From a gamma proteobacterium SCGC AAA076-P13 (GTDB taxonomy: Bacteria; Pseudomonadota; Gammaproteobacteria; Magnimaribacterales; D2472), in contig ARRA01000002.1 in NCBI GenBank assembly GCA_000384935.1, positions 1 through 64,000 on the forward strand: a stretch of 64,000 bases of DNA, written 5' to 3'. Numbering within the stretch: the stretch's first letter is position 1; the number at the start of each line of letters is the position of its first letter. The position numbers and the translations under genes are program-made. This document shows, one piece after another, positions 1-64,000 of this stretch. The notes below the pieces were generated by a model. It was not told where the DNA came from. It did no database searches and was given only the letters and a program-made list of their open reading frames with translations.

Positions 1-163
1 AACCAACATCAAGTATATCTTTGCCAGCACATGAAGACTTGTTTTCAATATAACTTGCTCTTAACGGATTTATTATATGAAGAGGCTTAAAGTCACCACT
101 TTTGTCCCACCACTTTTCAGCAAGCTCTGCAAATTTTTTTACCTCTTGTTCGTCTATATTCAT
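1..163 (-). CDS. ubiG: Ubiquinone biosynthesis O-methyltransferase UbiG, N-terminal part
   Basis: This gene runs off the left edge; only the first 54 codons are present, read on the minus strand from an ATG at 163. The peptide begins MNIDEQEVKKFAELAEKWWD and continues through KPLHIINPLR to ILDVG. It matches the UbiG N-terminus, where a WWD...FKPLHxINPLR segment precedes the SAM-binding DVGCGGG loop. UbiG is known to perform both O-methylations in ubiquinone synthesis at the inner membrane. It is transcribed divergently from the transhydrogenase genes across about 180 nt. The catalytic part lies outside the window, so intactness cannot be judged. Confidence 0.85.
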   Translation of the reverse strand, partial: MNIDEQEVKKFAELAEKWWDKSGDFKPLHIINPLRASYIENKSSCAGKDILDVG

Positions 164-282
164 AGCGGTATTTTACAACTAATGAAATCATTAATATATA
201 ACTTAATATATTTATACTAATGTAGTAAAACTACACACTTATTTCTATTTATATAACGCAGCTACTGTGTTTATAAATTGAA

Positions 283-311
283 TTGACATTTTAATTTTAA
301 TGGGATTTACT
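283..311 (+). promoter_or_regulatory. Possible sigma70 promoter for pntAA
   Basis: A perfect -35 box TTGACA lies at 283-288. After 17 nt comes TTTACT (306-311), a 4-of-6 match to the -10 consensus. Transcription would start near 318, about 25 nt before the pntAA start. The surrounding DNA is AT-rich, so chance matches are common. It is the only consensus -35 seen in the ubiG-pntAA gap. Confidence 0.35.
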
Positions 312-341
312 TCACTACATAACTAATTTAATTTTATTATT

Positions 342-1460
342 GTGATAATTTCAGCATTAAAATCCTCTGACAATTTAGACAATAGATCTCCAATACACCC
401 AGATACAATCTCAGCATTAATTAAACTTGAAGCGAATGTATGTTTTGAGTCAGGCATCGGAGATGGCATATTTACATCAGATGATGTCTTTCATAAGTTA
501 GGCCTAAAATCTCAAAGTAGAGAAGATTGCATCAAAAATTCTGATTTATTAATATCTAATCAGCCCCTTACAAATGATGAGGTTTTATCAATGAAGCCAG
601 GATCCACTTTATTGGGAATGGTAAATCCTTTTTCAAATCAAGAGTTAATAAATACTTGTGCAAGGCATCAAATCAATTTGGCGAGCATGGAATTTATTCC
701 TAGAATAACAAGAGCACAAAAAATGGATGTTCTTAGTTCTCAAGCTAATCTTGCAGGCTATGTATCTGTTTTAGAATCCGCTAGTCTGCTTTCAACTGCG
801 CTCCCAATGATGATGACTGCAGCCGGAACGCTTAAGCCCGCAAGAGTTTTTGTTATTGGAGTTGGTGTTGCCGGACTTCAGGCTATTGCAACTGCTAAAA
901 GATTGGGTGCTAGAGTAGAGGCATTCGACACAAGAGATGTCGTTGAAGAGCAAGTAAATTCTTTGGGTGCAAAATTTGTTAAAATTGATTTAGGCGAAAC
1001 AGGTCAAACCGATCAAGGTTATGCCAAAGAATTGACACCAGAACAAATTCAAAAACAAAAAGATCTTCAATCTGAAGTGTGTGCAAGATCTGATATCGTA
1101 ATTACAACTGCTCAGCTTTTTGGAAGACCGGCTCCTCAGCTTATAGATAATTCAACTATAGAAAAAATGAAAGCTGGAAGTGTCATTTTTGATATGGCAG
1201 TTGAATCTGGTGGAAATGTTGAAGGATCAGAGATTGATAAAGTTGTTATAAAAAATGGAGTAAAAATAGTTGGTTATTCTAACCTTGCATCAAAAGTTTC
1301 TGGACATGCATCACTAGCCCTATCTAACAACTTTAACCATTGGGTTTGTGATTTTTACGACAAGGAAACAAGTAAAATTAATTTTGATTTTGATGATGAG
1401 ATTATTAAAAGTAGTGTTTTAGTTTTTGAGGGTAATATATTGAACGAGAGGTTTAAATAA
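342..1460 (+). CDS. pntAA: NAD(P) transhydrogenase subunit alpha 1 (NAD-binding)
   Basis: This is the soluble NAD(H)-binding domain I of the proton-translocating transhydrogenase, which moves hydride from NADH to NADP+ at the cost of proton motive force. Visible motifs are the alanine-dehydrogenase-like N-half with PRITRAQKMD, the Rossmann turn GVGVAGLQAIATAKRLGA near residue 170, and AFDTRDVVEEQV just after it. The length of 372 residues fits the separate alpha-1 chain of three-subunit enzymes; in E. coli this domain is fused to the membrane segment. The start is GTG at 342 with no clear Shine-Dalgarno. The stop overlaps the next start by one base, so translation is probably coupled. Confidence 0.93.
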   Translation: MIISALKSSDNLDNRSPIHPDTISALIKLEANVCFESGIGDGIFTSDDVFHKLGLKSQSREDCIKNSDLLISNQPLTNDEVLSMKPGSTLLGMVNPFSNQELINTCARHQINLASMEFIPRITRAQKMDVLSSQANLAGYVSVLESASLLSTALPMMMTAAGTLKPARVFVIGVGVAGLQAIATAKRLGARVEAFDTRDVVEEQVNSLGAKFVKIDLGETGQTDQGYAKELTPEQIQKQKDLQSEVCARSDIVITTAQLFGRPAPQLIDNSTIEKMKAGSVIFDMAVESGGNVEGSEIDKVVIKNGVKIVGYSNLASKVSGHASLALSNNFNHWVCDFYDKETSKINFDFDDEIIKSSVLVFEGNILNERFK

Positions 1461-1732
1461 TGGAAACTTACATTTTACTTGGTTTCGTTTTAATTCTATC
1501 TATTTACTTGGGTCTTGAGTTAATTGCAAAGGTTCCAAGCACTCTTCATACCCCATTAATGTCTGGAGCTAATGCTATCTCTGGTATTGCACTTGTTGGA
1601 GCTCTGATACTTTCAAGAGACTCAGATTTGCAAAACACGATTGCCTTTTTCGCTGTTACATTTGCATCTATAAATGTATTTGGTGGGTATTTAGTAACTA
1701 ACAGAATGTTAAAAATGTTTAAGAAGAAATAA
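1460..1732 (+). CDS. pntAB: NAD(P) transhydrogenase subunit alpha 2 (membrane)
   Basis: A 90-residue membrane protein corresponding to the C-terminal membrane part of E. coli PntA. It has hydrophobic segments at about 3-20, 38-52 and 60-78. The conserved stretch HTPLMSGANAISGI and the tail TNRMLKMFKKK are both diagnostic. With PntB it forms the proton channel (domain II). The start codon overlaps the pntAA stop (taATG), and pntB begins two bases after the stop. The split alpha chain is the arrangement known from Rhodospirillum and many marine bacteria. Confidence 0.93.
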   Translation: METYILLGFVLILSIYLGLELIAKVPSTLHTPLMSGANAISGIALVGALILSRDSDLQNTIAFFAVTFASINVFGGYLVTNRMLKMFKKK

Positions 1733-1734
1733 TT

Positions 1735-3117
1735 ATGACTTTTCTATCAGAGATAACAGCAATACAAAATATTATTTACATCTTCTCATCTATATTGTTT
1801 ATTACAGGTATAAAGATGTTAGGCAAAGAGGATACAGCCGTTAAAGGTAATTTCTTTTCTGCCTTGGCTATGTTTATTGCTGTAAGCATTACTTTAATTG
1901 ATGTAGTTAACCCAATAGTACTTTTATGCGGTATTGCATTAGGTGCAGTAATTGGCTCTTTCATTGCTCTCAAAGTAAAAATGACATCAATACCTGAAAT
2001 GGTTGCTTTATTTAACGGATTTGGTGGTTTGGCTACCTTTTTGATTGCTTGGTCTGAGTTTAATTCTATCCCAGATAATTTATTCCAACATGTTTTGGTA
2101 ATGACGACTTTATACATTGGTGGTGTAACATTTACAGGAAGTCTTGTTGCTTATGCAAAATTATCTGAGAAAATTAAAATAGCAAAAACTTCAATCATTA
2201 CAAAAATATTCACAACTATTTTTTATATTTCATTGCCATTTTTATTATATTCAACATTCGTAACCCCTTTTATAGTTACAAGCTTTGAATTTTTCACTGT
2301 ATTGCTAGTCTTAACGCTTCTGGGCGGTATTGGTTTTGTTCTTCCAATTGGCGGTGGAGATATGCCTGTTGTAATTTCTTTACTAAACTCCTTCTCAGGA
2401 ATTGCAGCGGCCTTTGCTGGCTTGTTACTATTAAATAATGTTCTTATTGTTGCTGGTTCCCTTGTTGGTGCAAGTGGTCTTATCCTTACAGTTATTATGG
2501 CTAAGGCAATGAATAGGTCGATAAGCAATATTTTATTTGTTGGCTATGCCAGCTCTTCAGCTAGCAGTTCTTCATCAGAAGAACAAGGAGAGGTCAGTCC
2601 AATTAGTGTTTCAGATGCATATTTAATATTAGAAAGCGCAAGTTCAGTATTAATCATTCCTGGGTATGGCATGGCTGTAGCTCAAGCACAGCATGTTGTA
2701 AGGGAGCTCGGAGAATTACTTGAAGAAAACGGCACAGAGGTTAAGTACGGAATACATCCAGTCGCTGGAAGAATGCCGGGTCATATGAATGTTCTTCTTG
2801 CTGAGGCAAATGTTCCATATGATGTGTTAGCTGAACCGGATGATGTCAATCCAACAATGGATGCAGTAGATGTGGCTGTAGTCATAGGTGCAAATGACGT
2901 TGTGAATCCCTCCGCAACAGAAGAGCCTGGAAGCCCAATATATGGAATGCCTATAATTGAAGTACATAATGCAAAGACAGTTTTTGTCTTAAAAAGATCA
3001 ATGTCTTCAGGTTTTGCTGGGGTGCAGAATCCCTTATTCTTTAAACAAAATACAAGAATGCTTTTTGGAGATGCTAAAGAGTCTATAGGCGGCTTAGTTT
3101 CAGAATTTAAAGATTAA
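1735..3117 (+). CDS. pntB: NAD(P) transhydrogenase subunit beta
   Basis: PntB carries most of the membrane domain and the NADP(H)-binding domain III. The first ~270 residues are strongly hydrophobic with about eight or nine membrane segments. The C-terminal ~180 residues contain the domain III hallmarks IIPGYGMAVAQAQH, HPVAGRMPGHMNVLLAEA and VVIGANDVVNPSA. Its 460 residues match the usual length of about 460. A Ser-rich linker (SSSASSSSSEEQGE) joins the two halves. It is the last gene of a three-gene operon; about 70 nt with a weak hairpin (TCCTT/AAGGA followed by T residues, near 3147-3170) separates it from gyrA. Confidence 0.95.
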   Translation: MTFLSEITAIQNIIYIFSSILFITGIKMLGKEDTAVKGNFFSALAMFIAVSITLIDVVNPIVLLCGIALGAVIGSFIALKVKMTSIPEMVALFNGFGGLATFLIAWSEFNSIPDNLFQHVLVMTTLYIGGVTFTGSLVAYAKLSEKIKIAKTSIITKIFTTIFYISLPFLLYSTFVTPFIVTSFEFFTVLLVLTLLGGIGFVLPIGGGDMPVVISLLNSFSGIAAAFAGLLLLNNVLIVAGSLVGASGLILTVIMAKAMNRSISNILFVGYASSSASSSSSEEQGEVSPISVSDAYLILESASSVLIIPGYGMAVAQAQHVVRELGELLEENGTEVKYGIHPVAGRMPGHMNVLLAEANVPYDVLAEPDDVNPTMDAVDVAVVIGANDVVNPSATEEPGSPIYGMPIIEVHNAKTVFVLKRSMSSGFAGVQNPLFFKQNTRMLFGDAKESIGGLVSEFKD

Positions 3118-3186
3118 ATCACTAGTTATTTATGTTAAAATAAATCCTTAATAAAGGACCTATTTTTTTATAAAAAAACTATCAAA

Positions 3187-5733
3187 ATGAGTGATTTCGC
3201 AAAAGAAGTAATATCAGTAAATATTCAAGATGAGCTTAAACAATCTTATCTAAGTTATGCCTTAAGTGTCATACATGGAAGAGCTCTTCCAGATATCAGG
3301 GATGGCTTAAAGCCAGTTCATAGACGCATACTTTATGCCATGTATGATCTTAAAAACTCCTACAATAAACCTTATAAAAAATCTGCAAGAGTTGTAGGTG
3401 ATGTTATTGGTAAATATCACCCGCATGGTGATAGCGCAGTCTATGACGCAATGGTAAGAATGGCCCAAGATTTTTCAATGAGATACCCGATAGTTGAAGG
3501 TCAGGGCAATTTTGGTTCTATTGACGGTGATCCTCCAGCTGCAATGAGATATACAGAAGTTAGGATGGCTAAAATAACCGATCAAATGTATGGTGATCTT
3601 GAAAAAGAAACCGTCTCATATTCACCAAATTATGATGGTAGTGAATTTATACCTGACGTTTTACCAACAAAAATCCCAACACTTCTTGTTAATGGGTCTT
3701 CAGGAATAGCTGTTGGAATGGCAACAAACATACCTCCGCATAATTTAACTGAAGTTTTAAATGCAAGCATTAACTTAATAAATGAACCCAATCTCACAAT
3801 TGATGATTTAATTAAAGATATTTCAGGTCCTGACTTTCCGACCGGCGGAACAATTGATGGAAGGGCTGGCATATATGAGGCATATAAGACCGGAAGGGGA
3901 ATTATTCATACAAGATCAAATACCTCAATAGAAGAAGATGAAAAATCTGGAAAACAATCTTTAATAATTAATGAAATTCCTTACATGGTTAACAAGGCTA
4001 GGATGCTTGAAAAGATTGCAGAACTTGTTAAAGATAAAAAAATTGAAGGTATTACTGAGATAAGAGATGAATCTGATAAAGACGGCCTTAGGGTTGTTAT
4101 AGAAGTTAGAAAAGGAGACTCTGTAGATGTTTTAGAAAATAATCTCTTTGCACAAACTCAGTTAGAGCAATCTTTTGGTATTAATTTTACTGTTCTAGTA
4201 GATGGTCAACCCAAAGAAGTAAATCTAAAAGAAATGCTTGAAGCTTTTGTTAAGCATAGAAAAGATATTATTACTAAAAGAACTCAATATGATCTTAAGA
4301 AAGCAAAAGAAAGAGGTCATATAGTTGAGGGGTTAATGGTAGCTATAGCCAACATCGATGAAGTTATAACTATAATCAAGAAATCAAAAGATCCGAAATT
4401 AGCAGCTGAAGCTCTTTGCAAAAAAGATTGGAAAGCTGGGCCTGTAGAGGCAATATTAAAGAAAGTTGGGGCTGACGCATGCAAGCCAAAAGGTTTAAGT
4501 AAAGAGCTAGGTATCAATGGTAAAAAATATAAACTTTCAGTCGATCAAGCTAAGGCAATTCTTGAATTAAGGTTAGCAAGATTAACTGGTCTTGAGCAAG
4601 ACAATCTTGGAAATGAGTTCTCAGATATTGTTTCAAAAATTATCGATCTTCAAAAAATACTAGATGATAAAAAGGTCTTAAAAAATCTAATGATCTCAGA
4701 GCTTGAGGAGATAAAAAATAATTTTGGTGATGAGAGAAGAACACTTATAAATGATACTAGGCGTGGAATCACAAATGAAGACCTTATCCCTGAAGAGATG
4801 AGAGTTCTGACAGTATCAAGAAGTGGTTATGCTAAAACGCAACCACTTGATGAATACAGAGAGCAAAGAAGAGGCGGTCAAGGAAAGGCTGCAGCGGCTG
4901 TAAAAGAAGAGGATCTGATTCAGAATTTATATGTCTTAAGTAGCCATATGCAAATCTTATGTTTTACGACTAAAGGAAAGGTATTTTGGCTTAAAGTATA
5001 TGAAATACCTGTTGCTTCAAGAACATCAAAGGGTAGACCTTTAGTAAATATGCTGAATTTAGATGATGATGAATCTGTAAGTGATATCTTGCCTGTAAGT
5101 GAATTTTCTGACGATCAATATATCTTCATGGCAACAAAAAAAGGCACTACCAAAAAAACCAGCCTAAGTCTTTTTGCTAAGAAATATAAATCAGGCATCA
5201 AGGCGATAAACCTTGATGATGATGATAAATTAATAGGAACTGCAATAACTTCAGGAGATGATGAAATATTGCTTGCTGCCTCCTCAGGAAAACTAATAAG
5301 ATTTAATGAGTCTCATGTAAGAGCTATGGGTAGAACAGCCAGAGGAGTTAGAGGTATAAGATTAAAGAAAGATGAAAAATTAATCTCATTGATGGTGGGA
5401 GATCCCCTGAAAACAATTTTATGTGTTTCTGAAAATGGCTATGGCAAGAAAACTAAGTTAGATGACTTTCCATCTCATAATAGAGGTGGCCAAGGCGTTA
5501 TCTCAATGAAGACAAGTGAAAGGAATGGCTCTATGGTTTCAGCAGCTCTTGTTGAAGATGAGGATGGAATTATGCTCATTAGCGACAAAGGCACAATGAT
5601 CAGAACATCAGTAACCCAAGTTCCAACACTAAGCAGAAATACCCAGGGTGTAAAAATAATCTCTCCAAAGGACGGCGAAAAATTAATAGAATGCGTCACT
5701 ATCCCAAACGAAGAAGATGAAGATGAAGAATAG
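3187..5733 (+). CDS. gyrA: DNA gyrase subunit A
   Basis: GyrA is the breakage-reunion subunit of gyrase. The catalytic tyrosine is Tyr122 in AAMRY, at the same number as in E. coli. The quinolone-resistance region reads [10 protein letters not shown] with Ser83 and Asp87, the drug-sensitive state. The GyrA box QRRGGQG lies near residues 561-567 and begins the DNA-wrapping beta-pinwheel, which separates GyrA from ParC. The protein has 848 residues (E. coli 875) and ends in an acidic tail NEEDEDEE. Its TAG stop shares one base with the GTG start of serC, so gyrA heads the aromatic supraoperon. Confidence 0.97.
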
Positions 5734-6809
5734 TGCGTAAGTGGAATTTTTGCGCAGGTCCCGCTGTAATAAGTGAAGAAGTTTTAACCGAGGTTAAGGA
5801 AGAACTTTTAGAGTGGGGTAGCTCAGGCATGTCTATTATGGAGATGAGCCATAGATCAAAAATTTATGACACTGTTGCAACAGAAGCAAAACAAGACTTT
5901 ATAGATATCTTAAAAGTACCAGACTCTCATGATGTTTTATTTCTTCAAGGTGGAGCTACTCATCAATTTTCTATGGTGCCAATGAATTTTGGAAGAAAGG
6001 ATGTTGCAGCTGACTATGTCCTCTCTGGTTCATGGTCAAAAAAAGCAATAGCTGAAGGCTCCAAGGTAACAAACATTAATACCATCGCTTCTTCTGAAGA
6101 TATGCAGTTCACCAATGCTCCTAACTCAGATATATGGGAAATGAAATCAGACTCCTCTTATACTCATTACTGCCCAAATGAAACAATCCAAGGCGTGGCT
6201 ATTCACTCACCTCCAAAAAAAGCTAATACGCTTATTGCTGATATGTCCTCTGTAATTCTAAGTGAGCCTATTGATGTATCAAATTTCTCTTTGATTTATG
6301 CGGGTGCTCAAAAAAATATTGGTCCTGCAGGATTGACCATGGTAGTAATTGAAAAAGAACTCATGGGCAATGAAAATGAAAGTTTGCCAAATATTTTAAG
6401 ATACTCAAAACACGCAGAATCAGATTCAATGCTTAATACTCCTCCAACTTTTTCATGGTATATGGCTGGAAAAGTATTTAAATGGATTAAAAGATCAGGT
6501 GGCTTAGAGCATTTCAAAAAACAAAATCATTTAAAGGCATCAACTTTATATGGATACATAGATAACTCAGATTTCTATTCGAACCCAGTTAGGATAGAAA
6601 ATAGATCTATTATGAACATTCCATTTATTCTTGCAGATAGTAATCTCGATTCCTTATTCTTGAAAGAATCAGAGGAGGCTGGACTTCTTAACTTGAAAGG
6701 ACATAGGTCAGTTGGCGGAATGAGAGCTAGTATATATAATGCTATGCCAATAGAGGGTATAAATCAGCTGATAGACTTTATGGAAAGTTTCAAAGCAAAA
6801 TATGGCTAA
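5733..6809 (+). CDS. serC: Phosphoserine aminotransferase
   Basis: SerC converts 3-phosphohydroxypyruvate to phosphoserine and also acts in pyridoxal phosphate synthesis. The N-terminus RKWNFCAGPAV is characteristic. The pyridoxal-phosphate lysine is Lys194 in AGAQKNIGPAG. The C-terminus carries GLLNLKGHRSVGGMRASIYN, typical of the family. The length of 358 residues compares with 362 in E. coli. The start is GTG, overlapping the gyrA stop by one base; starting at a later ATG would remove the conserved N-terminus. Confidence 0.96.
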   Translation: MRKWNFCAGPAVISEEVLTEVKEELLEWGSSGMSIMEMSHRSKIYDTVATEAKQDFIDILKVPDSHDVLFLQGGATHQFSMVPMNFGRKDVAADYVLSGSWSKKAIAEGSKVTNINTIASSEDMQFTNAPNSDIWEMKSDSSYTHYCPNETIQGVAIHSPPKKANTLIADMSSVILSEPIDVSNFSLIYAGAQKNIGPAGLTMVVIEKELMGNENESLPNILRYSKHAESDSMLNTPPTFSWYMAGKVFKWIKRSGGLEHFKKQNHLKASTLYGYIDNSDFYSNPVRIENRSIMNIPFILADSNLDSLFLKESEEAGLLNLKGHRSVGGMRASIYNAMPIEGINQLIDFMESFKAKYG

Positions 6810-6811
6810 AT

Positions 6812-7900
6812 ATGACTATAGATAAATTAAAAAATTTAAGATCTAAGATAGATAAAATAGATAAAGATTTATTAAAATTAATTCAGAAGCGTGCATCCTT
6901 AGCTGTAGATATTGGTAAGATCAAATCAAAAGTTAGCCCAAATACCTCCTTTTATAAGCCGGATAGAGAAGCTAATATATTAAGAAATATTCTTAAAGCA
7001 AATGAAGATGGCGCCTTATCAAATATTAAAGTAAGAAGTATATACAAAGAATTAATCTCTGGGTGTCTCTCTCTGGAGGAAGCCCTAAAGATTTCTTATT
7101 TAGGCCCTGAAGGAACTCACTCAGAAGCTGCAGTTGATAATCATTTTGGCGCATTAGTATCAAGAGTCCCATCATCGACTATCGATGATGTTTTTTATCA
7201 AGTTATCAAAGGAGATACTGATATAGGTGTTGTGCCAGTTGAGAATTCTTCTGAGGGAGTAATTAATACGACCTTAAATTGTTTAGCTGATAATGAAAAT
7301 ATTTCAATTATTGGTGAGATTTATTTAAATATAGATCATCAGCTTGCTTCAGGTAATAAATTTGATATCAAAGATGCTTTTGCAATAGCATCGCATCCCC
7401 AAGCTCTGGGCCAATGCAGTAAATGGATAGAAAAAAATATTGGGTCTATAAAGAGATTAGAAATGCCTAGTTCAGCAGTGGCTGCTAAGTACGCAAAAGA
7501 AAATAAAAACATTCTCTGTATTGTTAATTCATTGGCTGTTGAAAAATATAAGCTTAAACTTCAAAAAAGCAACATCCAAGATTATTCAGACAATAAAACT
7601 AGGTTTTTGGTTATAGGCCAAAATGAAATTTTATCTACAGGCAAAGACAAGACCTCTTTCCTTATCCAGACAGTCAACAATCCCGGGTCCTTAATAAATA
7701 TTTTAAAACCGTTTGAAAAAAGAAAAATTAACCTGAGTAAAATTGAAACTAGACCCTCAAGAGGTAATATTGATTCTCATGATTTTTTTGTAGACTGTGA
7801 AGGACATCAACTTGATGCTAAGTTGAAGTTGGCTATTAAAGAGGTCCGATCAACAGGCTCACTTGTTCGAGTTCTTGGATCATACCCTCAATACATATGA
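6812..7900 (+). CDS. pheA: Bifunctional chorismate mutase / prephenate dehydratase
   Basis: This is the P-protein of phenylalanine synthesis. Residues ~1-85 are an AroQ chorismate mutase (LRSKIDKIDKDLLKLIQKRA). Residues ~92-270 are prephenate dehydratase, with YLGPEGTHSEAA, VPVENSSEGVIN and the catalytic TRF in NKTRFLVIG. Residues ~280-355 form an ACT domain (NPGSLINILKPF). The ESRP phenylalanine-binding motif appears as ETRPSR, so feedback control is likely retained. It starts two bases after serC and overlaps hisC by four bases (ATGA). Confidence 0.96.
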   Translation: MTIDKLKNLRSKIDKIDKDLLKLIQKRASLAVDIGKIKSKVSPNTSFYKPDREANILRNILKANEDGALSNIKVRSIYKELISGCLSLEEALKISYLGPEGTHSEAAVDNHFGALVSRVPSSTIDDVFYQVIKGDTDIGVVPVENSSEGVINTTLNCLADNENISIIGEIYLNIDHQLASGNKFDIKDAFAIASHPQALGQCSKWIEKNIGSIKRLEMPSSAVAAKYAKENKNILCIVNSLAVEKYKLKLQKSNIQDYSDNKTRFLVIGQNEILSTGKDKTSFLIQTVNNPGSLINILKPFEKRKINLSKIETRPSRGNIDSHDFFVDCEGHQLDAKLKLAIKEVRSTGSLVRVLGSYPQYI

Positions 7901-8991
7901 GTGACCTTTTTGATTATTTAAATGAAGGTATCTCAGACCTTCATCCGTATGAGCCAGGAAGGTCGATAGAAGATGTTATTGCAGAATATCAACCAGAAAA
8001 AATTGTTAAATTAGCTAGTAATGAAAATCCTCTTGGGCCCTCACCTAAAGCAGTAGAGGCTTTAAAAATTCATAACGATGACTTACATTTATATCCTGAT
8101 GGGGATTCAAAAAAGCTAAAATCATTAATAGCAAAACATGAATCTTTGGATGTTAGCAATATTATTATCGGAAATGGGTCTAATGAAGTTCTAGAGTTAG
8201 CTGCAAGAGCTTTTTTAAACAAAGATACGAGCGCCTTGATGTCAAAACATGCATTTGCTGTATATAAGATAGTCACACAATCCAACGGCTCAAAAATCAT
8301 TGAAGTTCCGACCATAGATTGGAGGCATGCACTTAACGACTTCTCAAATTATATTGAAGACTCTACAAGAGTATGTTTTGTTGCTAACCCAAATAATCCA
8401 ACAGGGACCTACAACAGTCATGATGAATTTAAATCTATGATGGATTCCATTCCATCATCTATTTTAGTTATTCTCGATCTTGCCTATTTTGAATATGTTA
8501 CTGAGCAAGATTATGTGAGAGTAAACGAACTACTAGAAAAGTATTCAAATTTATTAGTTACCAAGACCTTCTCAAAGATTCAGGGTTTGGCTAGCCTTAG
8601 AATTGGATATGGTTTGGCTAACAAAAAAATGATAGAAGTTTTAAATAAAATAAGACAACCCTTTAATTCTAATGCAATTGCTCAAGATGCTGCTTGTTTA
8701 GCTATCCTTGATCATGACCACATTACTAAAAGTATCGAACTCAATTCTGAACAAAGAGATTACTTAACAATTAAATTAAATGATATGGGAATGGAATGCA
8801 TCCCTTCTCATGGAAACTTTATTTCTTTTAAAGGGAATTTTAAGGCTGAAAAATTATTTATAGATTTGATGAAAGAAGGAGTAATTGTTCGCCCAATTGC
8901 TTTGTATGATATGCCTGAATTTATTAGGGTAACAGTTGGAACCAAGGAAGAAAATGATTACTTTCTTTTGAAACTTAGTCAGGTTTTATGA
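7897..8991 (+). CDS. hisC: Histidinol-phosphate/aromatic aminotransferase (HisC family)
   Basis: A fold-type I pyridoxal-phosphate aminotransferase of 364 residues. Visible are KLASNENPLGPSP at the substrate site, ANPNNPTG, and the cofactor lysine in TKTFSKIQGLASLRIGYG. In Pseudomonas the gene at this position is hisC2, thought to serve aromatic amino acid as well as histidine synthesis. Location between pheA and tyrA suggests transamination of phenylpyruvate, 4-hydroxyphenylpyruvate or prephenate. No other his genes are in the window. It overlaps both neighbours by four bases. Confidence 0.92.
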   Translation: MSDLFDYLNEGISDLHPYEPGRSIEDVIAEYQPEKIVKLASNENPLGPSPKAVEALKIHNDDLHLYPDGDSKKLKSLIAKHESLDVSNIIIGNGSNEVLELAARAFLNKDTSALMSKHAFAVYKIVTQSNGSKIIEVPTIDWRHALNDFSNYIEDSTRVCFVANPNNPTGTYNSHDEFKSMMDSIPSSILVILDLAYFEYVTEQDYVRVNELLEKYSNLLVTKTFSKIQGLASLRIGYGLANKKMIEVLNKIRQPFNSNAIAQDAACLAILDHDHITKSIELNSEQRDYLTIKLNDMGMECIPSHGNFISFKGNFKAEKLFIDLMKEGVIVRPIALYDMPEFIRVTVGTKEENDYFLLKLSQVL

Positions 8992-9860
8992 ATACCAACG
9001 TCAAAGAAATACTAGTAATTGGCCTGGGTTTAATTGGCTCATCTATTGCTAAAGTTTCTAAAGAAAAGGGAATAAAAGTCCATGGCTTTGATATCGATGA
9101 GGCTAGTATTAAGCATGCATTAGAAAATAATATTATTGATGAGAGCTTTGCCTCAATAGAAGAGATAAATAATAAGAATCTTACTTCTTATATAGACCTC
9201 ATAGTCATTGCAGTATCACCAGAGGCCACCAAACATATAATTAACGGAGTTGAGAGGCTTTGGAATTCTGATATAACAATTACAGATACGGCAAGTGTAA
9301 AAGCCCATCTCCTTTTTAAAAATACGTCTAACCTAGTCTTATCTCATCCCATAGCCGGATCAGACAAATCAGGGGTATTGGGTGTTGATGAAAATCTATT
9401 TAATGGAAAGAAGACTGTTATATGCAATCCATTTAATGCTGAAAAATTACACCTTCAAAGATTAGAAGATTTTTGGAAATTTGTTATGCAAATGAGAGTG
9501 TCTGAAATGTCTATTAAAGATCATGACCTTATGTTTGCAATGACAAGCCATCTTCCTCACTTGATATCATATGCCTTAATTGATTCTATTAGATTGTCAT
9601 CAAAAGATGTCCAAGATAATGTTGGGGGTGGCTTAAAAGAATTTATTAGATTAAGCGGCTCTAATCCAGAGATGTGGAGAGATATTTTTGAATTGAATGA
9701 ACAAAATATTATAAAGTCACTAGCAAGCTTTCAACTTTCTATTAATAATTTATTAGAGCTCATAACAAAAACTAAAGAACTCCCAGAAATATTCTCTCAT
9801 TCAGACTTATTAAAAAAAGAGCTCGAAGATATTAAAAAATATAAAGAAGATACCTTTTGA
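8988..9860 (+). CDS. tyrA: Prephenate (arogenate) dehydrogenase
   Basis: TyrA oxidatively decarboxylates prephenate or arogenate in tyrosine synthesis. The N-terminus holds the dinucleotide-binding loop GLGLIGSSIAK. DTASVKAHL and LSHPIAGSDKSG are family motifs, and the C-terminal half is the helical dimerisation domain (MTSHLPHLISYAL). It has 290 residues and no mutase or ACT domain. In Pseudomonas this protein is fused to AroA. Here the two are separate genes whose ends overlap as TTGA: the TTG starts aroA and the TGA ends tyrA. Confidence 0.94.
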   Translation: MNTNVKEILVIGLGLIGSSIAKVSKEKGIKVHGFDIDEASIKHALENNIIDESFASIEEINNKNLTSYIDLIVIAVSPEATKHIINGVERLWNSDITITDTASVKAHLLFKNTSNLVLSHPIAGSDKSGVLGVDENLFNGKKTVICNPFNAEKLHLQRLEDFWKFVMQMRVSEMSIKDHDLMFAMTSHLPHLISYALIDSIRLSSKDVQDNVGGGLKEFIRLSGSNPEMWRDIFELNEQNIIKSLASFQLSINNLLELITKTKELPEIFSHSDLLKKELEDIKKYKEDTF

Positions 9861-11167
9861 ACCTTTTAGCTAAAACTAACTCGATACTATCCGGTGAGGT
9901 TTTATGTCCTGGAGATAAGTCAATTTCTCAAAGAATTGTAATTATTGGTTCTTTAATTAATGAAGACATATCTATTAAGGGATTCCTTAATGGAGAGGAT
10001 CCAATATCTACAGCGATGGCTTTAAATTCAATAGGTTCATCAATAAAAATGAATGCAACTAATGTCGAAATATTTAAAAGGGATGAACCATTTATTTCAC
10101 CAGAATCAGATATAGACCTAGGAAACTCTGGAACAGGCATTAGATTATTAATGGGCTTGATATCAAGTTTAGGTATTAATGCTACTCTTGTTGGCGATGA
10201 GTCATTATCGAAAAGACCAATGCTAAGAGTTGCTAACCCATTAAATGAGATGGGCGCTAAGGTTGCATGCACTAACGGCACACCACCAGTAAAAATAGAA
10301 ACAGGAGATATTAAAGATAATTTTTTATATGACATGCCTGTGGCAAGCGCTCAAGTAAAGTCATCTATAATTTTATCAGCTCTAGCAGCCAATAAAAAAG
10401 TTACTATTATTGAAAAGCATCCCACAAGAAATCATACAGAAAGAATGATTAATTACTTTGGTGGAAATGTTGAACACACAAAAAAAGACTCAGGTAATAT
10501 TATTACACTTCATGAATCAAAACTTACTAGTAGACCATCTTATGAAATTGTTGGAGATTTTTCATCAGCAGCTTTTCTCATAGTGGCAGGGGTTATTGCA
10601 AAAGAATCAAATATTCTAATAAAAAATGTAGGCTTAAATCCAACCCGATGCGGATTAATTAAGGTCCTCAAATCAATGGGTGCAAATATAGAAATATTAA
10701 ATCAATCAGTGGTTTGCAATGAAGAGGTTGGAGATATATCTGTTCAATCCTCAAAGCTTAAAGGCATAGTTGTTCGTGGAGATATAATCCCTAATATTAT
10801 CGATGAAATACCAATTCTAAGTATTGCTGCTTCATTTGCAGAAGGAATAACCACTATTAAAGATGCAGAAGAATTGCGTGTAAAAGAGTCAGATCGTCTT
10901 GCAGCAATCTCTGACGGACTTTCTCAAATAGGTATTAATCATGAATTATTTGATGATGGTATTAAAATTCAAGGTAAGAGTGATGATATTTCAGCATTCG
11001 CTGAGATTGATTCCTTTGGAGACCACAGAATAGCAATGAGTTTTTTAGTTGCAAGCTTAAGATCTGAGAAGGGTATGTTTGTTAAGAATTGTAAAAATAT
11101 ATTTACCTCTTTCCCAAATTTTTTAGAAACTATGAATCATTTAGGAATACATGTAAATGAAGCTTAA
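9857..11167 (+). CDS. aroA: 3-phosphoshikimate 1-carboxyvinyltransferase (EPSP synthase)
   Basis: AroA joins shikimate-3-phosphate and phosphoenolpyruvate. Motifs in order are PGDKSISQR near residue 20, LGNSGTGIRLL near 92, GDFSSAAFLIVAG near 235, RVKESDRLAAI near 343 and GDHRIAMSF near 390. Its 436 residues match the family. The start is the rare TTG at 9857, within the tyrA stop; no other start preserves the N-terminus. The glycine-loop motif (NSGTGIR) differs from the enteric NAGTAMR. The gene overlaps cmk by 11 bases. Confidence 0.96.
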   Translation: MNLLAKTNSILSGEVLCPGDKSISQRIVIIGSLINEDISIKGFLNGEDPISTAMALNSIGSSIKMNATNVEIFKRDEPFISPESDIDLGNSGTGIRLLMGLISSLGINATLVGDESLSKRPMLRVANPLNEMGAKVACTNGTPPVKIETGDIKDNFLYDMPVASAQVKSSIILSALAANKKVTIIEKHPTRNHTERMINYFGGNVEHTKKDSGNIITLHESKLTSRPSYEIVGDFSSAAFLIVAGVIAKESNILIKNVGLNPTRCGLIKVLKSMGANIEILNQSVVCNEEVGDISVQSSKLKGIVVRGDIIPNIIDEIPILSIAASFAEGITTIKDAEELRVKESDRLAAISDGLSQIGINHELFDDGIKIQGKSDDISAFAEIDSFGDHRIAMSFLVASLRSEKGMFVKNCKNIFTSFPNFLETMNHLGIHVNEA

Positions 11168-11816
11168 AATAATAACTATTGATGGTCCTTCGGCCTCTGG
11201 CAAAGGTTCTTTATCAAGAAATTTAGCTAAGTATTTAGATTTTAATATTCTTGATAGCGGCTTACTTTACAGAATTTATGCTTTTTTATTTAGTATTAGC
11301 GCTAATCACGATGAAGTGAAAGAAATGATAGATGAGCAAATATCATTTGCTTCTGATGACGATGGCATAAAGGTTTTAAAAGATACAAACGATATAACTC
11401 TAGAGCTAAGAACAGAAACAACTGCAAAAACTGCCTCCCAAATTAGTGCATTAGAGATTACTAGAAATAATTTATTAGATATTCAAAGAAATTTTTATTC
11501 TGATAGGGGTTTGGTTGCTGATGGAAGAGACATGGGAACAGTGGTCTTTCCCGAGGCAAGATTAAAAATATTTCTTGAAGCATCTGCAGAGGTAAGAGCA
11601 AAAAGAAGATATTTAGAGTTGCAGAATCGTGGACAAGAAGTTAATATGCCCGATCTGATTGCAGACATTGAGAGTAGAGATTTAAAGGATAGAACAAGAA
11701 CAATATCCCCATTAATACCTGCTGAAGATTCAATAGTAATTGATTCCTCTAATATGTCTCTTGATGAAGTACTGAGTTTTACTAAAAAACTCACAAAAAA
11801 GGAATTTAATAAATGA
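11157..11816 (+). CDS. cmk: Cytidylate kinase
   Basis: Cmk phosphorylates CMP and dCMP. The P-loop is DGPSASGKGSLSRNLAK near the N-terminus. The nucleotide-binding segment reads ADGRDMGTVVFPEA near residue 122, and AKRRYLEL and SRDLKDRTR follow. The 219 residues compare with 227 in E. coli. It overlaps aroA by 11 bases and rpsA by four (ATGA). The cmk-rpsA pairing is conserved in gammaproteobacteria. Confidence 0.96.
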   Translation: MKLKIITIDGPSASGKGSLSRNLAKYLDFNILDSGLLYRIYAFLFSISANHDEVKEMIDEQISFASDDDGIKVLKDTNDITLELRTETTAKTASQISALEITRNNLLDIQRNFYSDRGLVADGRDMGTVVFPEARLKIFLEASAEVRAKRRYLELQNRGQEVNMPDLIADIESRDLKDRTRTISPLIPAEDSIVIDSSNMSLDEVLSFTKKLTKKEFNK

Positions 11817-13120
11817 CAGAATCATTTGCAGCTTTACTAGATGAAAGTTTAAGCACACTAGATATGCAACCTGGATCAATAGTATCCGGAGTTGTATTAG
11901 ACGTAGATAACGACTGGGTAACAGTCCATGTAGGATTAAAATCAGAAGGAGTAGTATCTCTTGATGAATTTAGAAATAATGAAGGAGAGGTAAGCATCGT
12001 CGTTGGCGATGAGGTAGAAGTTGCTCTAGAAGCCGTTGAAGACGGTTATGGAGAGACAAGGATTTCAAGAGAAAAGGCAAGAAAAATTTCAACCTGGAAA
12101 ATGCTTGAAGAGGCACTAGAAACCGGGGAGTTTGTTACTGGAAAAATTCATAACAGAGTTAAAGGTGGTTTTGCAGTAGAGGTAGAAGTTGTTAAAGCAT
12201 TCTTACCAGGATCTTTAGTTGACGTGAGACCTCTAAAAGAGGCTCCAGATATCGAAAATACAGTACAAGAATTCAAAGTAATTAAGCTTGATTACAAAAG
12301 AAATAATGTTGTTCTTTCAAGAAAAGCAGTTCTTGAAAAAAATAATTCAGCAGTTAAAGTTGAGCTTCTTAAAAATCTTGAAGAAGGTCAAATTGTTAGA
12401 GGCGTTGTAAAAAATATCACTGATTACGGTGCTTTCGTAGATTTAGGCGGCCTTGATGGATTACTTCACATTACTGATATTTCTTGGTCTAGAGTTACCA
12501 ACCCTGCAGAATTCTTAAGTCTTGGTGATGAAATAGACGTTAAGATTTTAAGTTTTGATAAAGAAAAACTAAGAGTCTCTTTAGGTTTAAAACAAATTCA
12601 AAATGATCCTTGGGAAAATGTAGAAAGTAACTACGCTGTTGGTGGTGTTTATGAGGCTTCGGTTTCAAATATTACTGACTATGGCTGTTTTGCTCAATTA
12701 GAAGAAGGTATAGAAGGCCTTATTCATCTATCAGAACTTGATTGGACCAGCAAAAATATTCATCCTTCAAAAGTTGTAGAGATGGAGCAAAAGATTAAAG
12801 TTATGATTCTTGAAATCGACCATGATAAAAGACGAATATCTTTAGGTCTTAAGCAAACTAAAGCTAATCCATGGACAGAATTTTCTAATAAATATGGTAT
12901 TGGCGATAAAGTTGACGGGCATATTAAATCAATAACAGATTTTGGAATCTTTGTTGGTTTGGAAGGCGATATCGATGGATTAATTCACCTTTCTGATATT
13001 TCTGATGATGATGATCCAAAAGATGCATTAGAAGAATACAAAAAAGGCGATAAATTAGAGTGTATAGTTTTTGCAGTCGATGCAGAAAGAGAAAGAATTT
13101 CATTAAAGTTGAGTGAGTAG
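11813..13120 (+). CDS. rpsA: Ribosomal protein S1, five-domain form
   Basis: S1 binds mRNA on the 30S subunit. Five S1 OB-folds are visible at about residues 20-88, 104-170, 190-262, 275-350 and 362-434. Domains 3-5 carry repeats of the type NITDYGAFVDLGG...GLLHITDIS. The protein stops at residue 435, just where domain 5 ends in E. coli S1 (557 residues), so the sixth domain and tail are absent. There is no sign of a frameshift: the stop lies inside the ihfB start region (8-base overlap) and no S1 sequence continues in another frame. Domains 1-2, which anchor S1 to the ribosome, are intact. Confidence 0.95.
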   Translation: MTESFAALLDESLSTLDMQPGSIVSGVVLDVDNDWVTVHVGLKSEGVVSLDEFRNNEGEVSIVVGDEVEVALEAVEDGYGETRISREKARKISTWKMLEEALETGEFVTGKIHNRVKGGFAVEVEVVKAFLPGSLVDVRPLKEAPDIENTVQEFKVIKLDYKRNNVVLSRKAVLEKNNSAVKVELLKNLEEGQIVRGVVKNITDYGAFVDLGGLDGLLHITDISWSRVTNPAEFLSLGDEIDVKILSFDKEKLRVSLGLKQIQNDPWENVESNYAVGGVYEASVSNITDYGCFAQLEEGIEGLIHLSELDWTSKNIHPSKVVEMEQKIKVMILEIDHDKRRISLGLKQTKANPWTEFSNKYGIGDKVDGHIKSITDFGIFVGLEGDIDGLIHLSDISDDDDPKDALEEYKKGDKLECIVFAVDAERERISLKLSE

Positions 13121-13406
13121 TAGTAAGCAACAGACTTATAACCGCTCAGATATTGAATTAGCTTTAAGTAAAGAATTTCCTCACCTCACTAAATTACAAA
13201 TTTCATTAGCAATAGATTCTATATTAGAGTCTATTGTTGATGCTGTTGCGTTTGATGATAAAGTTGAAATTAGAGGGTTTGGTACTTTTTCAAAAAAATA
13301 TATCCGACCTAGGAAGTTTATCAACCCTAAAACAAAAGAAGTCTCCTATCTTGGAGAGACCGCTACAATGCATTTCAAGCCTTCTAAATCATTAGTAGAT
13401 AAGTAG
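13113..13406 (+). CDS. ihfB: Integration host factor subunit beta
   Basis: A 97-residue member of the HU/IHF DNA-bending family. VEIRGFGTFSKKY is the core motif, and the beta-arm INPKTKE replaces the usual GRNPKTG. HFKPSKSL ends the fold. The position directly after rpsA identifies it as the beta subunit. The start is GTG at 13113, inside the end of rpsA. Its partner ihfA is at 46.7 kb. Confidence 0.92.
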   Translation: MSSSKQQTYNRSDIELALSKEFPHLTKLQISLAIDSILESIVDAVAFDDKVEIRGFGTFSKKYIRPRKFINPKTKEVSYLGETATMHFKPSKSLVDK

Positions 13407-13430
13407 CTAATAGTTTAAAATTCAACAATT

Positions 13431-14102
13431 ATGTCTAAAAATATTATCGTAGCTGTTGATGAGTATCATCTAGATGCTTTTAAAAATATTGTAGATTGTC
13501 TTGATCCAAATCTTTGCATGATAAAAGTTGGAAGTGTAAGTTTTAATGCTCTTGGGCATGAGGCTATCTTGCATGCATCTAACAAAGGCTTTGATATTTT
13601 TTTAGACTTAAAGCTGCATGACATACCCAATACAGTAAAAAAATCAATTGAAGGCCTAAAAGCTCTCCCAATTAATATGCTTACAATTCATACTTCAGGT
13701 GGGGTTCAGATGATGAAGGCTGCCATTGAAGCTGTTAATGGAACTGATATAAAAGTATTTGGTGTTACCGCTCTTACAAGCCTGACTGATGATGATACAA
13801 ATATAATATATCAGAGAGATGCAGCATCTCAGGTAAATGCAATGCTTGAAATTGCGATACAAGCTGGGATTGACGGGGTGGTTTGCTCTCCTCATGAGTT
13901 AAAATTGGTTAAACAAAAAGAGTCACTCCTCTCTATTACTCCAGGAATCCGCTTGTCTGATTTGAATGATGATCAAAGCAGAGTAATGACACCACAAAAG
14001 GCTATTGAGCTTGGAGCTAATTATTTAGTAATAGGAAGGCCGATCACAGAAGCTGCGGATCCCCAAAATACCCTTAAAAATATATTCAACTCCATAAATT
14101 AA
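13431..14102 (+). CDS. pyrF: Orotidine 5'-phosphate decarboxylase
   Basis: PyrF makes UMP from OMP. The catalytic Asp-Lys-Asp array is visible as FLDLKLHDIPNTV near residues 56-68. TPGIRLSD and YLVIGRPIT form the phosphate-binding end of the barrel. Its 223 residues are slightly shorter than the 245 of E. coli. It begins 24 nt after ihfB and ends one base before the pgi start. Enteric bacteria do not place pyrF here; the order ihfB-pyrF also occurs in Pseudomonas-like genomes. Confidence 0.95.
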   Translation: MSKNIIVAVDEYHLDAFKNIVDCLDPNLCMIKVGSVSFNALGHEAILHASNKGFDIFLDLKLHDIPNTVKKSIEGLKALPINMLTIHTSGGVQMMKAAIEAVNGTDIKVFGVTALTSLTDDDTNIIYQRDAASQVNAMLEIAIQAGIDGVVCSPHELKLVKQKESLLSITPGIRLSDLNDDQSRVMTPQKAIELGANYLVIGRPITEAADPQNTLKNIFNSIN

Positions 14103-14103
14103 T

Positions 14104-15510
14104 ATGAACATTAAAGAAGAGCTTCAAGAAAAGTCTCAAAATACTAACGGCGAGATATTTGATTTCTTTTTTGAAAGCAAGGCATTGAGTTATAAGTCTC
14201 TTTTAAAAGGCTTTAACAAAGACATATTTGATTTATTTGATTTAACTTATAAAGACTTAGATATTGACCAGGATATTAAAGATTTATTTTATGGAGAAGA
14301 GATAAACGTAACAGAAAAACAATCTGCTCTTCATCATATATATCGTGATATTTTTTCAGAAAAGCCTAATAACTTTCAGTCAGATGAGCTATTACAAAAT
14401 TGCAGAAATTCAATCCAGGATTGCATCGAGCTCAGGACTAAGCTTTTAGATAAAGGTATTAAAAATATTGTAACTATTGGTATTGGTGGTTCTTTCGAAG
14501 GTCCTAAGCTACTTATAGAAACTTTAACTAATCCAAGTACAAGGCATTTTAATCATATTTTTTTAACAGGACCAGATCATATTGAGTTCAATGAAACTGT
14601 TGAGCCTTTAGTTCAAGAAGAAACTTTTTTTATTGTTTCATCTAAGTCATTTAGCACAGATGAAACCCTTCAAAGTCTTGAGCTTGCAAAAAACTGGATA
14701 TTAAAAAATTGTGATTTTAACAGCCATTTTATTGCAATTACTTCTCAACCAAATAAAGCAAAAGAACTTGGTTTTAATAATATGATTACTTTTCCCAATG
14801 AGATTGGTGGAAGATATTCAATATGGTCTCCTATTGCACTTCCTGCAATTTTGGAGCTTGGTAAAGATTTTATAGAATTTTTAAAGGGAGGCGGGGAGGC
14901 TGATAACCAGCTTTTATATGATAATGAGTATAAAGACTTTATTAAGACTCTATCTTATAGCGATCTTTGGTATAGCAATTTTATGCAAAGGGAGACAAGA
15001 GTATTACTAACATATAGTTGGAAAATGAGATACTTTAATGATTATGCTCAGCAGTTAGAGATGGAATCAATAGGTAAGCAACCAAACAAGAATTCAATAT
15101 TTCAAAAAACGGGGCAAATAGTTTTTGGTGGATTTGGCTCAACCGCACAGCACTCCTATTTCCAGTTACTCCACCAAGGAACATCTTCTGTATGCGCAGA
15201 TATTTTTACTATTGAAGACTATAAGAATAAAAATAAATTACTTTTTGCTCAGTCTCAGGCTCAAGCCAATTTATTGGCTAACGGTGATAATGCTGATCTC
15301 AAAGATTATGAAAAAGTAAACTCAAACGTGCCTACAAATTTATTTACACTAAAAACATTGAATACATTTAATCTTGGATATTTAATCGCCTCATGGGAGC
15401 ATAGAACTTTTTTAACCTCCCAAATGCTAGAAATAAATCCATTTGACCAATATGGGGTTGGCGCAGGAAAAATTTTTACCAACAAATATCTTGATGAGCA
15501 TGGCGGTTGA
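14104..15510 (+). CDS. pgi: Glucose-6-phosphate isomerase (short form)
   Basis: Pgi interconverts glucose-6-phosphate and fructose-6-phosphate. Recognisable motifs are IGIGGSFEGPKLL near residue 124, SKSFSTDETL near 180, NEIGGRYSIWSPI near 233, MESIGKQ near 321, and QHSYFQLLHQGT with the catalytic histidine near 345. FDQYGVGAGK closes the fold. At 468 residues it is about 80 shorter than E. coli Pgi, mostly from the N-terminus, but the core motifs remain. It starts two bases after pyrF and its end overlaps the likely uvrC start. It feeds fructose-6-phosphate to the sugar-nucleotide pathways. Confidence 0.93.
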   Translation: MNIKEELQEKSQNTNGEIFDFFFESKALSYKSLLKGFNKDIFDLFDLTYKDLDIDQDIKDLFYGEEINVTEKQSALHHIYRDIFSEKPNNFQSDELLQNCRNSIQDCIELRTKLLDKGIKNIVTIGIGGSFEGPKLLIETLTNPSTRHFNHIFLTGPDHIEFNETVEPLVQEETFFIVSSKSFSTDETLQSLELAKNWILKNCDFNSHFIAITSQPNKAKELGFNNMITFPNEIGGRYSIWSPIALPAILELGKDFIEFLKGGGEADNQLLYDNEYKDFIKTLSYSDLWYSNFMQRETRVLLTYSWKMRYFNDYAQQLEMESIGKQPNKNSIFQKTGQIVFGGFGSTAQHSYFQLLHQGTSSVCADIFTIEDYKNKNKLLFAQSQAQANLLANGDNADLKDYEKVNSNVPTNLFTLKTLNTFNLGYLIASWEHRTFLTSQMLEINPFDQYGVGAGKIFTNKYLDEHGG

Positions 15511-17285
15511 GCTTACAAAGGTTCCGAGCACACCTGGTGTTTATAAATTTTTTAGTAATCACGAAATTATCTATATTGGTAAAGCAAAAAATTTAAAAAA
15601 AAGAGTTTCAAGCTATTTTGGTAACTCATTCAAAGATCGAAAAACCAGACAGATAAAGCTACTAACGGACAATATAGAAACTTTTACAACAAAGAATGAA
15701 GTTGAGGCTCTTTTGCTAGAGCAGATGCTGATCAAAGAAAATAAACCAAAATTTAATATTCTTTTAAGAGATGACAAAACATATCCTTATATTTTCTTTT
15801 CTTTAGATCATGAGTATCCAGGTATTTATTCAAAGAGAACCAAGCAAGCTGTTGACTCAAAATTCTTTGGACCATTTGTTAGCTCAGAAGCAGTTAAAAA
15901 AATCCATTAAAGAAATACAAAAAATTTTTCAAGTAAGAAATTGCAGTGATACAACTTTTACCAATAGGACTCGTCCATGCATAGAATTTCAAATGAAAAG
16001 ATGCTCAGCTCCATGTGTAAAAAAAATATCAAAAACAGATTACTTCGAGGATGTTGCTAGTGCAAAATCTTATCTTTCCTCTTCTGACAATCAAACTATC
16101 AATAAACTAACCTCAGATATTGAAAAAGCATCAGAAAAGCTTCAATTCGAAAAAGCAGCAGAGATCCTAGATAGGCTCAGAAGACTTCAACTGTTAAGAG
16201 AGGAGCAGTCTGTTGTAACTCTGGCTAGGGATATTGATATCTTCTCTGTTCATGCAGAAGATAACTATCTAGGCATATGCATTATTGTTGTAAGAAGAGG
16301 AAAAATAAGAGGCACGAAAACTCACCTTATAAAACAGGCTCACTATGATTCATTAGAGGAAGTTTATCAAAGCGTGATATTGAACTTTTATGATAATCAG
16401 CCAGATATCCCAAAAAAAATTATGTCTATAGATGCACTAAAATCGAAAGATCTATTATCCAAAGTAATTCAAAAAAAATATAACGTTAAAGTAAATCTAA
16501 CCCATACCCCTGATAAATCCATAAGACCAATTTTTAATCTTTGCAAGATAAACGCTAAACAAGTTATACAAAATCATATAAGCAAAGAGGATAAATACAC
16601 CTTTGCATTTAATGAGCTTAAAAATGCTATGAGTTTAAAAGACAACATTAAAAAAATTGAGGCATATGATGTTAGTCATACTTCTGGAGATCATGCTGTT
16701 TCATCATGTGTGGTATTTTCCAATCAAGGTCCCCAAAAAAAAGAATATAGAACTTTTAATATTCCGAAAGAGTTGTCTGGCAATGATGTGGGCTCATTGG
16801 AACACGTGCTTGAAAGAAGAATAAAGTATTATGATAATCCTAATATTAAGCCAGATATCATTTTAATAGATGGTGGTAAAACTCAGTTGAAATATAGCAA
16901 ATCAGTAATTGATAAATCGATCTATAACGATATTGAGGTTATTTCAATTGTTAAAGGATCGAACAGGGTAAGAGCTACTGAAACAATTCTTGCTGATAGT
17001 GGTGTTGTAGAATTAGATAAGTACTCAAAAGCATATCTTGTTCTTCAGGAAATGAGAGATGAGTCACATAGATTTGCAATAACTGCTCAAAGAAATAAGA
17101 AAAGGGGCTCCATAAAAAAATCACAACTAGACTTAGTCCCAGGCATTGGTCCTGCATTAAAAAATAGAATCCTCTTGAAATTTAAAAGTTTAAAAAATAT
17201 AAAACATGCAAATGTTGAAGATTTAATGACTGTAAGAGGCATTAATGACAAAATAGCTCATCGAATAAAACAAAATATTAAATAA
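15494..17285 (+). pseudogene. uvrC: UvrABC system protein C, frameshifted at an A7 run
   Basis: UvrC makes both incisions in nucleotide excision repair. The first part (ATG at 15494 or 15500 to TAA at 15910) has the GIY-YIG nuclease (GVYKFF...IYIGKAKNLKKR). The rest, in the next frame to 17285, has the UVR motif (KLQFEKAAEILDRL), the RNase H-like nuclease with Asp in YDVSHTSGDH and ILIDGGKTQL and His in DESHRFAI, and two C-terminal helix-hairpin-helix motifs. The frames meet at seven A residues (15896-15902). With six As the protein reads AVKKSIKEIQKIF, aligning with normal UvrC, for a total of about 596 residues. One extra base therefore breaks an otherwise intact gene: a sequencing error, a recent mutation, or slippage. 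Confidence 0.9.
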
Positions 17286-17830
17286 TGATTACTTTTATAA
17301 ATCTTCTAACATTTTCAAGAATTGTATTGGCAGCAATTATTTTTCTTTTATTGATGTCATCAGATGGTTACTTGCTAGCACTTATATTATTTTATATTGC
17401 TGGTTTAACAGATTGGTTAGATGGCTACTTGGCAAGAAAATACAATGCAGTTTCTCAGCTTGGAGAAGTTCTTGATCCAATAGCTGACAAAATTCTTATA
17501 GTTTTTGTATTTTTTGGCCTTGCAGTTAATCTTACAAGCTACTTAATTGGATTCATTGCATCTCTAATTATTACAAGAGAGATTTGGGTTGGCGCGTTAA
17601 GGGATTTGAATTCCAGAAATAACAAAAGTGAGGCAACTAAAGTTACTTTTTTAGCAAAAATAAAAACTACAATTCAACTCTTCACAATTAGCATTTACCT
17701 TTTTGCCTTAACATTAAACAATATGCTCCTTGTTATTATCGCAGATGTATTTTTATTTATATCTTTAATAATAACGATTTATACTGGTTTGATTTACACT
17801 CTTAACTCTTTTAAACAAAATAATTCTTAA
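17285..17830 (+). CDS. pgsA: CDP-diacylglycerol--glycerol-3-phosphate 3-phosphatidyltransferase
   Basis: PgsA makes phosphatidylglycerol phosphate at the inner membrane. The CDP-alcohol phosphotransferase signature DG-x2-AR-x8-G-x3-D-x3-D is complete in DGYLARKYNAV...GEVLDPIADK near residues 46-70. Four or more hydrophobic segments span the 181 residues. Its ATG shares one base with the uvrC stop. The order uvrC-pgsA-tRNA-Cys-tRNA-Leu mirrors E. coli, where glyW, cysT and leuZ follow pgsA. Confidence 0.95.
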   Translation: MITFINLLTFSRIVLAAIIFLLLMSSDGYLLALILFYIAGLTDWLDGYLARKYNAVSQLGEVLDPIADKILIVFVFFGLAVNLTSYLIGFIASLIITREIWVGALRDLNSRNNKSEATKVTFLAKIKTTIQLFTISIYLFALTLNNMLLVIIADVFLFISLIITIYTGLIYTLNSFKQNNS

Positions 17831-17845
17831 ATCAATATTATATGT

Positions 17846-17878
17846 AAAGATTAAATTTATCTTTTTACTTTTTTTTAT
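17846..17878 (+). terminator. Possible rho-independent terminator after pgsA
   Basis: AAAGAT (17846-17851) and ATCTTT (17859-17864) can pair around a 7-nt loop, with a T-rich tract from 17869 to 17876. The stem is all A-T and G-T except for one G-C pair at its loop end, so it is weak. The position between pgsA and the tRNA pair supports the role. Confidence 0.3.
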
Positions 17879-17885
17879 AGATGTA

Positions 17886-17891
17886 TACAAT
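17886..17891 (+). promoter_or_regulatory. Possible -10 box for the tRNA-Cys/tRNA-Leu unit
   Basis: TACAAT at 17886-17891 is a 5-of-6 match to the -10 consensus, about 16 nt before the tRNA-Cys 5' end, a usual distance for a tRNA promoter. No clear -35 box is seen because the upstream DNA is a T-run. Confidence 0.3.
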
Positions 17892-17907
17892 ACAGTTTGT
17901 TTAATCT

Positions 17908-17981
17908 GGCTGGATGGCAGAGTGGTTATGCAGCGGCCTGCAAAGCCGTTAACGCCGGTTCGATTCCGGCTTCAGCCTCCA
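17908..17981 (+). tRNA. tRNA-Cys (GCA)
   Basis: A 74-nt tRNA with its 3' CCA encoded. The acceptor GGCTGGA pairs with TTCAGCC, with one G-T pair. The anticodon GCA is at 17940-17942 between stem arms CGGCC and GGC-type complements, and the T arm contains GGTTCGATTCC. It resembles E. coli cysT and has the same position downstream of pgsA. Confidence 0.97.
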
Positions 17982-18017
17982 TTAAAAATGAAGTATAATT
18001 AAATTAGTTTAAACCAA

Positions 18018-18104
18018 GCCCGGGTGGTGGAATTGGTAGACACAAGGGACTTAAAATCCCTCGCTAGCAATAGCGTGCCGGTTCAAGTCCGGCTCCGGGT
18101 ACCA
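18018..18104 (+). tRNA. tRNA-Leu (UAA)
   Basis: An 87-nt class II tRNA with a long variable arm (CGCTAGCAATAGCG) and encoded CCA. The anticodon TAA is at 18052-18054 in the loop between AGGGA and TCCCT. The sequence is close to E. coli leuZ, including the G1-T72 start of the acceptor. It is the last core gene before the polysaccharide island. No copy of its 3' end is seen at the island's far side, so it does not look like a used integration site. Confidence 0.97.
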
Positions 18105-18160
18105 GATGCTTATGTTTATTGTATAATTTAAATACTTACTAACTAGGAATTGTTACAATT

Positions 18161-19072
18161 ATGATAAAGAATCAGCCTGATATCGGTATAAACTTTAAAG
18201 AAATAATTGATTTATTTTTAGATAAAAAAATTTTTATTTTTGCTGTAACGTCTTTAGTTGCTATTGGGTCTATTCTTTATTCATTGTCCCTCACAAATAT
18301 ATACACATCTAGCGTTACTCTGGCTCCTGTTAAAAACTCTCAAACCACATCAAATATGTCTCCACAACTTGGAGGTCTTGCCAGTTTAGCAGGTATTAAT
18401 TTGCAAGCGGGTAGTTCAACACAAACAGCGGAACACATTAGAAAATTACAGTCATTTAGCTTTTTTGAAGATATCGTTTCTTCATCTGAAATGCTTCCAT
18501 ACATTCTTGCAGTTGATTCGTGGAATTCAAATTCTAATGAAGTAGTATTCGATAATAATATATACAACGATATTGAAAAAGAATGGGTTACTAATAATAA
18601 TTATTCAAGTGGCTCCAAGCCCTCTAATCAAGAAGCTTTTATTAAGTTTTCTAAGATATTAAAGGTAACAAGAGAATTAGAAACTGGGTTTATAAATATC
18701 AGCATAAGCCATGAATCACCATATATATCAAGAGATTGGCTTGTTATGATTGTTGATAAGATCAACTATATGGCTAGAAAAGAAGACAAAGAAGATTCAG
18801 AGAATGCAATAAAATTTTTAAATAATCAAATATCACAGACGCAACTATCTGAAATTCGAGAAGTCTTATCATCCCTTTTAGAAAATCAAATAAAAACTGT
18901 AATGTTAGCAGAAGGTAGTAAAGATTACTTATTTAAAGTAATCGATCCGCCTTACGCATCAGAGTTTAAATCCTCACCAAATAGATCATTAATATGTATT
19001 TTTGCAACTTTTTTTGGTTTATTAATATCACTTATCTATGTTTTGATTATTCATTTTTATAATAAAAATTAA
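18161..19072 (+). CDS. wzz: Wzz-family polysaccharide chain-length determinant
   Basis: A polysaccharide co-polymerase of the inner membrane that sets polymer length. Of 303 residues, the first membrane helix is at about 28-48 ([19 protein letters not shown]) and the second at about 278-298 ([19 protein letters not shown]). Between them is a periplasmic region with the early [10 protein letters not shown] strand. A Pro-rich stretch ([14 protein letters not shown]) precedes the second helix, typical of Wzz. No tyrosine kinase domain follows. A TATAAT at 18122-18127 and an AGGA at 18146-18149 lie upstream. It opens the island. Confidence 0.85.
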
Positions 19073-19073
19073 T

Positions 19074-20192
19074 ATGAAAAAAGCACTAATAACAGGAATT
19101 ACCGGTCAAGATGGATCATACCTAGCAGAGTTTCTTCTAGAAAAAGGATACGAAGTTCATGGAATGAAAAGAAGGTCTTCTTCTCTTAACACCCAAAGAA
19201 TTGATCATATATATCAAGATCCTCATGTAAGAAATCAAAAATTTAAATTGCATTATGGCGACTTAACTGATACCTCTAACGTACTCAGATTGTTAAAAGA
19301 AATTGAACCAGATGAAATATATAATTTAGGAGCTCAAAGCCATGTTTCCGTAAGTTTTGAAAGTCCTGAATACACAGCGGATGTCGATGCTATTGGAACC
19401 TTAAGGATATTAGAAGGAATTAGGTTGCTAGGGCTTCAAGAAAAATCTAAATTTTATCAAGCTTCAACCTCAGAGTTATATGGACTAGTCCAAGAAATTC
19501 CACAAAAAGAAACTACACCATTTTATCCAAGATCTCCATATGCTGTCGCAAAACTTTATGCATATTGGATATCGGTTAACTATAGAGAATCATACAATAT
19601 TTATGCTTGTAATGGTATTTTGTTTAATCATGAAAGCTCTAGAAGAGGTGAAACTTTTGTTACTAGAAAAATAACTAGAGGTATTTCAAATATATCTTTA
19701 GGACTAGAAAATTGCCTTTATTTGGGAAATTTAGATGCTCTTCGTGATTGGGGTCATGCTAAGGATTATGTCCGTATGCAATGGCTAATGTTGCAGCAAG
19801 AAGAGCCAGTAGATTTTGTCATTGCTACCGGTAAGCAATATTCGGTGAGAGACTTTATAAGTTGGTCTGCTAAATCTCTTGGTATTACCATTCAGTTTTC
19901 TGGATCTGGCGTGAATGAAATAGGTACTGTTATAAATATTGAGGGTGATATGGCTCCGAGTTTAAAAAAAGGACAAGTTATAGTAAAAGTTGACGAAAGA
20001 TATTTTAGACCCTCCGAGGTTGAGACCTTGTTAGGAGATGCATCAAAAGCAAAAAAATTATTAGGCTGGGAGCCCACAATTAGTGCTCAAGAGATGTGCA
20101 AAGAAATGGTCGATAATGACTATCAAGCAGCTTTACAGTATAAGCTTCTTAATGAAAATGGGTTTGATCAATATTTAACATCTGAGGATTAG
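19074..20192 (+). CDS. gmd: GDP-mannose 4,6-dehydratase
   Basis: Gmd makes GDP-4-keto-6-deoxymannose, the first step to GDP-L-fucose. The N-terminal NADP loop is [32 protein letters not shown] and [16 protein letters not shown] are family hallmarks. The catalytic Ser/Thr and Tyr-x3-Lys are seen in STSELYG and [10 protein letters not shown]. Its 372 residues are the usual length. It follows wzz by one base and is paired with the next gene. Confidence 0.96.
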
Positions 20193-20201
20193 CAAATAGT
20201 A

Positions 20202-21161
20202 ATGAAGGTATTTATTGCTGGTCATAATGGTATGGTTGGTTCAGCTATATATAATTTGTTGAGCCAGAGGAAAGATGTTGAAATAGTAACAAGAAATCGA
20301 AAAGAACTAGATTTGCTTGATCAAGTGGCTGTAAAAAGTTTCATCAAATCTCAAAATTTTGACACTATAATCATTGCTGCTGCTAGAGTGGGTGGAATTC
20401 ATGCAAATTCTGTATATCCCGCTGAATTTATTTACCAGAATATACAAATTCAAAATAATATCATCCATTACGCTCATTTATTTGATGTACAAAATATATT
20501 ATTTCTTGGATCATCTTGCATCTATCCAAAACTATGCAATCAACCCATATCAGAATATGAACTTTTATCTGGAAAACTTGAAGAATCAAATGAGCCTTAT
20601 GCAATCGCTAAAATTGCAGGTATCAAAATGTGTGAAAGCTATAATAGACAATATGGAAGAGATTACAGATCTATAATGCCGACAAATCTTTATGGTCCTG
20701 GCGACAATTTCAATATCAATAACAGTCATGTTATACCTGCCTTGATAAGAAAATTTCATGATGCAAAGCTGAACTTAGATTCAGATGTGAAGGTGTGGGG
20801 TTCTGGTAGACCTAGAAGAGAGTTTTTGCATGTTCAAGACATGGCTTGCGCAAGTTTGCATATAATGGATCTTCCTGAAAATGAATATCAACAAAACACT
20901 CAACCAATGCTATCTCATATAAATATTGGTACTGGGAATGATTGTAGCATTTCTGATCTTGCAGAAATTATTAAAAATGTGGTTGGTTATAAAGGAAATA
21001 TATTATTTGATACTTCCAAGCCAGATGGCACTCCCAGAAAACTTCTTGATGTAACGTTATTAACAAATCTTGGCTGGCAATCAACAATAAATTTAAATCA
21101 GGGCATAGCTGATACTTACAAGTGGTTTTGTGAAAATAATAAGAAATTTAGAGATGATTAA
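20202..21161 (+). CDS. fcl: GDP-L-fucose synthase
   Basis: The 3,5-epimerase/4-reductase that completes GDP-L-fucose. An extended short-chain dehydrogenase of 319 residues: FIAGHNGMVGSAI at the N-terminus, AARVGGIHANSVYPAEF, LGSSCIYPK, and Tyr-x3-Lys in YAIAKIAGIKMCE. MPTNLYGPGDNF is also typical. Together with gmd it shows that fucose or a derivative is part of the polysaccharide. Confidence 0.96.
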   Translation: MKVFIAGHNGMVGSAIYNLLSQRKDVEIVTRNRKELDLLDQVAVKSFIKSQNFDTIIIAAARVGGIHANSVYPAEFIYQNIQIQNNIIHYAHLFDVQNILFLGSSCIYPKLCNQPISEYELLSGKLEESNEPYAIAKIAGIKMCESYNRQYGRDYRSIMPTNLYGPGDNFNINNSHVIPALIRKFHDAKLNLDSDVKVWGSGRPRREFLHVQDMACASLHIMDLPENEYQQNTQPMLSHINIGTGNDCSISDLAEIIKNVVGYKGNILFDTSKPDGTPRKLLDVTLLTNLGWQSTINLNQGIADTYKWFCENNKKFRDD

Positions 21162-21174
21162 AATTAATTAAATT

Positions 21175-22356
21175 ATGGTGAATAAAATGAAAAGAATTAC
21201 TGTAGTCGGAACAGGATATGTGGGAATGTCTATGGCGGTTCTTCTTTCACAAAAAAATGATGTTACGGCCATAGATATTGATAAAAAAAGAGTGAATCAA
21301 ATAAATGATAAGAAATCTACTGTCAAAGATAGTGACATAGATGAATTTCTTAGCAAAAAAGATTTATCTCTTAATGCAACTACTGAGAAGTCGATTGCAT
21401 ACAAAGATCCTGAAATTATCATCATTGCAACTCCAACTGACTACAATCCAGAGACTAATTATTTTAATACAAGTTCAGTTGAGTCGGTAATTCAGGATAT
21501 TGTTGAGTTTAATGAGAAGGCTATTATCATAATAAAATCTACTGTGCCGATTGGGTTTACAAAATCTATGATTAAAAAATATCGAACTGATAGAATTCTT
21601 TTTTCTCCAGAGTTTTTGCGCGAGGGAAAAGCTTTGCATGATAACCTTTACCCATCTAGAATAATTGTCTCAGGAAAAAAAGAGTATGCTAAATTTTTTA
21701 TTAGAGTATTAAAAAATGTTGCTCTTAAGAATAATATTGATCATTTATATACGGATCCTAGCGAAGCTGAAGCAATAAAGTTATTTTCAAATACTTACCT
21801 AGCAATGAGAGTTGCTTTTTTCAATGAGCTTGATAACTATGCAATGTTTAAAAATTTAGATGCATATTCCATAGTCAAAGGTGTTTCTTTAGATCCTAGA
21901 ATAGGAGATTTCTATAACAACCCAAGCTTTGGATATGGTGGCTATTGTTTGCCAAAAGATACCATGCAAATGCAAGCGGAATTTTCTGGTACTCCTCAAA
22001 GCATCATTGGAGCAATTGTAGAATCTAACAAATTAAGAAAGAAGTTTGTCGCAGAATGCATAATTAAAAAAAGTCCAAGTGTTGTTGGTATTTTCCAAAT
22101 TGCTATGAAGTCTAATTCAGACAATCATAGAGCATCATCGATAATTGACGTCATGGATATTTTGAATAAAAACTCAATTAAAATTGTAATTTATGACCCG
22201 AGCATAAATAATAAAAATATACTAGATTATGAGGTTATCAGTGATTTAAAACTTTTTAAATCAGTATCTGATTTAATTATAACTAATCGTATCTCAAACG
22301 AATTAAACGATTGCATTCACAAAGTCTTTTCAAGAGATTTGTTTAATAATGATTAA
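21175..22356 (+). CDS. ugd: UDP-glucose 6-dehydrogenase
   Basis: Ugd oxidises UDP-glucose to UDP-glucuronate. The N-terminal loop is VVGTGYVGMSMAVLLSQ; KSTVPIGFT and SPEFLREGKA are conserved; the catalytic cysteine is in GYGGYCLPKDT near residue 261. With 393 residues it is the compact enteric type. The ATG at 21175 is listed, but ATG at 21187 (MKRITVVGTG) would give the usual N-terminus and may be the true start. It overlaps the next gene by eight bases. Confidence 0.94.
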   Translation: MVNKMKRITVVGTGYVGMSMAVLLSQKNDVTAIDIDKKRVNQINDKKSTVKDSDIDEFLSKKDLSLNATTEKSIAYKDPEIIIIATPTDYNPETNYFNTSSVESVIQDIVEFNEKAIIIIKSTVPIGFTKSMIKKYRTDRILFSPEFLREGKALHDNLYPSRIIVSGKKEYAKFFIRVLKNVALKNNIDHLYTDPSEAEAIKLFSNTYLAMRVAFFNELDNYAMFKNLDAYSIVKGVSLDPRIGDFYNNPSFGYGGYCLPKDTMQMQAEFSGTPQSIIGAIVESNKLRKKFVAECIIKKSPSVVGIFQIAMKSNSDNHRASSIIDVMDILNKNSIKIVIYDPSINNKNILDYEVISDLKLFKSVSDLIITNRISNELNDCIHKVFSRDLFNND

Positions 22357-23353
22357 AAATGTTCTTGTTACCGGAGTTGCTGGTTTTATAGGCTTTCACT
22401 TAAGTTTAAAGTTATTACGAGAAGGCATTTCAGTTACAGGTATAGATAACATCAATAGTTACTATGATCCCTCTTTAAAAAAGCTTCGATTAAAAATACT
22501 AAATGAGTTCGCAAAAAATAATAATGGAAATTTTACTTTTAAAAAAGTTGATATATCTAGTACAAAAAAAATTGAACTATTGTTTGAAAATAATTGTTTT
22601 GATTACGTCATACACTTAGCGGCACAAGCAGGAGTTAGAACTTCATTAACAAAACCATTTGACTATAATAAATCAAATATTACAGGGTTTCTGAATATAC
22701 TCGAAGGTTGCAGGAAGAATAAACCAAAACATCTATTATTTGCATCTTCTAGTTCAGTATATGGTATGAATTCTAGCATACCGTTTACAACAAATGATAA
22801 TACTGATTTTCCAGTAAGCCTTTATGCGGCTTCTAAAAAATCAAACGAATTAATGGCTCATACATATTCACATTTGTATGATATATCAATAACTGGATTA
22901 AGGTTTTTTACAGTTTATGGTCCTTTTGGGCGCCCTGATATGGCTTACTTTAAGTTCACAAAAGCGATTTTAAATGAACAGCCTATAGACATATACAACC
23001 ATGGAAAAATGAAAAGAGATTTTACATATGTTGATGATATTGTTGAGAGTATTTATAGACTTATACCTATAAGTCCAAAACTTAACACTTCTAAGCATTC
23101 GTATGCTCAAGCTAAGTTTAAGATATATAATATTGGGAATAATAATCCAGTTACATTAAAAAGATTTATTTCTGCTATTGAGAAAGCAACAAATAAAACT
23201 GCAATAAAAAATAATTTACCGATGCAAGCTGGTGATGTTCCAATAACTTATGCAAATATTGATGAACTTATAGAAACTATTAAATTCAAACCAACAACTT
23301 CGATTGAAGAGGGTATTAAAAAATTTGTACAGTGGTATTATGACTACCAATAA
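22349..23353 (+). CDS. NAD-dependent epimerase, probably UDP-glucuronate 4-epimerase
   Basis: An extended short-chain dehydrogenase of 334 residues. VTGVAGFIGFHLS is the NAD loop, and NINSYYDPSLKKLRL is characteristic of the UDP-glucuronate 4-epimerase (CapI) group. HLAAQAGVRTSL, SSSSVYG and the Tyr-x3-Lys in YAASKKSNELMA are present. RFFTVYGPFGRPDMA also fits CapI. Coming straight after ugd, it would convert UDP-glucuronate to UDP-galacturonate. Other UDP-sugar epimerase activity is possible. Confidence 0.85.
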   Translation: MIKNVLVTGVAGFIGFHLSLKLLREGISVTGIDNINSYYDPSLKKLRLKILNEFAKNNNGNFTFKKVDISSTKKIELLFENNCFDYVIHLAAQAGVRTSLTKPFDYNKSNITGFLNILEGCRKNKPKHLLFASSSSVYGMNSSIPFTTNDNTDFPVSLYAASKKSNELMAHTYSHLYDISITGLRFFTVYGPFGRPDMAYFKFTKAILNEQPIDIYNHGKMKRDFTYVDDIVESIYRLIPISPKLNTSKHSYAQAKFKIYNIGNNNPVTLKRFISAIEKATNKTAIKNNLPMQAGDVPITYANIDELIETIKFKPTTSIEEGIKKFVQWYYDYQ

Positions 23354-23382
23354 GACTGAAAAAATTATAGAGAGAGCTTTTT

Positions 23383-24426
23383 ATGAAAAATGATATAGAT
23401 TTTACTAAGCCATATTTCATTGCTGAAATCGGCGGTAATCATGATGGTGAAATAAATCGTGCAATTAAGCTTATTCAATTAGCAGCACAAAACGGAGCAC
23501 ATGCTGTTAAATTTCAGAACTTTAGTGGCAATTCATTATTTAATTTTGAGGCGTATAGTGAGCTAGCAACTAAATTTTCACCACATAAAAGATCTATAGA
23601 TGAAATTAAGCAACTTATAGATAAATATACAGTTCCAGCTGAATGGTTTAAAAAATTAAGAAGAGTATGCGATGAACAGAATGTCGACTTAATAACTGCC
23701 CCTTACGACATAGAATCTATTGCTGATGTAGACTTATATGTTGATGCATTTAAAATAGGCTCTGGTGATTTAACATGGCATGAAAAAGCAATTATTCTGC
23801 AAAATACAGGTAAGCCTCTAATATTGTCAACTGGCGCTAGTAAATTTGTTGAAGTTGAAAGCCTTATAAGAAAATTAGATCTATCAAAAAAAATTGCTGT
23901 TCTTCAGTGTACATCTAATTATGAAGGCGGAGACCAAAACCTTCAGCACACGAACTTAAATGTATTGAAAAAATATAAAAAATGCTGGCCAGAAGTTGAT
24001 TTTGGTATATCTGATCATCAAAAATCTATAATTCCTATAATCGGTTCAATTATTTTGGGTGGCAATGTTATTGAGAGACACTTTACTGATGATAATAATC
24101 GTAACGGTGCTGATCATGGGGTGGCATTATTACCGTCAGAGTGGAGCGATATGGTTATTGCTGGTAATCTTGCACATACCTCTCTTGGTTCTGAAAATAA
24201 GATTGTAGAACTATGCGAAAATGGTACAAGAATGACTCAAAGGAGATCTCTATGGTTTAAGAGAGATATGCATCAAAATGAAATAATCACCAGAGAAGAC
24301 ATTGAAGTATTAAGACCAAATACCGGTAAGGGTTTCGGTGCTGATGAAATTGATCAGGTTGTTGGTAAGACCATCTCTTGTTCAGTAAAAAAAAGAGATT
24401 TAATATTTGATGCTCATTTAAGATAA
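23383..24426 (+). CDS. NeuB/SpsE-family nonulosonate synthase
   Basis: A phosphoenolpyruvate-condensing aldolase of the sialic/legionaminic/pseudaminic acid synthase family. FIAEIGGNHDGEINRA opens the barrel; AVKFQNF, KIGSGDLTWH, STGAS, QCTSNYEG and ERHFTDDNN follow. The last ~65 residues form a SAF (antifreeze-like) domain (EDIEVLRPNTGKGFGADE). It has 347 residues and a good AGAGAG ribosome site. The SpsF-type cytidylyltransferase next to it repeats the Bacillus spsE-spsF pairing. The exact sugar acid cannot be told from sequence. Confidence 0.88.
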   Translation: MKNDIDFTKPYFIAEIGGNHDGEINRAIKLIQLAAQNGAHAVKFQNFSGNSLFNFEAYSELATKFSPHKRSIDEIKQLIDKYTVPAEWFKKLRRVCDEQNVDLITAPYDIESIADVDLYVDAFKIGSGDLTWHEKAIILQNTGKPLILSTGASKFVEVESLIRKLDLSKKIAVLQCTSNYEGGDQNLQHTNLNVLKKYKKCWPEVDFGISDHQKSIIPIIGSIILGGNVIERHFTDDNNRNGADHGVALLPSEWSDMVIAGNLAHTSLGSENKIVELCENGTRMTQRRSLWFKRDMHQNEIITREDIEVLRPNTGKGFGADEIDQVVGKTISCSVKKRDLIFDAHLR

Positions 24427-24430
24427 CGTT

Positions 24431-25213
24431 ATGAGTCGCTTACTAAATGATGATTTAATAAATCAGAATAAAATAATTTTTATTATTCAGGCACGAATGG
24501 GTAGCACCAGATTACCTAGAAAAGTAATGCGGAATATAATTGGAAATTATTCTATGCTTGAGGTATTGATATGCAGGCTATTAGTTATGTTTCCAAAAAA
24601 AACTATTTGGCTGGCAACCACACAAAATCAAGATGAGCTTCCTATATTGGAACTTGCAAACAAATATGGATTAAATATATTCCAGGGTGAAGAAGACGAT
24701 GTGCTATCAAGGTTTGAAAATATATGCCATTTAACTAAAGCAAAATGGGTTGTAAGAATTACTGGAGATAATCCTTTAATCTGCTCTAAATTATGTATAG
24801 CTTTGATTAAACAAGCCATAAATTCTAAAGCAAAGATTTCTCATATTTCAGATAAAAAGTATCAGCGAAAATTTCCACAAGGCCTAGTTCCTGAGATTGT
24901 TAGGGTTGAGACACTTCTTAATCTAAGAAAAATAATTCCAATCGACCAAAGATATCATTTATCACATGTAACAAGCATAATTGACGAAACTAAAAAAGAG
25001 CATTTTGTTTATAAAGATATTCCCGCTTTAGCAGGATTAAGACTTACGGTTGATGAGCAAAGTGATTTTGATGTAATCTCAAAGATACTAAATATACATA
25101 CAGGTGATTGGAGGAAATTAGATATTAATGATATAAATAATATAAGAATCTCTAACCCAAACATTTTTTTGGTAAATAAAAATGTAAAACAAAAGGACTT
25201 GTCGCATGGGTAA
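24431..25213 (+). CDS. SpsF-like cytidylyltransferase
   Basis: A nucleotidyltransferase of 260 residues related to spore coat protein SpsF and the CMP-sugar synthetases. IIFIIQARMGSTRLPRKVM is the nucleotide-binding start. VVRITGDNPLIC carries the metal-binding aspartate, and LRLTVDEQSDFDVI is also typical. It probably activates the product of the preceding NeuB-type enzyme with CTP. It overlaps the next gene by eight bases. Confidence 0.85.
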   Translation: MSRLLNDDLINQNKIIFIIQARMGSTRLPRKVMRNIIGNYSMLEVLICRLLVMFPKKTIWLATTQNQDELPILELANKYGLNIFQGEEDDVLSRFENICHLTKAKWVVRITGDNPLICSKLCIALIKQAINSKAKISHISDKKYQRKFPQGLVPEIVRVETLLNLRKIIPIDQRYHLSHVTSIIDETKKEHFVYKDIPALAGLRLTVDEQSDFDVISKILNIHTGDWRKLDINDINNIRISNPNIFLVNKNVKQKDLSHG

Positions 25214-25949
25214 ACAATTAAATGTATTCTGGTTTAATGAAGTACCTAATTTTGGAGATTTATTGAGTCCTTTTATAATTGAAAATGTTTTAAGCACGAA
25301 GGTTGTGTGGGCAGAGCCCTCTAGAACTGGAAAAATTCTTGGATTAGGTAGTATTATTGACTTTGCATCTGAAAATGATGTTATTTGGGGTTCTGGTGTA
25401 AAAAAACCTTTTGATTTTAATATACAAAATGTAGATGTTTTAGCTGTTAGAGGACCAAGAACGGCCAAGGTGCTAGGTATAAATAGCCCCATTACTTATG
25501 GTGACCCAGGTATTCTTGTACCACTATTTATACCAGCTAAAACAAGAAACTCTAAAATAACTATCATTCCACATTATGTTGACTATGCAGAAATAGTAAA
25601 TGACTATGGCAATGATCCAGCTTTTCAAATTATCGATGTATGTGATTTAGATTTCCGCAAAAACTGCGAACTTATATCACAAAGTGACCTTGTAATTTCA
25701 TCTTCGCTTCATGGTATAATAATATCTGAGGCATATGGAGTGCCAGCACATTGGCTTAAAGTTTCAGATAAAGTTATTGGAGGAAGCTATAAGTTTAATG
25801 ATTATTATGAAAGTAGCAATAGAGCCGGCAAGCTGAATATGTATAATAATGGATTGCATAAGATTCTTGATGCTGATTTACCTCCTCTTCCATTGCACGA
25901 CACCAAAGCATTAATATCAAAATTAGAAAATTATTTTAAGTCCTCATAA
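25206..25949 (+). CDS. Polysaccharide pyruvyl transferase family protein
   Basis: A 247-residue protein of the family that adds pyruvate ketals to sugars using phosphoenolpyruvate. Features are NFGDLLSPFIIENVL near the N-terminus, GLGSIIDFA, WGSGV, VRGPRTAKVLG, YGDPGILVP, and ISSSLHGIIISEAYGVP near residue 170. These are the standard motifs of the family. Pyruvylation would add negative charge to the polymer. It lies inside the run of glycan genes. Confidence 0.87.
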   Translation: MGKQLNVFWFNEVPNFGDLLSPFIIENVLSTKVVWAEPSRTGKILGLGSIIDFASENDVIWGSGVKKPFDFNIQNVDVLAVRGPRTAKVLGINSPITYGDPGILVPLFIPAKTRNSKITIIPHYVDYAEIVNDYGNDPAFQIIDVCDLDFRKNCELISQSDLVISSSLHGIIISEAYGVPAHWLKVSDKVIGGSYKFNDYYESSNRAGKLNMYNNGLHKILDADLPPLPLHDTKALISKLENYFKSS

Positions 25950-25954
25950 ACGAA

Positions 25955-26608
25955 ATGAAAAAAATTTCTATCATAATAACCTGCTATAACAAAGAAAATT
26001 TTATTGCTCGCGCTATCAGATCATCTTTAAATGTATTAAAAAAAGGGTTTAGTGTTAAAGTTGTTGTGGTCAATGATGGATCCACAGATGAATCTGATTC
26101 AATTATAAAACGTTTTTCTGAAAAAATTACTTATATTAATTTAGAGGAAAATATCGGAGTTGCTGGGGCTTCAAACAAGGGATTAAGTGCAGTAAAAAGT
26201 GATTATTGGATGAGAGTTGATGGTGATGACTTTTTAAGTCAAGATGCATTAATACATATGTTTCCTATACTAAATCAAAATAGTGAATATTCTTTTGTAT
26301 ATGCAAATCATGTTCGTGTTGATGAAATATCAGCTGTAACCAAATATGTCGATCTTAAGGAAAGAGAAACATTATTTAATCATGGAGCAGGAGTGCTTTT
26401 TCGCTCATGTATATTTGACAACGAATATGTCTATGATGAAACATATCGAAATGCTGAAGACTATAAATTACTTAAATTATTAATAGACAAAAATCATAAA
26501 GGTTTTCACTTACCGTTATATCTATATCGATATTACATTCATGGAGATAACCTAACGCTAAATGAAAATCGACAGACTTATATCGAAAAAGCTAAGCATA
26601 GCACTTAA
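25955..26608 (+). CDS. Family 2 glycosyltransferase
   Basis: A GT-A fold enzyme of 217 residues. ISIIITCYNKENFIARAI starts the nucleotide-binding half, VVVNDGSTDESDSII follows, and the metal-binding DxD is seen as MRVDGDDFLS near residue 90. The late NAEDYKLLKLL segment is the usual GT2 catalytic-base region. It is cytosolic with no membrane helix. Donor and acceptor are unknown. The stop is directly followed by the next ATG. Confidence 0.88.
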   Translation: MKKISIIITCYNKENFIARAIRSSLNVLKKGFSVKVVVVNDGSTDESDSIIKRFSEKITYINLEENIGVAGASNKGLSAVKSDYWMRVDGDDFLSQDALIHMFPILNQNSEYSFVYANHVRVDEISAVTKYVDLKERETLFNHGAGVLFRSCIFDNEYVYDETYRNAEDYKLLKLLIDKNHKGFHLPLYLYRYYIHGDNLTLNENRQTYIEKAKHST

Positions 26609-27949
26609 ATGAGAATATTAACCGTTATCCCAGAGTGGAATAGCTCAATACATGAGCAATTTATTAGATATGCAATAGAGGACAAATATTCAATCTACTC
26701 AGCTAAAGGTTTATATCAAAGAACATTACAAACTTGGTTATTAGCATTGATTTATTTTCCAATGATGTTCTCATATTTATGTTTTAAAAATTATAAGCAT
26801 TTGTCTATAAGACATGTAAATATAGGCAAACCAATTATTCAAGAAGTAATTAGAAACTCTAAAAGAGCGAAATTTTATCATGCATCAAATTTTATTTTGA
26901 TATGCAAAGTTTATATTAAGGCTATTGCAATATATTGTAATTTTAGAAAATTGAAGACAAAGCACCCAAATTTAAAAGTCATTGGAGGTGATAGTGCATA
27001 TGTTACTTTTTCAGTAATTTCTCAGATGGTTCATGACAGCATATATATTGTTGCTCAAGACCTGGTTTCAATTTCTAAGTTTGATAAAAAAACTCTATCT
27101 GCGAGTGGTGCTCATCGATGGTTAAATCCACTAGATTATGGATGTACTTCTGATGGATTAACGCCTTTACTTAAGGAAGATTTCCAAAAGCCAAAAATAT
27201 ATATGAAAAGAAAACATCGAAAAATTTATCAAGGTAACTATTTGCCGCGATGTATATATATTTATATGCATGATTTTTTTGATTCACCAGGAGTATACGG
27301 AGATACTGTTTTTACAGACCATGTTGAGTGGGTGGATGAGCTAATAAAACTATGTAACAAATATGCTTTACCAGTAAAAATTAAACGACATCCAAACGAA
27401 AGAAAAGAAAGCATTTTCGTAGCCAAGCAATTTGATAATCGATGCGAACATATTCATGGTGATCTTGATTTTGAGAAAGTTGTGCATTCAAATGGAGTAA
27501 TATGTACTGTATATGGAACTATCTCAAATGAAGCTTATTTAAACTATGTAAATGTTATTGCTTGTGGAAATGGGCCTTTTAATGGTCTACCAAATGTGAA
27601 GGTTGCTCATGACAAATTACATTTAGAATTAATAATCTCGAAATTAGCATCAACTAATTTTATTCAAAAGAACTACAGCATACGAAAAAAACAAAATAGA
27701 GAAGAGTGTTATACAATACTAGGCCCCAGTAAATTTAATTATGGTTTTAACTTACCATATAACGATTGTTGGGAAACTCATTGGCGTTCATTTATGACTG
27801 GAGATTACCCTAATGATACTTTCATACGCAGGAAAAGGTTAAAAAATATGAATAGGTTAGAGTTGCAGAAATTTGAAGAATTTTTATCACAGTCCTATGA
27901 ATTTCAGCATTTTAAGAAGTTTATTTTAAAAATTTTAAATGATATATAG
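26609..27949 (+). CDS. Putative capsule-type GT-B transferase, function unknown
   Basis: A 446-residue protein with no firm family assignment. The C-terminal half has features of capsule-synthesis and CDP-glycerol-transferase-like GT-B proteins: a histidine-rich YMHDFFDSPG, VKIKRHPNERKES near residue 255, and a VVHSNGVICTVYGTISNEA segment where such proteins bind nucleotide. The N-terminal half is basic, with one hydrophobic stretch (LLALIYFPMMFSYL) at about 47-60. Neighbours are glycosyltransferases. A GT role is inferred from these weak signals. Confidence 0.55.
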   Translation: MRILTVIPEWNSSIHEQFIRYAIEDKYSIYSAKGLYQRTLQTWLLALIYFPMMFSYLCFKNYKHLSIRHVNIGKPIIQEVIRNSKRAKFYHASNFILICKVYIKAIAIYCNFRKLKTKHPNLKVIGGDSAYVTFSVISQMVHDSIYIVAQDLVSISKFDKKTLSASGAHRWLNPLDYGCTSDGLTPLLKEDFQKPKIYMKRKHRKIYQGNYLPRCIYIYMHDFFDSPGVYGDTVFTDHVEWVDELIKLCNKYALPVKIKRHPNERKESIFVAKQFDNRCEHIHGDLDFEKVVHSNGVICTVYGTISNEAYLNYVNVIACGNGPFNGLPNVKVAHDKLHLELIISKLASTNFIQKNYSIRKKQNREECYTILGPSKFNYGFNLPYNDCWETHWRSFMTGDYPNDTFIRRKRLKNMNRLELQKFEEFLSQSYEFQHFKKFILKILNDI

Positions 27950-28087
27950 AAAGTTAAATATTAAAAATGATTATTTTAAAATCTATAAATAGTGCTTATG
28001 CTTAAAATAAACTACTATAATAATGCCTATAAGAAGTGATATAAAATGGTAACATTACAAATTTAAGTTAGTTAAATAAATCTAAAA

Positions 28088-29167
28088 ATGAAAGTAAAAA
28101 TAATTGGTGCAGGTTCGATAGGAAATCATTTAGCAAATGCAAGTCGCTTAATTGGGTGGGATGTAGTCATTTGCGATCAAAGCATGGATGCATTAAGACG
28201 AACAAAAGATGAAATATATCCAACAAGATATGGGTCTTGGGATGAGGGCATCAAACTAGAACATACCAATGAAAATAACAAGTCTAATGCTTCTTATGAT
28301 CTTGTATTAATTGGAACTCCTCCTGATAGTCATATTCAAGTTGCTATTGAAGCTGTTAAATCGTCTCCAAAAGCTCTTTTAATTGAGAAACCAGTTTCTG
28401 GTCTAGATTTTTCAAAAATTGATAACTTGCTAGATTTAGCAAAAAAGAACAATGTAAGATTGTTTGTTGGATATGACCATATAGTAAGCGAATCTGTTGA
28501 TTACTGTTCAAAATTATTGATAGATAATTCTTTGGGTGATATCGATACTATAGATGTAGAATTTAGAGAGCATTGGGGAGGAATTTTTAATGCTCATCCA
28601 TGGCTTGAAGGACCATGGGATTCATACCTAGGCTTTTCCTACAGAGGCGGAGGTGCTCTGGGTGAGCATTCTCATGCTTTAAATTTATGGCAACATTTTG
28701 CAAGAGTATCTTCTTTTGGAAAGGTGCATAAAGTTCAGGCAAAAATGCAACAAGTAAAAAATGAACAAGTCGATTACGATTCAATAGCATCCCTAAATTT
28801 AATCACTGAAACAGGACATTTGGGAAGATGTATTCAAGATGTTGTTACGCTACCAACAAAAAAACAATTTATAATTCAAGGAAAAAGTGCAAGAATTGAA
28901 TGCACACTTTCACCATTTGCTGATGAAGTTCAAATAATCCCTACTAGTGAAGGGGAAATCACAACAAAGGTATTCAATAAAACTCGCCCAGATGATTTTG
29001 TTAAAGAACTAAACCATATAAAAGATGTCTTAAATGGAGGAGCAGAATCTCCGATAGATCTTAATTTTGGACTAGATACCATGAGGGTGATTCATGCAGC
29101 TCACAAATCAAATATATCTGATAAAACAGAAAATATAGATTATAATTGCACATTTTTAGAACTTTAA
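28088..29167 (+). CDS. Gfo/Idh/MocA-family oxidoreductase
   Basis: An NAD(P)-dependent sugar dehydrogenase-like protein of 359 residues. The N-terminal loop is KIIGAGSIGNHLANA, the mid-domain carries LIGTPPDSHIQVAIEA, and the family lysine is in LIEKPVSG near residue 101. The C-terminal alpha/beta domain includes GGGALGEHSHALNLW. It follows a 138-nt gap with AT-rich DNA that may hold a promoter. It heads the module that includes the NeuB-cupin, HAD, methyltransferase and CMP-transferase genes, so oxidation or reduction of a sugar precursor for a nonulosonate is a reasonable guess. Confidence 0.85.
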   Translation: MKVKIIGAGSIGNHLANASRLIGWDVVICDQSMDALRRTKDEIYPTRYGSWDEGIKLEHTNENNKSNASYDLVLIGTPPDSHIQVAIEAVKSSPKALLIEKPVSGLDFSKIDNLLDLAKKNNVRLFVGYDHIVSESVDYCSKLLIDNSLGDIDTIDVEFREHWGGIFNAHPWLEGPWDSYLGFSYRGGGALGEHSHALNLWQHFARVSSFGKVHKVQAKMQQVKNEQVDYDSIASLNLITETGHLGRCIQDVVTLPTKKQFIIQGKSARIECTLSPFADEVQIIPTSEGEITTKVFNKTRPDDFVKELNHIKDVLNGGAESPIDLNFGLDTMRVIHAAHKSNISDKTENIDYNCTFLEL

Positions 29168-29185
29168 AAAACAACGGAGATATGA

Positions 29186-30748
29186 ATGGCAAATAATAAA
29201 TATTCTGATAACTTTGACTTTGATAACTTATTCGTATTAGATTTGGCTAACAATCATCAAGGTAGTATTGACCATGGCCTAAGGGTAATCGAAGAGCATG
29301 CTCAAGTGTGCAATGATGCTAATGTTAAAGCAGCTATTAAATTTCAATTTAGAGATATTCCTGATTTTGTTCACCCCGATGATCAAATAAAATCTGAAAA
29401 CAAACATGCTCCTAGATTCATATCAACAAAAATCGAGTGGACTGATTATAAAAAAATGGCAAGCAAAATAAAGGAAATGGGCTTGCTAACCATGTGCACA
29501 CCATTTGATGAAGCTTCTGTTGATAAAATAACTGAATTAGGCTTTGATATTTTAAAAATTGCAAGTTGTTCTGCAAGTGACTGGCCTTTACTAAAAAAAG
29601 CTGCCGACAGTGGGCTACCAATGGTTGTCTCGACTGGTGGATTATCTCAGGCTGGAGTTGATGCTCTGGTAAGTTTCCTAACTCATAAAGCATGTGATTT
29701 TTCAATCATGCATTGTGTTTCAGTATATCCAACCCCAGATGAGCAATGTAATCTTAATAATATTGCAGAATTTAAAAGCCGCTATCCTGGAATTACTATA
29801 GGCTGGTCAACACATGAACCTCCTTTTGAACAAGTTCATGTTGGATTAGCATATGCCCTTGGAGCAAGAATGTTTGAAAGGCATGTAGGGGTTCCAACCG
29901 AAGATATTACTTTGAATCTATATTCCTCAAATCCAAGTGAAACGAAAGCATGGATTAATGCCAAATTAAAAGCAGAAACATTACTTGGTTGCCATGAGAG
30001 ACAAATTTATAGTGAAGAACAAGATGCTATAGCTGGTCTAAAAAGGGGTGTTTTTGTAAAGTCCTCTATAAAAAAAGGAAACAAAATAGCAAATGATGAT
30101 ATTTTTTTTGCTTTTCCCTATAGAGAAGGGCAGATCTCATCAGGAGAATTTAAACATGGGTTTATAGCATCTGAAAATATTTCAAAAAATGGGGCTGTTA
30201 CTCCTGACAATTATAAGATTGAAGTCTCTGATGATGATATTTGTGAAACTATCCTTAAAACTGCAATCCATGAAGTCAAGGCTATGATTGCAAAAGCAAA
30301 AATCCATTTGCATCATGAATTTACTACCGAATATTCACATCATTATGGCATTAAAAATTTTCGGGAAACTGGTGCAGTCTTAATTGATGTTGTAAATAAG
30401 GAATATTGTAAAAAGATCCTTGTTCAGCTTCCTGGCCAACAGCATCCTTTGCATATGCATAAACTTAAAACTGAAACATTTATTGTTGTAAGTGGTGAAC
30501 TTATAAGTGAATTAGATGGTAAAGAGTTTATTATAAAAGAAGGCGAGCAACTAACAGTTCCTGCAGGTACTTGGCATAGATTTAAAACTGATACAGGTGT
30601 TATATTTGAAGAAATCTCAACAACTGCATACAAGGATGATAGTTATTATAAAGATGCTTTTATTAGAGATCTAACATCTTCACAAAGAAAAACTGTAGTT
30701 GATCATTGGGGAAGATTTCAAATATCTGAACAATTACGATCTAAATAG
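29186..30748 (+). CDS. NeuB-family synthase fused to a C-terminal cupin
   Basis: A 520-residue fusion. Residues ~15-280 are a NeuB-type barrel (LDLANNHQGSIDHG, AIKFQFRD, KIASCSASDWPLL, STGGLSQ, MHCVSVYPTP, GWSTHE, FERHVGV). Residues ~285-350 look like a SAF domain (LKRGVFVKSSIKKGNKI). Residues ~410-490 are a cupin with metal ligands in HPLHMHKLKTETF and VPAGTWHRF. Standard NeuB proteins are about 350 residues and lack the cupin. The cupin resembles sugar-isomerase types, so it may prepare the aldehyde substrate or act on the product. It belongs with the HAD and NeuA genes downstream. Confidence 0.85.
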   Translation: MANNKYSDNFDFDNLFVLDLANNHQGSIDHGLRVIEEHAQVCNDANVKAAIKFQFRDIPDFVHPDDQIKSENKHAPRFISTKIEWTDYKKMASKIKEMGLLTMCTPFDEASVDKITELGFDILKIASCSASDWPLLKKAADSGLPMVVSTGGLSQAGVDALVSFLTHKACDFSIMHCVSVYPTPDEQCNLNNIAEFKSRYPGITIGWSTHEPPFEQVHVGLAYALGARMFERHVGVPTEDITLNLYSSNPSETKAWINAKLKAETLLGCHERQIYSEEQDAIAGLKRGVFVKSSIKKGNKIANDDIFFAFPYREGQISSGEFKHGFIASENISKNGAVTPDNYKIEVSDDDICETILKTAIHEVKAMIAKAKIHLHHEFTTEYSHHYGIKNFRETGAVLIDVVNKEYCKKILVQLPGQQHPLHMHKLKTETFIVVSGELISELDGKEFIIKEGEQLTVPAGTWHRFKTDTGVIFEEISTTAYKDDSYYKDAFIRDLTSSQRKTVVDHWGRFQISEQLRSK

Positions 30749-31378
30749 TTGGAAGAAGTCCATAAAAATCCTAAATATAAAATTATTGTCTTTGATTTTG
30801 ATGGTACTTTAGTGCCATCAAATCTAATTAAAAGGGAGTGTTTTTTTTCAGTTGCACGTGAATACATCAATGAGGATATAATTATTGAAAAAATACTAGA
30901 TCATTGTAAGGGTGATAGGACTGTAATATTTTCTAAATTTGCTAAAGATCTTAAACTTAACAAATCTGCATTAGATAATTTATTATTAAGCTATTCAAAT
31001 AAAACAAGAAAAGCTATTTCTAGGCTTGAATTTTACCCTGGTGCAATTAATTTTATAAAAGCTGCTAAAAATTTAGGAATATTAACAATATTGTCATCTG
31101 CTACACCTCATGAAGAAATAAATTTAATAGCGTCTGATTTAAAAATACAAATACTATTTGAAAAAATTCTTGGTGGTCCAGAATCCAAAGAATCAAGATT
31201 AAAAAAAATTCAATGTGAATATAATTGTGAATTTCAAGAGATTTTGGTGATTGGAGATGGGGAAGATGATTATTTAAGTGCAAAGAATACTGGTGCTCAT
31301 TTTATACCAGTTAATGACGCTGTCCATTTTTCAGAAAATCATACAAAATTAGATTTCGATGAGATAATATTAAAATGA
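30749..31378 (+). CDS. HAD-superfamily phosphatase
   Basis: A 209-residue haloacid-dehalogenase-like hydrolase. Motif I is VFDFDGTLVPSN (nucleophile Asp), motif II is ILSSATPHEE, and the C-terminal motif is VIGDGEDDYLSA. The helical cap between them is small. The start is TTG immediately after the preceding stop; no ATG precedes the catalytic motif, so coupling is likely. Sitting between a NeuB-type synthase and a CMP transferase, it could remove the phosphate from a nonulosonate 9-phosphate, as in KDN synthesis. This role is inferred. Confidence 0.82.
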   Translation: MEEVHKNPKYKIIVFDFDGTLVPSNLIKRECFFSVAREYINEDIIIEKILDHCKGDRTVIFSKFAKDLKLNKSALDNLLLSYSNKTRKAISRLEFYPGAINFIKAAKNLGILTILSSATPHEEINLIASDLKIQILFEKILGGPESKESRLKKIQCEYNCEFQEILVIGDGEDDYLSAKNTGAHFIPVNDAVHFSENHTKLDFDEIILK

Positions 31379-32112
31379 GTAATCTATATATAAGAATAGT
31401 TAATAATATTATTCCTAATAAACAATCTAATATAAAAATTCTTGATATTGGGTGTGGAAATGGAGACATGGTTCAAGAATTAATCAATAAAAAATATGAG
31501 GCATTTGGTATTGATGTTGAATTTAAGGCTGGGAAATATGTTCTCCAACTTGAAAAAAGAAATATTTTAAGAAAAATTAAGACTGACTCTGGAGGTAGAC
31601 TGGGAGTTCTTTCTAAAAATAAGACTTATCAATGGCCAATTGAAAATGACTCTATGGATGCTGTCTGCTCAAGAGCTGTCATTGAGCATGTCGTAAATTT
31701 AGATGAATTTGCTGAAGAAAATAACAGAGTATTAAAGCTAAATGGATTATGTGTTCATTATTTTCCTTCAAAATTTTCATTAATAGAACCTCATGTGGGC
31801 ATACCATTTGGAGCTATTTTACAGTACAAAGTATGGTTCGTAATTTGCTGTTATTTTGGATTATGTTTCAAGAAATTCAGAAGAAATCCATTGAACGCAT
31901 ATAATTATATGATACAAAATACAAAATATAGAAACATTCACGAAATCATTGAAATATTTAATAGTCATAATTTAATTCTTGATAAAGATATTACAAATCA
32001 AATAATGGCCTTTTCGTCAAACAATTTATTTAAAAAATTCTCTAGATTAAGATTTATGGTCATCATGTTTGGACTCTTCAGATCTAAATGCTTGGTGTTT
32101 AAAAAAATCTAG
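31375..32112 (+). CDS. SAM-dependent methyltransferase (class I)
   Basis: A 245-residue class I methyltransferase. The SAM loop is ILDIGCGNGDMVQEL near residue 22. FGIDVEF is the acidic strand-2 end, and AVCSRAVIEHVVNLDEFAEE is the strand-4 region typical of Methyltransf_11 proteins. It overlaps the HAD gene by four bases. It probably methylates a sugar or a glycan, but the substrate is not visible. Confidence 0.82.
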   Translation: MSNLYIRIVNNIIPNKQSNIKILDIGCGNGDMVQELINKKYEAFGIDVEFKAGKYVLQLEKRNILRKIKTDSGGRLGVLSKNKTYQWPIENDSMDAVCSRAVIEHVVNLDEFAEENNRVLKLNGLCVHYFPSKFSLIEPHVGIPFGAILQYKVWFVICCYFGLCFKKFRRNPLNAYNYMIQNTKYRNIHEIIEIFNSHNLILDKDITNQIMAFSSNNLFKKFSRLRFMVIMFGLFRSKCLVFKKI

Positions 32113-32143
32113 GTACAAATTTAAATACTATAAAAAATAAGTT

Positions 32144-32845
32144 ATGAAAAATAAGGAAACTAATGTCTTGGTGGTTATTCCAGCTAGAGGTGGATCTAAG
32201 GGCATACCTCTAAAAAATTTAGAATCTATTAATGGCAGTACTTTAACAGCACTGGCCATTCGTATTGCCCAAAAAATACCTTTTAATAAGACTGTTTTAG
32301 TCTCAACTGACCATAAAAGAATTAAAGAAGAAGCTTTAACTAATGGAGCAGAAGTTCCATTTTTAAGGCCTGAAAGTCTCTCAGGGGATTCAATATCTGA
32401 TTATGATGTTTTAATACATTCTCTTGTAGAGTCTGAAAAATTCTTTCAAATGAATTTTGAAATTATAGTTATGCTTCAACCAACCTCTCCGTTAAGAGAG
32501 CTTAAAAATATAACTGACTGCATCGATAGGTTAATTTCTGATAATCTTGATGCAGTTTGGACAGTTTCTCCCTGTGATCTTAAATATCATCCAAAAAAAC
32601 AATTATATTTAAATAATAGTAATTTAGAGCTTGTTGATCCAAATGGCAAAGAAATTATTGCTCGGCAACAACTAAATACAACCTATATTAGAAATGGAGT
32701 GTGCTATGCTTTTTCCCGAAATTGCATCTTAAATCAAAAAACAATTTATGGAAAAAAAACTGGAGCTGTTATTATCCATAACAAGAATATTTCTATCGAT
32801 ACAATCGAAGACCTTGAAAAAGCAAGATCTTTAGCAAAAAAATAA
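32144..32845 (+). CDS. CMP-nonulosonate (acylneuraminate-type) cytidylyltransferase
   Basis: A 233-residue NeuA-like enzyme. The CTP-binding start is VVIPARGGSKGIPLKNL. STDHKRIKEEA, FLRPESLSGDSISDYDVL and VMLQPTSPLRE are classical CMP-sialate synthetase segments, and the metal-binding VSIDTIEDLEKA-type end is present as ISIDTIEDLEKA. It would activate the sugar acid made by the upstream NeuB-cupin protein. The specificity (sialate, KDN, legionaminate or other) is open. A second, SpsF-type, cytidylyltransferase lies at 24.4 kb. Confidence 0.9.
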   Translation: MKNKETNVLVVIPARGGSKGIPLKNLESINGSTLTALAIRIAQKIPFNKTVLVSTDHKRIKEEALTNGAEVPFLRPESLSGDSISDYDVLIHSLVESEKFFQMNFEIIVMLQPTSPLRELKNITDCIDRLISDNLDAVWTVSPCDLKYHPKKQLYLNNSNLELVDPNGKEIIARQQLNTTYIRNGVCYAFSRNCILNQKTIYGKKTGAVIIHNKNISIDTIEDLEKARSLAKK

Positions 32846-32847
32846 TT

Positions 32848-34038
32848 ATGTTTCTCCAAATTAGAAGATTTTTAGCAGTTATGCCCTGGGCCACAGCAAT
32901 GCTTAAGATTATTTTAAATTCAATTCGGTTTTTCTTTTTTTACACAAGAATGAATAAGTGCAAGCTAGAAAAAGGTATTAGTATTACTAAAGTTGGCAGT
33001 ATTTCTGATGAAAATTTCTTTGGTTATTATAATAAATCCCCAACATCAGAAGATGGAAACATTTTATTAACTCACAGCTTAATTAATGATGAATGCTTTA
33101 TATCCATCGTTCATATGAATGACATAGAAAAAATAATACCTATTGTTAAAACTAAAGCTTTTAATTTTCAACAAGGGTCAATGCTTCAGTGGATTGATAA
33201 TGAATCCTTTATTTTTAATGATTTTAAAAATAATAACTTAATAGCTAGGACTTATGATATTTTTGGAAATAATATTCATAACTTTGTTGATCCAGTCGAA
33301 GAGGTAAGTCACAAGGGAGATTTTTACTTATCAATAGATTTCAATAGCTTGACTGAAAATAAAAGCGAATACGGTTACAGTAAGTTGTGCTCAAGGTTAA
33401 AACTTCTCCCAAATCAAAAAAAAGGCATAGTTCATTGCGATATCAACACTAAAATTAGTCATCTCATTGTTAGCAAAGTTGAGCTTAGGGAGCTAAATAA
33501 TAATATTAATATTGATTATGATGAAATAAATCATTTGATGATTTCGCCAGATGATGGAAGCTTTATTTTTATTTACAGATATTACTTCAAGGGAAAAAGA
33601 AAATCTATGCTTTATTGCTACGATCTCCAAACTAAAAAAATAAAATTAATAGCATCAGGCATCATTTCTCACTTTTGTTGGTTTGATTCTGATAATATTT
33701 TTATATGGCTTAATAATACTAAAAATGAAGGGTATTGCTTGTTTAATATTAAAAATGAAAGCTGGAAAAATATACTTAATACAACTGATGGTCATCCTAC
33801 AATGCTCAATGAATCTACCGTCATTTCAGATAGCTACCCATCAATGTTTGCAGAAATACATCTATATTCTATTTTTGGAACTAATATTGATAATATTGCA
33901 AAAATATCCTCTAAACCTAATTTTAATTCTGACTTGCGATGCGATCTTCATCCAAGAGTATTTAAGAATACAATTAGTATAGATTCGGATTTTTCAGGCA
34001 AAAGATCTCAATATTTAATACATAAAAATGCTACATAA
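32848..34038 (+). CDS. Hypothetical polysaccharide-locus protein, possible beta-propeller
   Basis: I do not recognise a characterised family. The 396-residue protein has a hydrophobic N-terminal stretch (~12-32), then an ISDENFFGYYNKSPTSEDG segment, and a body of repeating strands with Trp/Asp/Asn-rich turns (LQWIDNESFIFNDF, FCWFDSDNIFIWLNN) that suggest a beta-propeller. The FFGYYxKSP motif recalls unannotated proteins in other glycan loci. The last residues HKNAT and the stop come from the first copy of a 13-nt tandem repeat. Binding or cleaving a glycan is possible, but no catalytic residues can be named. Confidence 0.6.
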   Translation: MFLQIRRFLAVMPWATAMLKIILNSIRFFFFYTRMNKCKLEKGISITKVGSISDENFFGYYNKSPTSEDGNILLTHSLINDECFISIVHMNDIEKIIPIVKTKAFNFQQGSMLQWIDNESFIFNDFKNNNLIARTYDIFGNNIHNFVDPVEEVSHKGDFYLSIDFNSLTENKSEYGYSKLCSRLKLLPNQKKGIVHCDINTKISHLIVSKVELRELNNNINIDYDEINHLMISPDDGSFIFIYRYYFKGKRKSMLYCYDLQTKKIKLIASGIISHFCWFDSDNIFIWLNNTKNEGYCLFNIKNESWKNILNTTDGHPTMLNESTVISDSYPSMFAEIHLYSIFGTNIDNIAKISSKPNFNSDLRCDLHPRVFKNTISIDSDFSGKRSQYLIHKNAT

Positions 34039-34081
34039 AAATGCTACATAAAAATGCTACATAAAAATGCTACATAAAAAT
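34020..34081 (+). repeat. 13-nt tandem repeat (unit ACATAAAAATGCT), 4.8 copies
   Basis: Four perfect copies and a 10-nt partial fifth copy span the junction of two genes. Each copy holds ATG (34028, 34041, 34054, 34067). The first three each open a seven-codon ORF (MLHKNAT) that ends at a TAA just before the next ATG. The fourth ATG escapes, because the last copy diverges, and starts the glycosyltransferase. The stop of the upstream gene (34036-34038) is also in the repeat. A slippage origin is likely. Confidence 0.95.
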
Positions 34082-34882
34082 CAAAATGAAATTTGTGTGT
34101 TAATGTCTGTATATCATAAAGATAACCCAAATAACTTTTATATAGCTCTCCAAAGCCTGATCAATCAGGAAGAGCCTTGTGATATATATCTTCAAGTAGA
34201 CGGACCTGTTGAAAAAAATATTAAAGATGTAATTGGAAAGTTTGAATTAAAAAACTTAAAGGTAAAATTTCATGATAAAAATATTGGATTACCAGCCATA
34301 TTAAATTTGGGAATAAAATATGCAAAAGATAATTCTTATAAATATATTGCAAGAATGGATGCAGATGATTTTTCATTTAAAAATAGGCTTTCAACTCAAA
34401 AGAATTATTTAGAAAGAAGCCAAGCAGATCTAATAGGGAGCAATGCTGAATTTGTCTTTAAAAACCAAACTGTAAGAAGCTCAAATTTTTTTATGGACAA
34501 TAGCCTTGTATCTCAGATAATTCTTAAAAGAAATCCTATCTATCATTCGTCCGTATTTGCAAAAATTGAAACATTTGATAGTGCTATATATAATGAAAAA
34601 TTTGTTAAAGCACAAGATTGGATTCTTTGGGCAACATTAATAAGCTCAGGAAAAAAAATAGAAATAATTGAACCAGTTTTAATAAGATATAATATTGATG
34701 AAGAATATATAAAAAAAAGGTCTAGGGTTAGCTTAATTTTATATGGGGTATATGCTCATTGGAACGTATTAAAAATATTAAGGTCGCCTAATAAATTTTA
34801 TATGATTTATTCACTAATAAATATAATAGTAAAAACCCTTCCTGTAAGATTTCAAGAAAGTATATATAAATTAAAAACTTAA
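34067..34882 (+). CDS. Family 2 glycosyltransferase
   Basis: A 271-residue GT-A enzyme. ICVLMSVYHKDNPNNFYIAL begins the fold, KNIGLPAILNLGIKYA follows, and the metal-binding motif is ARMDADDFS near residue 100. The AQDWILWATLI segment matches the catalytic-base region. Its first codons (MLHKN) are supplied by the last copy of the 13-nt repeat. A second possible start is the internal ATG in VLMSVYH, which would cut the first strand. Two bases separate it from the ABC transporter gene. Confidence 0.87.
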   Translation: MLHKNQNEICVLMSVYHKDNPNNFYIALQSLINQEEPCDIYLQVDGPVEKNIKDVIGKFELKNLKVKFHDKNIGLPAILNLGIKYAKDNSYKYIARMDADDFSFKNRLSTQKNYLERSQADLIGSNAEFVFKNQTVRSSNFFMDNSLVSQIILKRNPIYHSSVFAKIETFDSAIYNEKFVKAQDWILWATLISSGKKIEIIEPVLIRYNIDEEYIKKRSRVSLILYGVYAHWNVLKILRSPNKFYMIYSLINIIVKTLPVRFQESIYKLKT

Positions 34883-34883
34883 A

Positions 34884-36275
34884 ATGATTGTATTTTTATT
34901 AATTCTTTGTTCAATAATATCAGTTATAAGTGCTTTTGTTGATGTTGAGCTTGTTAAACTCCTTACCGAAATAGTTTCATTAGGAGCTACCCCAGGGAAT
35001 GAATCCCAGACTATTAGATATTTAATCCTGTTAGCTTTTGGTGTACTAATTATTAAGTTACTTAATATCATATTAATTGTTCTAACAGCTAGAAGATTAT
35101 CAGTTCATTATGTTTCTTTAGCTGTTGAAAATATAATATCTTCAGCAAGCCCAATAGAGAAAATTGAATTTTCTGGAATAATGGAAAATTCAAACCACAT
35201 TCAAACTTTTGTTGTGTCTATGCTTCAATTTATCAGCTCAAGTGTAACAGTATTAATTATAATTTATCTAACTTTGGATTTTATCGATATAAAAATTCCA
35301 TCAATTATTTATATTGCTATAGCAGCTTACATATTATTTAATCTTTTAGTACGAAAATTACAAAGCTTGCTTGGGGATAGGCTAGCTGAATTAGCAAATA
35401 AAAGATTTAAGCCTTTTGCAGATGTAGTCAACGGATCATATGGCATTAAAATTTCAAAATTGAATCTTTTTTATAAATCTTTCATTAAAGGAATTGAAGG
35501 TAAATTAAGACTAACTCAAGGGAGTATATTTATCCTTGCAACCTCTCCTAAATTATTCTTAGATTTACTTATTGTATTAATAATAGCAGTTATTGTAAGT
35601 CTTGGAAATGATACTCAGATTTTAGCTGCATTGGCTTTTGTTGCTCTGAGGGTTATACCTTTAATAACAGCAGCTTTTCTAGCTCTTGCAAAAATTTCAG
35701 CATACTGGACTCCAGTAATGAAAGTTTTTGAATTCTCAAAAAATACTTCAAATTCATTAGCCAATGAAAGTGGTATTTTGTTAAAGAATAATATAATTGT
35801 TATAGGCCCATCAGGATCGGGAAAATCAACGTTATTAAAAAATATTCTAGAGAATAAATTAACAGAAAATGCGCGAATACTAGATTCAATAGATAAAACA
35901 AATAAGATGATTTCTAATGGAATTTTCATGCAAAGATCATATGATTTATCGATAACCTTAAAAAAATTTAAAGAACGAGCCTCATTCAATATAAATATAT
36001 TTGATAAATTTTTATTGAATAAAATTGATGATTCAATCTTATTGAAAAGCCTTAGCGGGGGAGAGCTTCAAAGATTATGGCTATCTGTAGCTATTAGAGA
36101 TGAATTTACACAATACTTTCTTGATGAACCAACAAATAATCTAGATATTAACAGTAAAAAAATATTTTTAAGCTGGATGAGCGGTACTACAAAAAAAATA
36201 TTTATAGTCACCCATGATAATGAAGTTATAGATATTTGTAAAAAACTCAACTATAAAATTATAGATTTAAGTTAA
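34884..36275 (+). CDS. Compact ABC exporter (fused membrane and ATPase domains)
   Basis: A 463-residue half-transporter, shorter than the usual ~580. About six hydrophobic segments cover residues 1-285. The ATPase follows with Walker A GPSGSGKSTLL near residue 311, a Q-loop glutamine in FMQRSYD, the signature LSGGELQRL near 390, Walker B YFLDEPTNNLD and the switch histidine in IVTHDNE. The nucleotide domain is only about 165 residues but has every catalytic motif. No Wzx flippase is seen in the island, so it may flip lipid-linked repeats as PglK or MsbA-like proteins do. It starts two bases after the glycosyltransferase. Confidence 0.85.
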   Translation: MIVFLLILCSIISVISAFVDVELVKLLTEIVSLGATPGNESQTIRYLILLAFGVLIIKLLNIILIVLTARRLSVHYVSLAVENIISSASPIEKIEFSGIMENSNHIQTFVVSMLQFISSSVTVLIIIYLTLDFIDIKIPSIIYIAIAAYILFNLLVRKLQSLLGDRLAELANKRFKPFADVVNGSYGIKISKLNLFYKSFIKGIEGKLRLTQGSIFILATSPKLFLDLLIVLIIAVIVSLGNDTQILAALAFVALRVIPLITAAFLALAKISAYWTPVMKVFEFSKNTSNSLANESGILLKNNIIVIGPSGSGKSTLLKNILENKLTENARILDSIDKTNKMISNGIFMQRSYDLSITLKKFKERASFNINIFDKFLLNKIDDSILLKSLSGGELQRLWLSVAIRDEFTQYFLDEPTNNLDINSKKIFLSWMSGTTKKIFIVTHDNEVIDICKKLNYKIIDLS

Positions 36276-37016
36276 ATGCAAATATCAATAGTTATACCGA
36301 CTCTAGAGAGACCTCACTTACAAAGAACAGTTAATAGCGCTCTTGAAAGCCCTTATGTTGCTGAAATAATAATTATTGGAAATAGCATTAAAATTGATGT
36401 TATTGATAATAAAAGAGTTAGGTATTTTCATATTAATGAGAAAAATGCAAATTCTAAACGTAACTTCGGTATCCGGAAATGTAATTTTAGTTATATTTTA
36501 TGCTTAGATGATGATGATTTGCTTTGTCTAAATTCTAAAATTATTGGGAAGGCTGAAAAAGCTTTTCAGCATAGATCCTGCGTTGGTTTTGCTATGAGCG
36601 CAGATGTATATGTAAATAACAAACTCGTAAGAAATATTGATAAGGGAGAAAAATTCTTTTATCTAAATGATTTTCGTTTCACCAACCCAATTGGAACTAC
36701 CTCCTCTGTTCTTTTAAGCAGAGACATAATAAAAAATGATGAATATTTCCATCAAGATATTGGATGCAGACAAGATTACTTTTGTTGGATAAAAGTACTG
36801 TTAATAAATAATGGTTCATGCTTCAAAGCAACCTCAAATGTTGGAATAATTTATAATGATGATAACGCACATGATAGAACTTCAAAATCAGGTCTACTTT
36901 TTAAACTATTTCAAGTTGTAAAGATTTTTAAAAAAACTTTTGCATTAAATAAATTATTTGCTATTTTTTCAACTTTTTCTCATTTAAGATATTTAATCGC
37001 AAGCTTAAAAAAATGA
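36276..37016 (+). CDS. Family 2 glycosyltransferase
   Basis: A 246-residue GT2-like protein. ISIVIPTLERPHLQRTVNSA opens the fold and SKRNFGI is the usual helix after the donor strand. The metal site is ILCLDDDDLL near residue 85, with an unusually acidic DDDD. GCRQDYFCWIKVL matches the base region. It begins at the base after the ABC gene's stop and overlaps the next gene by four bases. Confidence 0.85.
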   Translation: MQISIVIPTLERPHLQRTVNSALESPYVAEIIIIGNSIKIDVIDNKRVRYFHINEKNANSKRNFGIRKCNFSYILCLDDDDLLCLNSKIIGKAEKAFQHRSCVGFAMSADVYVNNKLVRNIDKGEKFFYLNDFRFTNPIGTTSSVLLSRDIIKNDEYFHQDIGCRQDYFCWIKVLLINNGSCFKATSNVGIIYNDDNAHDRTSKSGLLFKLFQVVKIFKKTFALNKLFAIFSTFSHLRYLIASLKK

Positions 37017-37783
37017 AATTTTCTATTTGTATCACAACATATGATAAACAGGATAAAGTTAACAATTTAATTGATAGCTTTCAAAATAGTGCTAATAAAT
37101 TAAACATTACTTTAAGATTTTATATTTCAGTTTCTAATATTACTATTGATATAAATCCGCGAACTGATGTTAAAATTTTTAAACTTCCAAAAGACTATTT
37201 TTGGGCAAGGTCTTTTAAATTTTTGTTAAAAAAAATAGATGAAGATTCTGAAAAAATCATACATATCAATGATGATACCAATATCTCCAATGAAGAGGTT
37301 GAAAAATTTCTTAATTTAAGTGTCTTGTCAGATGTTCTCGTTGCAAATTTTTATGATACTAAAAAAGACCATATTTTTGGGTTCAAGCGCTTTGATGGAA
37401 GAAGTTTTAGACCTTCATCTATCTGCAAAGCAGAATTTTTTAATGGCAACTTATTTATGTCTAATACAGATTTATTAATAGACTCTATCCCTTTTTACAC
37501 ATATAAGCATGGTTTCTTAGATTATCATCTATCTTTTAAAATCATAAAGGCTCTTAATGAAAGAAAACTAAAAATGGAAGAATTAAATATAAATCATAAT
37601 GTTGAGACTAATCTAGAAAGAAAAATGCTGCATAAGACCATCAGAGATCCAATGAATTCCAGAATGAACCCTTTTGACCAAATGATTTTTTATATATCCA
37701 TTGGAAGACCGTTTTTTGGTTGTATTAGTTTCTTCTTAAATGCCTTTAGAGCAATTAATTTTTATACTAGGGGGATAAAATGA
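37013..37783 (+). CDS. Probable GT2-like glycosyltransferase
   Basis: A 256-residue protein with GT-A character. KFSICITTYDKQDKVNNLI is the first strand and helix, KLPKDYFWARSFKFLL is the acceptor-side helix, and IIHINDDTNIS is a DxD-like motif near residue 83. FFNGNLFMSNTDLL followed by HGFLDYHLSF resembles the C-terminal GT2 signature. The fit is weaker than for the neighbours, and the sugar is unknown. It overlaps both neighbours by four bases. Confidence 0.7.
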   Translation: MKFSICITTYDKQDKVNNLIDSFQNSANKLNITLRFYISVSNITIDINPRTDVKIFKLPKDYFWARSFKFLLKKIDEDSEKIIHINDDTNISNEEVEKFLNLSVLSDVLVANFYDTKKDHIFGFKRFDGRSFRPSSICKAEFFNGNLFMSNTDLLIDSIPFYTYKHGFLDYHLSFKIIKALNERKLKMEELNINHNVETNLERKMLHKTIRDPMNSRMNPFDQMIFYISIGRPFFGCISFFLNAFRAINFYTRGIK

Positions 37784-38982
37784 ATAAACGAATTTTAATA
37801 TGCGCAGCTACTTTTTCACAACTCATACCAGTTTATGATCATATGCTAAAAAAAAAATATAGCGTTGATTATATTTTAGCCTCCCAAAGTGGAGCTAAAG
37901 ATACCCAAGCCAATTCATTACTAATAAAAATGCTCAGAGCTGTAGAGTTTGGATTTTTAAGTAACTCATTATTTTCAATGTATCATGTTGGATTTATTCA
38001 GAATCATTCAAAAAACTATTTTTTCAATACATTACTTAAGAGCCTTAGTTATACGTCAAGGAAATCACGCCCATCAGGAAAATTAATAAAAAGACTATTA
38101 TCGAGAATATTAAAATTTCAATTAAATTATTTTAAAACTAAAAATATTAGCTCTTATGATGAAATTATATTTACAGGTATTTTAACAACTAAAACTGAAT
38201 TAGCTTTGTTTTTAAACGCTGATAATAAAAATATTACGACAACTTACTGGCCTGCAAACTGGGATAATGCTTCATCAAAATGTATAAATCCTCTCGGATC
38301 ATTTACTAAATCATATTATTGGACTGAGGAAATGAAAGCTTTGATGGAAATAGTTCCCTACTATAAGATATTAATTCCTGGCGCCTTTCCAAGGCTAAGA
38401 TATCTTCAAAAGGTAAGCCATGTGGCTGATGAAGTTAGTCTTAGAATTCTCGTAGCCTTATCTCAGAAGAGCCTCGACTCTTCAAATAAAATTATATCAA
38501 ATCTGAATTCTCAAATAGAAAAATGCGGTATAAAAAATGTTCAAATAACTATTAGACCTCATCCAGCATCTAAGATACCAGATATTAATAACTCAAAACT
38601 TAATCATATTAAGTTATCAACTGGCGACTTAATTGGAATTAACAAATCAAGCAATTTAACTGATGCAAAAAATAAAATGAAAATATATGAAGATGAAATA
38701 GTTAAAGTTTTATCTCATGCTGATATATTAATTTGTGAAGGTGGCACTCTAATACTTGAAGCAATTAATATAGGCATCCCTTCAATAATCTTGAGTATAA
38801 ATCCGTATAATCCAACTGCTGCTCATTTTAATAACTTTGATCATTTTAAATTACTATCATCTGAAGAAAGTGTAAAAGCTGTTTTCAGCTTTCATAGACT
38901 AATTGAAAATTGTCAAAAACTTAAACAAAATAAAAATCAACCAATCTCAGAAGATTTAAAGCTCATAATTGATCAAAACTGA
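37780..38982 (+). CDS. Putative GT-B glycosyltransferase
   Basis: A 400-residue protein with two Rossmann-like halves. Notable segments are TTYWPANWDNASSKC near residue 150, ILVALSQKSL near 225, ITIRPHPASKIP near 262, and LICEGGTLILEAINIGIPSI near 325. The last is typical of UDP-sugar-binding GT-B folds. The N-terminal half is basic and may touch the membrane. It lies between a GT2 gene and the polymerase, so it is likely to add a sugar to the repeat unit. No named family could be assigned. Confidence 0.62.
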   Translation: MNKRILICAATFSQLIPVYDHMLKKKYSVDYILASQSGAKDTQANSLLIKMLRAVEFGFLSNSLFSMYHVGFIQNHSKNYFFNTLLKSLSYTSRKSRPSGKLIKRLLSRILKFQLNYFKTKNISSYDEIIFTGILTTKTELALFLNADNKNITTTYWPANWDNASSKCINPLGSFTKSYYWTEEMKALMEIVPYYKILIPGAFPRLRYLQKVSHVADEVSLRILVALSQKSLDSSNKIISNLNSQIEKCGIKNVQITIRPHPASKIPDINNSKLNHIKLSTGDLIGINKSSNLTDAKNKMKIYEDEIVKVLSHADILICEGGTLILEAINIGIPSIILSINPYNPTAAHFNNFDHFKLLSSEESVKAVFSFHRLIENCQKLKQNKNQPISEDLKLIIDQN

Positions 38983-39950
38983 TGACTTATCTTTTTATTA
39001 TTTTAATTTTTGCAATTGTTTTAAATAATCTATTATGTCTATCTTTTCGTAAAGAATTAGCATTCATTTCTTTTTTACCAATTCCTTTTATTACTATTTT
39101 TTTTTTTAATGCTGGATCTCCAGATATTGAAGTTTATAAATTTTTTTTTTCAGAAACTTGTAAAGGTAGCTTTGTAACTGATCCTGGAATGAGCTTAATT
39201 TTTATACCATTTTGTGGTTTTGGAGAGGAAATTGGTATTAAACTAATAATATTTATTGTTTCTATCCTTGGATATCTTGCATTTTCAAAAATTGATAATA
39301 CTTTTGGTCCAGTAATTTATTTAGCATTTGGAAATTTTTTTATTGGAAATTTTAATGCGTTATCTTTTAATTTTTTACTTTATATATTAATAATTGCACT
39401 TCTTAATTCTAATAAGTTAAAAAATTCCTTACTTATAATTTCAGGAACAGCTTTTCATACTGCAGGAACATTTTTTTTACTATCAAATTTTTTAAGCAGG
39501 ATTAGTCTGCTAATAACAACTCCAATAGCAATATTAATAACAATTCTAAGTTACTCATTTCTTATTAATTTCACTCCATTTGATGATAGATTTTTTAAGT
39601 TAAATGGGGATGGAAGTATATCCAACTTAATTTATTTTTTAATTATTACTATATTATTTTGTATTTTTGGGCATAAAAAATATGACAAAAAGCTTCTTAA
39701 TTCTATTGTTCTTGCTAATGTTATATATGCTGGATTAGCAATTAATATTATTTTTTTACAAATAAATGCATTAAGATTTTTAAATATTTCATTCGCATTT
39801 TTATTAATTTCTTTAATAAGTCTTTTTTCAAAAAATAGTTTTACAAGAACCTTAATTTTTATGGGAATTTTAATCCTATCTATTGCAAATTTTATTTTTA
39901 ACAGCTCTATCTTCCCATTACATGAATGGATATTGTTCGAAATAGTATAA
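38982..39950 (+). CDS. EpsG/Wzy-like polysaccharide polymerase
   Basis: A very hydrophobic 322-residue protein with about nine or ten membrane segments and little else. A soluble loop near residue 45-65 has the EpsG-like SPDIEVYKFFF...DPGMSLIF pattern. A later FHTAGTFFLL matches the H-x-T-A motif after a membrane segment in EpsG-family polymerases. It shares one base with the preceding stop (tgATG). The position at the end of a glycosyltransferase run fits a Wzy-type polymerase that works with Wzz. It could be another polytopic envelope protein. Confidence 0.65.
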   Translation: MTYLFIILIFAIVLNNLLCLSFRKELAFISFLPIPFITIFFFNAGSPDIEVYKFFFSETCKGSFVTDPGMSLIFIPFCGFGEEIGIKLIIFIVSILGYLAFSKIDNTFGPVIYLAFGNFFIGNFNALSFNFLLYILIIALLNSNKLKNSLLIISGTAFHTAGTFFLLSNFLSRISLLITTPIAILITILSYSFLINFTPFDDRFFKLNGDGSISNLIYFLIITILFCIFGHKKYDKKLLNSIVLANVIYAGLAINIIFLQINALRFLNISFAFLLISLISLFSKNSFTRTLIFMGILILSIANFIFNSSIFPLHEWILFEIV

Positions 39951-40193
39951 GTTATGATTGATAAAAGAATACATTTTTTAATTATGCTTTAAGTTAAAAC
40001 TCATTATTTTTCTAATTTTCATAGTTATTTTGATAATTCACACATAAAAATGTTGTCAAACTCATACTATTTCTTTAAAAAAAAATATTTTTAGCTTAAC
40101 TCCATCTTGTGAAATAGTTTAAAAAAAATACCAAGTATTGTTTATGCGCAGCTTTAGAACTAGAATATACTTTTTTTTAACCTATAAATTTAA
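39951..40193. other. AT-rich intergenic region with no gene seen
   Basis: This 243-nt gap is the longest gene-free stretch in the island. All frames contain stops and no tRNA-like fold is seen. Runs of A and T (for example near 40075-40095) could act as a terminator for the polymerase gene and a promoter for the methyltransferase gene, but no clear boxes can be named. Confidence 0.6.
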
Positions 40194-41045
40194 ATGCAGT
40201 ATAAAAAAGCTAAAGATTTTATATCAGAATATGAACTAACTGACTTTACTAATGAAAAAAAGGTTGCGAGGTATGTAACATTTTTTAATTTAGATAGACT
40301 GTGTAAGCCACTTGATGAAGACCAAATGCCCAATGGTCAATTATTTCCTGTAAGCTTGAGTATAATTAATTTGCCAAATGAAGATATAAGTCCATATAGA
40401 CCAGTTTTTGGTGATTTATGTAGACTTCATTATATTGTTTTATCAAATAAAATGATAAACGTCCTAGAGTTTGGCAGTGGATTTTCTTCTGTTGTCATTT
40501 CTCATGCATTAATGATATTAAAGAATGAATTTCATAGCTGGGCAAATGAAAATTTAAGATCCAAAGATCCCTTTAAGTTATTTTCTGTTGATGAAAATGA
40601 GTACTTTAGTAACTTAACAACAAAAAGAATTGGTGTATCTCTTCAAGAGTATGCATCTATAAGCTCAAGCAATGTCACATTAAAAACTCATGATTCAAGA
40701 TACTGTACTTTTTTTGACAATGTTCCAAATGTTTCTCCTGATTTTATACTTTTAGATGGACCAGACCAATATGCAGCCAAAGATTCTATAAATGGCTTTC
40801 AAATTAGTGATGCAGCAAGAATGCCAATGTCCGCTGATATCTTGGGTTTTGAATTTTTTTTAAATCCAGGTACTCTAATATTGGTAGATGGAAGAACTGC
40901 CAATGTAAGATTTTTAAAGCAATACCTTAAAAGAAATTGGATACATACTCATGATGTTGATGGAGATGTTCATTATCTCGTCCTTAATGAAGATCCATTT
41001 GGTGCCTATAGCAAATCCATTATAGATTTTAAAAATAATAATTAA
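40194..41045 (+). CDS. Class I methyltransferase-like protein
   Basis: A 283-residue protein with a Rossmann methyltransferase core. VLEFGSGFSSVVISHAL near residue 89 is the SAM loop, LFSVDENEYF is the strand-2 end, and PDFILLDGPDQYAAKDS near 180 is the strand-4 region. LILVDGRTANVRFL completes the sheet. Similar proteins occur as sugar or small-molecule methyltransferases in glycan loci. No substrate can be assigned. It is separated by gaps on both sides and may have its own promoter. Confidence 0.68.
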   Translation: MQYKKAKDFISEYELTDFTNEKKVARYVTFFNLDRLCKPLDEDQMPNGQLFPVSLSIINLPNEDISPYRPVFGDLCRLHYIVLSNKMINVLEFGSGFSSVVISHALMILKNEFHSWANENLRSKDPFKLFSVDENEYFSNLTTKRIGVSLQEYASISSSNVTLKTHDSRYCTFFDNVPNVSPDFILLDGPDQYAAKDSINGFQISDAARMPMSADILGFEFFLNPGTLILVDGRTANVRFLKQYLKRNWIHTHDVDGDVHYLVLNEDPFGAYSKSIIDFKNNN

Positions 41046-41089
41046 TTGAAATTATTATACTTTTCAATATTTATTTATATAATTTACTA

Positions 41090-41887
41090 ATGAGCATTAA
41101 AATAAGTGTAGTAAGTGGTGGGTTTGATCCAATTCACAGAGGTCATATCGAGTATTTCAAAGAAGCAGCAAAAATTGGTGATAAGTTAGTAGTTGCTCTG
41201 AATAGCGATAAGTGGCTTATTGATAAAAAAGGTAAATACTTTATGCCATTTTCTGAGAGAAAAGTAGTTATTGAAAATTTAGAAATGGTAGATCTTGTTG
41301 TTGATTTTGAAGATGATGACATGGGAAGCTGCTGTAATGCCCTAAAAAAACTAAAAGAAATATATCCAAATGATGAAATTATATTTTGTAATGGCGGAGA
41401 TAGAAAAGAGACTAACATTCCAGAAATGTCAGTAAATGGAATTAGTTTTGAATTTTCTGTAGGCGGTGACGAAAAACTAAATTCATCTAGCTGGATCTTG
41501 AAAGACTTTCAATTTGATTTTGAGAAAAGAATATGGGGAAAATTTTTTAATTTGTATATTGATAATAGATTAAAGCTTAAAGAGCTGATTGTAGATCCCG
41601 GTAAAGGAATGAGTTTTCAAAAACATAAATACAGGAATGAAATATGGTTTGTTAGCAAGGGCAAATGTTTAGTAAACTTCAGTGAAGAAGATCCAGATAA
41701 TTATAATGAATTTCTCCTTGAAACCGAACAGACGTTTCATGTTCCCATTGACGCATGGCATCAAATAACTAATCCATATGATAAACCATGCCACATAATT
41801 GAAATTCAGTATGGAGAACAAACTTCTGAGGAAGATATTGTAAGATTGAGATATTACGCCGAAAATGAAAAAATATTAAATCAATGA
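41090..41887 (+). CDS. Nucleotidyltransferase (TagD/HldE-like) fused to a ManC-type cupin
   Basis: A 265-residue two-domain protein. Residues ~1-140 are a cytidylyltransferase-like domain with GGFDPIHRGHIEYFKEA (the HxGH site), PFSERKVVIENL, and DEKLNSSSWIL as the nucleotide-binding end. Residues ~143-260 are a cupin like the C-terminus of type II mannose-6-phosphate isomerase/ManC: WGKFFNLY, VDPGKGMSFQKH, NEIWFVSKGKC, VPIDAWHQITNP and EIQYGEQTSEEDIVR. The combination suggests isomerisation and activation of a sugar or polyol phosphate by one protein. The activity is inferred. Confidence 0.82.
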   Translation: MSIKISVVSGGFDPIHRGHIEYFKEAAKIGDKLVVALNSDKWLIDKKGKYFMPFSERKVVIENLEMVDLVVDFEDDDMGSCCNALKKLKEIYPNDEIIFCNGGDRKETNIPEMSVNGISFEFSVGGDEKLNSSSWILKDFQFDFEKRIWGKFFNLYIDNRLKLKELIVDPGKGMSFQKHKYRNEIWFVSKGKCLVNFSEEDPDNYNEFLLETEQTFHVPIDAWHQITNPYDKPCHIIEIQYGEQTSEEDIVRLRYYAENEKILNQ

Positions 41888-42224
41888 CTTATGTCATAAA
41901 TATTTCAGCATTTGAAGAGTATAGTTTATCATTTAAACAAGGGCTTCATGTCTACAATTGTATTGATAAGACTTATTTTGATATGAACACATTAGTTTCT
42001 GAGGTCCGTAAAACATTGTTTGAAAAATACAATGTTGATTTTAGCTTGCCTGCTTTTTTAGGGATAGCTATTGGCTATTGGATGATTTTGTTTCAAAAGC
42101 AATGGGCAAAATGTTTTTAGTGAGCAGCATCCGTGTCAAAAAATTTATGGCCACAACGCAATTTGCATCAGCAGTAAACAAATCTGCAGTTCTAGATTCT
42201 TATGAAGTAATTAGATATATTTAA
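41884..42224 (+). pseudogene. Probable gene remnant at the island edge
   Basis: A 78-codon frame (41884-42120) starts in a four-base overlap with the previous gene and ends at TAG after FQKQWAKCF. A T5 run lies at the stop. Removing one T continues the frame for about 25 more codons (SEQHPCQKIYGH). The third frame has a 37-codon ORF from ATG at 42111 (MFLVSSIRVKK) to TAA at 42224. No reading gives a complete recognisable protein. The segment IGYWMILFQKQW is hydrophobic and Trp-rich. I infer a decayed transferase gene; a short real gene cannot be excluded. Confidence 0.45.
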
Positions 42225-42242
42225 CCTTTTACTTTCAATGAA

Positions 42243-42839
42243 ATGATTAAATTTAATAACTTAAGTCAAGAAATGCCTTTTCTGCTTTTTAAGGAGAAAT
42301 ACAATGAGGCTTTATTTGCAAATCAAAAGAGTATTGAAGCTCTTTCAATTTCATCTTATAACAAGGAGATGAAAGAGGTTGATTCTAGATATGTAAATCT
42401 TAAATTTATTAAAAATGATGAGTTTATTTTTTTTAGTAATTATGACTCAACAAAAGCGTCTGCTTTTAATTCTCACAATCAAATAGCCGCATTATTATTT
42501 TGGCCTAGTATCAATGTTCAGATCAGAATGAAAGCTAAAATAAAAAAAACTACTAATGAATATAATCAAAAATATTTTTTTGATAGATCAGAGAAAAAAA
42601 ATGCATTAGCCATCTCATCTAACCAATCAAAGCCAATAGTTTCTTATAGCCAAGTCAAAGAAAATTATAATAAATCCTTAAAAAACGATGATTTAAAAAA
42701 ATGCCCAGAGTTTTGGGGAGGCTATTCATTTACCCCTTACTATTTTGAATTTTGGGAAGGTCATGAATCACGATTAAATAAAAGAGAAGTCTTCAAAAAA
42801 AATGATGATAGTTGGAAGTATCTTTTTCTTCAACCCTAA
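42243..42839 (+). CDS. Pyridoxine/pyridoxamine 5'-phosphate oxidase-like protein
   Basis: A 198-residue flavin-binding split-barrel protein of the PdxH family. SRYVNLKFIKNDEFIFFSNY, KASAFNSHNQIAALLFW and VQIRMKAKI give the FMN-binding barrel. CPEFWGGYSFTPYYFEFW and the C-terminal WEGHESRLNKREVF match PdxH. In E. coli PdxH the end motif has RLHxR, where the His contacts the cofactor; here it is RLNKR. It may still be a PLP-salvage oxidase or a related FMN enzyme. It lies between the island and infC and could belong to either. Confidence 0.78.
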   Translation: MIKFNNLSQEMPFLLFKEKYNEALFANQKSIEALSISSYNKEMKEVDSRYVNLKFIKNDEFIFFSNYDSTKASAFNSHNQIAALLFWPSINVQIRMKAKIKKTTNEYNQKYFFDRSEKKNALAISSNQSKPIVSYSQVKENYNKSLKNDDLKKCPEFWGGYSFTPYYFEFWEGHESRLNKREVFKKNDDSWKYLFLQP

Positions 42840-42945
42840 GTAAAATTTTATTGCGTAATAAGTTAATTAGTATAAAATCAGCACCATTAAATGATAAATA
42901 TCAAACCATCCCAAATAAACAACATTTTACTTAATACATAATGTT

Positions 42946-42951
42946 TATAAT
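42946..42951 (+). promoter_or_regulatory. Possible -10 box for the infC operon
   Basis: A perfect TATAAT lies 33 nt before the inferred infC start and would give a short leader containing the AAAGG Shine-Dalgarno at 42967-42971. No convincing -35 box is seen at the right distance. A second TTGCGT-N16-TAAAAT pair further upstream near 42853-42880 is an alternative. Confidence 0.3.
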
Positions 42952-42978
42952 CTTGTCCATTTCTTCAAAGGTACTCTC

Positions 42979-43509
42979 ATAGCTTCTCAGAAAAAAAATA
43001 TCACACCTATTAACGAAAAAATTCGAGCGAGCGAAGTAATGCTTATTGGATCAAATGGTGAAAAACAAGGATTGGTAGCATTTTCCGTTGCCTTGGAATC
43101 AGCTAGAGTGGCATCACTTGACTTGGTTCAAGTATCACCTTCAGATGCATCGCCTTTGGTTTGTAAGCTTTTAGATTATGGTAAACATGTCTTTGATAAG
43201 AAAAAAAGCTTATCTTCATCAAAGATAAAGGTTAAAAGAAGCACCACAAAAGAAATAAAATTTAGACCTTCTACAGATATCGGTGACTATAATATTAAAT
43301 TAAAAAAGGTTAAAAGCTTTATTCTTGACGGAGATAAGACTAAAATAAGCGTCCGATTCAGAGGTAGGGAAATATTGAACAGTGATATGGGCCTTAATTT
43401 ACTAAATAGATTAAGAGACGAGCTGGAAGATATTGCCCAGGTGGACCAAGAGCCTTCTCTTGAGGGCAGGCAGTTGCTTATGGTTCTTTCTCCTTTGAAG
43501 AAGAAGTAA
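42979..43509 (+). CDS. infC: Translation initiation factor IF-3, AUA start codon
   Basis: IF-3 keeps the subunits apart and checks start codons. The first ATG (43039) would give only 156 residues and cut off the conserved NEKIRASEV segment. The frame is open upstream to ATA at 42979, seven bases after an AAAGG ribosome site. That gives 176 residues beginning (Met)[19 protein letters not shown], close to the 180 of E. coli. Later motifs are [37 protein letters not shown] and [12 protein letters not shown]. coli infC uses AUU, which allows IF-3 to repress itself; AUA would serve the same end. Confidence 0.93.
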
Positions 43510-43534
43510 ATATAAATTTTATAAGAAGAATAAT

Positions 43535-43729
43535 ATGGGATATAAATTAAAAACACATTCTGGAGCTGCTAAGCGCTTTAAGAAGACAGGTACGTCTGTT
43601 AAGAGCAAAAGTGCAAATAGAAATCATATCCTTACTAAACAGTCTACAAAAAGAAAAAGACATAACAGAGGCTTAAACAAACTATCAGGGATAGTTCTTA
43701 AAATGGCTTCAAAATTAATAAGAAGATAA
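43535..43729 (+). CDS. rpmI: 50S ribosomal protein L35
   Basis: A basic 64-residue protein with [12 protein letters not shown] near the N-terminus and [17 protein letters not shown] in the middle, both diagnostic of L35. It lies 25 nt after infC and three before rplT, the invariant bacterial order. Its translation is probably coupled to the L20-regulated operon, but no operator structure can be proved here. Confidence 0.97.
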
Positions 43730-43732
43730 ATC

Positions 43733-44080
43733 ATGCCAAGAACTACCAAATCAGTAACAGCAAAAGCAAAACATAAGAAAGTACTTAGTGCTACTAAAGG
43801 GCATTACGGTGCTAGAAGTAGATTATTTAGAACTGCTAAACAGTCTAATATCAAATCTTTGCAATATGCCTTTAGAGATAGAAAAAATAAGAAAAGAGCA
43901 TTCAGAGCACTTTGGATTGCAAGAATTAATGCTGGAGCCAGAGAGCTTGGTGTCTCATACTCTGTACTTATTAATTCTTTGGCTAAAAAAGATATTGCTT
44001 TAGATAGAAAAATCCTTTCTGATATAGCCATTACTGATAACGCAACTTTTGAGAAGATTGTAAAAACAGCTACTAGCTAG
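43733..44080 (+). CDS. rplT: 50S ribosomal protein L20
   Basis: L20 is a primary 23S rRNA-binding assembly protein and, in E. coli, the repressor of rpmI-rplT. Its 115 residues include [45 protein letters not shown] in two parts, and [21 protein letters not shown]. All are strongly conserved. The basic N-terminal extension is present. It ends 13 nt before pheS. Confidence 0.97.
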
Positions 44081-44093
44081 ATATACTGGTTTC

Positions 44094-44819
44094 ATGCCAG
44101 AATATAAAGATATTTCACCCCCCGAGCTAATCAAAGATAGGGGTTCCCTTCATCCAATAAATCACATGAAAGACTCCATCATGAGTCTATTGGTTTCCTA
44201 TGGCTTTGAAATTGTTGATGGGCCTGAAATTGAAACAGAAGAATTTAATTTCGATATGCTTAATATTAAAAAATCACATCCCGCAAGACAGATGCATGAC
44301 ACTTTTTATGTTGAAAACAAATCAAATCTTCTAAGGACTCATACTTCGCCTGTTCAAATAAGAGGTATGCTTGAAAAAAAACCGCCACTAGCATTTATTT
44401 CGGGTGGAAAAGTTTATAGAAAAGATGATGATGCTACCCATTTACCAATGTTCCATCAGGTTGAGGGTATATATGTTGATGAAAATGTAAGCTTTGCTCA
44501 GCTTAAAGACCTAATTTATAAAATTATTCACTCACTTTTTGGTGATGATGTTGAATTAAGATTTAGACCCTCATATTTTCCATTTACTGAGCCTTCTGCA
44601 GAGGTTGATATCTTATCAAAAGAGGGTAAGTGGCTTGAAATACTTGGGTGTGGAATAGTTAATCCAGTTGTTTTAGATAATTGCAATATAGATTCTAATA
44701 AATATAGTGGTCTAGCCTTCGGTCTTGGTATTGAAAGAATAGCCATGCTTAAGCATGGGGTAATCGATATAAGAGAGTTCTATAAGTCTAACTTAGATTT
44801 TTTAATTCAGTTCAAATGA
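44094..44819 (+). CDS. pheS: Phenylalanine--tRNA ligase alpha subunit lacking the coiled-coil domain
   Basis: This is the catalytic alpha chain of PheRS. Only the catalytic core is present: 241 residues against 327 in E. coli. It begins (YKDISPPELIKDRGSLHPI) at what is about residue 92 of E. coli PheS. Class II motifs are intact: HPARQMHDTFY, LLRTHTSPVQIR, GKVYRKDDDATH, FHQVEG, FRPSYFPFTEPSAEVDI and GLAFGLGIERIAMLK. The N-terminal helical hairpin that contacts tRNA is missing. Only 13 nt separate it from rplT, so the domain is not hidden by a frameshift. It overlaps pheT by four bases. Confidence 0.95.
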   Translation: MPEYKDISPPELIKDRGSLHPINHMKDSIMSLLVSYGFEIVDGPEIETEEFNFDMLNIKKSHPARQMHDTFYVENKSNLLRTHTSPVQIRGMLEKKPPLAFISGGKVYRKDDDATHLPMFHQVEGIYVDENVSFAQLKDLIYKIIHSLFGDDVELRFRPSYFPFTEPSAEVDILSKEGKWLEILGCGIVNPVVLDNCNIDSNKYSGLAFGLGIERIAMLKHGVIDIREFYKSNLDFLIQFK

Positions 44820-46732
44820 AAATAGCATATAGTCATCTAGTTCATTGCATAGAAGAAAAACCGAGCATTGAACAAATATCAGATAAATTATTTCAACTTG
44901 GCCATGAACACGAAATTGATGGGAGCATTTTTGATATGGAATTCACTCCTAATAGAGGAGATTGCTTATCTATAAATGGCTTACTAAGAGATTTAGCAGT
45001 TTTTTATACAGTTGATCTTAATCAAGAGGTATTTACTGAAAAACTAAATGAACTGCAATTAGATTTCGAGAATTTATCAGAAAGCACCTGCCCCAAAATA
45101 TCATTTCTTAAATTAGAAATTGAAAATATTCCTGAGACTTATAAAGGTTCTTTGGATAATTACCTTAAAGATTTAAGTTTAAATAAAAATAATTTATTTA
45201 CGGATGTTTCTAATTATCTTTCGTATGAGACAGGCCAGCCAACACATTGCTATGATGCGAGCACAATGAGCGGCAAGATTATATTCCATGAAATAGATAA
45301 AAATGAAGAGTTTGAAACATTGCTTGATAAAAAAATTACTCTTTCAGGTAAAAATTCAGTTTTTTCATTAAACAATAATGTTATCAATCTTGCAGGTATA
45401 GTTGGTGGAAAGAGTACGTCTTGCTCAACTAACACAAAGACAGTAATTGTTGAATGTGCATTTTTTCAACCAGAAGCAATTATAGGTAAATCTGTAAAGT
45501 ATGATATTCAATCTGAAGCATCTCATAAATTTGAAAGAGGCGTTGATCCTGATTGTCATGATAGGGTGCTCAGAAGATTTATTAAGCTTGTTAGCGAACA
45601 TGCAAATATAAAAGATATGTCTATTATTTCTTATAAATCTAAAGACAATCCAATTACTCAAATGCCAGTTAATGTTGGCAAAATAAATCAAATTATCGGA
45701 ATTAATATAAGTGAAAAAGAGTACTTAAGTTATCTTTCAAAACTAGGGTTTATTGTTGAGGAAGGCTTAATTGAAGTGCCATCGTTTAGAAGTGATGTTA
45801 AAACGCAAAATGATTTAGCAGAAGAGGTAGCAAGAGTTATAGGCTATGACAATATTTCAACATCAAAGATAACTATTCCAAACAATGAGAGAACAAATCA
45901 TAAAGCTATTGAAAATAAATTAAGATATTTTCTACTAGATAATGGTTTTTATGAAGTCATTAACTCTCCATTTGTTAATTTATCCTCAGAAGAGGCAATA
46001 AAAGTTGATAATCCGTTGGATTCAAACAGAGAATATCTTCGAACCAATATAACTAATTCCTTGGTGGACAACCTTTTATTTAATGAAAGAAGGCAAAAAG
46101 ATTCAATAAAGCTTTTTGAGATATCAGATGTTTATTCATTCGGCAACGGCATTAATAAAAAAAGAAAGTTATCTGTTATTGCAAGCGGAAGAGTGGGAGA
46201 AAATTACAAAGACTTCTCAAAAAAAATTAATAAAAAATATCTTGAGATATTATTTCAAGAAATACTTCCAAATGAAGTATTTAACTTTAAAAAACTATCA
46301 AGAGAGTTTTTAGATACAAAAATAAAGAATGAAATAATTAGTCTAGAGGTTGATATTGATAAATTCCCTTATGATATTCTTTCTTATAAAGAAATATCTA
46401 GCCCTCCTGATAATTTTAATGAATATAGACCTATTTCAGATTTACCATCCTCTATTAAAGATATTTCGTATTCAGTAAAGGATTTCAGTAAAATTAAGAA
46501 CCTCACAGATTTATTGCTTAATTATCAAAGCGACATTGTTAAAAATGTTTTTATTTTTGACTATTTTAAAAATGAAAAAATAGATGAAATAAAAATTGGC
46601 TTTAGGTTTGTCTTCCAATCAAAGATAGCGACATTAACTGCATCAGAGATCGATATGATTTATAATGAAATAATAACTAAAACTCAAGATATTAAGGGCA
46701 TAACGATACCAGGCATGAAGAAAAATATATGA
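44816..46732 (+). CDS. pheT: Phenylalanine--tRNA ligase beta subunit, shortened
   Basis: The beta chain of PheRS, with 638 residues against 795 in E. coli. The N-terminal strand (KIAYSHLVHCIEE...LFQLGHEHE) runs directly into MEFTPNRGDCLSINGLLRDLAV. The EMAP/Trbp111-type tRNA-binding OB domain that normally lies between these is absent. The B3/B4 editing region (SYETGQPTHCYDA, NLAGIVGGKST, ASHKFERGVDP), the B5 domain (EEVARVIGYDNI) and a C-terminal FDX-ACB domain (YRPISDLPSSIKDISYSV) remain. It overlaps ihfA by four bases. Confidence 0.95.
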   Translation: MKIAYSHLVHCIEEKPSIEQISDKLFQLGHEHEIDGSIFDMEFTPNRGDCLSINGLLRDLAVFYTVDLNQEVFTEKLNELQLDFENLSESTCPKISFLKLEIENIPETYKGSLDNYLKDLSLNKNNLFTDVSNYLSYETGQPTHCYDASTMSGKIIFHEIDKNEEFETLLDKKITLSGKNSVFSLNNNVINLAGIVGGKSTSCSTNTKTVIVECAFFQPEAIIGKSVKYDIQSEASHKFERGVDPDCHDRVLRRFIKLVSEHANIKDMSIISYKSKDNPITQMPVNVGKINQIIGINISEKEYLSYLSKLGFIVEEGLIEVPSFRSDVKTQNDLAEEVARVIGYDNISTSKITIPNNERTNHKAIENKLRYFLLDNGFYEVINSPFVNLSSEEAIKVDNPLDSNREYLRTNITNSLVDNLLFNERRQKDSIKLFEISDVYSFGNGINKKRKLSVIASGRVGENYKDFSKKINKKYLEILFQEILPNEVFNFKKLSREFLDTKIKNEIISLEVDIDKFPYDILSYKEISSPPDNFNEYRPISDLPSSIKDISYSVKDFSKIKNLTDLLLNYQSDIVKNVFIFDYFKNEKIDEIKIGFRFVFQSKIATLTASEIDMIYNEIITKTQDIKGITIPGMKKNI

Positions 46733-47004
46733 GCATCACTAAAAAAAATATCATAAAAAATATAAATAAGGAAACTGCAATATCAATTGAGGATGCGTCT
46801 ATCTTAGTGGAATCATTTCTAATGTTAGTTAAGAAACATGCAAAATTAAATAAAGTTAAATTGAGTGGCTTTGGTACCTTCTGTTTTAAAAAAACACCTA
46901 AACGTATTGGAAGGAACCCTAAAACCTCTGATTCATATATAATACCAATTCTAAATAAACTAAATTTTAAACCCTCTAATATATTAAAGGATAAGATAAA
47001 TTAA
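46729..47004 (+). CDS. ihfA: Integration host factor subunit alpha
   Basis: A 91-residue HU/IHF-family protein. VKLSGFGTFCFKK and RIGRNPKTSD are the IHF-alpha hallmarks (KLSGFGNF and PGRNPKTG in E. coli). The place directly after pheT identifies it as the alpha subunit. It overlaps pheT by four bases and its stop shares one base with the start of the export gene, so the capsule export genes may be co-transcribed with this block. Confidence 0.94.
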   Translation: MSITKKNIIKNINKETAISIEDASILVESFLMLVKKHAKLNKVKLSGFGTFCFKKTPKRIGRNPKTSDSYIIPILNKLNFKPSNILKDKIN

Positions 47005-48755
47005 TGAATAAATTCCTTGTTACAACATTATTAATTACTTCAGCTGCTATTTTCTCTCAAGAGCTAGATGAGTCGTATTTGAAAAGTCTTCCTGATAATA
47101 TACGAGAGGATGTTCTTTTAAAAATAGATCAACGCGATGAGGATGAAAAACCTATTTACAGAAGGCAGTCCTCTATGATAGATAAGCCCTTTTCAGAAGA
47201 AGAAATGGAAGCTAGGAAGAAAAGAAATAGATTTGGAGATAATATCTTCGATACAATGCAGTCTTCATTTATGCCTATAAATGAGCCAAATTTAGATAGT
47301 TCTTATGTTCTAGATTTTGGTGATACTCTTGAATTACAGTTGATTGGACAAAAAAACTCTATCGATAACCTTTCTGTAAAAAGAGATGGTTCAATTAATA
47401 TTCCAGAAATAGGAAAGTTATTTGTATCTGGCCTTCCACTTGATGATGTAAATAAACTAATCAAAGCAAAGATCAGTGCTGCTTTTATAGGAGTGGAGGC
47501 TTTTATAACCTTGGTTAATATAAGGGATATACAAGTTCTTGTTACTGGTAATGCATACAACCCTGGCATATACACACTTAACGGTAACTCAAATATTTTG
47601 AATGCCTTGAGTATGGCAGGTGGAGTAGATATAAATGGTAGCTTCAGAAAAATCGATCTAATTAGAAATAATGAAGTTATAAAATCAGTCGACTTATACG
47701 ATATTTTTATATATGGAAAATCGGGTTTTGGAGAAAGATTAAGATCTGGAGATTCTATAATAGTAAGGCCGTCAATGAAAATGGTAACTATTTCTGGTGC
47801 TGTTAAAAGGCCTGCTTTGTATGAATTAACTGAGGATAATAACTTTTCTGACTTAATAGATTATGGTGATGGGTTCGCAGATAATGCTAATTTAGAAACT
47901 TTAAGAATAGAAAGACCTTTAAAAGATGATACCTCCTTCATTGATATATTAGATCTAGATGAACTTTCTAACATTGACGTCAGGTCCAGCGACAGGCTCA
48001 ATGTTAGGGCCTTTGATAGAAGAACTGTAACAATTTCCGGTGCTATCAATACTCCAGGAGTATATACAATTTCAAAAGGTGAAACATTGTCATCATTGAT
48101 TAGTAAAGCTCAAGGTTACAAAGATAACGCATATCCTTTTGGCGGAATACTTATCAACGAAACAGCTTTAGCACTAAATGTGGTTGCTGCAGAAAAACTT
48201 TATAAGTCGTTTGTTCAAAGGTTGGTTACAAAAGGTGATGCTCTTTTTGCATCCGAATCCTTACCTTTTATTTTAGATGAGCTCAAAAAAACTGAAATAT
48301 CTGGAAGGGTGATGGCTGAGTTTGATCTTGATGTGATTGAAGCTAACAAGGATTTAGATACAACCCTTGATAATAATGACCAAATAATAATACCCATTAA
48401 AAGCGAACAGGTTTATATATTTGGAGAAGTAAATCAGCCTGGAGCTATAAGATACAAGCCTTCCAAAAGTGTTACAGATTATATTGCAGGTGCCGGAGGT
48501 GCCATAGAAAGCTCAGACGTTGATAATACATTTGTTATTCATCCTAATGGCGAGGTAAATAGAATAAGCAATGTCAGTAGGTTGTCTATCTTAAATAATC
48601 GAAACAATGAGATTTTAATATATCCTGGATCCGTTATTTATATCCCTCGAGAAGTTAAATCAAGAGATGCCTCAATGACTGCATCAATATGGGCTCCAAT
48701 TGTGAGCTCTGCAGCTACTAGTATAACTGCACTAAGCGTTTTAAATAGCAATTAA
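47004..48755 (+). CDS. Polysaccharide export protein with SLBB domains (Wza/GfcE-like)
   Basis: A 583-residue outer-membrane export protein. A signal peptide covers residues 1-18 (FLVTTLLITSAAIFSQ); there is no lipobox cysteine, unlike E. coli Wza. A poly-export domain (VLDFGDTLELQLIGQ, VKRDGSINIPEIGKL) lies at ~108-190. It is followed by about four SLBB repeats, recognisable by TGNAYNPGIYTL, SGAVKRPALYEL, SGAINTPGVYTI and FGEVNQPGAIRY. A C-terminal hydrophobic helix (SIWAPIVSSAATSITAL) resembles the membrane helix of Wza. The YjbH-like gene starts just after it. Confidence 0.9.
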   Translation: MNKFLVTTLLITSAAIFSQELDESYLKSLPDNIREDVLLKIDQRDEDEKPIYRRQSSMIDKPFSEEEMEARKKRNRFGDNIFDTMQSSFMPINEPNLDSSYVLDFGDTLELQLIGQKNSIDNLSVKRDGSINIPEIGKLFVSGLPLDDVNKLIKAKISAAFIGVEAFITLVNIRDIQVLVTGNAYNPGIYTLNGNSNILNALSMAGGVDINGSFRKIDLIRNNEVIKSVDLYDIFIYGKSGFGERLRSGDSIIVRPSMKMVTISGAVKRPALYELTEDNNFSDLIDYGDGFADNANLETLRIERPLKDDTSFIDILDLDELSNIDVRSSDRLNVRAFDRRTVTISGAINTPGVYTISKGETLSSLISKAQGYKDNAYPFGGILINETALALNVVAAEKLYKSFVQRLVTKGDALFASESLPFILDELKKTEISGRVMAEFDLDVIEANKDLDTTLDNNDQIIIPIKSEQVYIFGEVNQPGAIRYKPSKSVTDYIAGAGGAIESSDVDNTFVIHPNGEVNRISNVSRLSILNNRNNEILIYPGSVIYIPREVKSRDASMTASIWAPIVSSAATSITALSVLNSN

Positions 48756-48758
48756 ATC

Positions 48759-50869
48759 ATGAGGTTTTTTTTTCATTAATTTTTACTATTTCAGTAAGCG
48801 CTAATTATTATGAAGATTCTAATATCTCATATAACTCATTTGGCCAGGTAGGATTAATACAAACGCCAACAGCAGATTCCAAACAAGAGGGATCTATTTC
48901 TCTTACTATCAATAAAAATGATATTTGGAAATTTGGTACTCTATCCGTATCACCATTTAATTGGCTTGAAGCAAGTTATTTTTATTATAGGCCTTCAGAT
49001 TTAAGATGGGAGGGTAATAATGTTGCTGGGCATTATCTAGATAAAGGGTTCAATGTAAAATTTAAATATAAATCAAAAAATAATAATAGGCCTAATTTGG
49101 CTATTGGTTTTGATGATTTTGCAGGAACTGGTTATTTCACAAGAGAATATATCGCAGCAACTCAAAACTTGGGAGATATAAGGGTTACTGCTGGCCTGGG
49201 ATGGGGTAAATACGCAGGAGATAATAGCTTTGATAACCCACTTTCTTTCTTATCAGATAAATTAAATGTAAGACCTAGCACTTCAAGCAACTTTAGTCTT
49301 GGGGGAACCCCATCTTATGATAAATGGTTTCGAGGCAATTCAGCATTATTTGGCGGTTTAGAATATTTTGTACCTAATCGAAATGGATTAAGTATTAAAT
49401 TAGAATATGACCCATTTAATTATTTGGATTTTTCTGCTAAAAATAGAGGTGATGCCTCATTTGATCTAAGAAAAAAAGACTCCAATATTAATTTAGGCCT
49501 TAGTTACCCATTCAATAAATTTTTAACTGTTGATGCATCTTTTATTAAAGGCAATACTTTTAATTTAAGCTTTACCATCGGCACCACCTTTAATGATCAA
49601 CTAAGTAAGAAACAGAAATTTAATCCATCTCTTGATATTAAAGAAAGTAAAGAACATTCAAAAATAGAATTTTATGAAAGCATACTTCTCAATTTAAATA
49701 ATAATAATTTATTTTTACAAACAGCTTCTCTTAAAGAAAATGAATTAGATGTTTCCATTTCAACTTCTCAACATAGAAATGCCATCAGATCATCATCTTA
49801 TGCAGCATCAATTGTTCAAAAGGTTGCTGAAAAGCATGAAATAGATATCAATCAAATTAATATTAGTCATATAAACGCTGGCATTGAGTTAAATAATATT
49901 AAATATATAGCCAATCATATTAATAATGATAATTTGCCTATTGAATTATTAGTAAGGAATACTGCTCTTGAATCAGGGGATCCAACGGGGTTCGAGAAAG
50001 ATGAATTTAAACCAAATATTGATTTTCCTGTGATTTTCTCATCCATAAGTCCTACTTTAGTAACACACATTGGAAATCCTGAAAAATTCTTTTTTGGAGG
50101 CGTTAATTTACAACATATAAGCGAAATTCAATTTAGTAGAAATTTATTATTGAGTACTGAGTTTAATACCAGAGTTTATGATGATTTTGAAAATACTATT
50201 TCTGGACCAGGTTCTGTTATGGAGCATGTCAGAACAGATTTAGTTGAGTACCTTAAAGAAGATGACATGGTTATATCAAGAATGCAATTAGACTACGTTT
50301 GGTCTCTAAGAAAAGATACTTATGCAAAATTAAGCGGTGGAATTTATGAAACTATGTTTGCTGGATATGGAATAGAGACCTTATATAAACCATTTGATAA
50401 AAATTATAGTTTAGGGTTTGAAATATTTTATGTAAAACAAAGATCATTTGACCAACGCTTTTCATTTAAAGATTACAGCACTGTAACTGGACACCTTAAC
50501 TTTGGGTATAGCCTTCCGCTTGGTATTGAATCTAATATAAGCTATGGAAGATATTTAGCAAAAGATGATGGTTTTACCTTTGATTTAGGTAGAAGAACAA
50601 GAGCGGGGTTTAAGGCTGGAATTTATTTCACAAGAACTAATGTATCAGCTGAAACTTTTGGAGAAGGAAGTTTTGATAAAGGGTTTTATTTTCAAGTACC
50701 TATGGACTTATTATCAGGTAGTTACAATGGTAATTACTCAACTTTTAAAATATCGCCATTAACAAGAGATGGTGGTGCAAAATTAATACATGATAAAGAT
50801 TTAAAAGGTCTTATATATAACTCAACTTATAATGAGTTAAGTCAACAATGGAGAGGGCTCCTTAACTAA
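48759..50869 (+). CDS. YjbH/GfcD-like outer membrane protein, frame broken at a T9 run near the start
   Basis: A large beta-barrel protein of the YjbH family used in exopolysaccharide or group 4 capsule secretion. The main frame is open from before 48770 to 50869 but its first usual start is TTG at 49097, too late. Upstream in that frame it encodes a signal-peptide-like FFFSLIFTISVSA and then NSFGQVGLIQTPTAD...EGSISLTINKND, the conserved YjbH N-terminus. ATG at 48759, three bases after the previous stop, is out of frame by one base because of a T9 run (48765-48773). One extra T, or a -1 slip, gives about 703 residues, the family's usual length. Confidence 0.85.
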
Positions 50870-50888
50870 ATTAATTTATTTTATGCAA

Positions 50889-50916
50889 AAAAATAGCGGG
50901 TTAACCCGCTATTTTT
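50889..50916. terminator. Strong bidirectional rho-independent terminator
   Basis: A perfect 28-nt palindrome: AAAAATAGCGGG at 50889-50900, loop TTAA, and CCCGCTATTTTT at 50905-50916, with T-rich sequence to 50923 on the plus side and A-rich sequence on the other. It sits between the converging yjbH-like and gfcA-like genes and can end both transcripts. It is the clearest terminator in the window. Confidence 0.9.
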
Positions 50917-50928
50917 ATTTTTTACTTA

Positions 50929-51351
50929 TTAAGTTCCAGTTGAAGTACTTGTTGAAGTACTTGTTGAAGTACTTGTACTTGTTGAGGTACTTGTAGTGGT
51001 ACTTGTACTAGTTGAAGTACTTGGTGCAGTTGTTGGAGTTGTTGTTGTACTTGTACTTGGTGCAGTCGTTGGTGCAGTCGTTGGTGCAGTCGTTGGTGCA
51101 GTCGTTGGTGCAGTCGTTGGTGCAGGGCTACTGCTACCTCCAGAATCTAGCAATGCTGCTGCTGCTGCAACAGCCGCAGCTATCGCTCCTGGGCTGAGTG
51201 ATGTATCCTCTTCAACACTTTCTTCAGATTTAGCATCTGCCTCATCATTTGATACGTCTTGAGCAATTATTTGTGTTGAAAACATACCAGCAAAGAAACT
51301 GAATACTGTTCCCCATAAAACTCTAAACTTTGATTTTAATAATTTTGCCAT
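50929..51351 (-). CDS. GfcA/YjbE-like secreted Thr-Ser-rich repeat protein
   Basis: A 140-residue protein. It has a basic start, a hydrophobic signal segment (~12-30, ending STQIIAQ), an acidic stretch (SNDEADAKSEESVEED), a small-residue hydrophobic segment (GAIAAAVAAAAALLDSGG), then PTTA repeats and a tail of alternating Ser-Thr ending STGT. E. coli YjbE and GfcA have the same plan: signal peptide, Ala/Val-rich segment and a Thr-rich tail. Those genes stand beside YjbH/GfcD, as here, although this one is on the opposite strand. A good AAGGTGGAG ribosome site precedes the ATG. Its molecular role is unknown. Confidence 0.75.
   Translation of the reverse strand: MAKLLKSKFRVLWGTVFSFFAGMFSTQIIAQDVSNDEADAKSEESVEEDTSLSPGAIAAAVAAAAALLDSGGSSSPAPTTAPTTAPTTAPTTAPTTAPSTSTTTTPTTAPSTSTSTSTTTSTSTSTSTSTSTSTSTSTGT
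51059..51118. repeat. Five perfect 12-nt tandem repeats (GGTGCAGTCGTT)
   Basis: Five identical 12-nt units encode the TTAP repeats of the gfcA-like protein on the minus strand. Less regular GTACTT/GTTGAA-type repeats that encode the Ser-Thr tail extend from about 50935 to 51058. Because the unit is a multiple of three, changes in copy number keep the frame and would only alter protein length. Confidence 0.95.
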
Positions 51352-51549
51352 TTTTATACTCCACCTTGTAAAAAATTCTTAAATTTCACCAATGTCATTT
51401 AACTAACTTAGTTGACTTACAAACGATTATAATTGAAAAATAATGTATTGCATACAAAAAAAACACTTATTAAAGACATTTAGAGATATTTTTGGGTTTT
51501 TAAATGTATAAATTGTACACATATATTGAATTATGTATATTTCAATGTA

Positions 51550-51626
51550 TGGTCGGGATGGCCGGATTTGAACCGACGACCACTACACCCCCAGTGTAGT
51601 GCGCTACCAGGCTGCGCTACATCCCG
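51550..51626 (-). tRNA. tRNA-Pro (GGG)
   Basis: A 77-nt tRNA with encoded CCA, read on the minus strand. The acceptor arm is CGGGATG paired with CATCCCG, and the D arm AGCGCAGCCTGGTAGCGC is typical of tRNA-Pro. The anticodon stem is CTACA/TGTAG with loop CTGGGGG, giving anticodon GGG. The T arm contains GGTTCAAATCC. It stands alone between the gfcA-like gene and the esterase gene. Confidence 0.97.
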
Positions 51627-51719
51627 CTTTGCGTATAAAATATTTATTGTGAGGTTGTTTTTTTCTATAAAAATTAATAAGGTAATATATACATAATATT
51701 ACAAAAACTCTAATTAAAT

Positions 51720-53507
51720 ATGAAACAAATATTTTTACTAATTCCAATTTTACTTGGATCTAGCCTCTTAATATCAGATGATCTCAGCGTTCCCAATTCC
51801 TCAGGGATTTCTAACGGATTTTATAAAAATGGAGTAATCAATTGGAATGATATTCCATATGCACTTCCGCCTATTGGTGAATTAAGATGGAAAGCTCCTC
51901 AAAAAATTGCCAAAAATAACGAATTTATTAAACCAAAAGATAATAATTTTTGTATACAAAAACCGAGTGGAATGGGTGGCTCTGAGTCTTCAGGGGATGA
52001 ATTTTTTTCAGGATCTGAAGATTGCTTGTACCTTGACATAAAAGCACCAAAATTTAAGTCTGATAAATTATTGCCTGTGATGTTTTGGATTCATGGGGGA
52101 GGGAACACATCTGGGCTTAAGGATATTTATGATTTTTCAAAAATGGTTAGAAAGCATGATGTAATAGTTGTAACCATTAATTATAGGCTAGGTCCTTTTG
52201 GTTGGTTTACACACCCTTCCATTCAGAGTTTACAAAATGACAATGATAAATCTTCAAATTTTGGAACTTTAGATATTATTGCCGCATTAGAGTGGGTTAA
52301 ATTTAATATATCTTTGTTTGGAGGCAATCCAAATAACGTAACTATATTTGGAGAGTCTGCTGGTGGGCATAATGTTTTTAGTTTGCTTGCTTCAAAGAAA
52401 GCAAAGGGGCTTTTCCATAAAGCAATTAGCCAATCTGGATATACCACTTCCATTTCATCAGAAAAAGCTTACAGGCAAGAAGAGCCTTCTCCTACTTCTG
52501 ATCACACAAGTTGGAAAATTGTTAATAAGATTTTGGTTAAAGCCAAACTATCGCCCCAAACAGATTTGTCTAATATTGAGTTAAGAAAGATTCTCAAAGA
52601 ATTAGATGCTAGAGATTTCTTTATACATTATTCAGATAGGCCTTCGTATCAAGAAATCCCTCTATTAACTGCTGATGGTATTGTAGTTCCATTTGATGGC
52701 TTAAAAAAAGCACTCGCTGATAAAAACCATGTCAATATTGTTCCAACAACAGCTGGCTCAAATAAAGATGAAGTTAAATTATGGTTAGCCTCTGCTGAGT
52801 ATTTTGTTGGCCTAAAGTATTCCTTTTTTGGATCTTTATTGGGCGTTCCACGAGTTGCATTAAAAGATGAAGCAGCGTTTGAACTATTTAATAGTTATAG
52901 AAGCAGAGCCTGGAAAATAAGAGGGGTAGACAACCCCTTGAGAAGCTTGGCTTCTATAGGAAATAATGAACTCTATGCTTATAGATATGATTGGGATGAC
53001 CATAGAAAATGGCCTGTAGCAAATTTTAAGAAATTAATTGGAGCTGCCCATGCCACTGAAATTCCTTTATTAACAGGCAATAATAAACTTGTTGGTGACT
53101 ATGGGTTTTTAATATACCCCAAAGGCCCTTCAAAATTTTTTACATCAAAAAATATGATGAGTTTCTGGGCAAACTTTGCAAAGACAGGTAAGCCTGGCAC
53201 ATCTTCAAATAAACAAGAATGGACTAAATACAATGGATTGGATGAGATGGAATCTAATTTCATGGTCCTTGATAACAGAAAGAATTTAAAAATGAACAAA
53301 GATCAGAATTCTTTTAAATCGCTTATTAATGATTTGTACTATGAAAAAGATATTACTGATTTAGAAAAATGCGTAGTTCTTCTTCAAATGCTCACCTTTG
53401 TAGGTGATGATTTGTATGATGATTATGTTAATTTCTACCCAGGCAATTGTAACAGAAGAGATGCGGAGAATTTTTTAAGAGCAAATGCTAGCTTTATAGA
53501 CTATTAA
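51720..53507 (+). CDS. Type B carboxylesterase, secreted
   Basis: An alpha/beta hydrolase of 595 residues. A signal peptide (~1-18, IFLLIPILLGSSLLIS) indicates export. WNDIPYALPPIGELRWKAP, SEDCLYLDIKAP and FWIHGGGNTSG (oxyanion hole) are present. The catalytic serine is in FGESAGGHNVF near residue 217, the acid is likely in GSNKDEVKLW, and the histidine is in GAAHATEIPLLTG near 445. Substrates could be ester-bearing lipids or glycans. The preceding 90 nt carry no clear promoter. Its stop is 12 nt from the convergent terB-like gene. Confidence 0.9.
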   Translation: MKQIFLLIPILLGSSLLISDDLSVPNSSGISNGFYKNGVINWNDIPYALPPIGELRWKAPQKIAKNNEFIKPKDNNFCIQKPSGMGGSESSGDEFFSGSEDCLYLDIKAPKFKSDKLLPVMFWIHGGGNTSGLKDIYDFSKMVRKHDVIVVTINYRLGPFGWFTHPSIQSLQNDNDKSSNFGTLDIIAALEWVKFNISLFGGNPNNVTIFGESAGGHNVFSLLASKKAKGLFHKAISQSGYTTSISSEKAYRQEEPSPTSDHTSWKIVNKILVKAKLSPQTDLSNIELRKILKELDARDFFIHYSDRPSYQEIPLLTADGIVVPFDGLKKALADKNHVNIVPTTAGSNKDEVKLWLASAEYFVGLKYSFFGSLLGVPRVALKDEAAFELFNSYRSRAWKIRGVDNPLRSLASIGNNELYAYRYDWDDHRKWPVANFKKLIGAAHATEIPLLTGNNKLVGDYGFLIYPKGPSKFFTSKNMMSFWANFAKTGKPGTSSNKQEWTKYNGLDEMESNFMVLDNRKNLKMNKDQNSFKSLINDLYYEKDITDLEKCVVLLQMLTFVGDDLYDDYVNFYPGNCNRRDAENFLRANASFIDY

Positions 53508-53519
53508 AAAATTAAATAT

Positions 53520-53957
53520 CTATTTTTTAGCTTTATTTTTTAACCTTAGCACATCTAAATCTTTTAAATTAATAAGATCAGCAATTCTTCTTATTAATCT
53601 CTCCTCATTAACATCTAAGACATTGTCAGCATATGCAACGTTCCATAGATAGTGAATTAATTCGAGTTTATCTTCTATGGTAAAGTCATTATTTATATCT
53701 GAAATAAATTCATGAAATGAAACGCTGTTTTTACTATAATTTTTAATCAAATCAAGAATTTCATCTGGGTTTTTATCAACATTTTCAGTTACTTTTTCTA
53801 TTTCCTTTAAAAGGCTATTCAATTCATCATCAGATATACTTCCATCAGATCTCGCAACTTCGTATGCTAAAACACAAGCAACTAAATCTATCTCAAAATT
53901 ATGTTTATTAATGTCTGCTTCTTCCTTTTTATTTTTACTTTTAAAATAACTAAACAT
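53520..53957 (-). CDS. TerB-like protein
   Basis: A 145-residue, mostly helical, acidic protein. LVACVLAYEVARSDGSISDDE and LWNVAYADNVLDVNEERLIRRIADL are the paired helix-Asp motifs of the TerB/DjlA family. The ATG at 53957 is preferred: it follows the upstream gene's TAG by one base, whereas the longer form needs TTG at 53975 and adds only MREAHS. TerB proteins are linked to tellurite resistance and membrane stress, but the function of this group is unclear. It is probably co-transcribed with the sugar transferase. Confidence 0.78.
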   Translation of the reverse strand: MFSYFKSKNKKEEADINKHNFEIDLVACVLAYEVARSDGSISDDELNSLLKEIEKVTENVDKNPDEILDLIKNYSKNSVSFHEFISDINNDFTIEDKLELIHYLWNVAYADNVLDVNEERLIRRIADLINLKDLDVLRLKNKAKK

Positions 53958-53958
53958 G

Positions 53959-54549
53959 CTATGAGCTTCCCTCAATTTTTTTTAATTCCTCTTCGAATCT
54001 TAACATTAATGATTTTCTTGCAGGTTTAAAAAAAGTTGCTATTAAAATCTTTAAATCTAGTTGAATGCTTTTGTTAGAAATATACAGAGCATCAATTTTT
54101 GATAATTTGACTGGCTCACTCATATCATAACCCAGCACTTGTCCTAACCCTGATATTCCAGGAACAACATCAAATACTTTTCTTTTAAGCCTTTCCTCTT
54201 TTAATTGTAATTGAGTATCCAGCCCAGGCCTAGGGCCAATTAATAGCAAGTCTCCTCTAATAAAATTTATTAATTGAGGTAGCTCATCTACTTTAGCAAG
54301 ACGAAGAATTGAACCTATTTTTAGATAATTTGATTTATCAACTTCATGCGTTCCAAGGTTTGGAGTAGTTTTATACATGGTTCTAATTTTATAAATGTTA
54401 AAACTTTTCAAGTCCTTGCCTATCCTTTTTTGTATAAAGAATACTGGCATGCCATCTTCTAAAAGAATTAAAAATGCAGAGAATACAATTATCGGCATTA
54501 GAATAAAAAGACTTATTAAGGTAAAAATTTTTAATAAAACATTTAACAT
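53959..54549 (-). CDS. Initiating sugar-phosphate transferase (PglC/WcaJ catalytic domain)
   Basis: A monotopic phosphoglycosyltransferase of 196 residues that loads the first sugar phosphate onto undecaprenyl phosphate. One N-terminal hydrophobic helix (~4-30) is followed by FFIQKRIGKDLKSFNIYKIRTM, the catalytic Asp-Glu dyad in AKVDELPQLINFIRG, LLIGPRPG and VVPGISGLGQV. It is the small form without the four-helix N-terminal domain. It is divergent from the WbpM-type dehydratase gene and probably starts the island polymer, as no other initiating enzyme is seen. Confidence 0.92.
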   Translation of the reverse strand: MLNVLLKIFTLISLFILMPIIVFSAFLILLEDGMPVFFIQKRIGKDLKSFNIYKIRTMYKTTPNLGTHEVDKSNYLKIGSILRLAKVDELPQLINFIRGDLLLIGPRPGLDTQLQLKEERLKRKVFDVVPGISGLGQVLGYDMSEPVKLSKIDALYISNKSIQLDLKILIATFFKPARKSLMLRFEEELKKIEGSS

Positions 54550-54744
54550 TTTTTGTATTATATATAAAGTAAATTTATTTGCATGAGTATCATAGAATAG
54601 TAATTTATTGACTTTAAATGAAAGGTTATTTTAAAAATTTATACTGATTTTAATCTTGATGATTTAATAGGTACAATAACGCACTTATCTTTGATATCAA
54701 CAGCCGAAGGGATACAATACCTGAGTACTAATTAGGGCTTAAAA

Positions 54745-56655
54745 ATGCACTCAAAAACAATAGGTAATAGTTTAAGAAATCTTACAAGAAGAAAAAAATT
54801 AATATTACTGATTCTTGCTGATTGCTTGATAGCTTTTCTATGTTGGGTTGTTTTTGGTCCTCCATTTTCATTTATGATTGCATCCAACTTCGAATTAAGT
54901 CTGTATCAGTTAATTAAAGACAATATTTTGAGTTTTATAATTCCTTTCTTTTTTACATTTTTTTATTTTGTGTGGTCTGGCTTCTATTTATCTTTAATGA
55001 AGTTCTTTGATTCAAAAGACTCAATTTTCAGAGCTTTGATTGGGTCTCTAATCTTTGGTAGTTTCTGGGGGGTAACCTATTTATCTCAATATGAGGTTAT
55101 TAGAACTGATTATTTATCTACTGTTATTTTGCAGGCGTTTCTTTTATCTTCAGTTTTTTATGCATTTCTTCAAATTTCTAGAGATATTGCCCAGCTAATC
55201 ATATATCCAAAAAATGAACGCTTTAATGGTAAACCTGTTTTAATTTATGGAGCTGGTGCTGCTGGAAATGAGCTATATCAAGCTATTAAAGTAAACTCAG
55301 CTATCAGAGTAGTAGGATTTTATGATAACTCTCCTACTTTAAGTGGAGCTGAGATAAATAATATTAAAATTTATGGCAAGCACAAGCATATTAAAAAACT
55401 CTCTGAAAAATACCGCGGAATGGAGATATATTTAGCTATCCCAAGCTTATCAATTGATGAAAGGAGAAGGATAATTAGCAGCTTAGAGAGCTATAAGGTA
55501 GCAATAAGATCAATGCCAGCTTTGCATGAAATTGTTGAGGATGAAAAGGCGTTACTCCAAATGCAGGAACTATCTATCGATGAAATTTTGCCTAGAAACA
55601 TTGTAAGAAGATCAGTTATACGTTTTGAGAATAAAACTATCTTAATAACTGGTGCTGGAGGCTCTATTGGCTCCGAAATTGTTAGACAAATTCTAAGAGG
55701 CAATCCAAAGAAAATAGTTTTATTTGAGCTTTCAGAAATCAATCTTTATTCTATTGAGGGTGAGGTAAATGCAATCAAAAAAAGCAAAAATATTCTTACA
55801 GAAGTGATTCCAATTCTAGGGGATGTCAAAAATAAAAAAAGACTTTCTGAGGTTTTACAACGCCATTCTGTAGATATAATTTATCATGCTGCCGCTTACA
55901 AACATGTACCAATAGTTGAATATTTTGAAAATATTACAGAAGGGATTAAAAATAATATTTTTGGTACGAAATCAGTATGCGACGCTGCTATAGAAAATAA
56001 TATTTTTAAAGTTGTTGTGGTTTCAACTGATAAAGCAGTAAGGCCAACAAATGTAATGGGAGCATCTAAAAGATTTGCTGAAATGATTGTACAGTCTCTA
56101 AATGACCAAAATCAAGATCATATATTTTGTATGGTCAGATTTGGAAATGTTCTCAACTCCTCAGGCTCTGTTATTCCTCTATTTCGAAAACAAATTTCTG
56201 AAGGTGGACCAATTACACTCACAGATAAAAGAGTTACCAGATTTTTTATGACAATAGCCGAAGCTTCAAGCTTAGTAATTCAAGCGGGCGAACTTGCTAA
56301 AGGCGGAGATGTTTTTATTTTAGATATGGGTGAACAGGTTAAAATATTAGATCTTGCTGAAAAACTAATATATTTATCAGGTAGAAATATAATGCAAGAA
56401 TCTAACGGTGAGGGAATTGAAATTCAAGAAGTTGGGCTGAGACCAGGTGAAAAATTATTTGAAGAATTATTGATATCAGGTGAAGAAATCAAAACTTCTA
56501 ATGAGAAAGTTTTCAAATCTAATGAGAAATTTTTACCCAAAGAAGAATTAGATAAGGCAATAAATGAGCTTAAAAAAGCTATTAATGAAAATGACCATTT
56601 TAAAATTAAAGAAATTCTTATAAATACTGTTGAGGGGTATTCAACAAAGGATTAA
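54745..56655 (+). CDS. Membrane NDP-sugar 4,6-dehydratase (WbpM/FlaA1/CapD family)
   Basis: A 636-residue protein. Four N-terminal membrane helices (~20-45, 60-85, 97-115, 122-145) are followed by a CoA-binding-like Rossmann domain (LIYGAGAAGNELYQAI) and the catalytic dehydratase: LITGAGGSIGSEIVRQIL, YHAAAYKHVPIVEYF, STDKAVRPTNVMGASKRFAE and GLRPGEKLFEELL. The Ser-Met-Lys pattern (MGASK) in place of Tyr-x3-Lys is typical of WbpM. Such enzymes act on UDP-GlcNAc towards QuiNAc or related sugars. Here it would supply the first sugar to the divergent transferase. Confidence 0.92.
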   Translation: MHSKTIGNSLRNLTRRKKLILLILADCLIAFLCWVVFGPPFSFMIASNFELSLYQLIKDNILSFIIPFFFTFFYFVWSGFYLSLMKFFDSKDSIFRALIGSLIFGSFWGVTYLSQYEVIRTDYLSTVILQAFLLSSVFYAFLQISRDIAQLIIYPKNERFNGKPVLIYGAGAAGNELYQAIKVNSAIRVVGFYDNSPTLSGAEINNIKIYGKHKHIKKLSEKYRGMEIYLAIPSLSIDERRRIISSLESYKVAIRSMPALHEIVEDEKALLQMQELSIDEILPRNIVRRSVIRFENKTILITGAGGSIGSEIVRQILRGNPKKIVLFELSEINLYSIEGEVNAIKKSKNILTEVIPILGDVKNKKRLSEVLQRHSVDIIYHAAAYKHVPIVEYFENITEGIKNNIFGTKSVCDAAIENNIFKVVVVSTDKAVRPTNVMGASKRFAEMIVQSLNDQNQDHIFCMVRFGNVLNSSGSVIPLFRKQISEGGPITLTDKRVTRFFMTIAEASSLVIQAGELAKGGDVFILDMGEQVKILDLAEKLIYLSGRNIMQESNGEGIEIQEVGLRPGEKLFEELLISGEEIKTSNEKVFKSNEKFLPKEELDKAINELKKAINENDHFKIKEILINTVEGYSTKD

Positions 56656-56660
56656 TAATT

Positions 56661-57413
56661 ATGGAGCTACTAAATCTTGATGAAGAACTAAAAACTGCAA
56701 AAGACGCCGCTATATCTGCCGGAAGATTACTTTATGAAAATAAGAACGATTTAAACAAATCAATATTTTCTTCAGATACAGATATTAAACTTAAAGCGGA
56801 TATAGAAGCTGAAGATCTTATAAAATCAATTCTTATAAAAGAATCTTCTTTTCCAATCCTAGCCGAAGAAAGTGGAAAGCCTGAAGGCGCTTTAGAAGAA
56901 ACTTTTTGGGTTGTTGATCCTCTTGATGGAACAGCAAACTATGCAAGAAATATACCCCTATGTTGTGTCTCTATAGCATTGATGAATAAGATGAAGCCAG
57001 TTATTGGTGTTGTTTATGATTTTAATAACAATAATCTCTATGAAGGTAGTTTCGACGGAGAAGCAAAATTAAATGAAAGTATTATAAGAGTATCTGATGT
57101 AAATGAACCCAAAGAAGGTATTTTGGTAACTGGTCTTCCAAATAATACCGATTATTCAGATTCAGCACTATTAAAAATGGTTAAAGATTTTCAGGAATGG
57201 AGAAAAGTAAGAATGATAGGTTCTGCTGCTATCGCATCTTGTTTTATTGCTTCTGCTAAAGCTGATGTTTATAAAGAATTTGGAACTTATCTATGGGATG
57301 TGGCTGCTGGGGCGGTCATTGTAAATGCTGCTGGTGGAAAAGCAGAAATAACAAACTTTAGAGATAATTATCAAGTAGATGTTCATTTCTCAAACTCAAA
57401 AATTATAGATTAA
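56661..57413 (+). CDS. Inositol-monophosphatase-family phosphatase (CysQ/SuhB-like)
   Basis: A 250-residue Mg-dependent phosphatase. Metal-binding motifs are ILAEESG near residue 70, VVDPLDGTANYARNIP near 87 and WDVAAGAVIVNAAGG near 212. KADIEAEDLI is the early metal-binding helix, with Ala where many members have Thr. Candidate substrates are 3'-phosphoadenosine 5'-phosphate, inositol phosphates or sugar phosphates; sequence alone does not decide. It lies five bases after the dehydratase gene and three before the photolyase gene. Confidence 0.85.
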   Translation: MELLNLDEELKTAKDAAISAGRLLYENKNDLNKSIFSSDTDIKLKADIEAEDLIKSILIKESSFPILAEESGKPEGALEETFWVVDPLDGTANYARNIPLCCVSIALMNKMKPVIGVVYDFNNNNLYEGSFDGEAKLNESIIRVSDVNEPKEGILVTGLPNNTDYSDSALLKMVKDFQEWRKVRMIGSAAIASCFIASAKADVYKEFGTYLWDVAAGAVIVNAAGGKAEITNFRDNYQVDVHFSNSKIID

Positions 57414-57416
57414 CTA

Positions 57417-58832
57417 ATGAAAAGTATTATTTGGTTCAGAAATGATCTAAGAATAGATGACAATCCGGCAATGAGAGCTGCTTATGATAACTCGGCCGAA
57501 GTTCATGCAATATTTTTATATTCTAAAGACCAATTAGAAAAACATAATGAAGCTAATGTAAAGATAGATTTTCTTATAGAAAATTTAAAGTCCTTAAGCG
57601 ATAGCCTTGAAAAGCTTAATATTCCCTTATCAATTATAGAAAGCTCCGGATTCGATGAGAACCCTCAAATTATTTTAAAAACTGCAAAAGAAAGAGATAT
57701 AGATAAAGTGTTTTTTAATAAACAGTTTGGAGAAGACGAACAAAAAAGAGATAAACAAGTTGTAACTATATTAAAAACCTCTAACGTCAAAGCAGAATCT
57801 TTTAATGATCAAATAGTCTATGAAGCTGGCTCTATAAGAACTGGTCAAGACAACCCTTACTCAGTTTTTACACCATTTAAAAGAAAGTGGGTTGAACATT
57901 TTGATATGGAACTTCTGGATATTGAGCATAAATACACACCAATGAATCAAGGAAATTTCAGCTCGAATATTTCGAACTTTAACTTTAATTTTAAAATAGA
58001 ACATAAGGTTGATATGTCTCTTTGGCCAGCTGGAGAGGAAAGCGCATTGAATAGATTAAAAGGTTTTTTAGAAAATAAAGTCTCTAATTATTCTAAAGAT
58101 AGAAACGATCCAATAATAGATGGAACTAGTAGAATGTCGCCGTATCTAGCCTTAGGCATCATATCCTCTAAACGGTGTATTCTTGAAGGCTTGAAATTAA
58201 ATAATTTTGAATTTAATTCAGGTAATAATGGAATTACCAAATGGATTGATGAAATTGTTTGGCGTGAATTTTATAGAAATATTATGTTTTCTTTTCCAAA
58301 AGTTGGTCGCAATCAACCATTTCAAGATTTTTCTAAATCTATACAGTGGAGGTTTGAAGAGACAGAGCTCCACGCATGGAAAACTGGTATGACTGGCTTT
58401 CCTATTATTGATGCGGCAATTAGGCAACTACTTAATGAGGGATGGATGCATAATAGATTGAGAATGGTAGTTGCAATGTTTTTCACAAAAAATATGCTGC
58501 ATGACTGGAGGCTCGGTGAAGCTTATTTTATGCAGAATCTAATAGATGGTGATTTTGCATCTAATAATGGAGGTTGGCAGTGGAGTAGTTCAACTGGAAC
58601 AGACGCAGCTCCATATTTTAGAATTTTTAACCCTATAACTCAGTCAACAAACTTTGATAAAGAGGGATTATTTATCAAAAAATATGTTCCAGAGTTAAAA
58701 GATTTAGATAAATCAGTTATTCACGATCCCTCAAAAGAGCATAGAGAGTATTGTGGCTATCCTGACCAAATACTTGATCTAAAGTCATCTCGTTTAAGAG
58801 CTATTGATACTTTTAAAGCAGCAAAAAGCTAA
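57417..58832 (+). CDS. phrB: Deoxyribodipyrimidine photolyase
   Basis: A light-driven repair enzyme for pyrimidine dimers, 471 residues as in E. coli (472). The antenna domain begins IIWFRNDLRIDDNPAM. The FAD domain has GTSRMSPYLALGIIS, EIVWREFYRNIMF, GMTGFPIIDAAIRQL, GWMHNRLRMVVAMF and DGDFASNNGGWQWSSSTG. The tryptophans of the electron chain are in place. With uvrC disrupted in this sequence, it may be the main repair route for UV lesions. It suggests life in sunlit water. Confidence 0.95.
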   Translation: MKSIIWFRNDLRIDDNPAMRAAYDNSAEVHAIFLYSKDQLEKHNEANVKIDFLIENLKSLSDSLEKLNIPLSIIESSGFDENPQIILKTAKERDIDKVFFNKQFGEDEQKRDKQVVTILKTSNVKAESFNDQIVYEAGSIRTGQDNPYSVFTPFKRKWVEHFDMELLDIEHKYTPMNQGNFSSNISNFNFNFKIEHKVDMSLWPAGEESALNRLKGFLENKVSNYSKDRNDPIIDGTSRMSPYLALGIISSKRCILEGLKLNNFEFNSGNNGITKWIDEIVWREFYRNIMFSFPKVGRNQPFQDFSKSIQWRFEETELHAWKTGMTGFPIIDAAIRQLLNEGWMHNRLRMVVAMFFTKNMLHDWRLGEAYFMQNLIDGDFASNNGGWQWSSSTGTDAAPYFRIFNPITQSTNFDKEGLFIKKYVPELKDLDKSVIHDPSKEHREYCGYPDQILDLKSSRLRAIDTFKAAKS

Positions 58833-58905
58833 TACATTTTTTATAGTTAACCTTTTTTTTCTTCTGTATACTTTATAAATAATTGACTATTTAGATGAGG
58901 TTCTT

Positions 58906-60585
58906 ATGAGTAGTTTTCTTTCAGATTTAGAGATAGCGAATCAGGCAAATAAAAAACATATTTATGATATTGCAAAACAAATCGATGTTCCTGAAGAAGC
59001 ACTTATTGTTTATGGAAATGATAAAGCAAAAATTAATTATGATTTCTTAGATAAGTGTCGAGACAAAAAAGATGGCAAGTTAATTTTAGTAACTGCAATT
59101 TCTCCAACACCAGCTGGAGAGGGAAAGACAACAACGAGTGTAGGTTTGGTAGACGGGCTTTGCCATAATGGGAAAAAGGCCATGATTTGTTTGAGAGAAC
59201 CTAGTCTTGGACCATGTTTTGGCATGAAAGGAGGAGCAGCAGGTGGTGGCTATGCTCAAGTAGTTCCAATGACAGATATAAACCTTCATTTCACAGGCGA
59301 CTTTCACGCAATTGGCGCAGCGCATAATTTATTATCAGCACTAATAGATAATCATATTCATTGGGAAAATGATTTAAATATTGATCCTAGAAGAATTACT
59401 TGGAAAAGGGTTGTTGATATGAATGATAGATCATTGAGAGATATCACTTGCGGTTTGGGTGGAACAGGTAATGGCATTCCACGCCAGAGTGGCTTTGATA
59501 TTACAGTTGCATCAGAGATTATGGCCGTTTTTTGTTTAGCTAATGACTTAGAGGATTTAGAGAATAGAATTGGTAATATTGTATTTGCCTATACTAGAAA
59601 ACTTGAACCGGTAAAAGTTCATCAATTAAAAGCGCAGGGAGCACTTACAGCCTTGCTAAGAGATGCATTTCAACCCAACTTGGTCCAAACATTGGAAAAT
59701 AATCCAGCCCTTATGCATGGCGGTCCATTCGCAAATATTGCGCATGGCTGTAACTCCGTTATTGCTACAAAGACAGCATTAAAACTTGCTGATTATGTTG
59801 TTACAGAAGCTGGTTTTGGTGCGGATTTAGGAGCAGAAAAATTCTTTGATATAAAATGCCGTAAAGCAGGACTTTCTCCTGATGCAGTTGTTCTAGTTGC
59901 TACTACAAAGGCTCTTAAAATGCATGGTGGTGTTAAAAAAGAAGATCTGAAAGAAGAGAATATCGATGCGGTAAAAGAAGGGTGTAAAAATTTAGCCAAA
60001 CATATAAGAAACATTGGGCATTTTGGTGTTCCAATTACAGTTGCAATAAATGAATTTTATACAGATACAGAGAACGAGCATCAAGCAATAATTGATTTTT
60101 GTAAAAATCTAAATGTTGTTTGTAAGATTTCTTCTCATTGGGAAAATGGTGGTGCTGGTGCATCTGATCTTGCAACTCATGTTGCTGATTTAGTAGATTC
60201 TAGTGAATCATCTTTTAGAACTTTATATGATGATGAAATGTCTTTGTGGGACAAGACAAGACATATAGCGAGAACCATTTATGGTGCAGAAGATATACTT
60301 GCTGATAAGCGCGTAAGAGATAAATTTGCTCAGTTTGAAAAAGAAGGATTTGGTAAGTACCCCATTTGTATGGCAAAAACCCAGTATAGCTTTTCAACAG
60401 ACCCACTTTTAATGGGAGCTCCAACTGGGCATGATGTCCCTATTAGGGAAGTAAGGTTGTGTTCAGGTGCTGAGTTTATAGTAGTAGTCTGCGGTGCAAT
60501 TATGACTATGCCAGGATTACCAAGAAAACCTGCATCTGAGGCTATTGGCGTAGATAAAGATAAAAATATTGAAGGACTATTTTAA
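58906..60585 (+). CDS. fhs: Formate--tetrahydrofolate ligase
   Basis: Makes 10-formyl-THF from formate, THF and ATP. The 559 residues match the family. The P-loop is [16 protein letters not shown] near residue 67; [20 protein letters not shown] near 103 is the folate/formate region; [27 protein letters not shown] and [14 protein letters not shown] are also conserved. A GAGG ribosome site at 58894-58897 precedes the ATG. E. coli lacks this enzyme, whereas many marine bacteria use it for one-carbon oxidation or assimilation. Confidence 0.96.
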
Positions 60586-60617
60586 AAATCTAAATAGTTT
60601 ACATATATCAATTTGTG

Positions 60618-60623
60618 TATAAT
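60618..60623 (+). promoter_or_regulatory. Possible -10 box for the aldehyde dehydrogenase gene
   Basis: TATAAT at 60618-60623, about 28 nt before the ATG, preceded by TTTACA-like sequence near 60598-60603 at a short spacing of 14 nt. The AAGGA ribosome site follows. Confidence 0.3.
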
Positions 60624-60651
60624 TTGGCTCAACATTCACAAGGAAAAATAA

Positions 60652-62076
60652 ATGAAAGATAAATTAAAGTTTTATATTAATGGTCAATGGGTTGAATCTG
60701 AATCTAATGAAAAAATTGAGGTTATAAATCCAGCCAATGAAACTATTGTTGGGCATGTAACTGCAGGAACAAAAGAGGATATTGATAGTGCTGTTAAGGC
60801 AGCAACAAATGCATTTAAAACATATCAATTTTCATCTAAAGATCAACGAATAGAGCTACTCAATAATGTAATAGCCGAGTATGAAAATAGATATCAAGAT
60901 TTTGTAGATACTATCACTGAAGAAATGGGTGCACCTTTATGGCTATCATCTAAAGCCCAAGCATCAACAGGAATCAAAAATTTAAATGAAACTTTGGATG
61001 CTCTTAAAGAGTATGAGTTTGAAAAAGAAGAGGGCGATTATATTTTAATGAAAGAGCCAATTGGAGTTGTAGGAATGATCACTCCATGGAATTGGCCCAT
61101 GAATCAGATTACAACAAAGGTCTCTGCAGCATTAGCAGCAGGTTGCACTATGGTATTAAAACCAAGTGAAATATCACCATATTGTGCGATGCTTCTTGCT
61201 GAAGTTTTCGATACCGCTGGAGTTCCGGCTGGAATCTTTAATGTTGTTAATGGCTATGGTCCAACTGTAGGAGCTGCATTATCTGAGCACAAATATGTAG
61301 ATATGATGTCATTTACTGGTTCTACAAGAGCTGGTATTGCTGTTGCACAGGCTTCAGCTACCACTGTAAAACGTGTTCATCAGGAGCTTGGCGGCAAGTC
61401 TTCAAATATTATTTTAGATGATGTTGCTGATCTTGAGAGATCGGTCAAAGGCGGAGCAGGACATTGTTTTTTAAATTCGGGACAGTCATGTAACGCACCA
61501 ACAAAAATGCTAGTTTCATCAACAAACTATGACAAAGCTGTTGAGGTTGCAGGTGCAACAGCAGAAAGTACAACTGTTGGTGATCCTCATGGAGAATTTA
61601 GAATGGGGCCAATAGCAAACAAAGCTCAGTATGAGAAAGTACTAAGAATGATAGAGATTGGAATAGAAGAAGGTGCGACATTGGTTGCTGGTGGCACTGA
61701 AAGACCAGATGGTTATGACAGTGGTTATTATGTAAAACCAACAGTATTTGCTAACGTTACTCCAGATATGACTATTGCTAAAGAAGAAATCTTTGGACCA
61801 GTCCTTTCTATAATTAAATATGAAACAGAAGAAGAGGCAATACAAATTGCCAATGATACAGAGTATGGTTTAGCGGGATATATCCAAGGTGAACCAAGCC
61901 ATGCACATGAAGTTGCAAAAAAGATAAGAGCTGGCCAAATTATTATTAATGGCGGAGCAAGAGGTACTGGTGCACCATTTGGAGGTTATAAAGCCTCTGG
62001 AAATGGAAGAGAGCATGGTCTTCACGGCTTAGAAGAATGTTTAGAAACTAAGGCTGTTATAGCTCCAGGCGCTTAA
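60652..62076 (+). CDS. NAD(P)-dependent aldehyde dehydrogenase
   Basis: A 474-residue member of the aldehyde dehydrogenase superfamily. NPANETIVGHVTAG opens the fold, ITPWNWPMNQI and LKPSEISPY bind the cofactor, the catalytic Glu is in HQELGGKSSNIIL near residue 245, and the catalytic Cys is in FLNSGQSCNAPTK near 280. KEEIFGPVLSI and GGYKASGNGREHG close the protein. Substrate is not identifiable. Its stop overlaps the stop of the convergent aldolase-family gene. Confidence 0.94.
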   Translation: MKDKLKFYINGQWVESESNEKIEVINPANETIVGHVTAGTKEDIDSAVKAATNAFKTYQFSSKDQRIELLNNVIAEYENRYQDFVDTITEEMGAPLWLSSKAQASTGIKNLNETLDALKEYEFEKEEGDYILMKEPIGVVGMITPWNWPMNQITTKVSAALAAGCTMVLKPSEISPYCAMLLAEVFDTAGVPAGIFNVVNGYGPTVGAALSEHKYVDMMSFTGSTRAGIAVAQASATTVKRVHQELGGKSSNIILDDVADLERSVKGGAGHCFLNSGQSCNAPTKMLVSSTNYDKAVEVAGATAESTTVGDPHGEFRMGPIANKAQYEKVLRMIEIGIEEGATLVAGGTERPDGYDSGYYVKPTVFANVTPDMTIAKEEIFGPVLSIIKYETEEEAIQIANDTEYGLAGYIQGEPSHAHEVAKKIRAGQIIINGGARGTGAPFGGYKASGNGREHGLHGLEECLETKAVIAPGA

Positions 62077-62882
62077 TCTAGTAAGTCAGGTTCTTTTTTA
62101 ATTATCATATCAAATGCCGGTTGGTAGCTTGCCCAAGCTGCCACATCATTTGCTATAAAGTTTCTTGTTTTTACCGCAGTATCGTGAGGAATAATCACAG
62201 GATTTCCTGCAGCCTCTGCCATTAGTTGAGCCTGACAACACCTTTCCATAGACATGTAAAACCATAGAGCGATATCAACTGAAGGGCCAGTAGTTAAAAT
62301 CCCATGATTCTGAAGGATAATCACTTTCTTATCACCAAGAGCTTTCGCTATTTCATCACCTTCATCAACTTCTTCTACAACACCTGAAAAGTCTTTATAC
62401 ATTCCTTGGGTTTCATAAAAGGCACAAGCATCTTGAGAAATTGGATCTAAAGGCTTTCCTAAGGTTGAAAAGGTTCTTCCATAAATAGAATGAGAATGAG
62501 CAGCAGCATTAACATCTGGTCTTGCTGCATGAAGCCTTGAATGAATAGCAAAGGCAGCAACATTTACGTCTTTATCTCCTTGAACTACCTTCCCATCATG
62601 ATTTACAAGTATTAAATCTGAGACAGATATTTGAGAGAAATGGACTCCTAGTGGATTTACCCAAAAATGATCAGAAAATTCTGGATCTCTTAGTGTGATA
62701 TGACCCGCAACACCTTCATTAAAACCAAAATAAGCAAACATTCTAAATCCAGCTGCTAATTTCTCTAATTGATTTCTTCTTAGCTCTGCAATATTTGCAA
62801 ATTCAGTCATTTCTAGGCCTTTACCTTTAAGCGGGAGCCTGCCGTCAGTGATATCTATTTTTATTGGTGAAACATTTGTCAT
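62073..62882 (-). CDS. Class II aldolase/adducin-family protein
   Basis: A 269-residue protein of the zinc-dependent class II aldolase family. Metal ligands are in AAAHSHSIYGRTF and the later LQNHGILTTG. FNEGVAGHITLRDPE near the N-terminus is the phosphate-loop region. The ATG at 62882 is chosen because GAGGGATATAGA precedes it at good spacing; a longer reading to 62927 adds a poor MVSYFNIQTC extension. Family members are sugar-phosphate aldolases or decarboxylases, but many marine homologs are uncharacterised. It shares three terminal bases with the aldehyde dehydrogenase gene and is divergent from fumC. Confidence 0.87.
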   Translation of the reverse strand: MTNVSPIKIDITDGRLPLKGKGLEMTEFANIAELRRNQLEKLAAGFRMFAYFGFNEGVAGHITLRDPEFSDHFWVNPLGVHFSQISVSDLILVNHDGKVVQGDKDVNVAAFAIHSRLHAARPDVNAAAHSHSIYGRTFSTLGKPLDPISQDACAFYETQGMYKDFSGVVEEVDEGDEIAKALGDKKVIILQNHGILTTGPSVDIALWFYMSMERCCQAQLMAEAAGNPVIIPHDTAVKTRNFIANDVAAWASYQPAFDMIIKKEPDLLD

Positions 62883-62941
62883 TCTATATCCCTCTATGCA
62901 TGTTTGAATGTTAAAATAGCTTACCAAAAAAAAGGATTATT

Positions 62942-64000
62942 ATGAAATTTAGAATTGAAAAAGATAGTCTCGGTGAAGTAAAAGTACCGCAAAAGGCATT
63001 ATGGGGAGCTCAAACTCAAAGAGCTTTAGATAATTTTACTATTAGTGGAATAAAGTTTGCTTTTCCTTTTGGACGATCTTTTATAGAGGCACTAGGAATA
63101 ATTAAATATTCAGCAGCCTCTGCTAACAACAAATTAAAACTGTTACCTGCCAATAAAACAAAAGCTATAAAGGATGCATCGAAAGAAGTACTTGACGGTT
63201 TGTATGATGATTCATTTCCCTTGGACGTATTTCAAACAGGCTCTGGAACGAGCACCAACATGAATGCTAATGAAGTAATTGCAAATGTTGCTTCAAAAAA
63301 ATCTAAGTTAAAAATTGATGCAAATGATGATGTTAATATGAGCCAAAGCTCTAATGATGTTATTCCAACTGCAATATGTGTAAGTGCTCTCATAGACATG
63401 CATAGACTTTTACTACCAAACCTAGATCTTTTAATTAAAGTCATAGACTCAAAAATGAAAGAAGTTAAGGGGAACGTTAAAACTGGTAGAACGCATTTAA
63501 TGGACGCTATGCCGATAGATTTTTCTCAAGAACTCTCTGGATGGAAGGCTCAGCTTGAATCAAATAAAAAATCTCTTGTTCTAGCAACCCAAAGAATGAA
63601 TGACCTACCGCAAGGCGGGACAGCTATAGGTACAGGCATTAATACTCATAAAGATTTTTCTAAAACTTTTTGTGCTGAGGTTAACAAGCTAGCTAAATTC
63701 AAAACAAAACCAGCTAAGAACTTCTTTCAAGGCCTTAGCTCTGTAGATAATGCAGTTGAGCTATCTTCAGCTTTAAAAAATTTAAGTATTATTTTAATGA
63801 AAATTTCTAATGATCTTAGATGGATGAATAGTGGTCCTTTAACTGGTTTGGGTGAAATTGAACTTGAGGCTCTTCAACCAGGAAGCAGTATTATGCCCGG
63901 CAAAGTTAATCCAGTTATTCCTGAGGCTGTTGCAATGGCCTGCGCTGATGTCATTGGTAATGATGTGACTGTTACTTTAGCTGGACAGAGCGGTAATTTT
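62942..64000 (+). CDS. fumC: Class II fumarate hydratase, C-terminus cut by window end
   Basis: The first 353 codons of fumarase C, running off the right edge. MKFRIEKDSLGEVKVP and LWGAQTQRALDNF are the typical start. FQTGSGTSTNMNANEV, SQSSNDVIPTA, GRTHLMDAMPI and the signature GSSIMPGKVNPVIPEA are all present. The enzyme hydrates fumarate to malate in the TCA cycle. An AAAGGA ribosome site lies just upstream. Its start is only 59 nt from the divergent aldolase-family start, so the two promoters must share that gap. Confidence 0.94.
   Translation, partial: MKFRIEKDSLGEVKVPQKALWGAQTQRALDNFTISGIKFAFPFGRSFIEALGIIKYSAASANNKLKLLPANKTKAIKDASKEVLDGLYDDSFPLDVFQTGSGTSTNMNANEVIANVASKKSKLKIDANDDVNMSQSSNDVIPTAICVSALIDMHRLLLPNLDLLIKVIDSKMKEVKGNVKTGRTHLMDAMPIDFSQELSGWKAQLESNKKSLVLATQRMNDLPQGGTAIGTGINTHKDFSKTFCAEVNKLAKFKTKPAKNFFQGLSSVDNAVELSSALKNLSIILMKISNDLRWMNSGPLTGLGEIELEALQPGSSIMPGKVNPVIPEAVAMACADVIGNDVTVTLAGQSGNF

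Follow-up and report, generated by a model that had tools for sequence, protein, structure and literature searches.

Slippage-dependent genes include dnaX, and frameshifts in the homopolymers of endosymbionts were reportedly described by Wernegreen in 2010. The closest arrangements, as described in the available text of the sources, are those of mxiE and spa13 in Shigella, in which a homopolymer run stands between two frames and an added base is required for the longer product (PMC1088944, PMC5009743). The yjbH-like gene analysed here resembles them in that a run (of U in mxiE) separates two frames. It differs in that the run occupies codons 3–5, within the signal peptide, in that the unslipped peptide has six residues in seven of eight species, and in that the state is common to three genera of a free-living marine clade. 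In tssM of Citrobacter, slippage at an A11 run is needed for the full product and the ratio of the two forms is important (available text of PMC4256274). As an envelope gene of a secretion system with slippage for its full product, tssM offers a second likeness; however, its A11 run lies late, before the C-terminal domain, and yields two functional proteins, whereas the T9 or T10 run of yjbH lies at the 5′ end and would apparently yield one. Frameshifts in homopolymers of Buchnera and Blochmannia, according to the portion of PMC5009743 available, are corrected by slippage in 12–50% of transcripts. Long runs in AT-rich, reduced genomes are common to these cases and to yjbH, but the endosymbionts are host-bound and their runs are poly(A) tracts in genes for the cell wall and histidine, whereas the present run is poly(T) in an export porin gene of ocean plankton.

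YjbH/GfcD proteins are outer-membrane polysaccharide porins, in which, in the excerpts of PMC9603273 and PMC8592465, the PF06082 domain covers nearly the full length and the gene lies beside an outer-membrane polysaccharide export (OPX) gene, as it does here. Among the matches listed in the open-licence literature, no report was found of recoding in the YjbH/GfcD family, or of slippage in SAR86 or in yjbH, and a word search of the available text of the GeneTack paper (PMC3711429) returned neither yjbH nor polysaccharide. Within the open-licence literature searched, what appears to be new is the family of the gene, the clade concerned, the location of the run within the signal peptide and the sharing among three genera.

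The yjbH-like gene and its start

The window, a stretch of 64,000 nucleotides, is part of the genome of a SAR86 member, a clade of ocean bacteria; the source genome (G000) comprises 1.31 Mb in 39 contigs and is 87% complete. The preliminary description had reported an ATG at 48759 that follows the export gene by three bases, a run of nine T, a frame closing after six residues and a long frame of about 703 residues at −1, and all of these are present in the sequence (Table 1). The protein read from the long frame has 698 residues (P0001), or 703 if MRFFF is counted, and entry by a slip would give the N-terminus MRFFFSLIFTISVSA. As had also been proposed, no usual start precedes TTG 49097, which is the first ATG, GTG or TTG in this frame and corresponds to residue 109 of P0001. 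A start there would remove the signal peptide together with about 90 residues (19–108) of the Pfam match.

Table 1. Features at the yjbH-like locus, in window coordinates
Feature	Position	Strand	Basis
Wza-like polysaccharide export (OPX) gene	47004..48755	+	ORF; Poly_export, SLBB and GfcC-like domains
0-frame mini-ORF, ATG AGG TTT TTT TTT CAT TAA (MRFFFH-stop)	48759..48779	+	sequence reading
Putative slip tract, T9	48765..48773	+	nine T invariant in 8/8 species
yjbH-like long frame, −1 relative to ATG 48759, 698 codons	48773..50869	+	PF06082, 2.2e-148
Intrinsic-terminator-like hairpin after yjbH	50889..50916	+	consensus match alone; region total 4 vs. 2.5 expected

The assignment to the YjbH/GfcD family is supported by a PF06082 score of 496.4 bits against a cut-off of 24, with positions 1–652 of the 658-position profile aligned to residues 19–677 of P0001. 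Moreover, the gene adjoins an OPX gene carrying Poly_export and SLBB domains, in which PF02563, PF10531, PF22461 and PF06251 scored above the cut-off and PF20616 slightly under it. Just past the terminator-like hairpin, an ORF of 140 residues on the minus strand (50929–51351) has a Thr/Ser/Pro-rich repeat tail and lacks a Pfam match; a Gly/Thr-repeat ORF was also observed near a yjbH paralogue in G001.

Conservation of the start among relatives

Homologues were searched in 107 genomes of the family, of which 71 gave a match, and the gene starts were read in the best 30 loci and in nine contig loci. Among the loci read, the window and its seven closest homologues (identity 52–87%) share ATGAGR followed by T9 or T10, and in each of them the long frame lies at −1. 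The out-of-frame T-run gene therefore occurs in eight species and three genera. The preliminary description had suggested counting T in related genomes, and the count gave T9 in three species (G000, G016 and G013) and T10 in five (G004, G070, G080, G085 and G086), the long frame always being at −1. ATGAG is invariant in all eight. The product of the 0 frame is MRFFFH or MRFFFY, each followed by a stop, in seven species, and a frame of 20 codons is found in G086. By identical sequence, the records correspond to AK_MB155 (G016), AG-325-C22 (G004), AG-325-J11 (G080), AG-337-P19 (G085) and FRAM18_bin313 (G013), all labelled MAG; we take the AG- names to denote single-cell genomes. The long frame of about 700 codons is intact in seven of the eight species. 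The exception, G013 (L026, 3001–5093), contains about four additional frame changes, and A/T runs of at least seven occur there only at the start, so that this copy is either a decayed gene or the product of a noisy assembly; because of these breaks it was counted for the start region alone.

The frame transition is kept across these species and is absent in the next homologues. In G089 (48%), a TTG is in frame and the longest T run is eight. Homologues starting near 49097, which the preliminary description had named as evidence against its reading, were looked for and not found; G007 (45%) and G090 (42%), just beyond the T-run group, begin at an in-frame ATG with an N-terminus that by eye resembles a signal peptide. 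In addition, of the 203 genomes available for the order, eight contain a 19-base pattern across the site, ATGAGRTTTTTTTTTYAYT, once each and always at yjbH, and the reversed control gave no match. The frame of the Wza-like gene relative to the ATG varies (0, −1 or −2), indicating that the relation kept is that of ATG to yjbH only. For the same reason, a Wza–YjbH fusion by slippage was ruled out.

At identical Gly, Ala, Val, Thr and Pro codons, third bases differ by 0.57–0.68 in 19 of 21 pairs (G013 left out), whereas the values for the two closest pairs are 0.32 and 0.38. With a saturation expectation of about 0.66, the synonymous sites of yjbH are thus near saturation in those 19 pairs. In the codon alignment of seven taxa past the run, none of 2155 nine-base windows is invariant, and 10% of the third positions are, whereas all nine T of the run stay unchanged in the eight species. 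Phe is common to all seven taxa in 26 columns and is TTT throughout in nine of them, so that three constant TTT Phe codons are unusual but not extreme alone. The difference between T9 followed by C and T10 is a C/T substitution and the total length is the same in all, indicating that the phase was never altered. In the protein tree (seven rows, G013 left out), the T-run rows are explained by one change. The support of the T-run group was 66/39 with G086, in 61% of bootstrap trees, and 99/99 for the other six; the inclusion of G086 thus leaves weak support for a single origin. If phases were independent, one shared phase in eight would have a chance of about 5e-4 and the lack of an ON phase in eight a chance of about 0.04, both figures being weakened by kinship. 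The best reading of these comparisons is that the out-of-frame state is old and probably under selection.

A yjbH paralogue of about 650 residues served as a further comparison. Of the 34 matches that were near full length at 54% or above, 30 loci were read, and 29 of them have an in-frame ATG, GTG or TTG start, which rules out an out-of-frame start as a general property of yjbH. The remaining paralogue (L082 in G001, also L017, 1459–1498) begins with ATG and A13, is out of frame and has no usual start nearby; as the only such case in 30, it has three possible readings, namely an error, a slip site and a phase switch. Within each of the SAR86 genera g1 and g9, some members have the T-run yjbH and others the distant paralogue, a mixture that suggests exchange of polysaccharide loci.

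Run lengths and motif frequency

Run lengths in 108 genomes were surveyed by Baranov et al. for the onset of selection, which in the available text lies at nine in many of them (PMC1088944). In our analysis, the expectation was obtained from synonymous-codon shuffles of 262 mechanically chosen ORFs in the 284 kb of the window's own contig. Coding A/T runs of at least eight numbered 94, against 98.1 expected, and those of at least nine numbered 9, against 29.1 (sd 3.9). When split by strand sense, T runs of at least nine numbered 4 against 10.9 and A runs 5 against 18.3. In G070 (240 kb), the corresponding numbers were 4 against 10.0 (sd 2.3) for T and 18 against 27.2 (sd 3.7) for A. Coding runs of at least nine are thus avoided, with the same direction and a weaker effect for A in G070. 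Both genomes contain more runs of exactly eight A than expected (63 vs. 44.7 in the own contig and 116 vs. 77.6 in G070), suggesting that the depletion is not gradual. The frame transition of yjbH coincides with a run of at least nine in all eight species, and its length fits a slippage threshold and equals the onset of depletion in the genome itself. As the available text of PMC1088944 cautions, such depletion may stem from replication slippage as much as from transcriptional slippage. Despite the overall depletion in coding sequence, three long runs in the window (A10 at 37848, T11 at 39097 and T10 at 39141) lie inside the ORFs 37780–38982 and 38982–39950; the stretch 36001–40000 that contains them is low in GC (26%).

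The motif of an ATG followed by a T run is by itself no rarer than chance, and its weight rests on conservation. ATGNNNT9 with at most one mismatch occurs 8 times in the window, against 8.3 expected. Across the 107 genomes of the family, ATGARRT9 has 26 sites and the reversed pattern 14 (18 vs. 14 with the yjbH sites removed), indicating that apart from its setting the motif is near chance. A short 0 frame together with a long −1 frame beginning there was found at 8 of the 26 sites, all of them yjbH; a ninth (L077) lies within an ORF open from 46 codons upstream, and ordinary in-frame ATGARRT9 gene starts exist at L060, L064 and L081. Furthermore, under the scan criteria, the T9 run of yjbH is the only A/T run of at least eight in the 284 kb contig that coincides with a frame transition. 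The scan of G070 returned four other candidates besides yjbH, all at runs of eight, which are provisionally read as shadows or ordinary starts. The 25-base form of the site had no match in IMG/VR.

Routes into the long frame

We consider it probable, at roughly two chances in three, that YjbH is made by a programmed frame correction, most likely slippage of RNA polymerase, that acts as a throttle on expression of the export porin. Translation would begin at ATG 48759, probably by coupling with the Wza-like gene, whose end lies 1–8 nt upstream. An unslipped U9 mRNA would give the peptide MRFFFH alone. A slip of RNA polymerase on T9 or T10 would produce some mRNAs that gain one U or lose two, and these would encode MRFFF(S/L)LIF..., with the full signal peptide and an outer-membrane export barrel of the YjbH/GfcD type of about 700 residues. 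Selection would prevent the tract from falling below nine and would preserve its out-of-frame phase, and YjbH output would be a fraction of that of its operon partner. The out-of-frame arrangement, its conserved run and the depletion of coding runs of at least nine are observed, whereas the transcriptional nature of the slip, its yield and the throttle role are inferred. A slip by RNA polymerase, or at −1 by the ribosome, had been proposed in the preliminary description along with phase variation; the slip gains from the out-of-frame state in eight species and from the depletion, in the coding sequence of this genome, of runs of at least nine but not of at least eight; the phase variation is not supported. 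Transcription is favoured because the run is conserved at nine T although seven would be enough, because the length lies at the depletion threshold, and because a conserved stimulator of ribosomal frameshifting is lacking. In the available text of PMC5574713, insertions at A/T runs in E. coli and Buchnera rise exponentially with length and are mostly of single bases; no transcription error restoring a frame was detected there, which counts against a high slippage yield in those bacteria.

Programmed −1 ribosomal frameshifting on U UUU UUU, which would give the same protein from an unaltered mRNA, is the main rival and is possible, although not probable. The heptamer (48767–48773 in the window) stands in the correct register in all eight species and conforms to X XXY YYZ, and the 0-frame stop lies within two codons past the run in seven of them, G086 having its 20-codon frame. 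The downstream folds beat nearly all shuffles in G080 (z −2.6) and G086 (z −2.7) but are ordinary in the other six (z −1.2 to 1.5), and pseudoknot-free folding gave no conserved downstream structure. A search for conserved RNA structure gave six weak pairs only, across the start and the run, with zero compensatory changes. No Shine–Dalgarno-like motif was found at −22 to −4 in any of the eight species. In addition, seven T would suffice for a ribosomal slip, which would leave two of the nine invariant T, those at the 5′ side, unused.

A non-canonical start in the long frame at the AUU or GUU that overlaps AGR-T would make a slip unnecessary. AUU is a rare but known start, as in E. coli infC, and the in-frame codon is ATT in six of the eight species. 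However, in the window and in G016 the codon reads GTT, and such a start would leave the invariant ATG and the nine T unexplained and deprive the signal peptide of its Arg; we therefore regard it as improbable.

Phase variation, in which the length of the DNA tract would toggle YjbH on and off, had been put forward in the preliminary description. Poly(A) or poly(T) tracts at the 5′ end of a gene are typical contingency substrates (available text of PMC2831843), but all eight species are in one and the same OFF phase and none is ON, the phase did not vary between species, and T9 and T10 differ by substitution instead of indel, which makes a contingency locus highly improbable. An assembly or sequencing error, which had been named as the plain alternative, or a decayed gene is very unlikely indeed, the remotest of these readings: homopolymers are error-prone and the G013 copy has additional frame breaks, but one phase is shared by eight separate assemblies, G070 being a single contig, and frames of about 700 codons are intact in seven of eight.

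A role of the T run as an intrinsic terminator or attenuator was rejected, as a convincing upstream stem is lacking in all eight species (folds of 0 to −4.0 kcal/mol) and the terminator scan found none there.

To return to slippage by RNA polymerase, the unslipped product would be too short to function, and the site therefore looks like a throttle that would keep YjbH scarce compared with its operon partner. The UTP level may influence slippage at a U run, and it is conceivable, although doubtful, that the run acts as a UTP sensor, with YjbH output tracking the UTP/UDP-sugar pool and export capacity being matched to polymer supply. pyrBI and codBA are subject to UTP-sensitive reiterative transcription (available text of PMC1088944), and such a sensor would be its counterpart in the elongation phase, inside a signal peptide. 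If the slip holds, gene callers would probably truncate or miss this porin, because the one usual start codon close by lies in another frame. Weak support for a throttle on YjbH may also come from the start candidates of other loci. Candidates were only GTG or TTG in 7 of 22 other YjbH-type loci (L005, L035–L055), against 2 of 30 paralogue loci, in a tally of printed candidates that includes some close kin.
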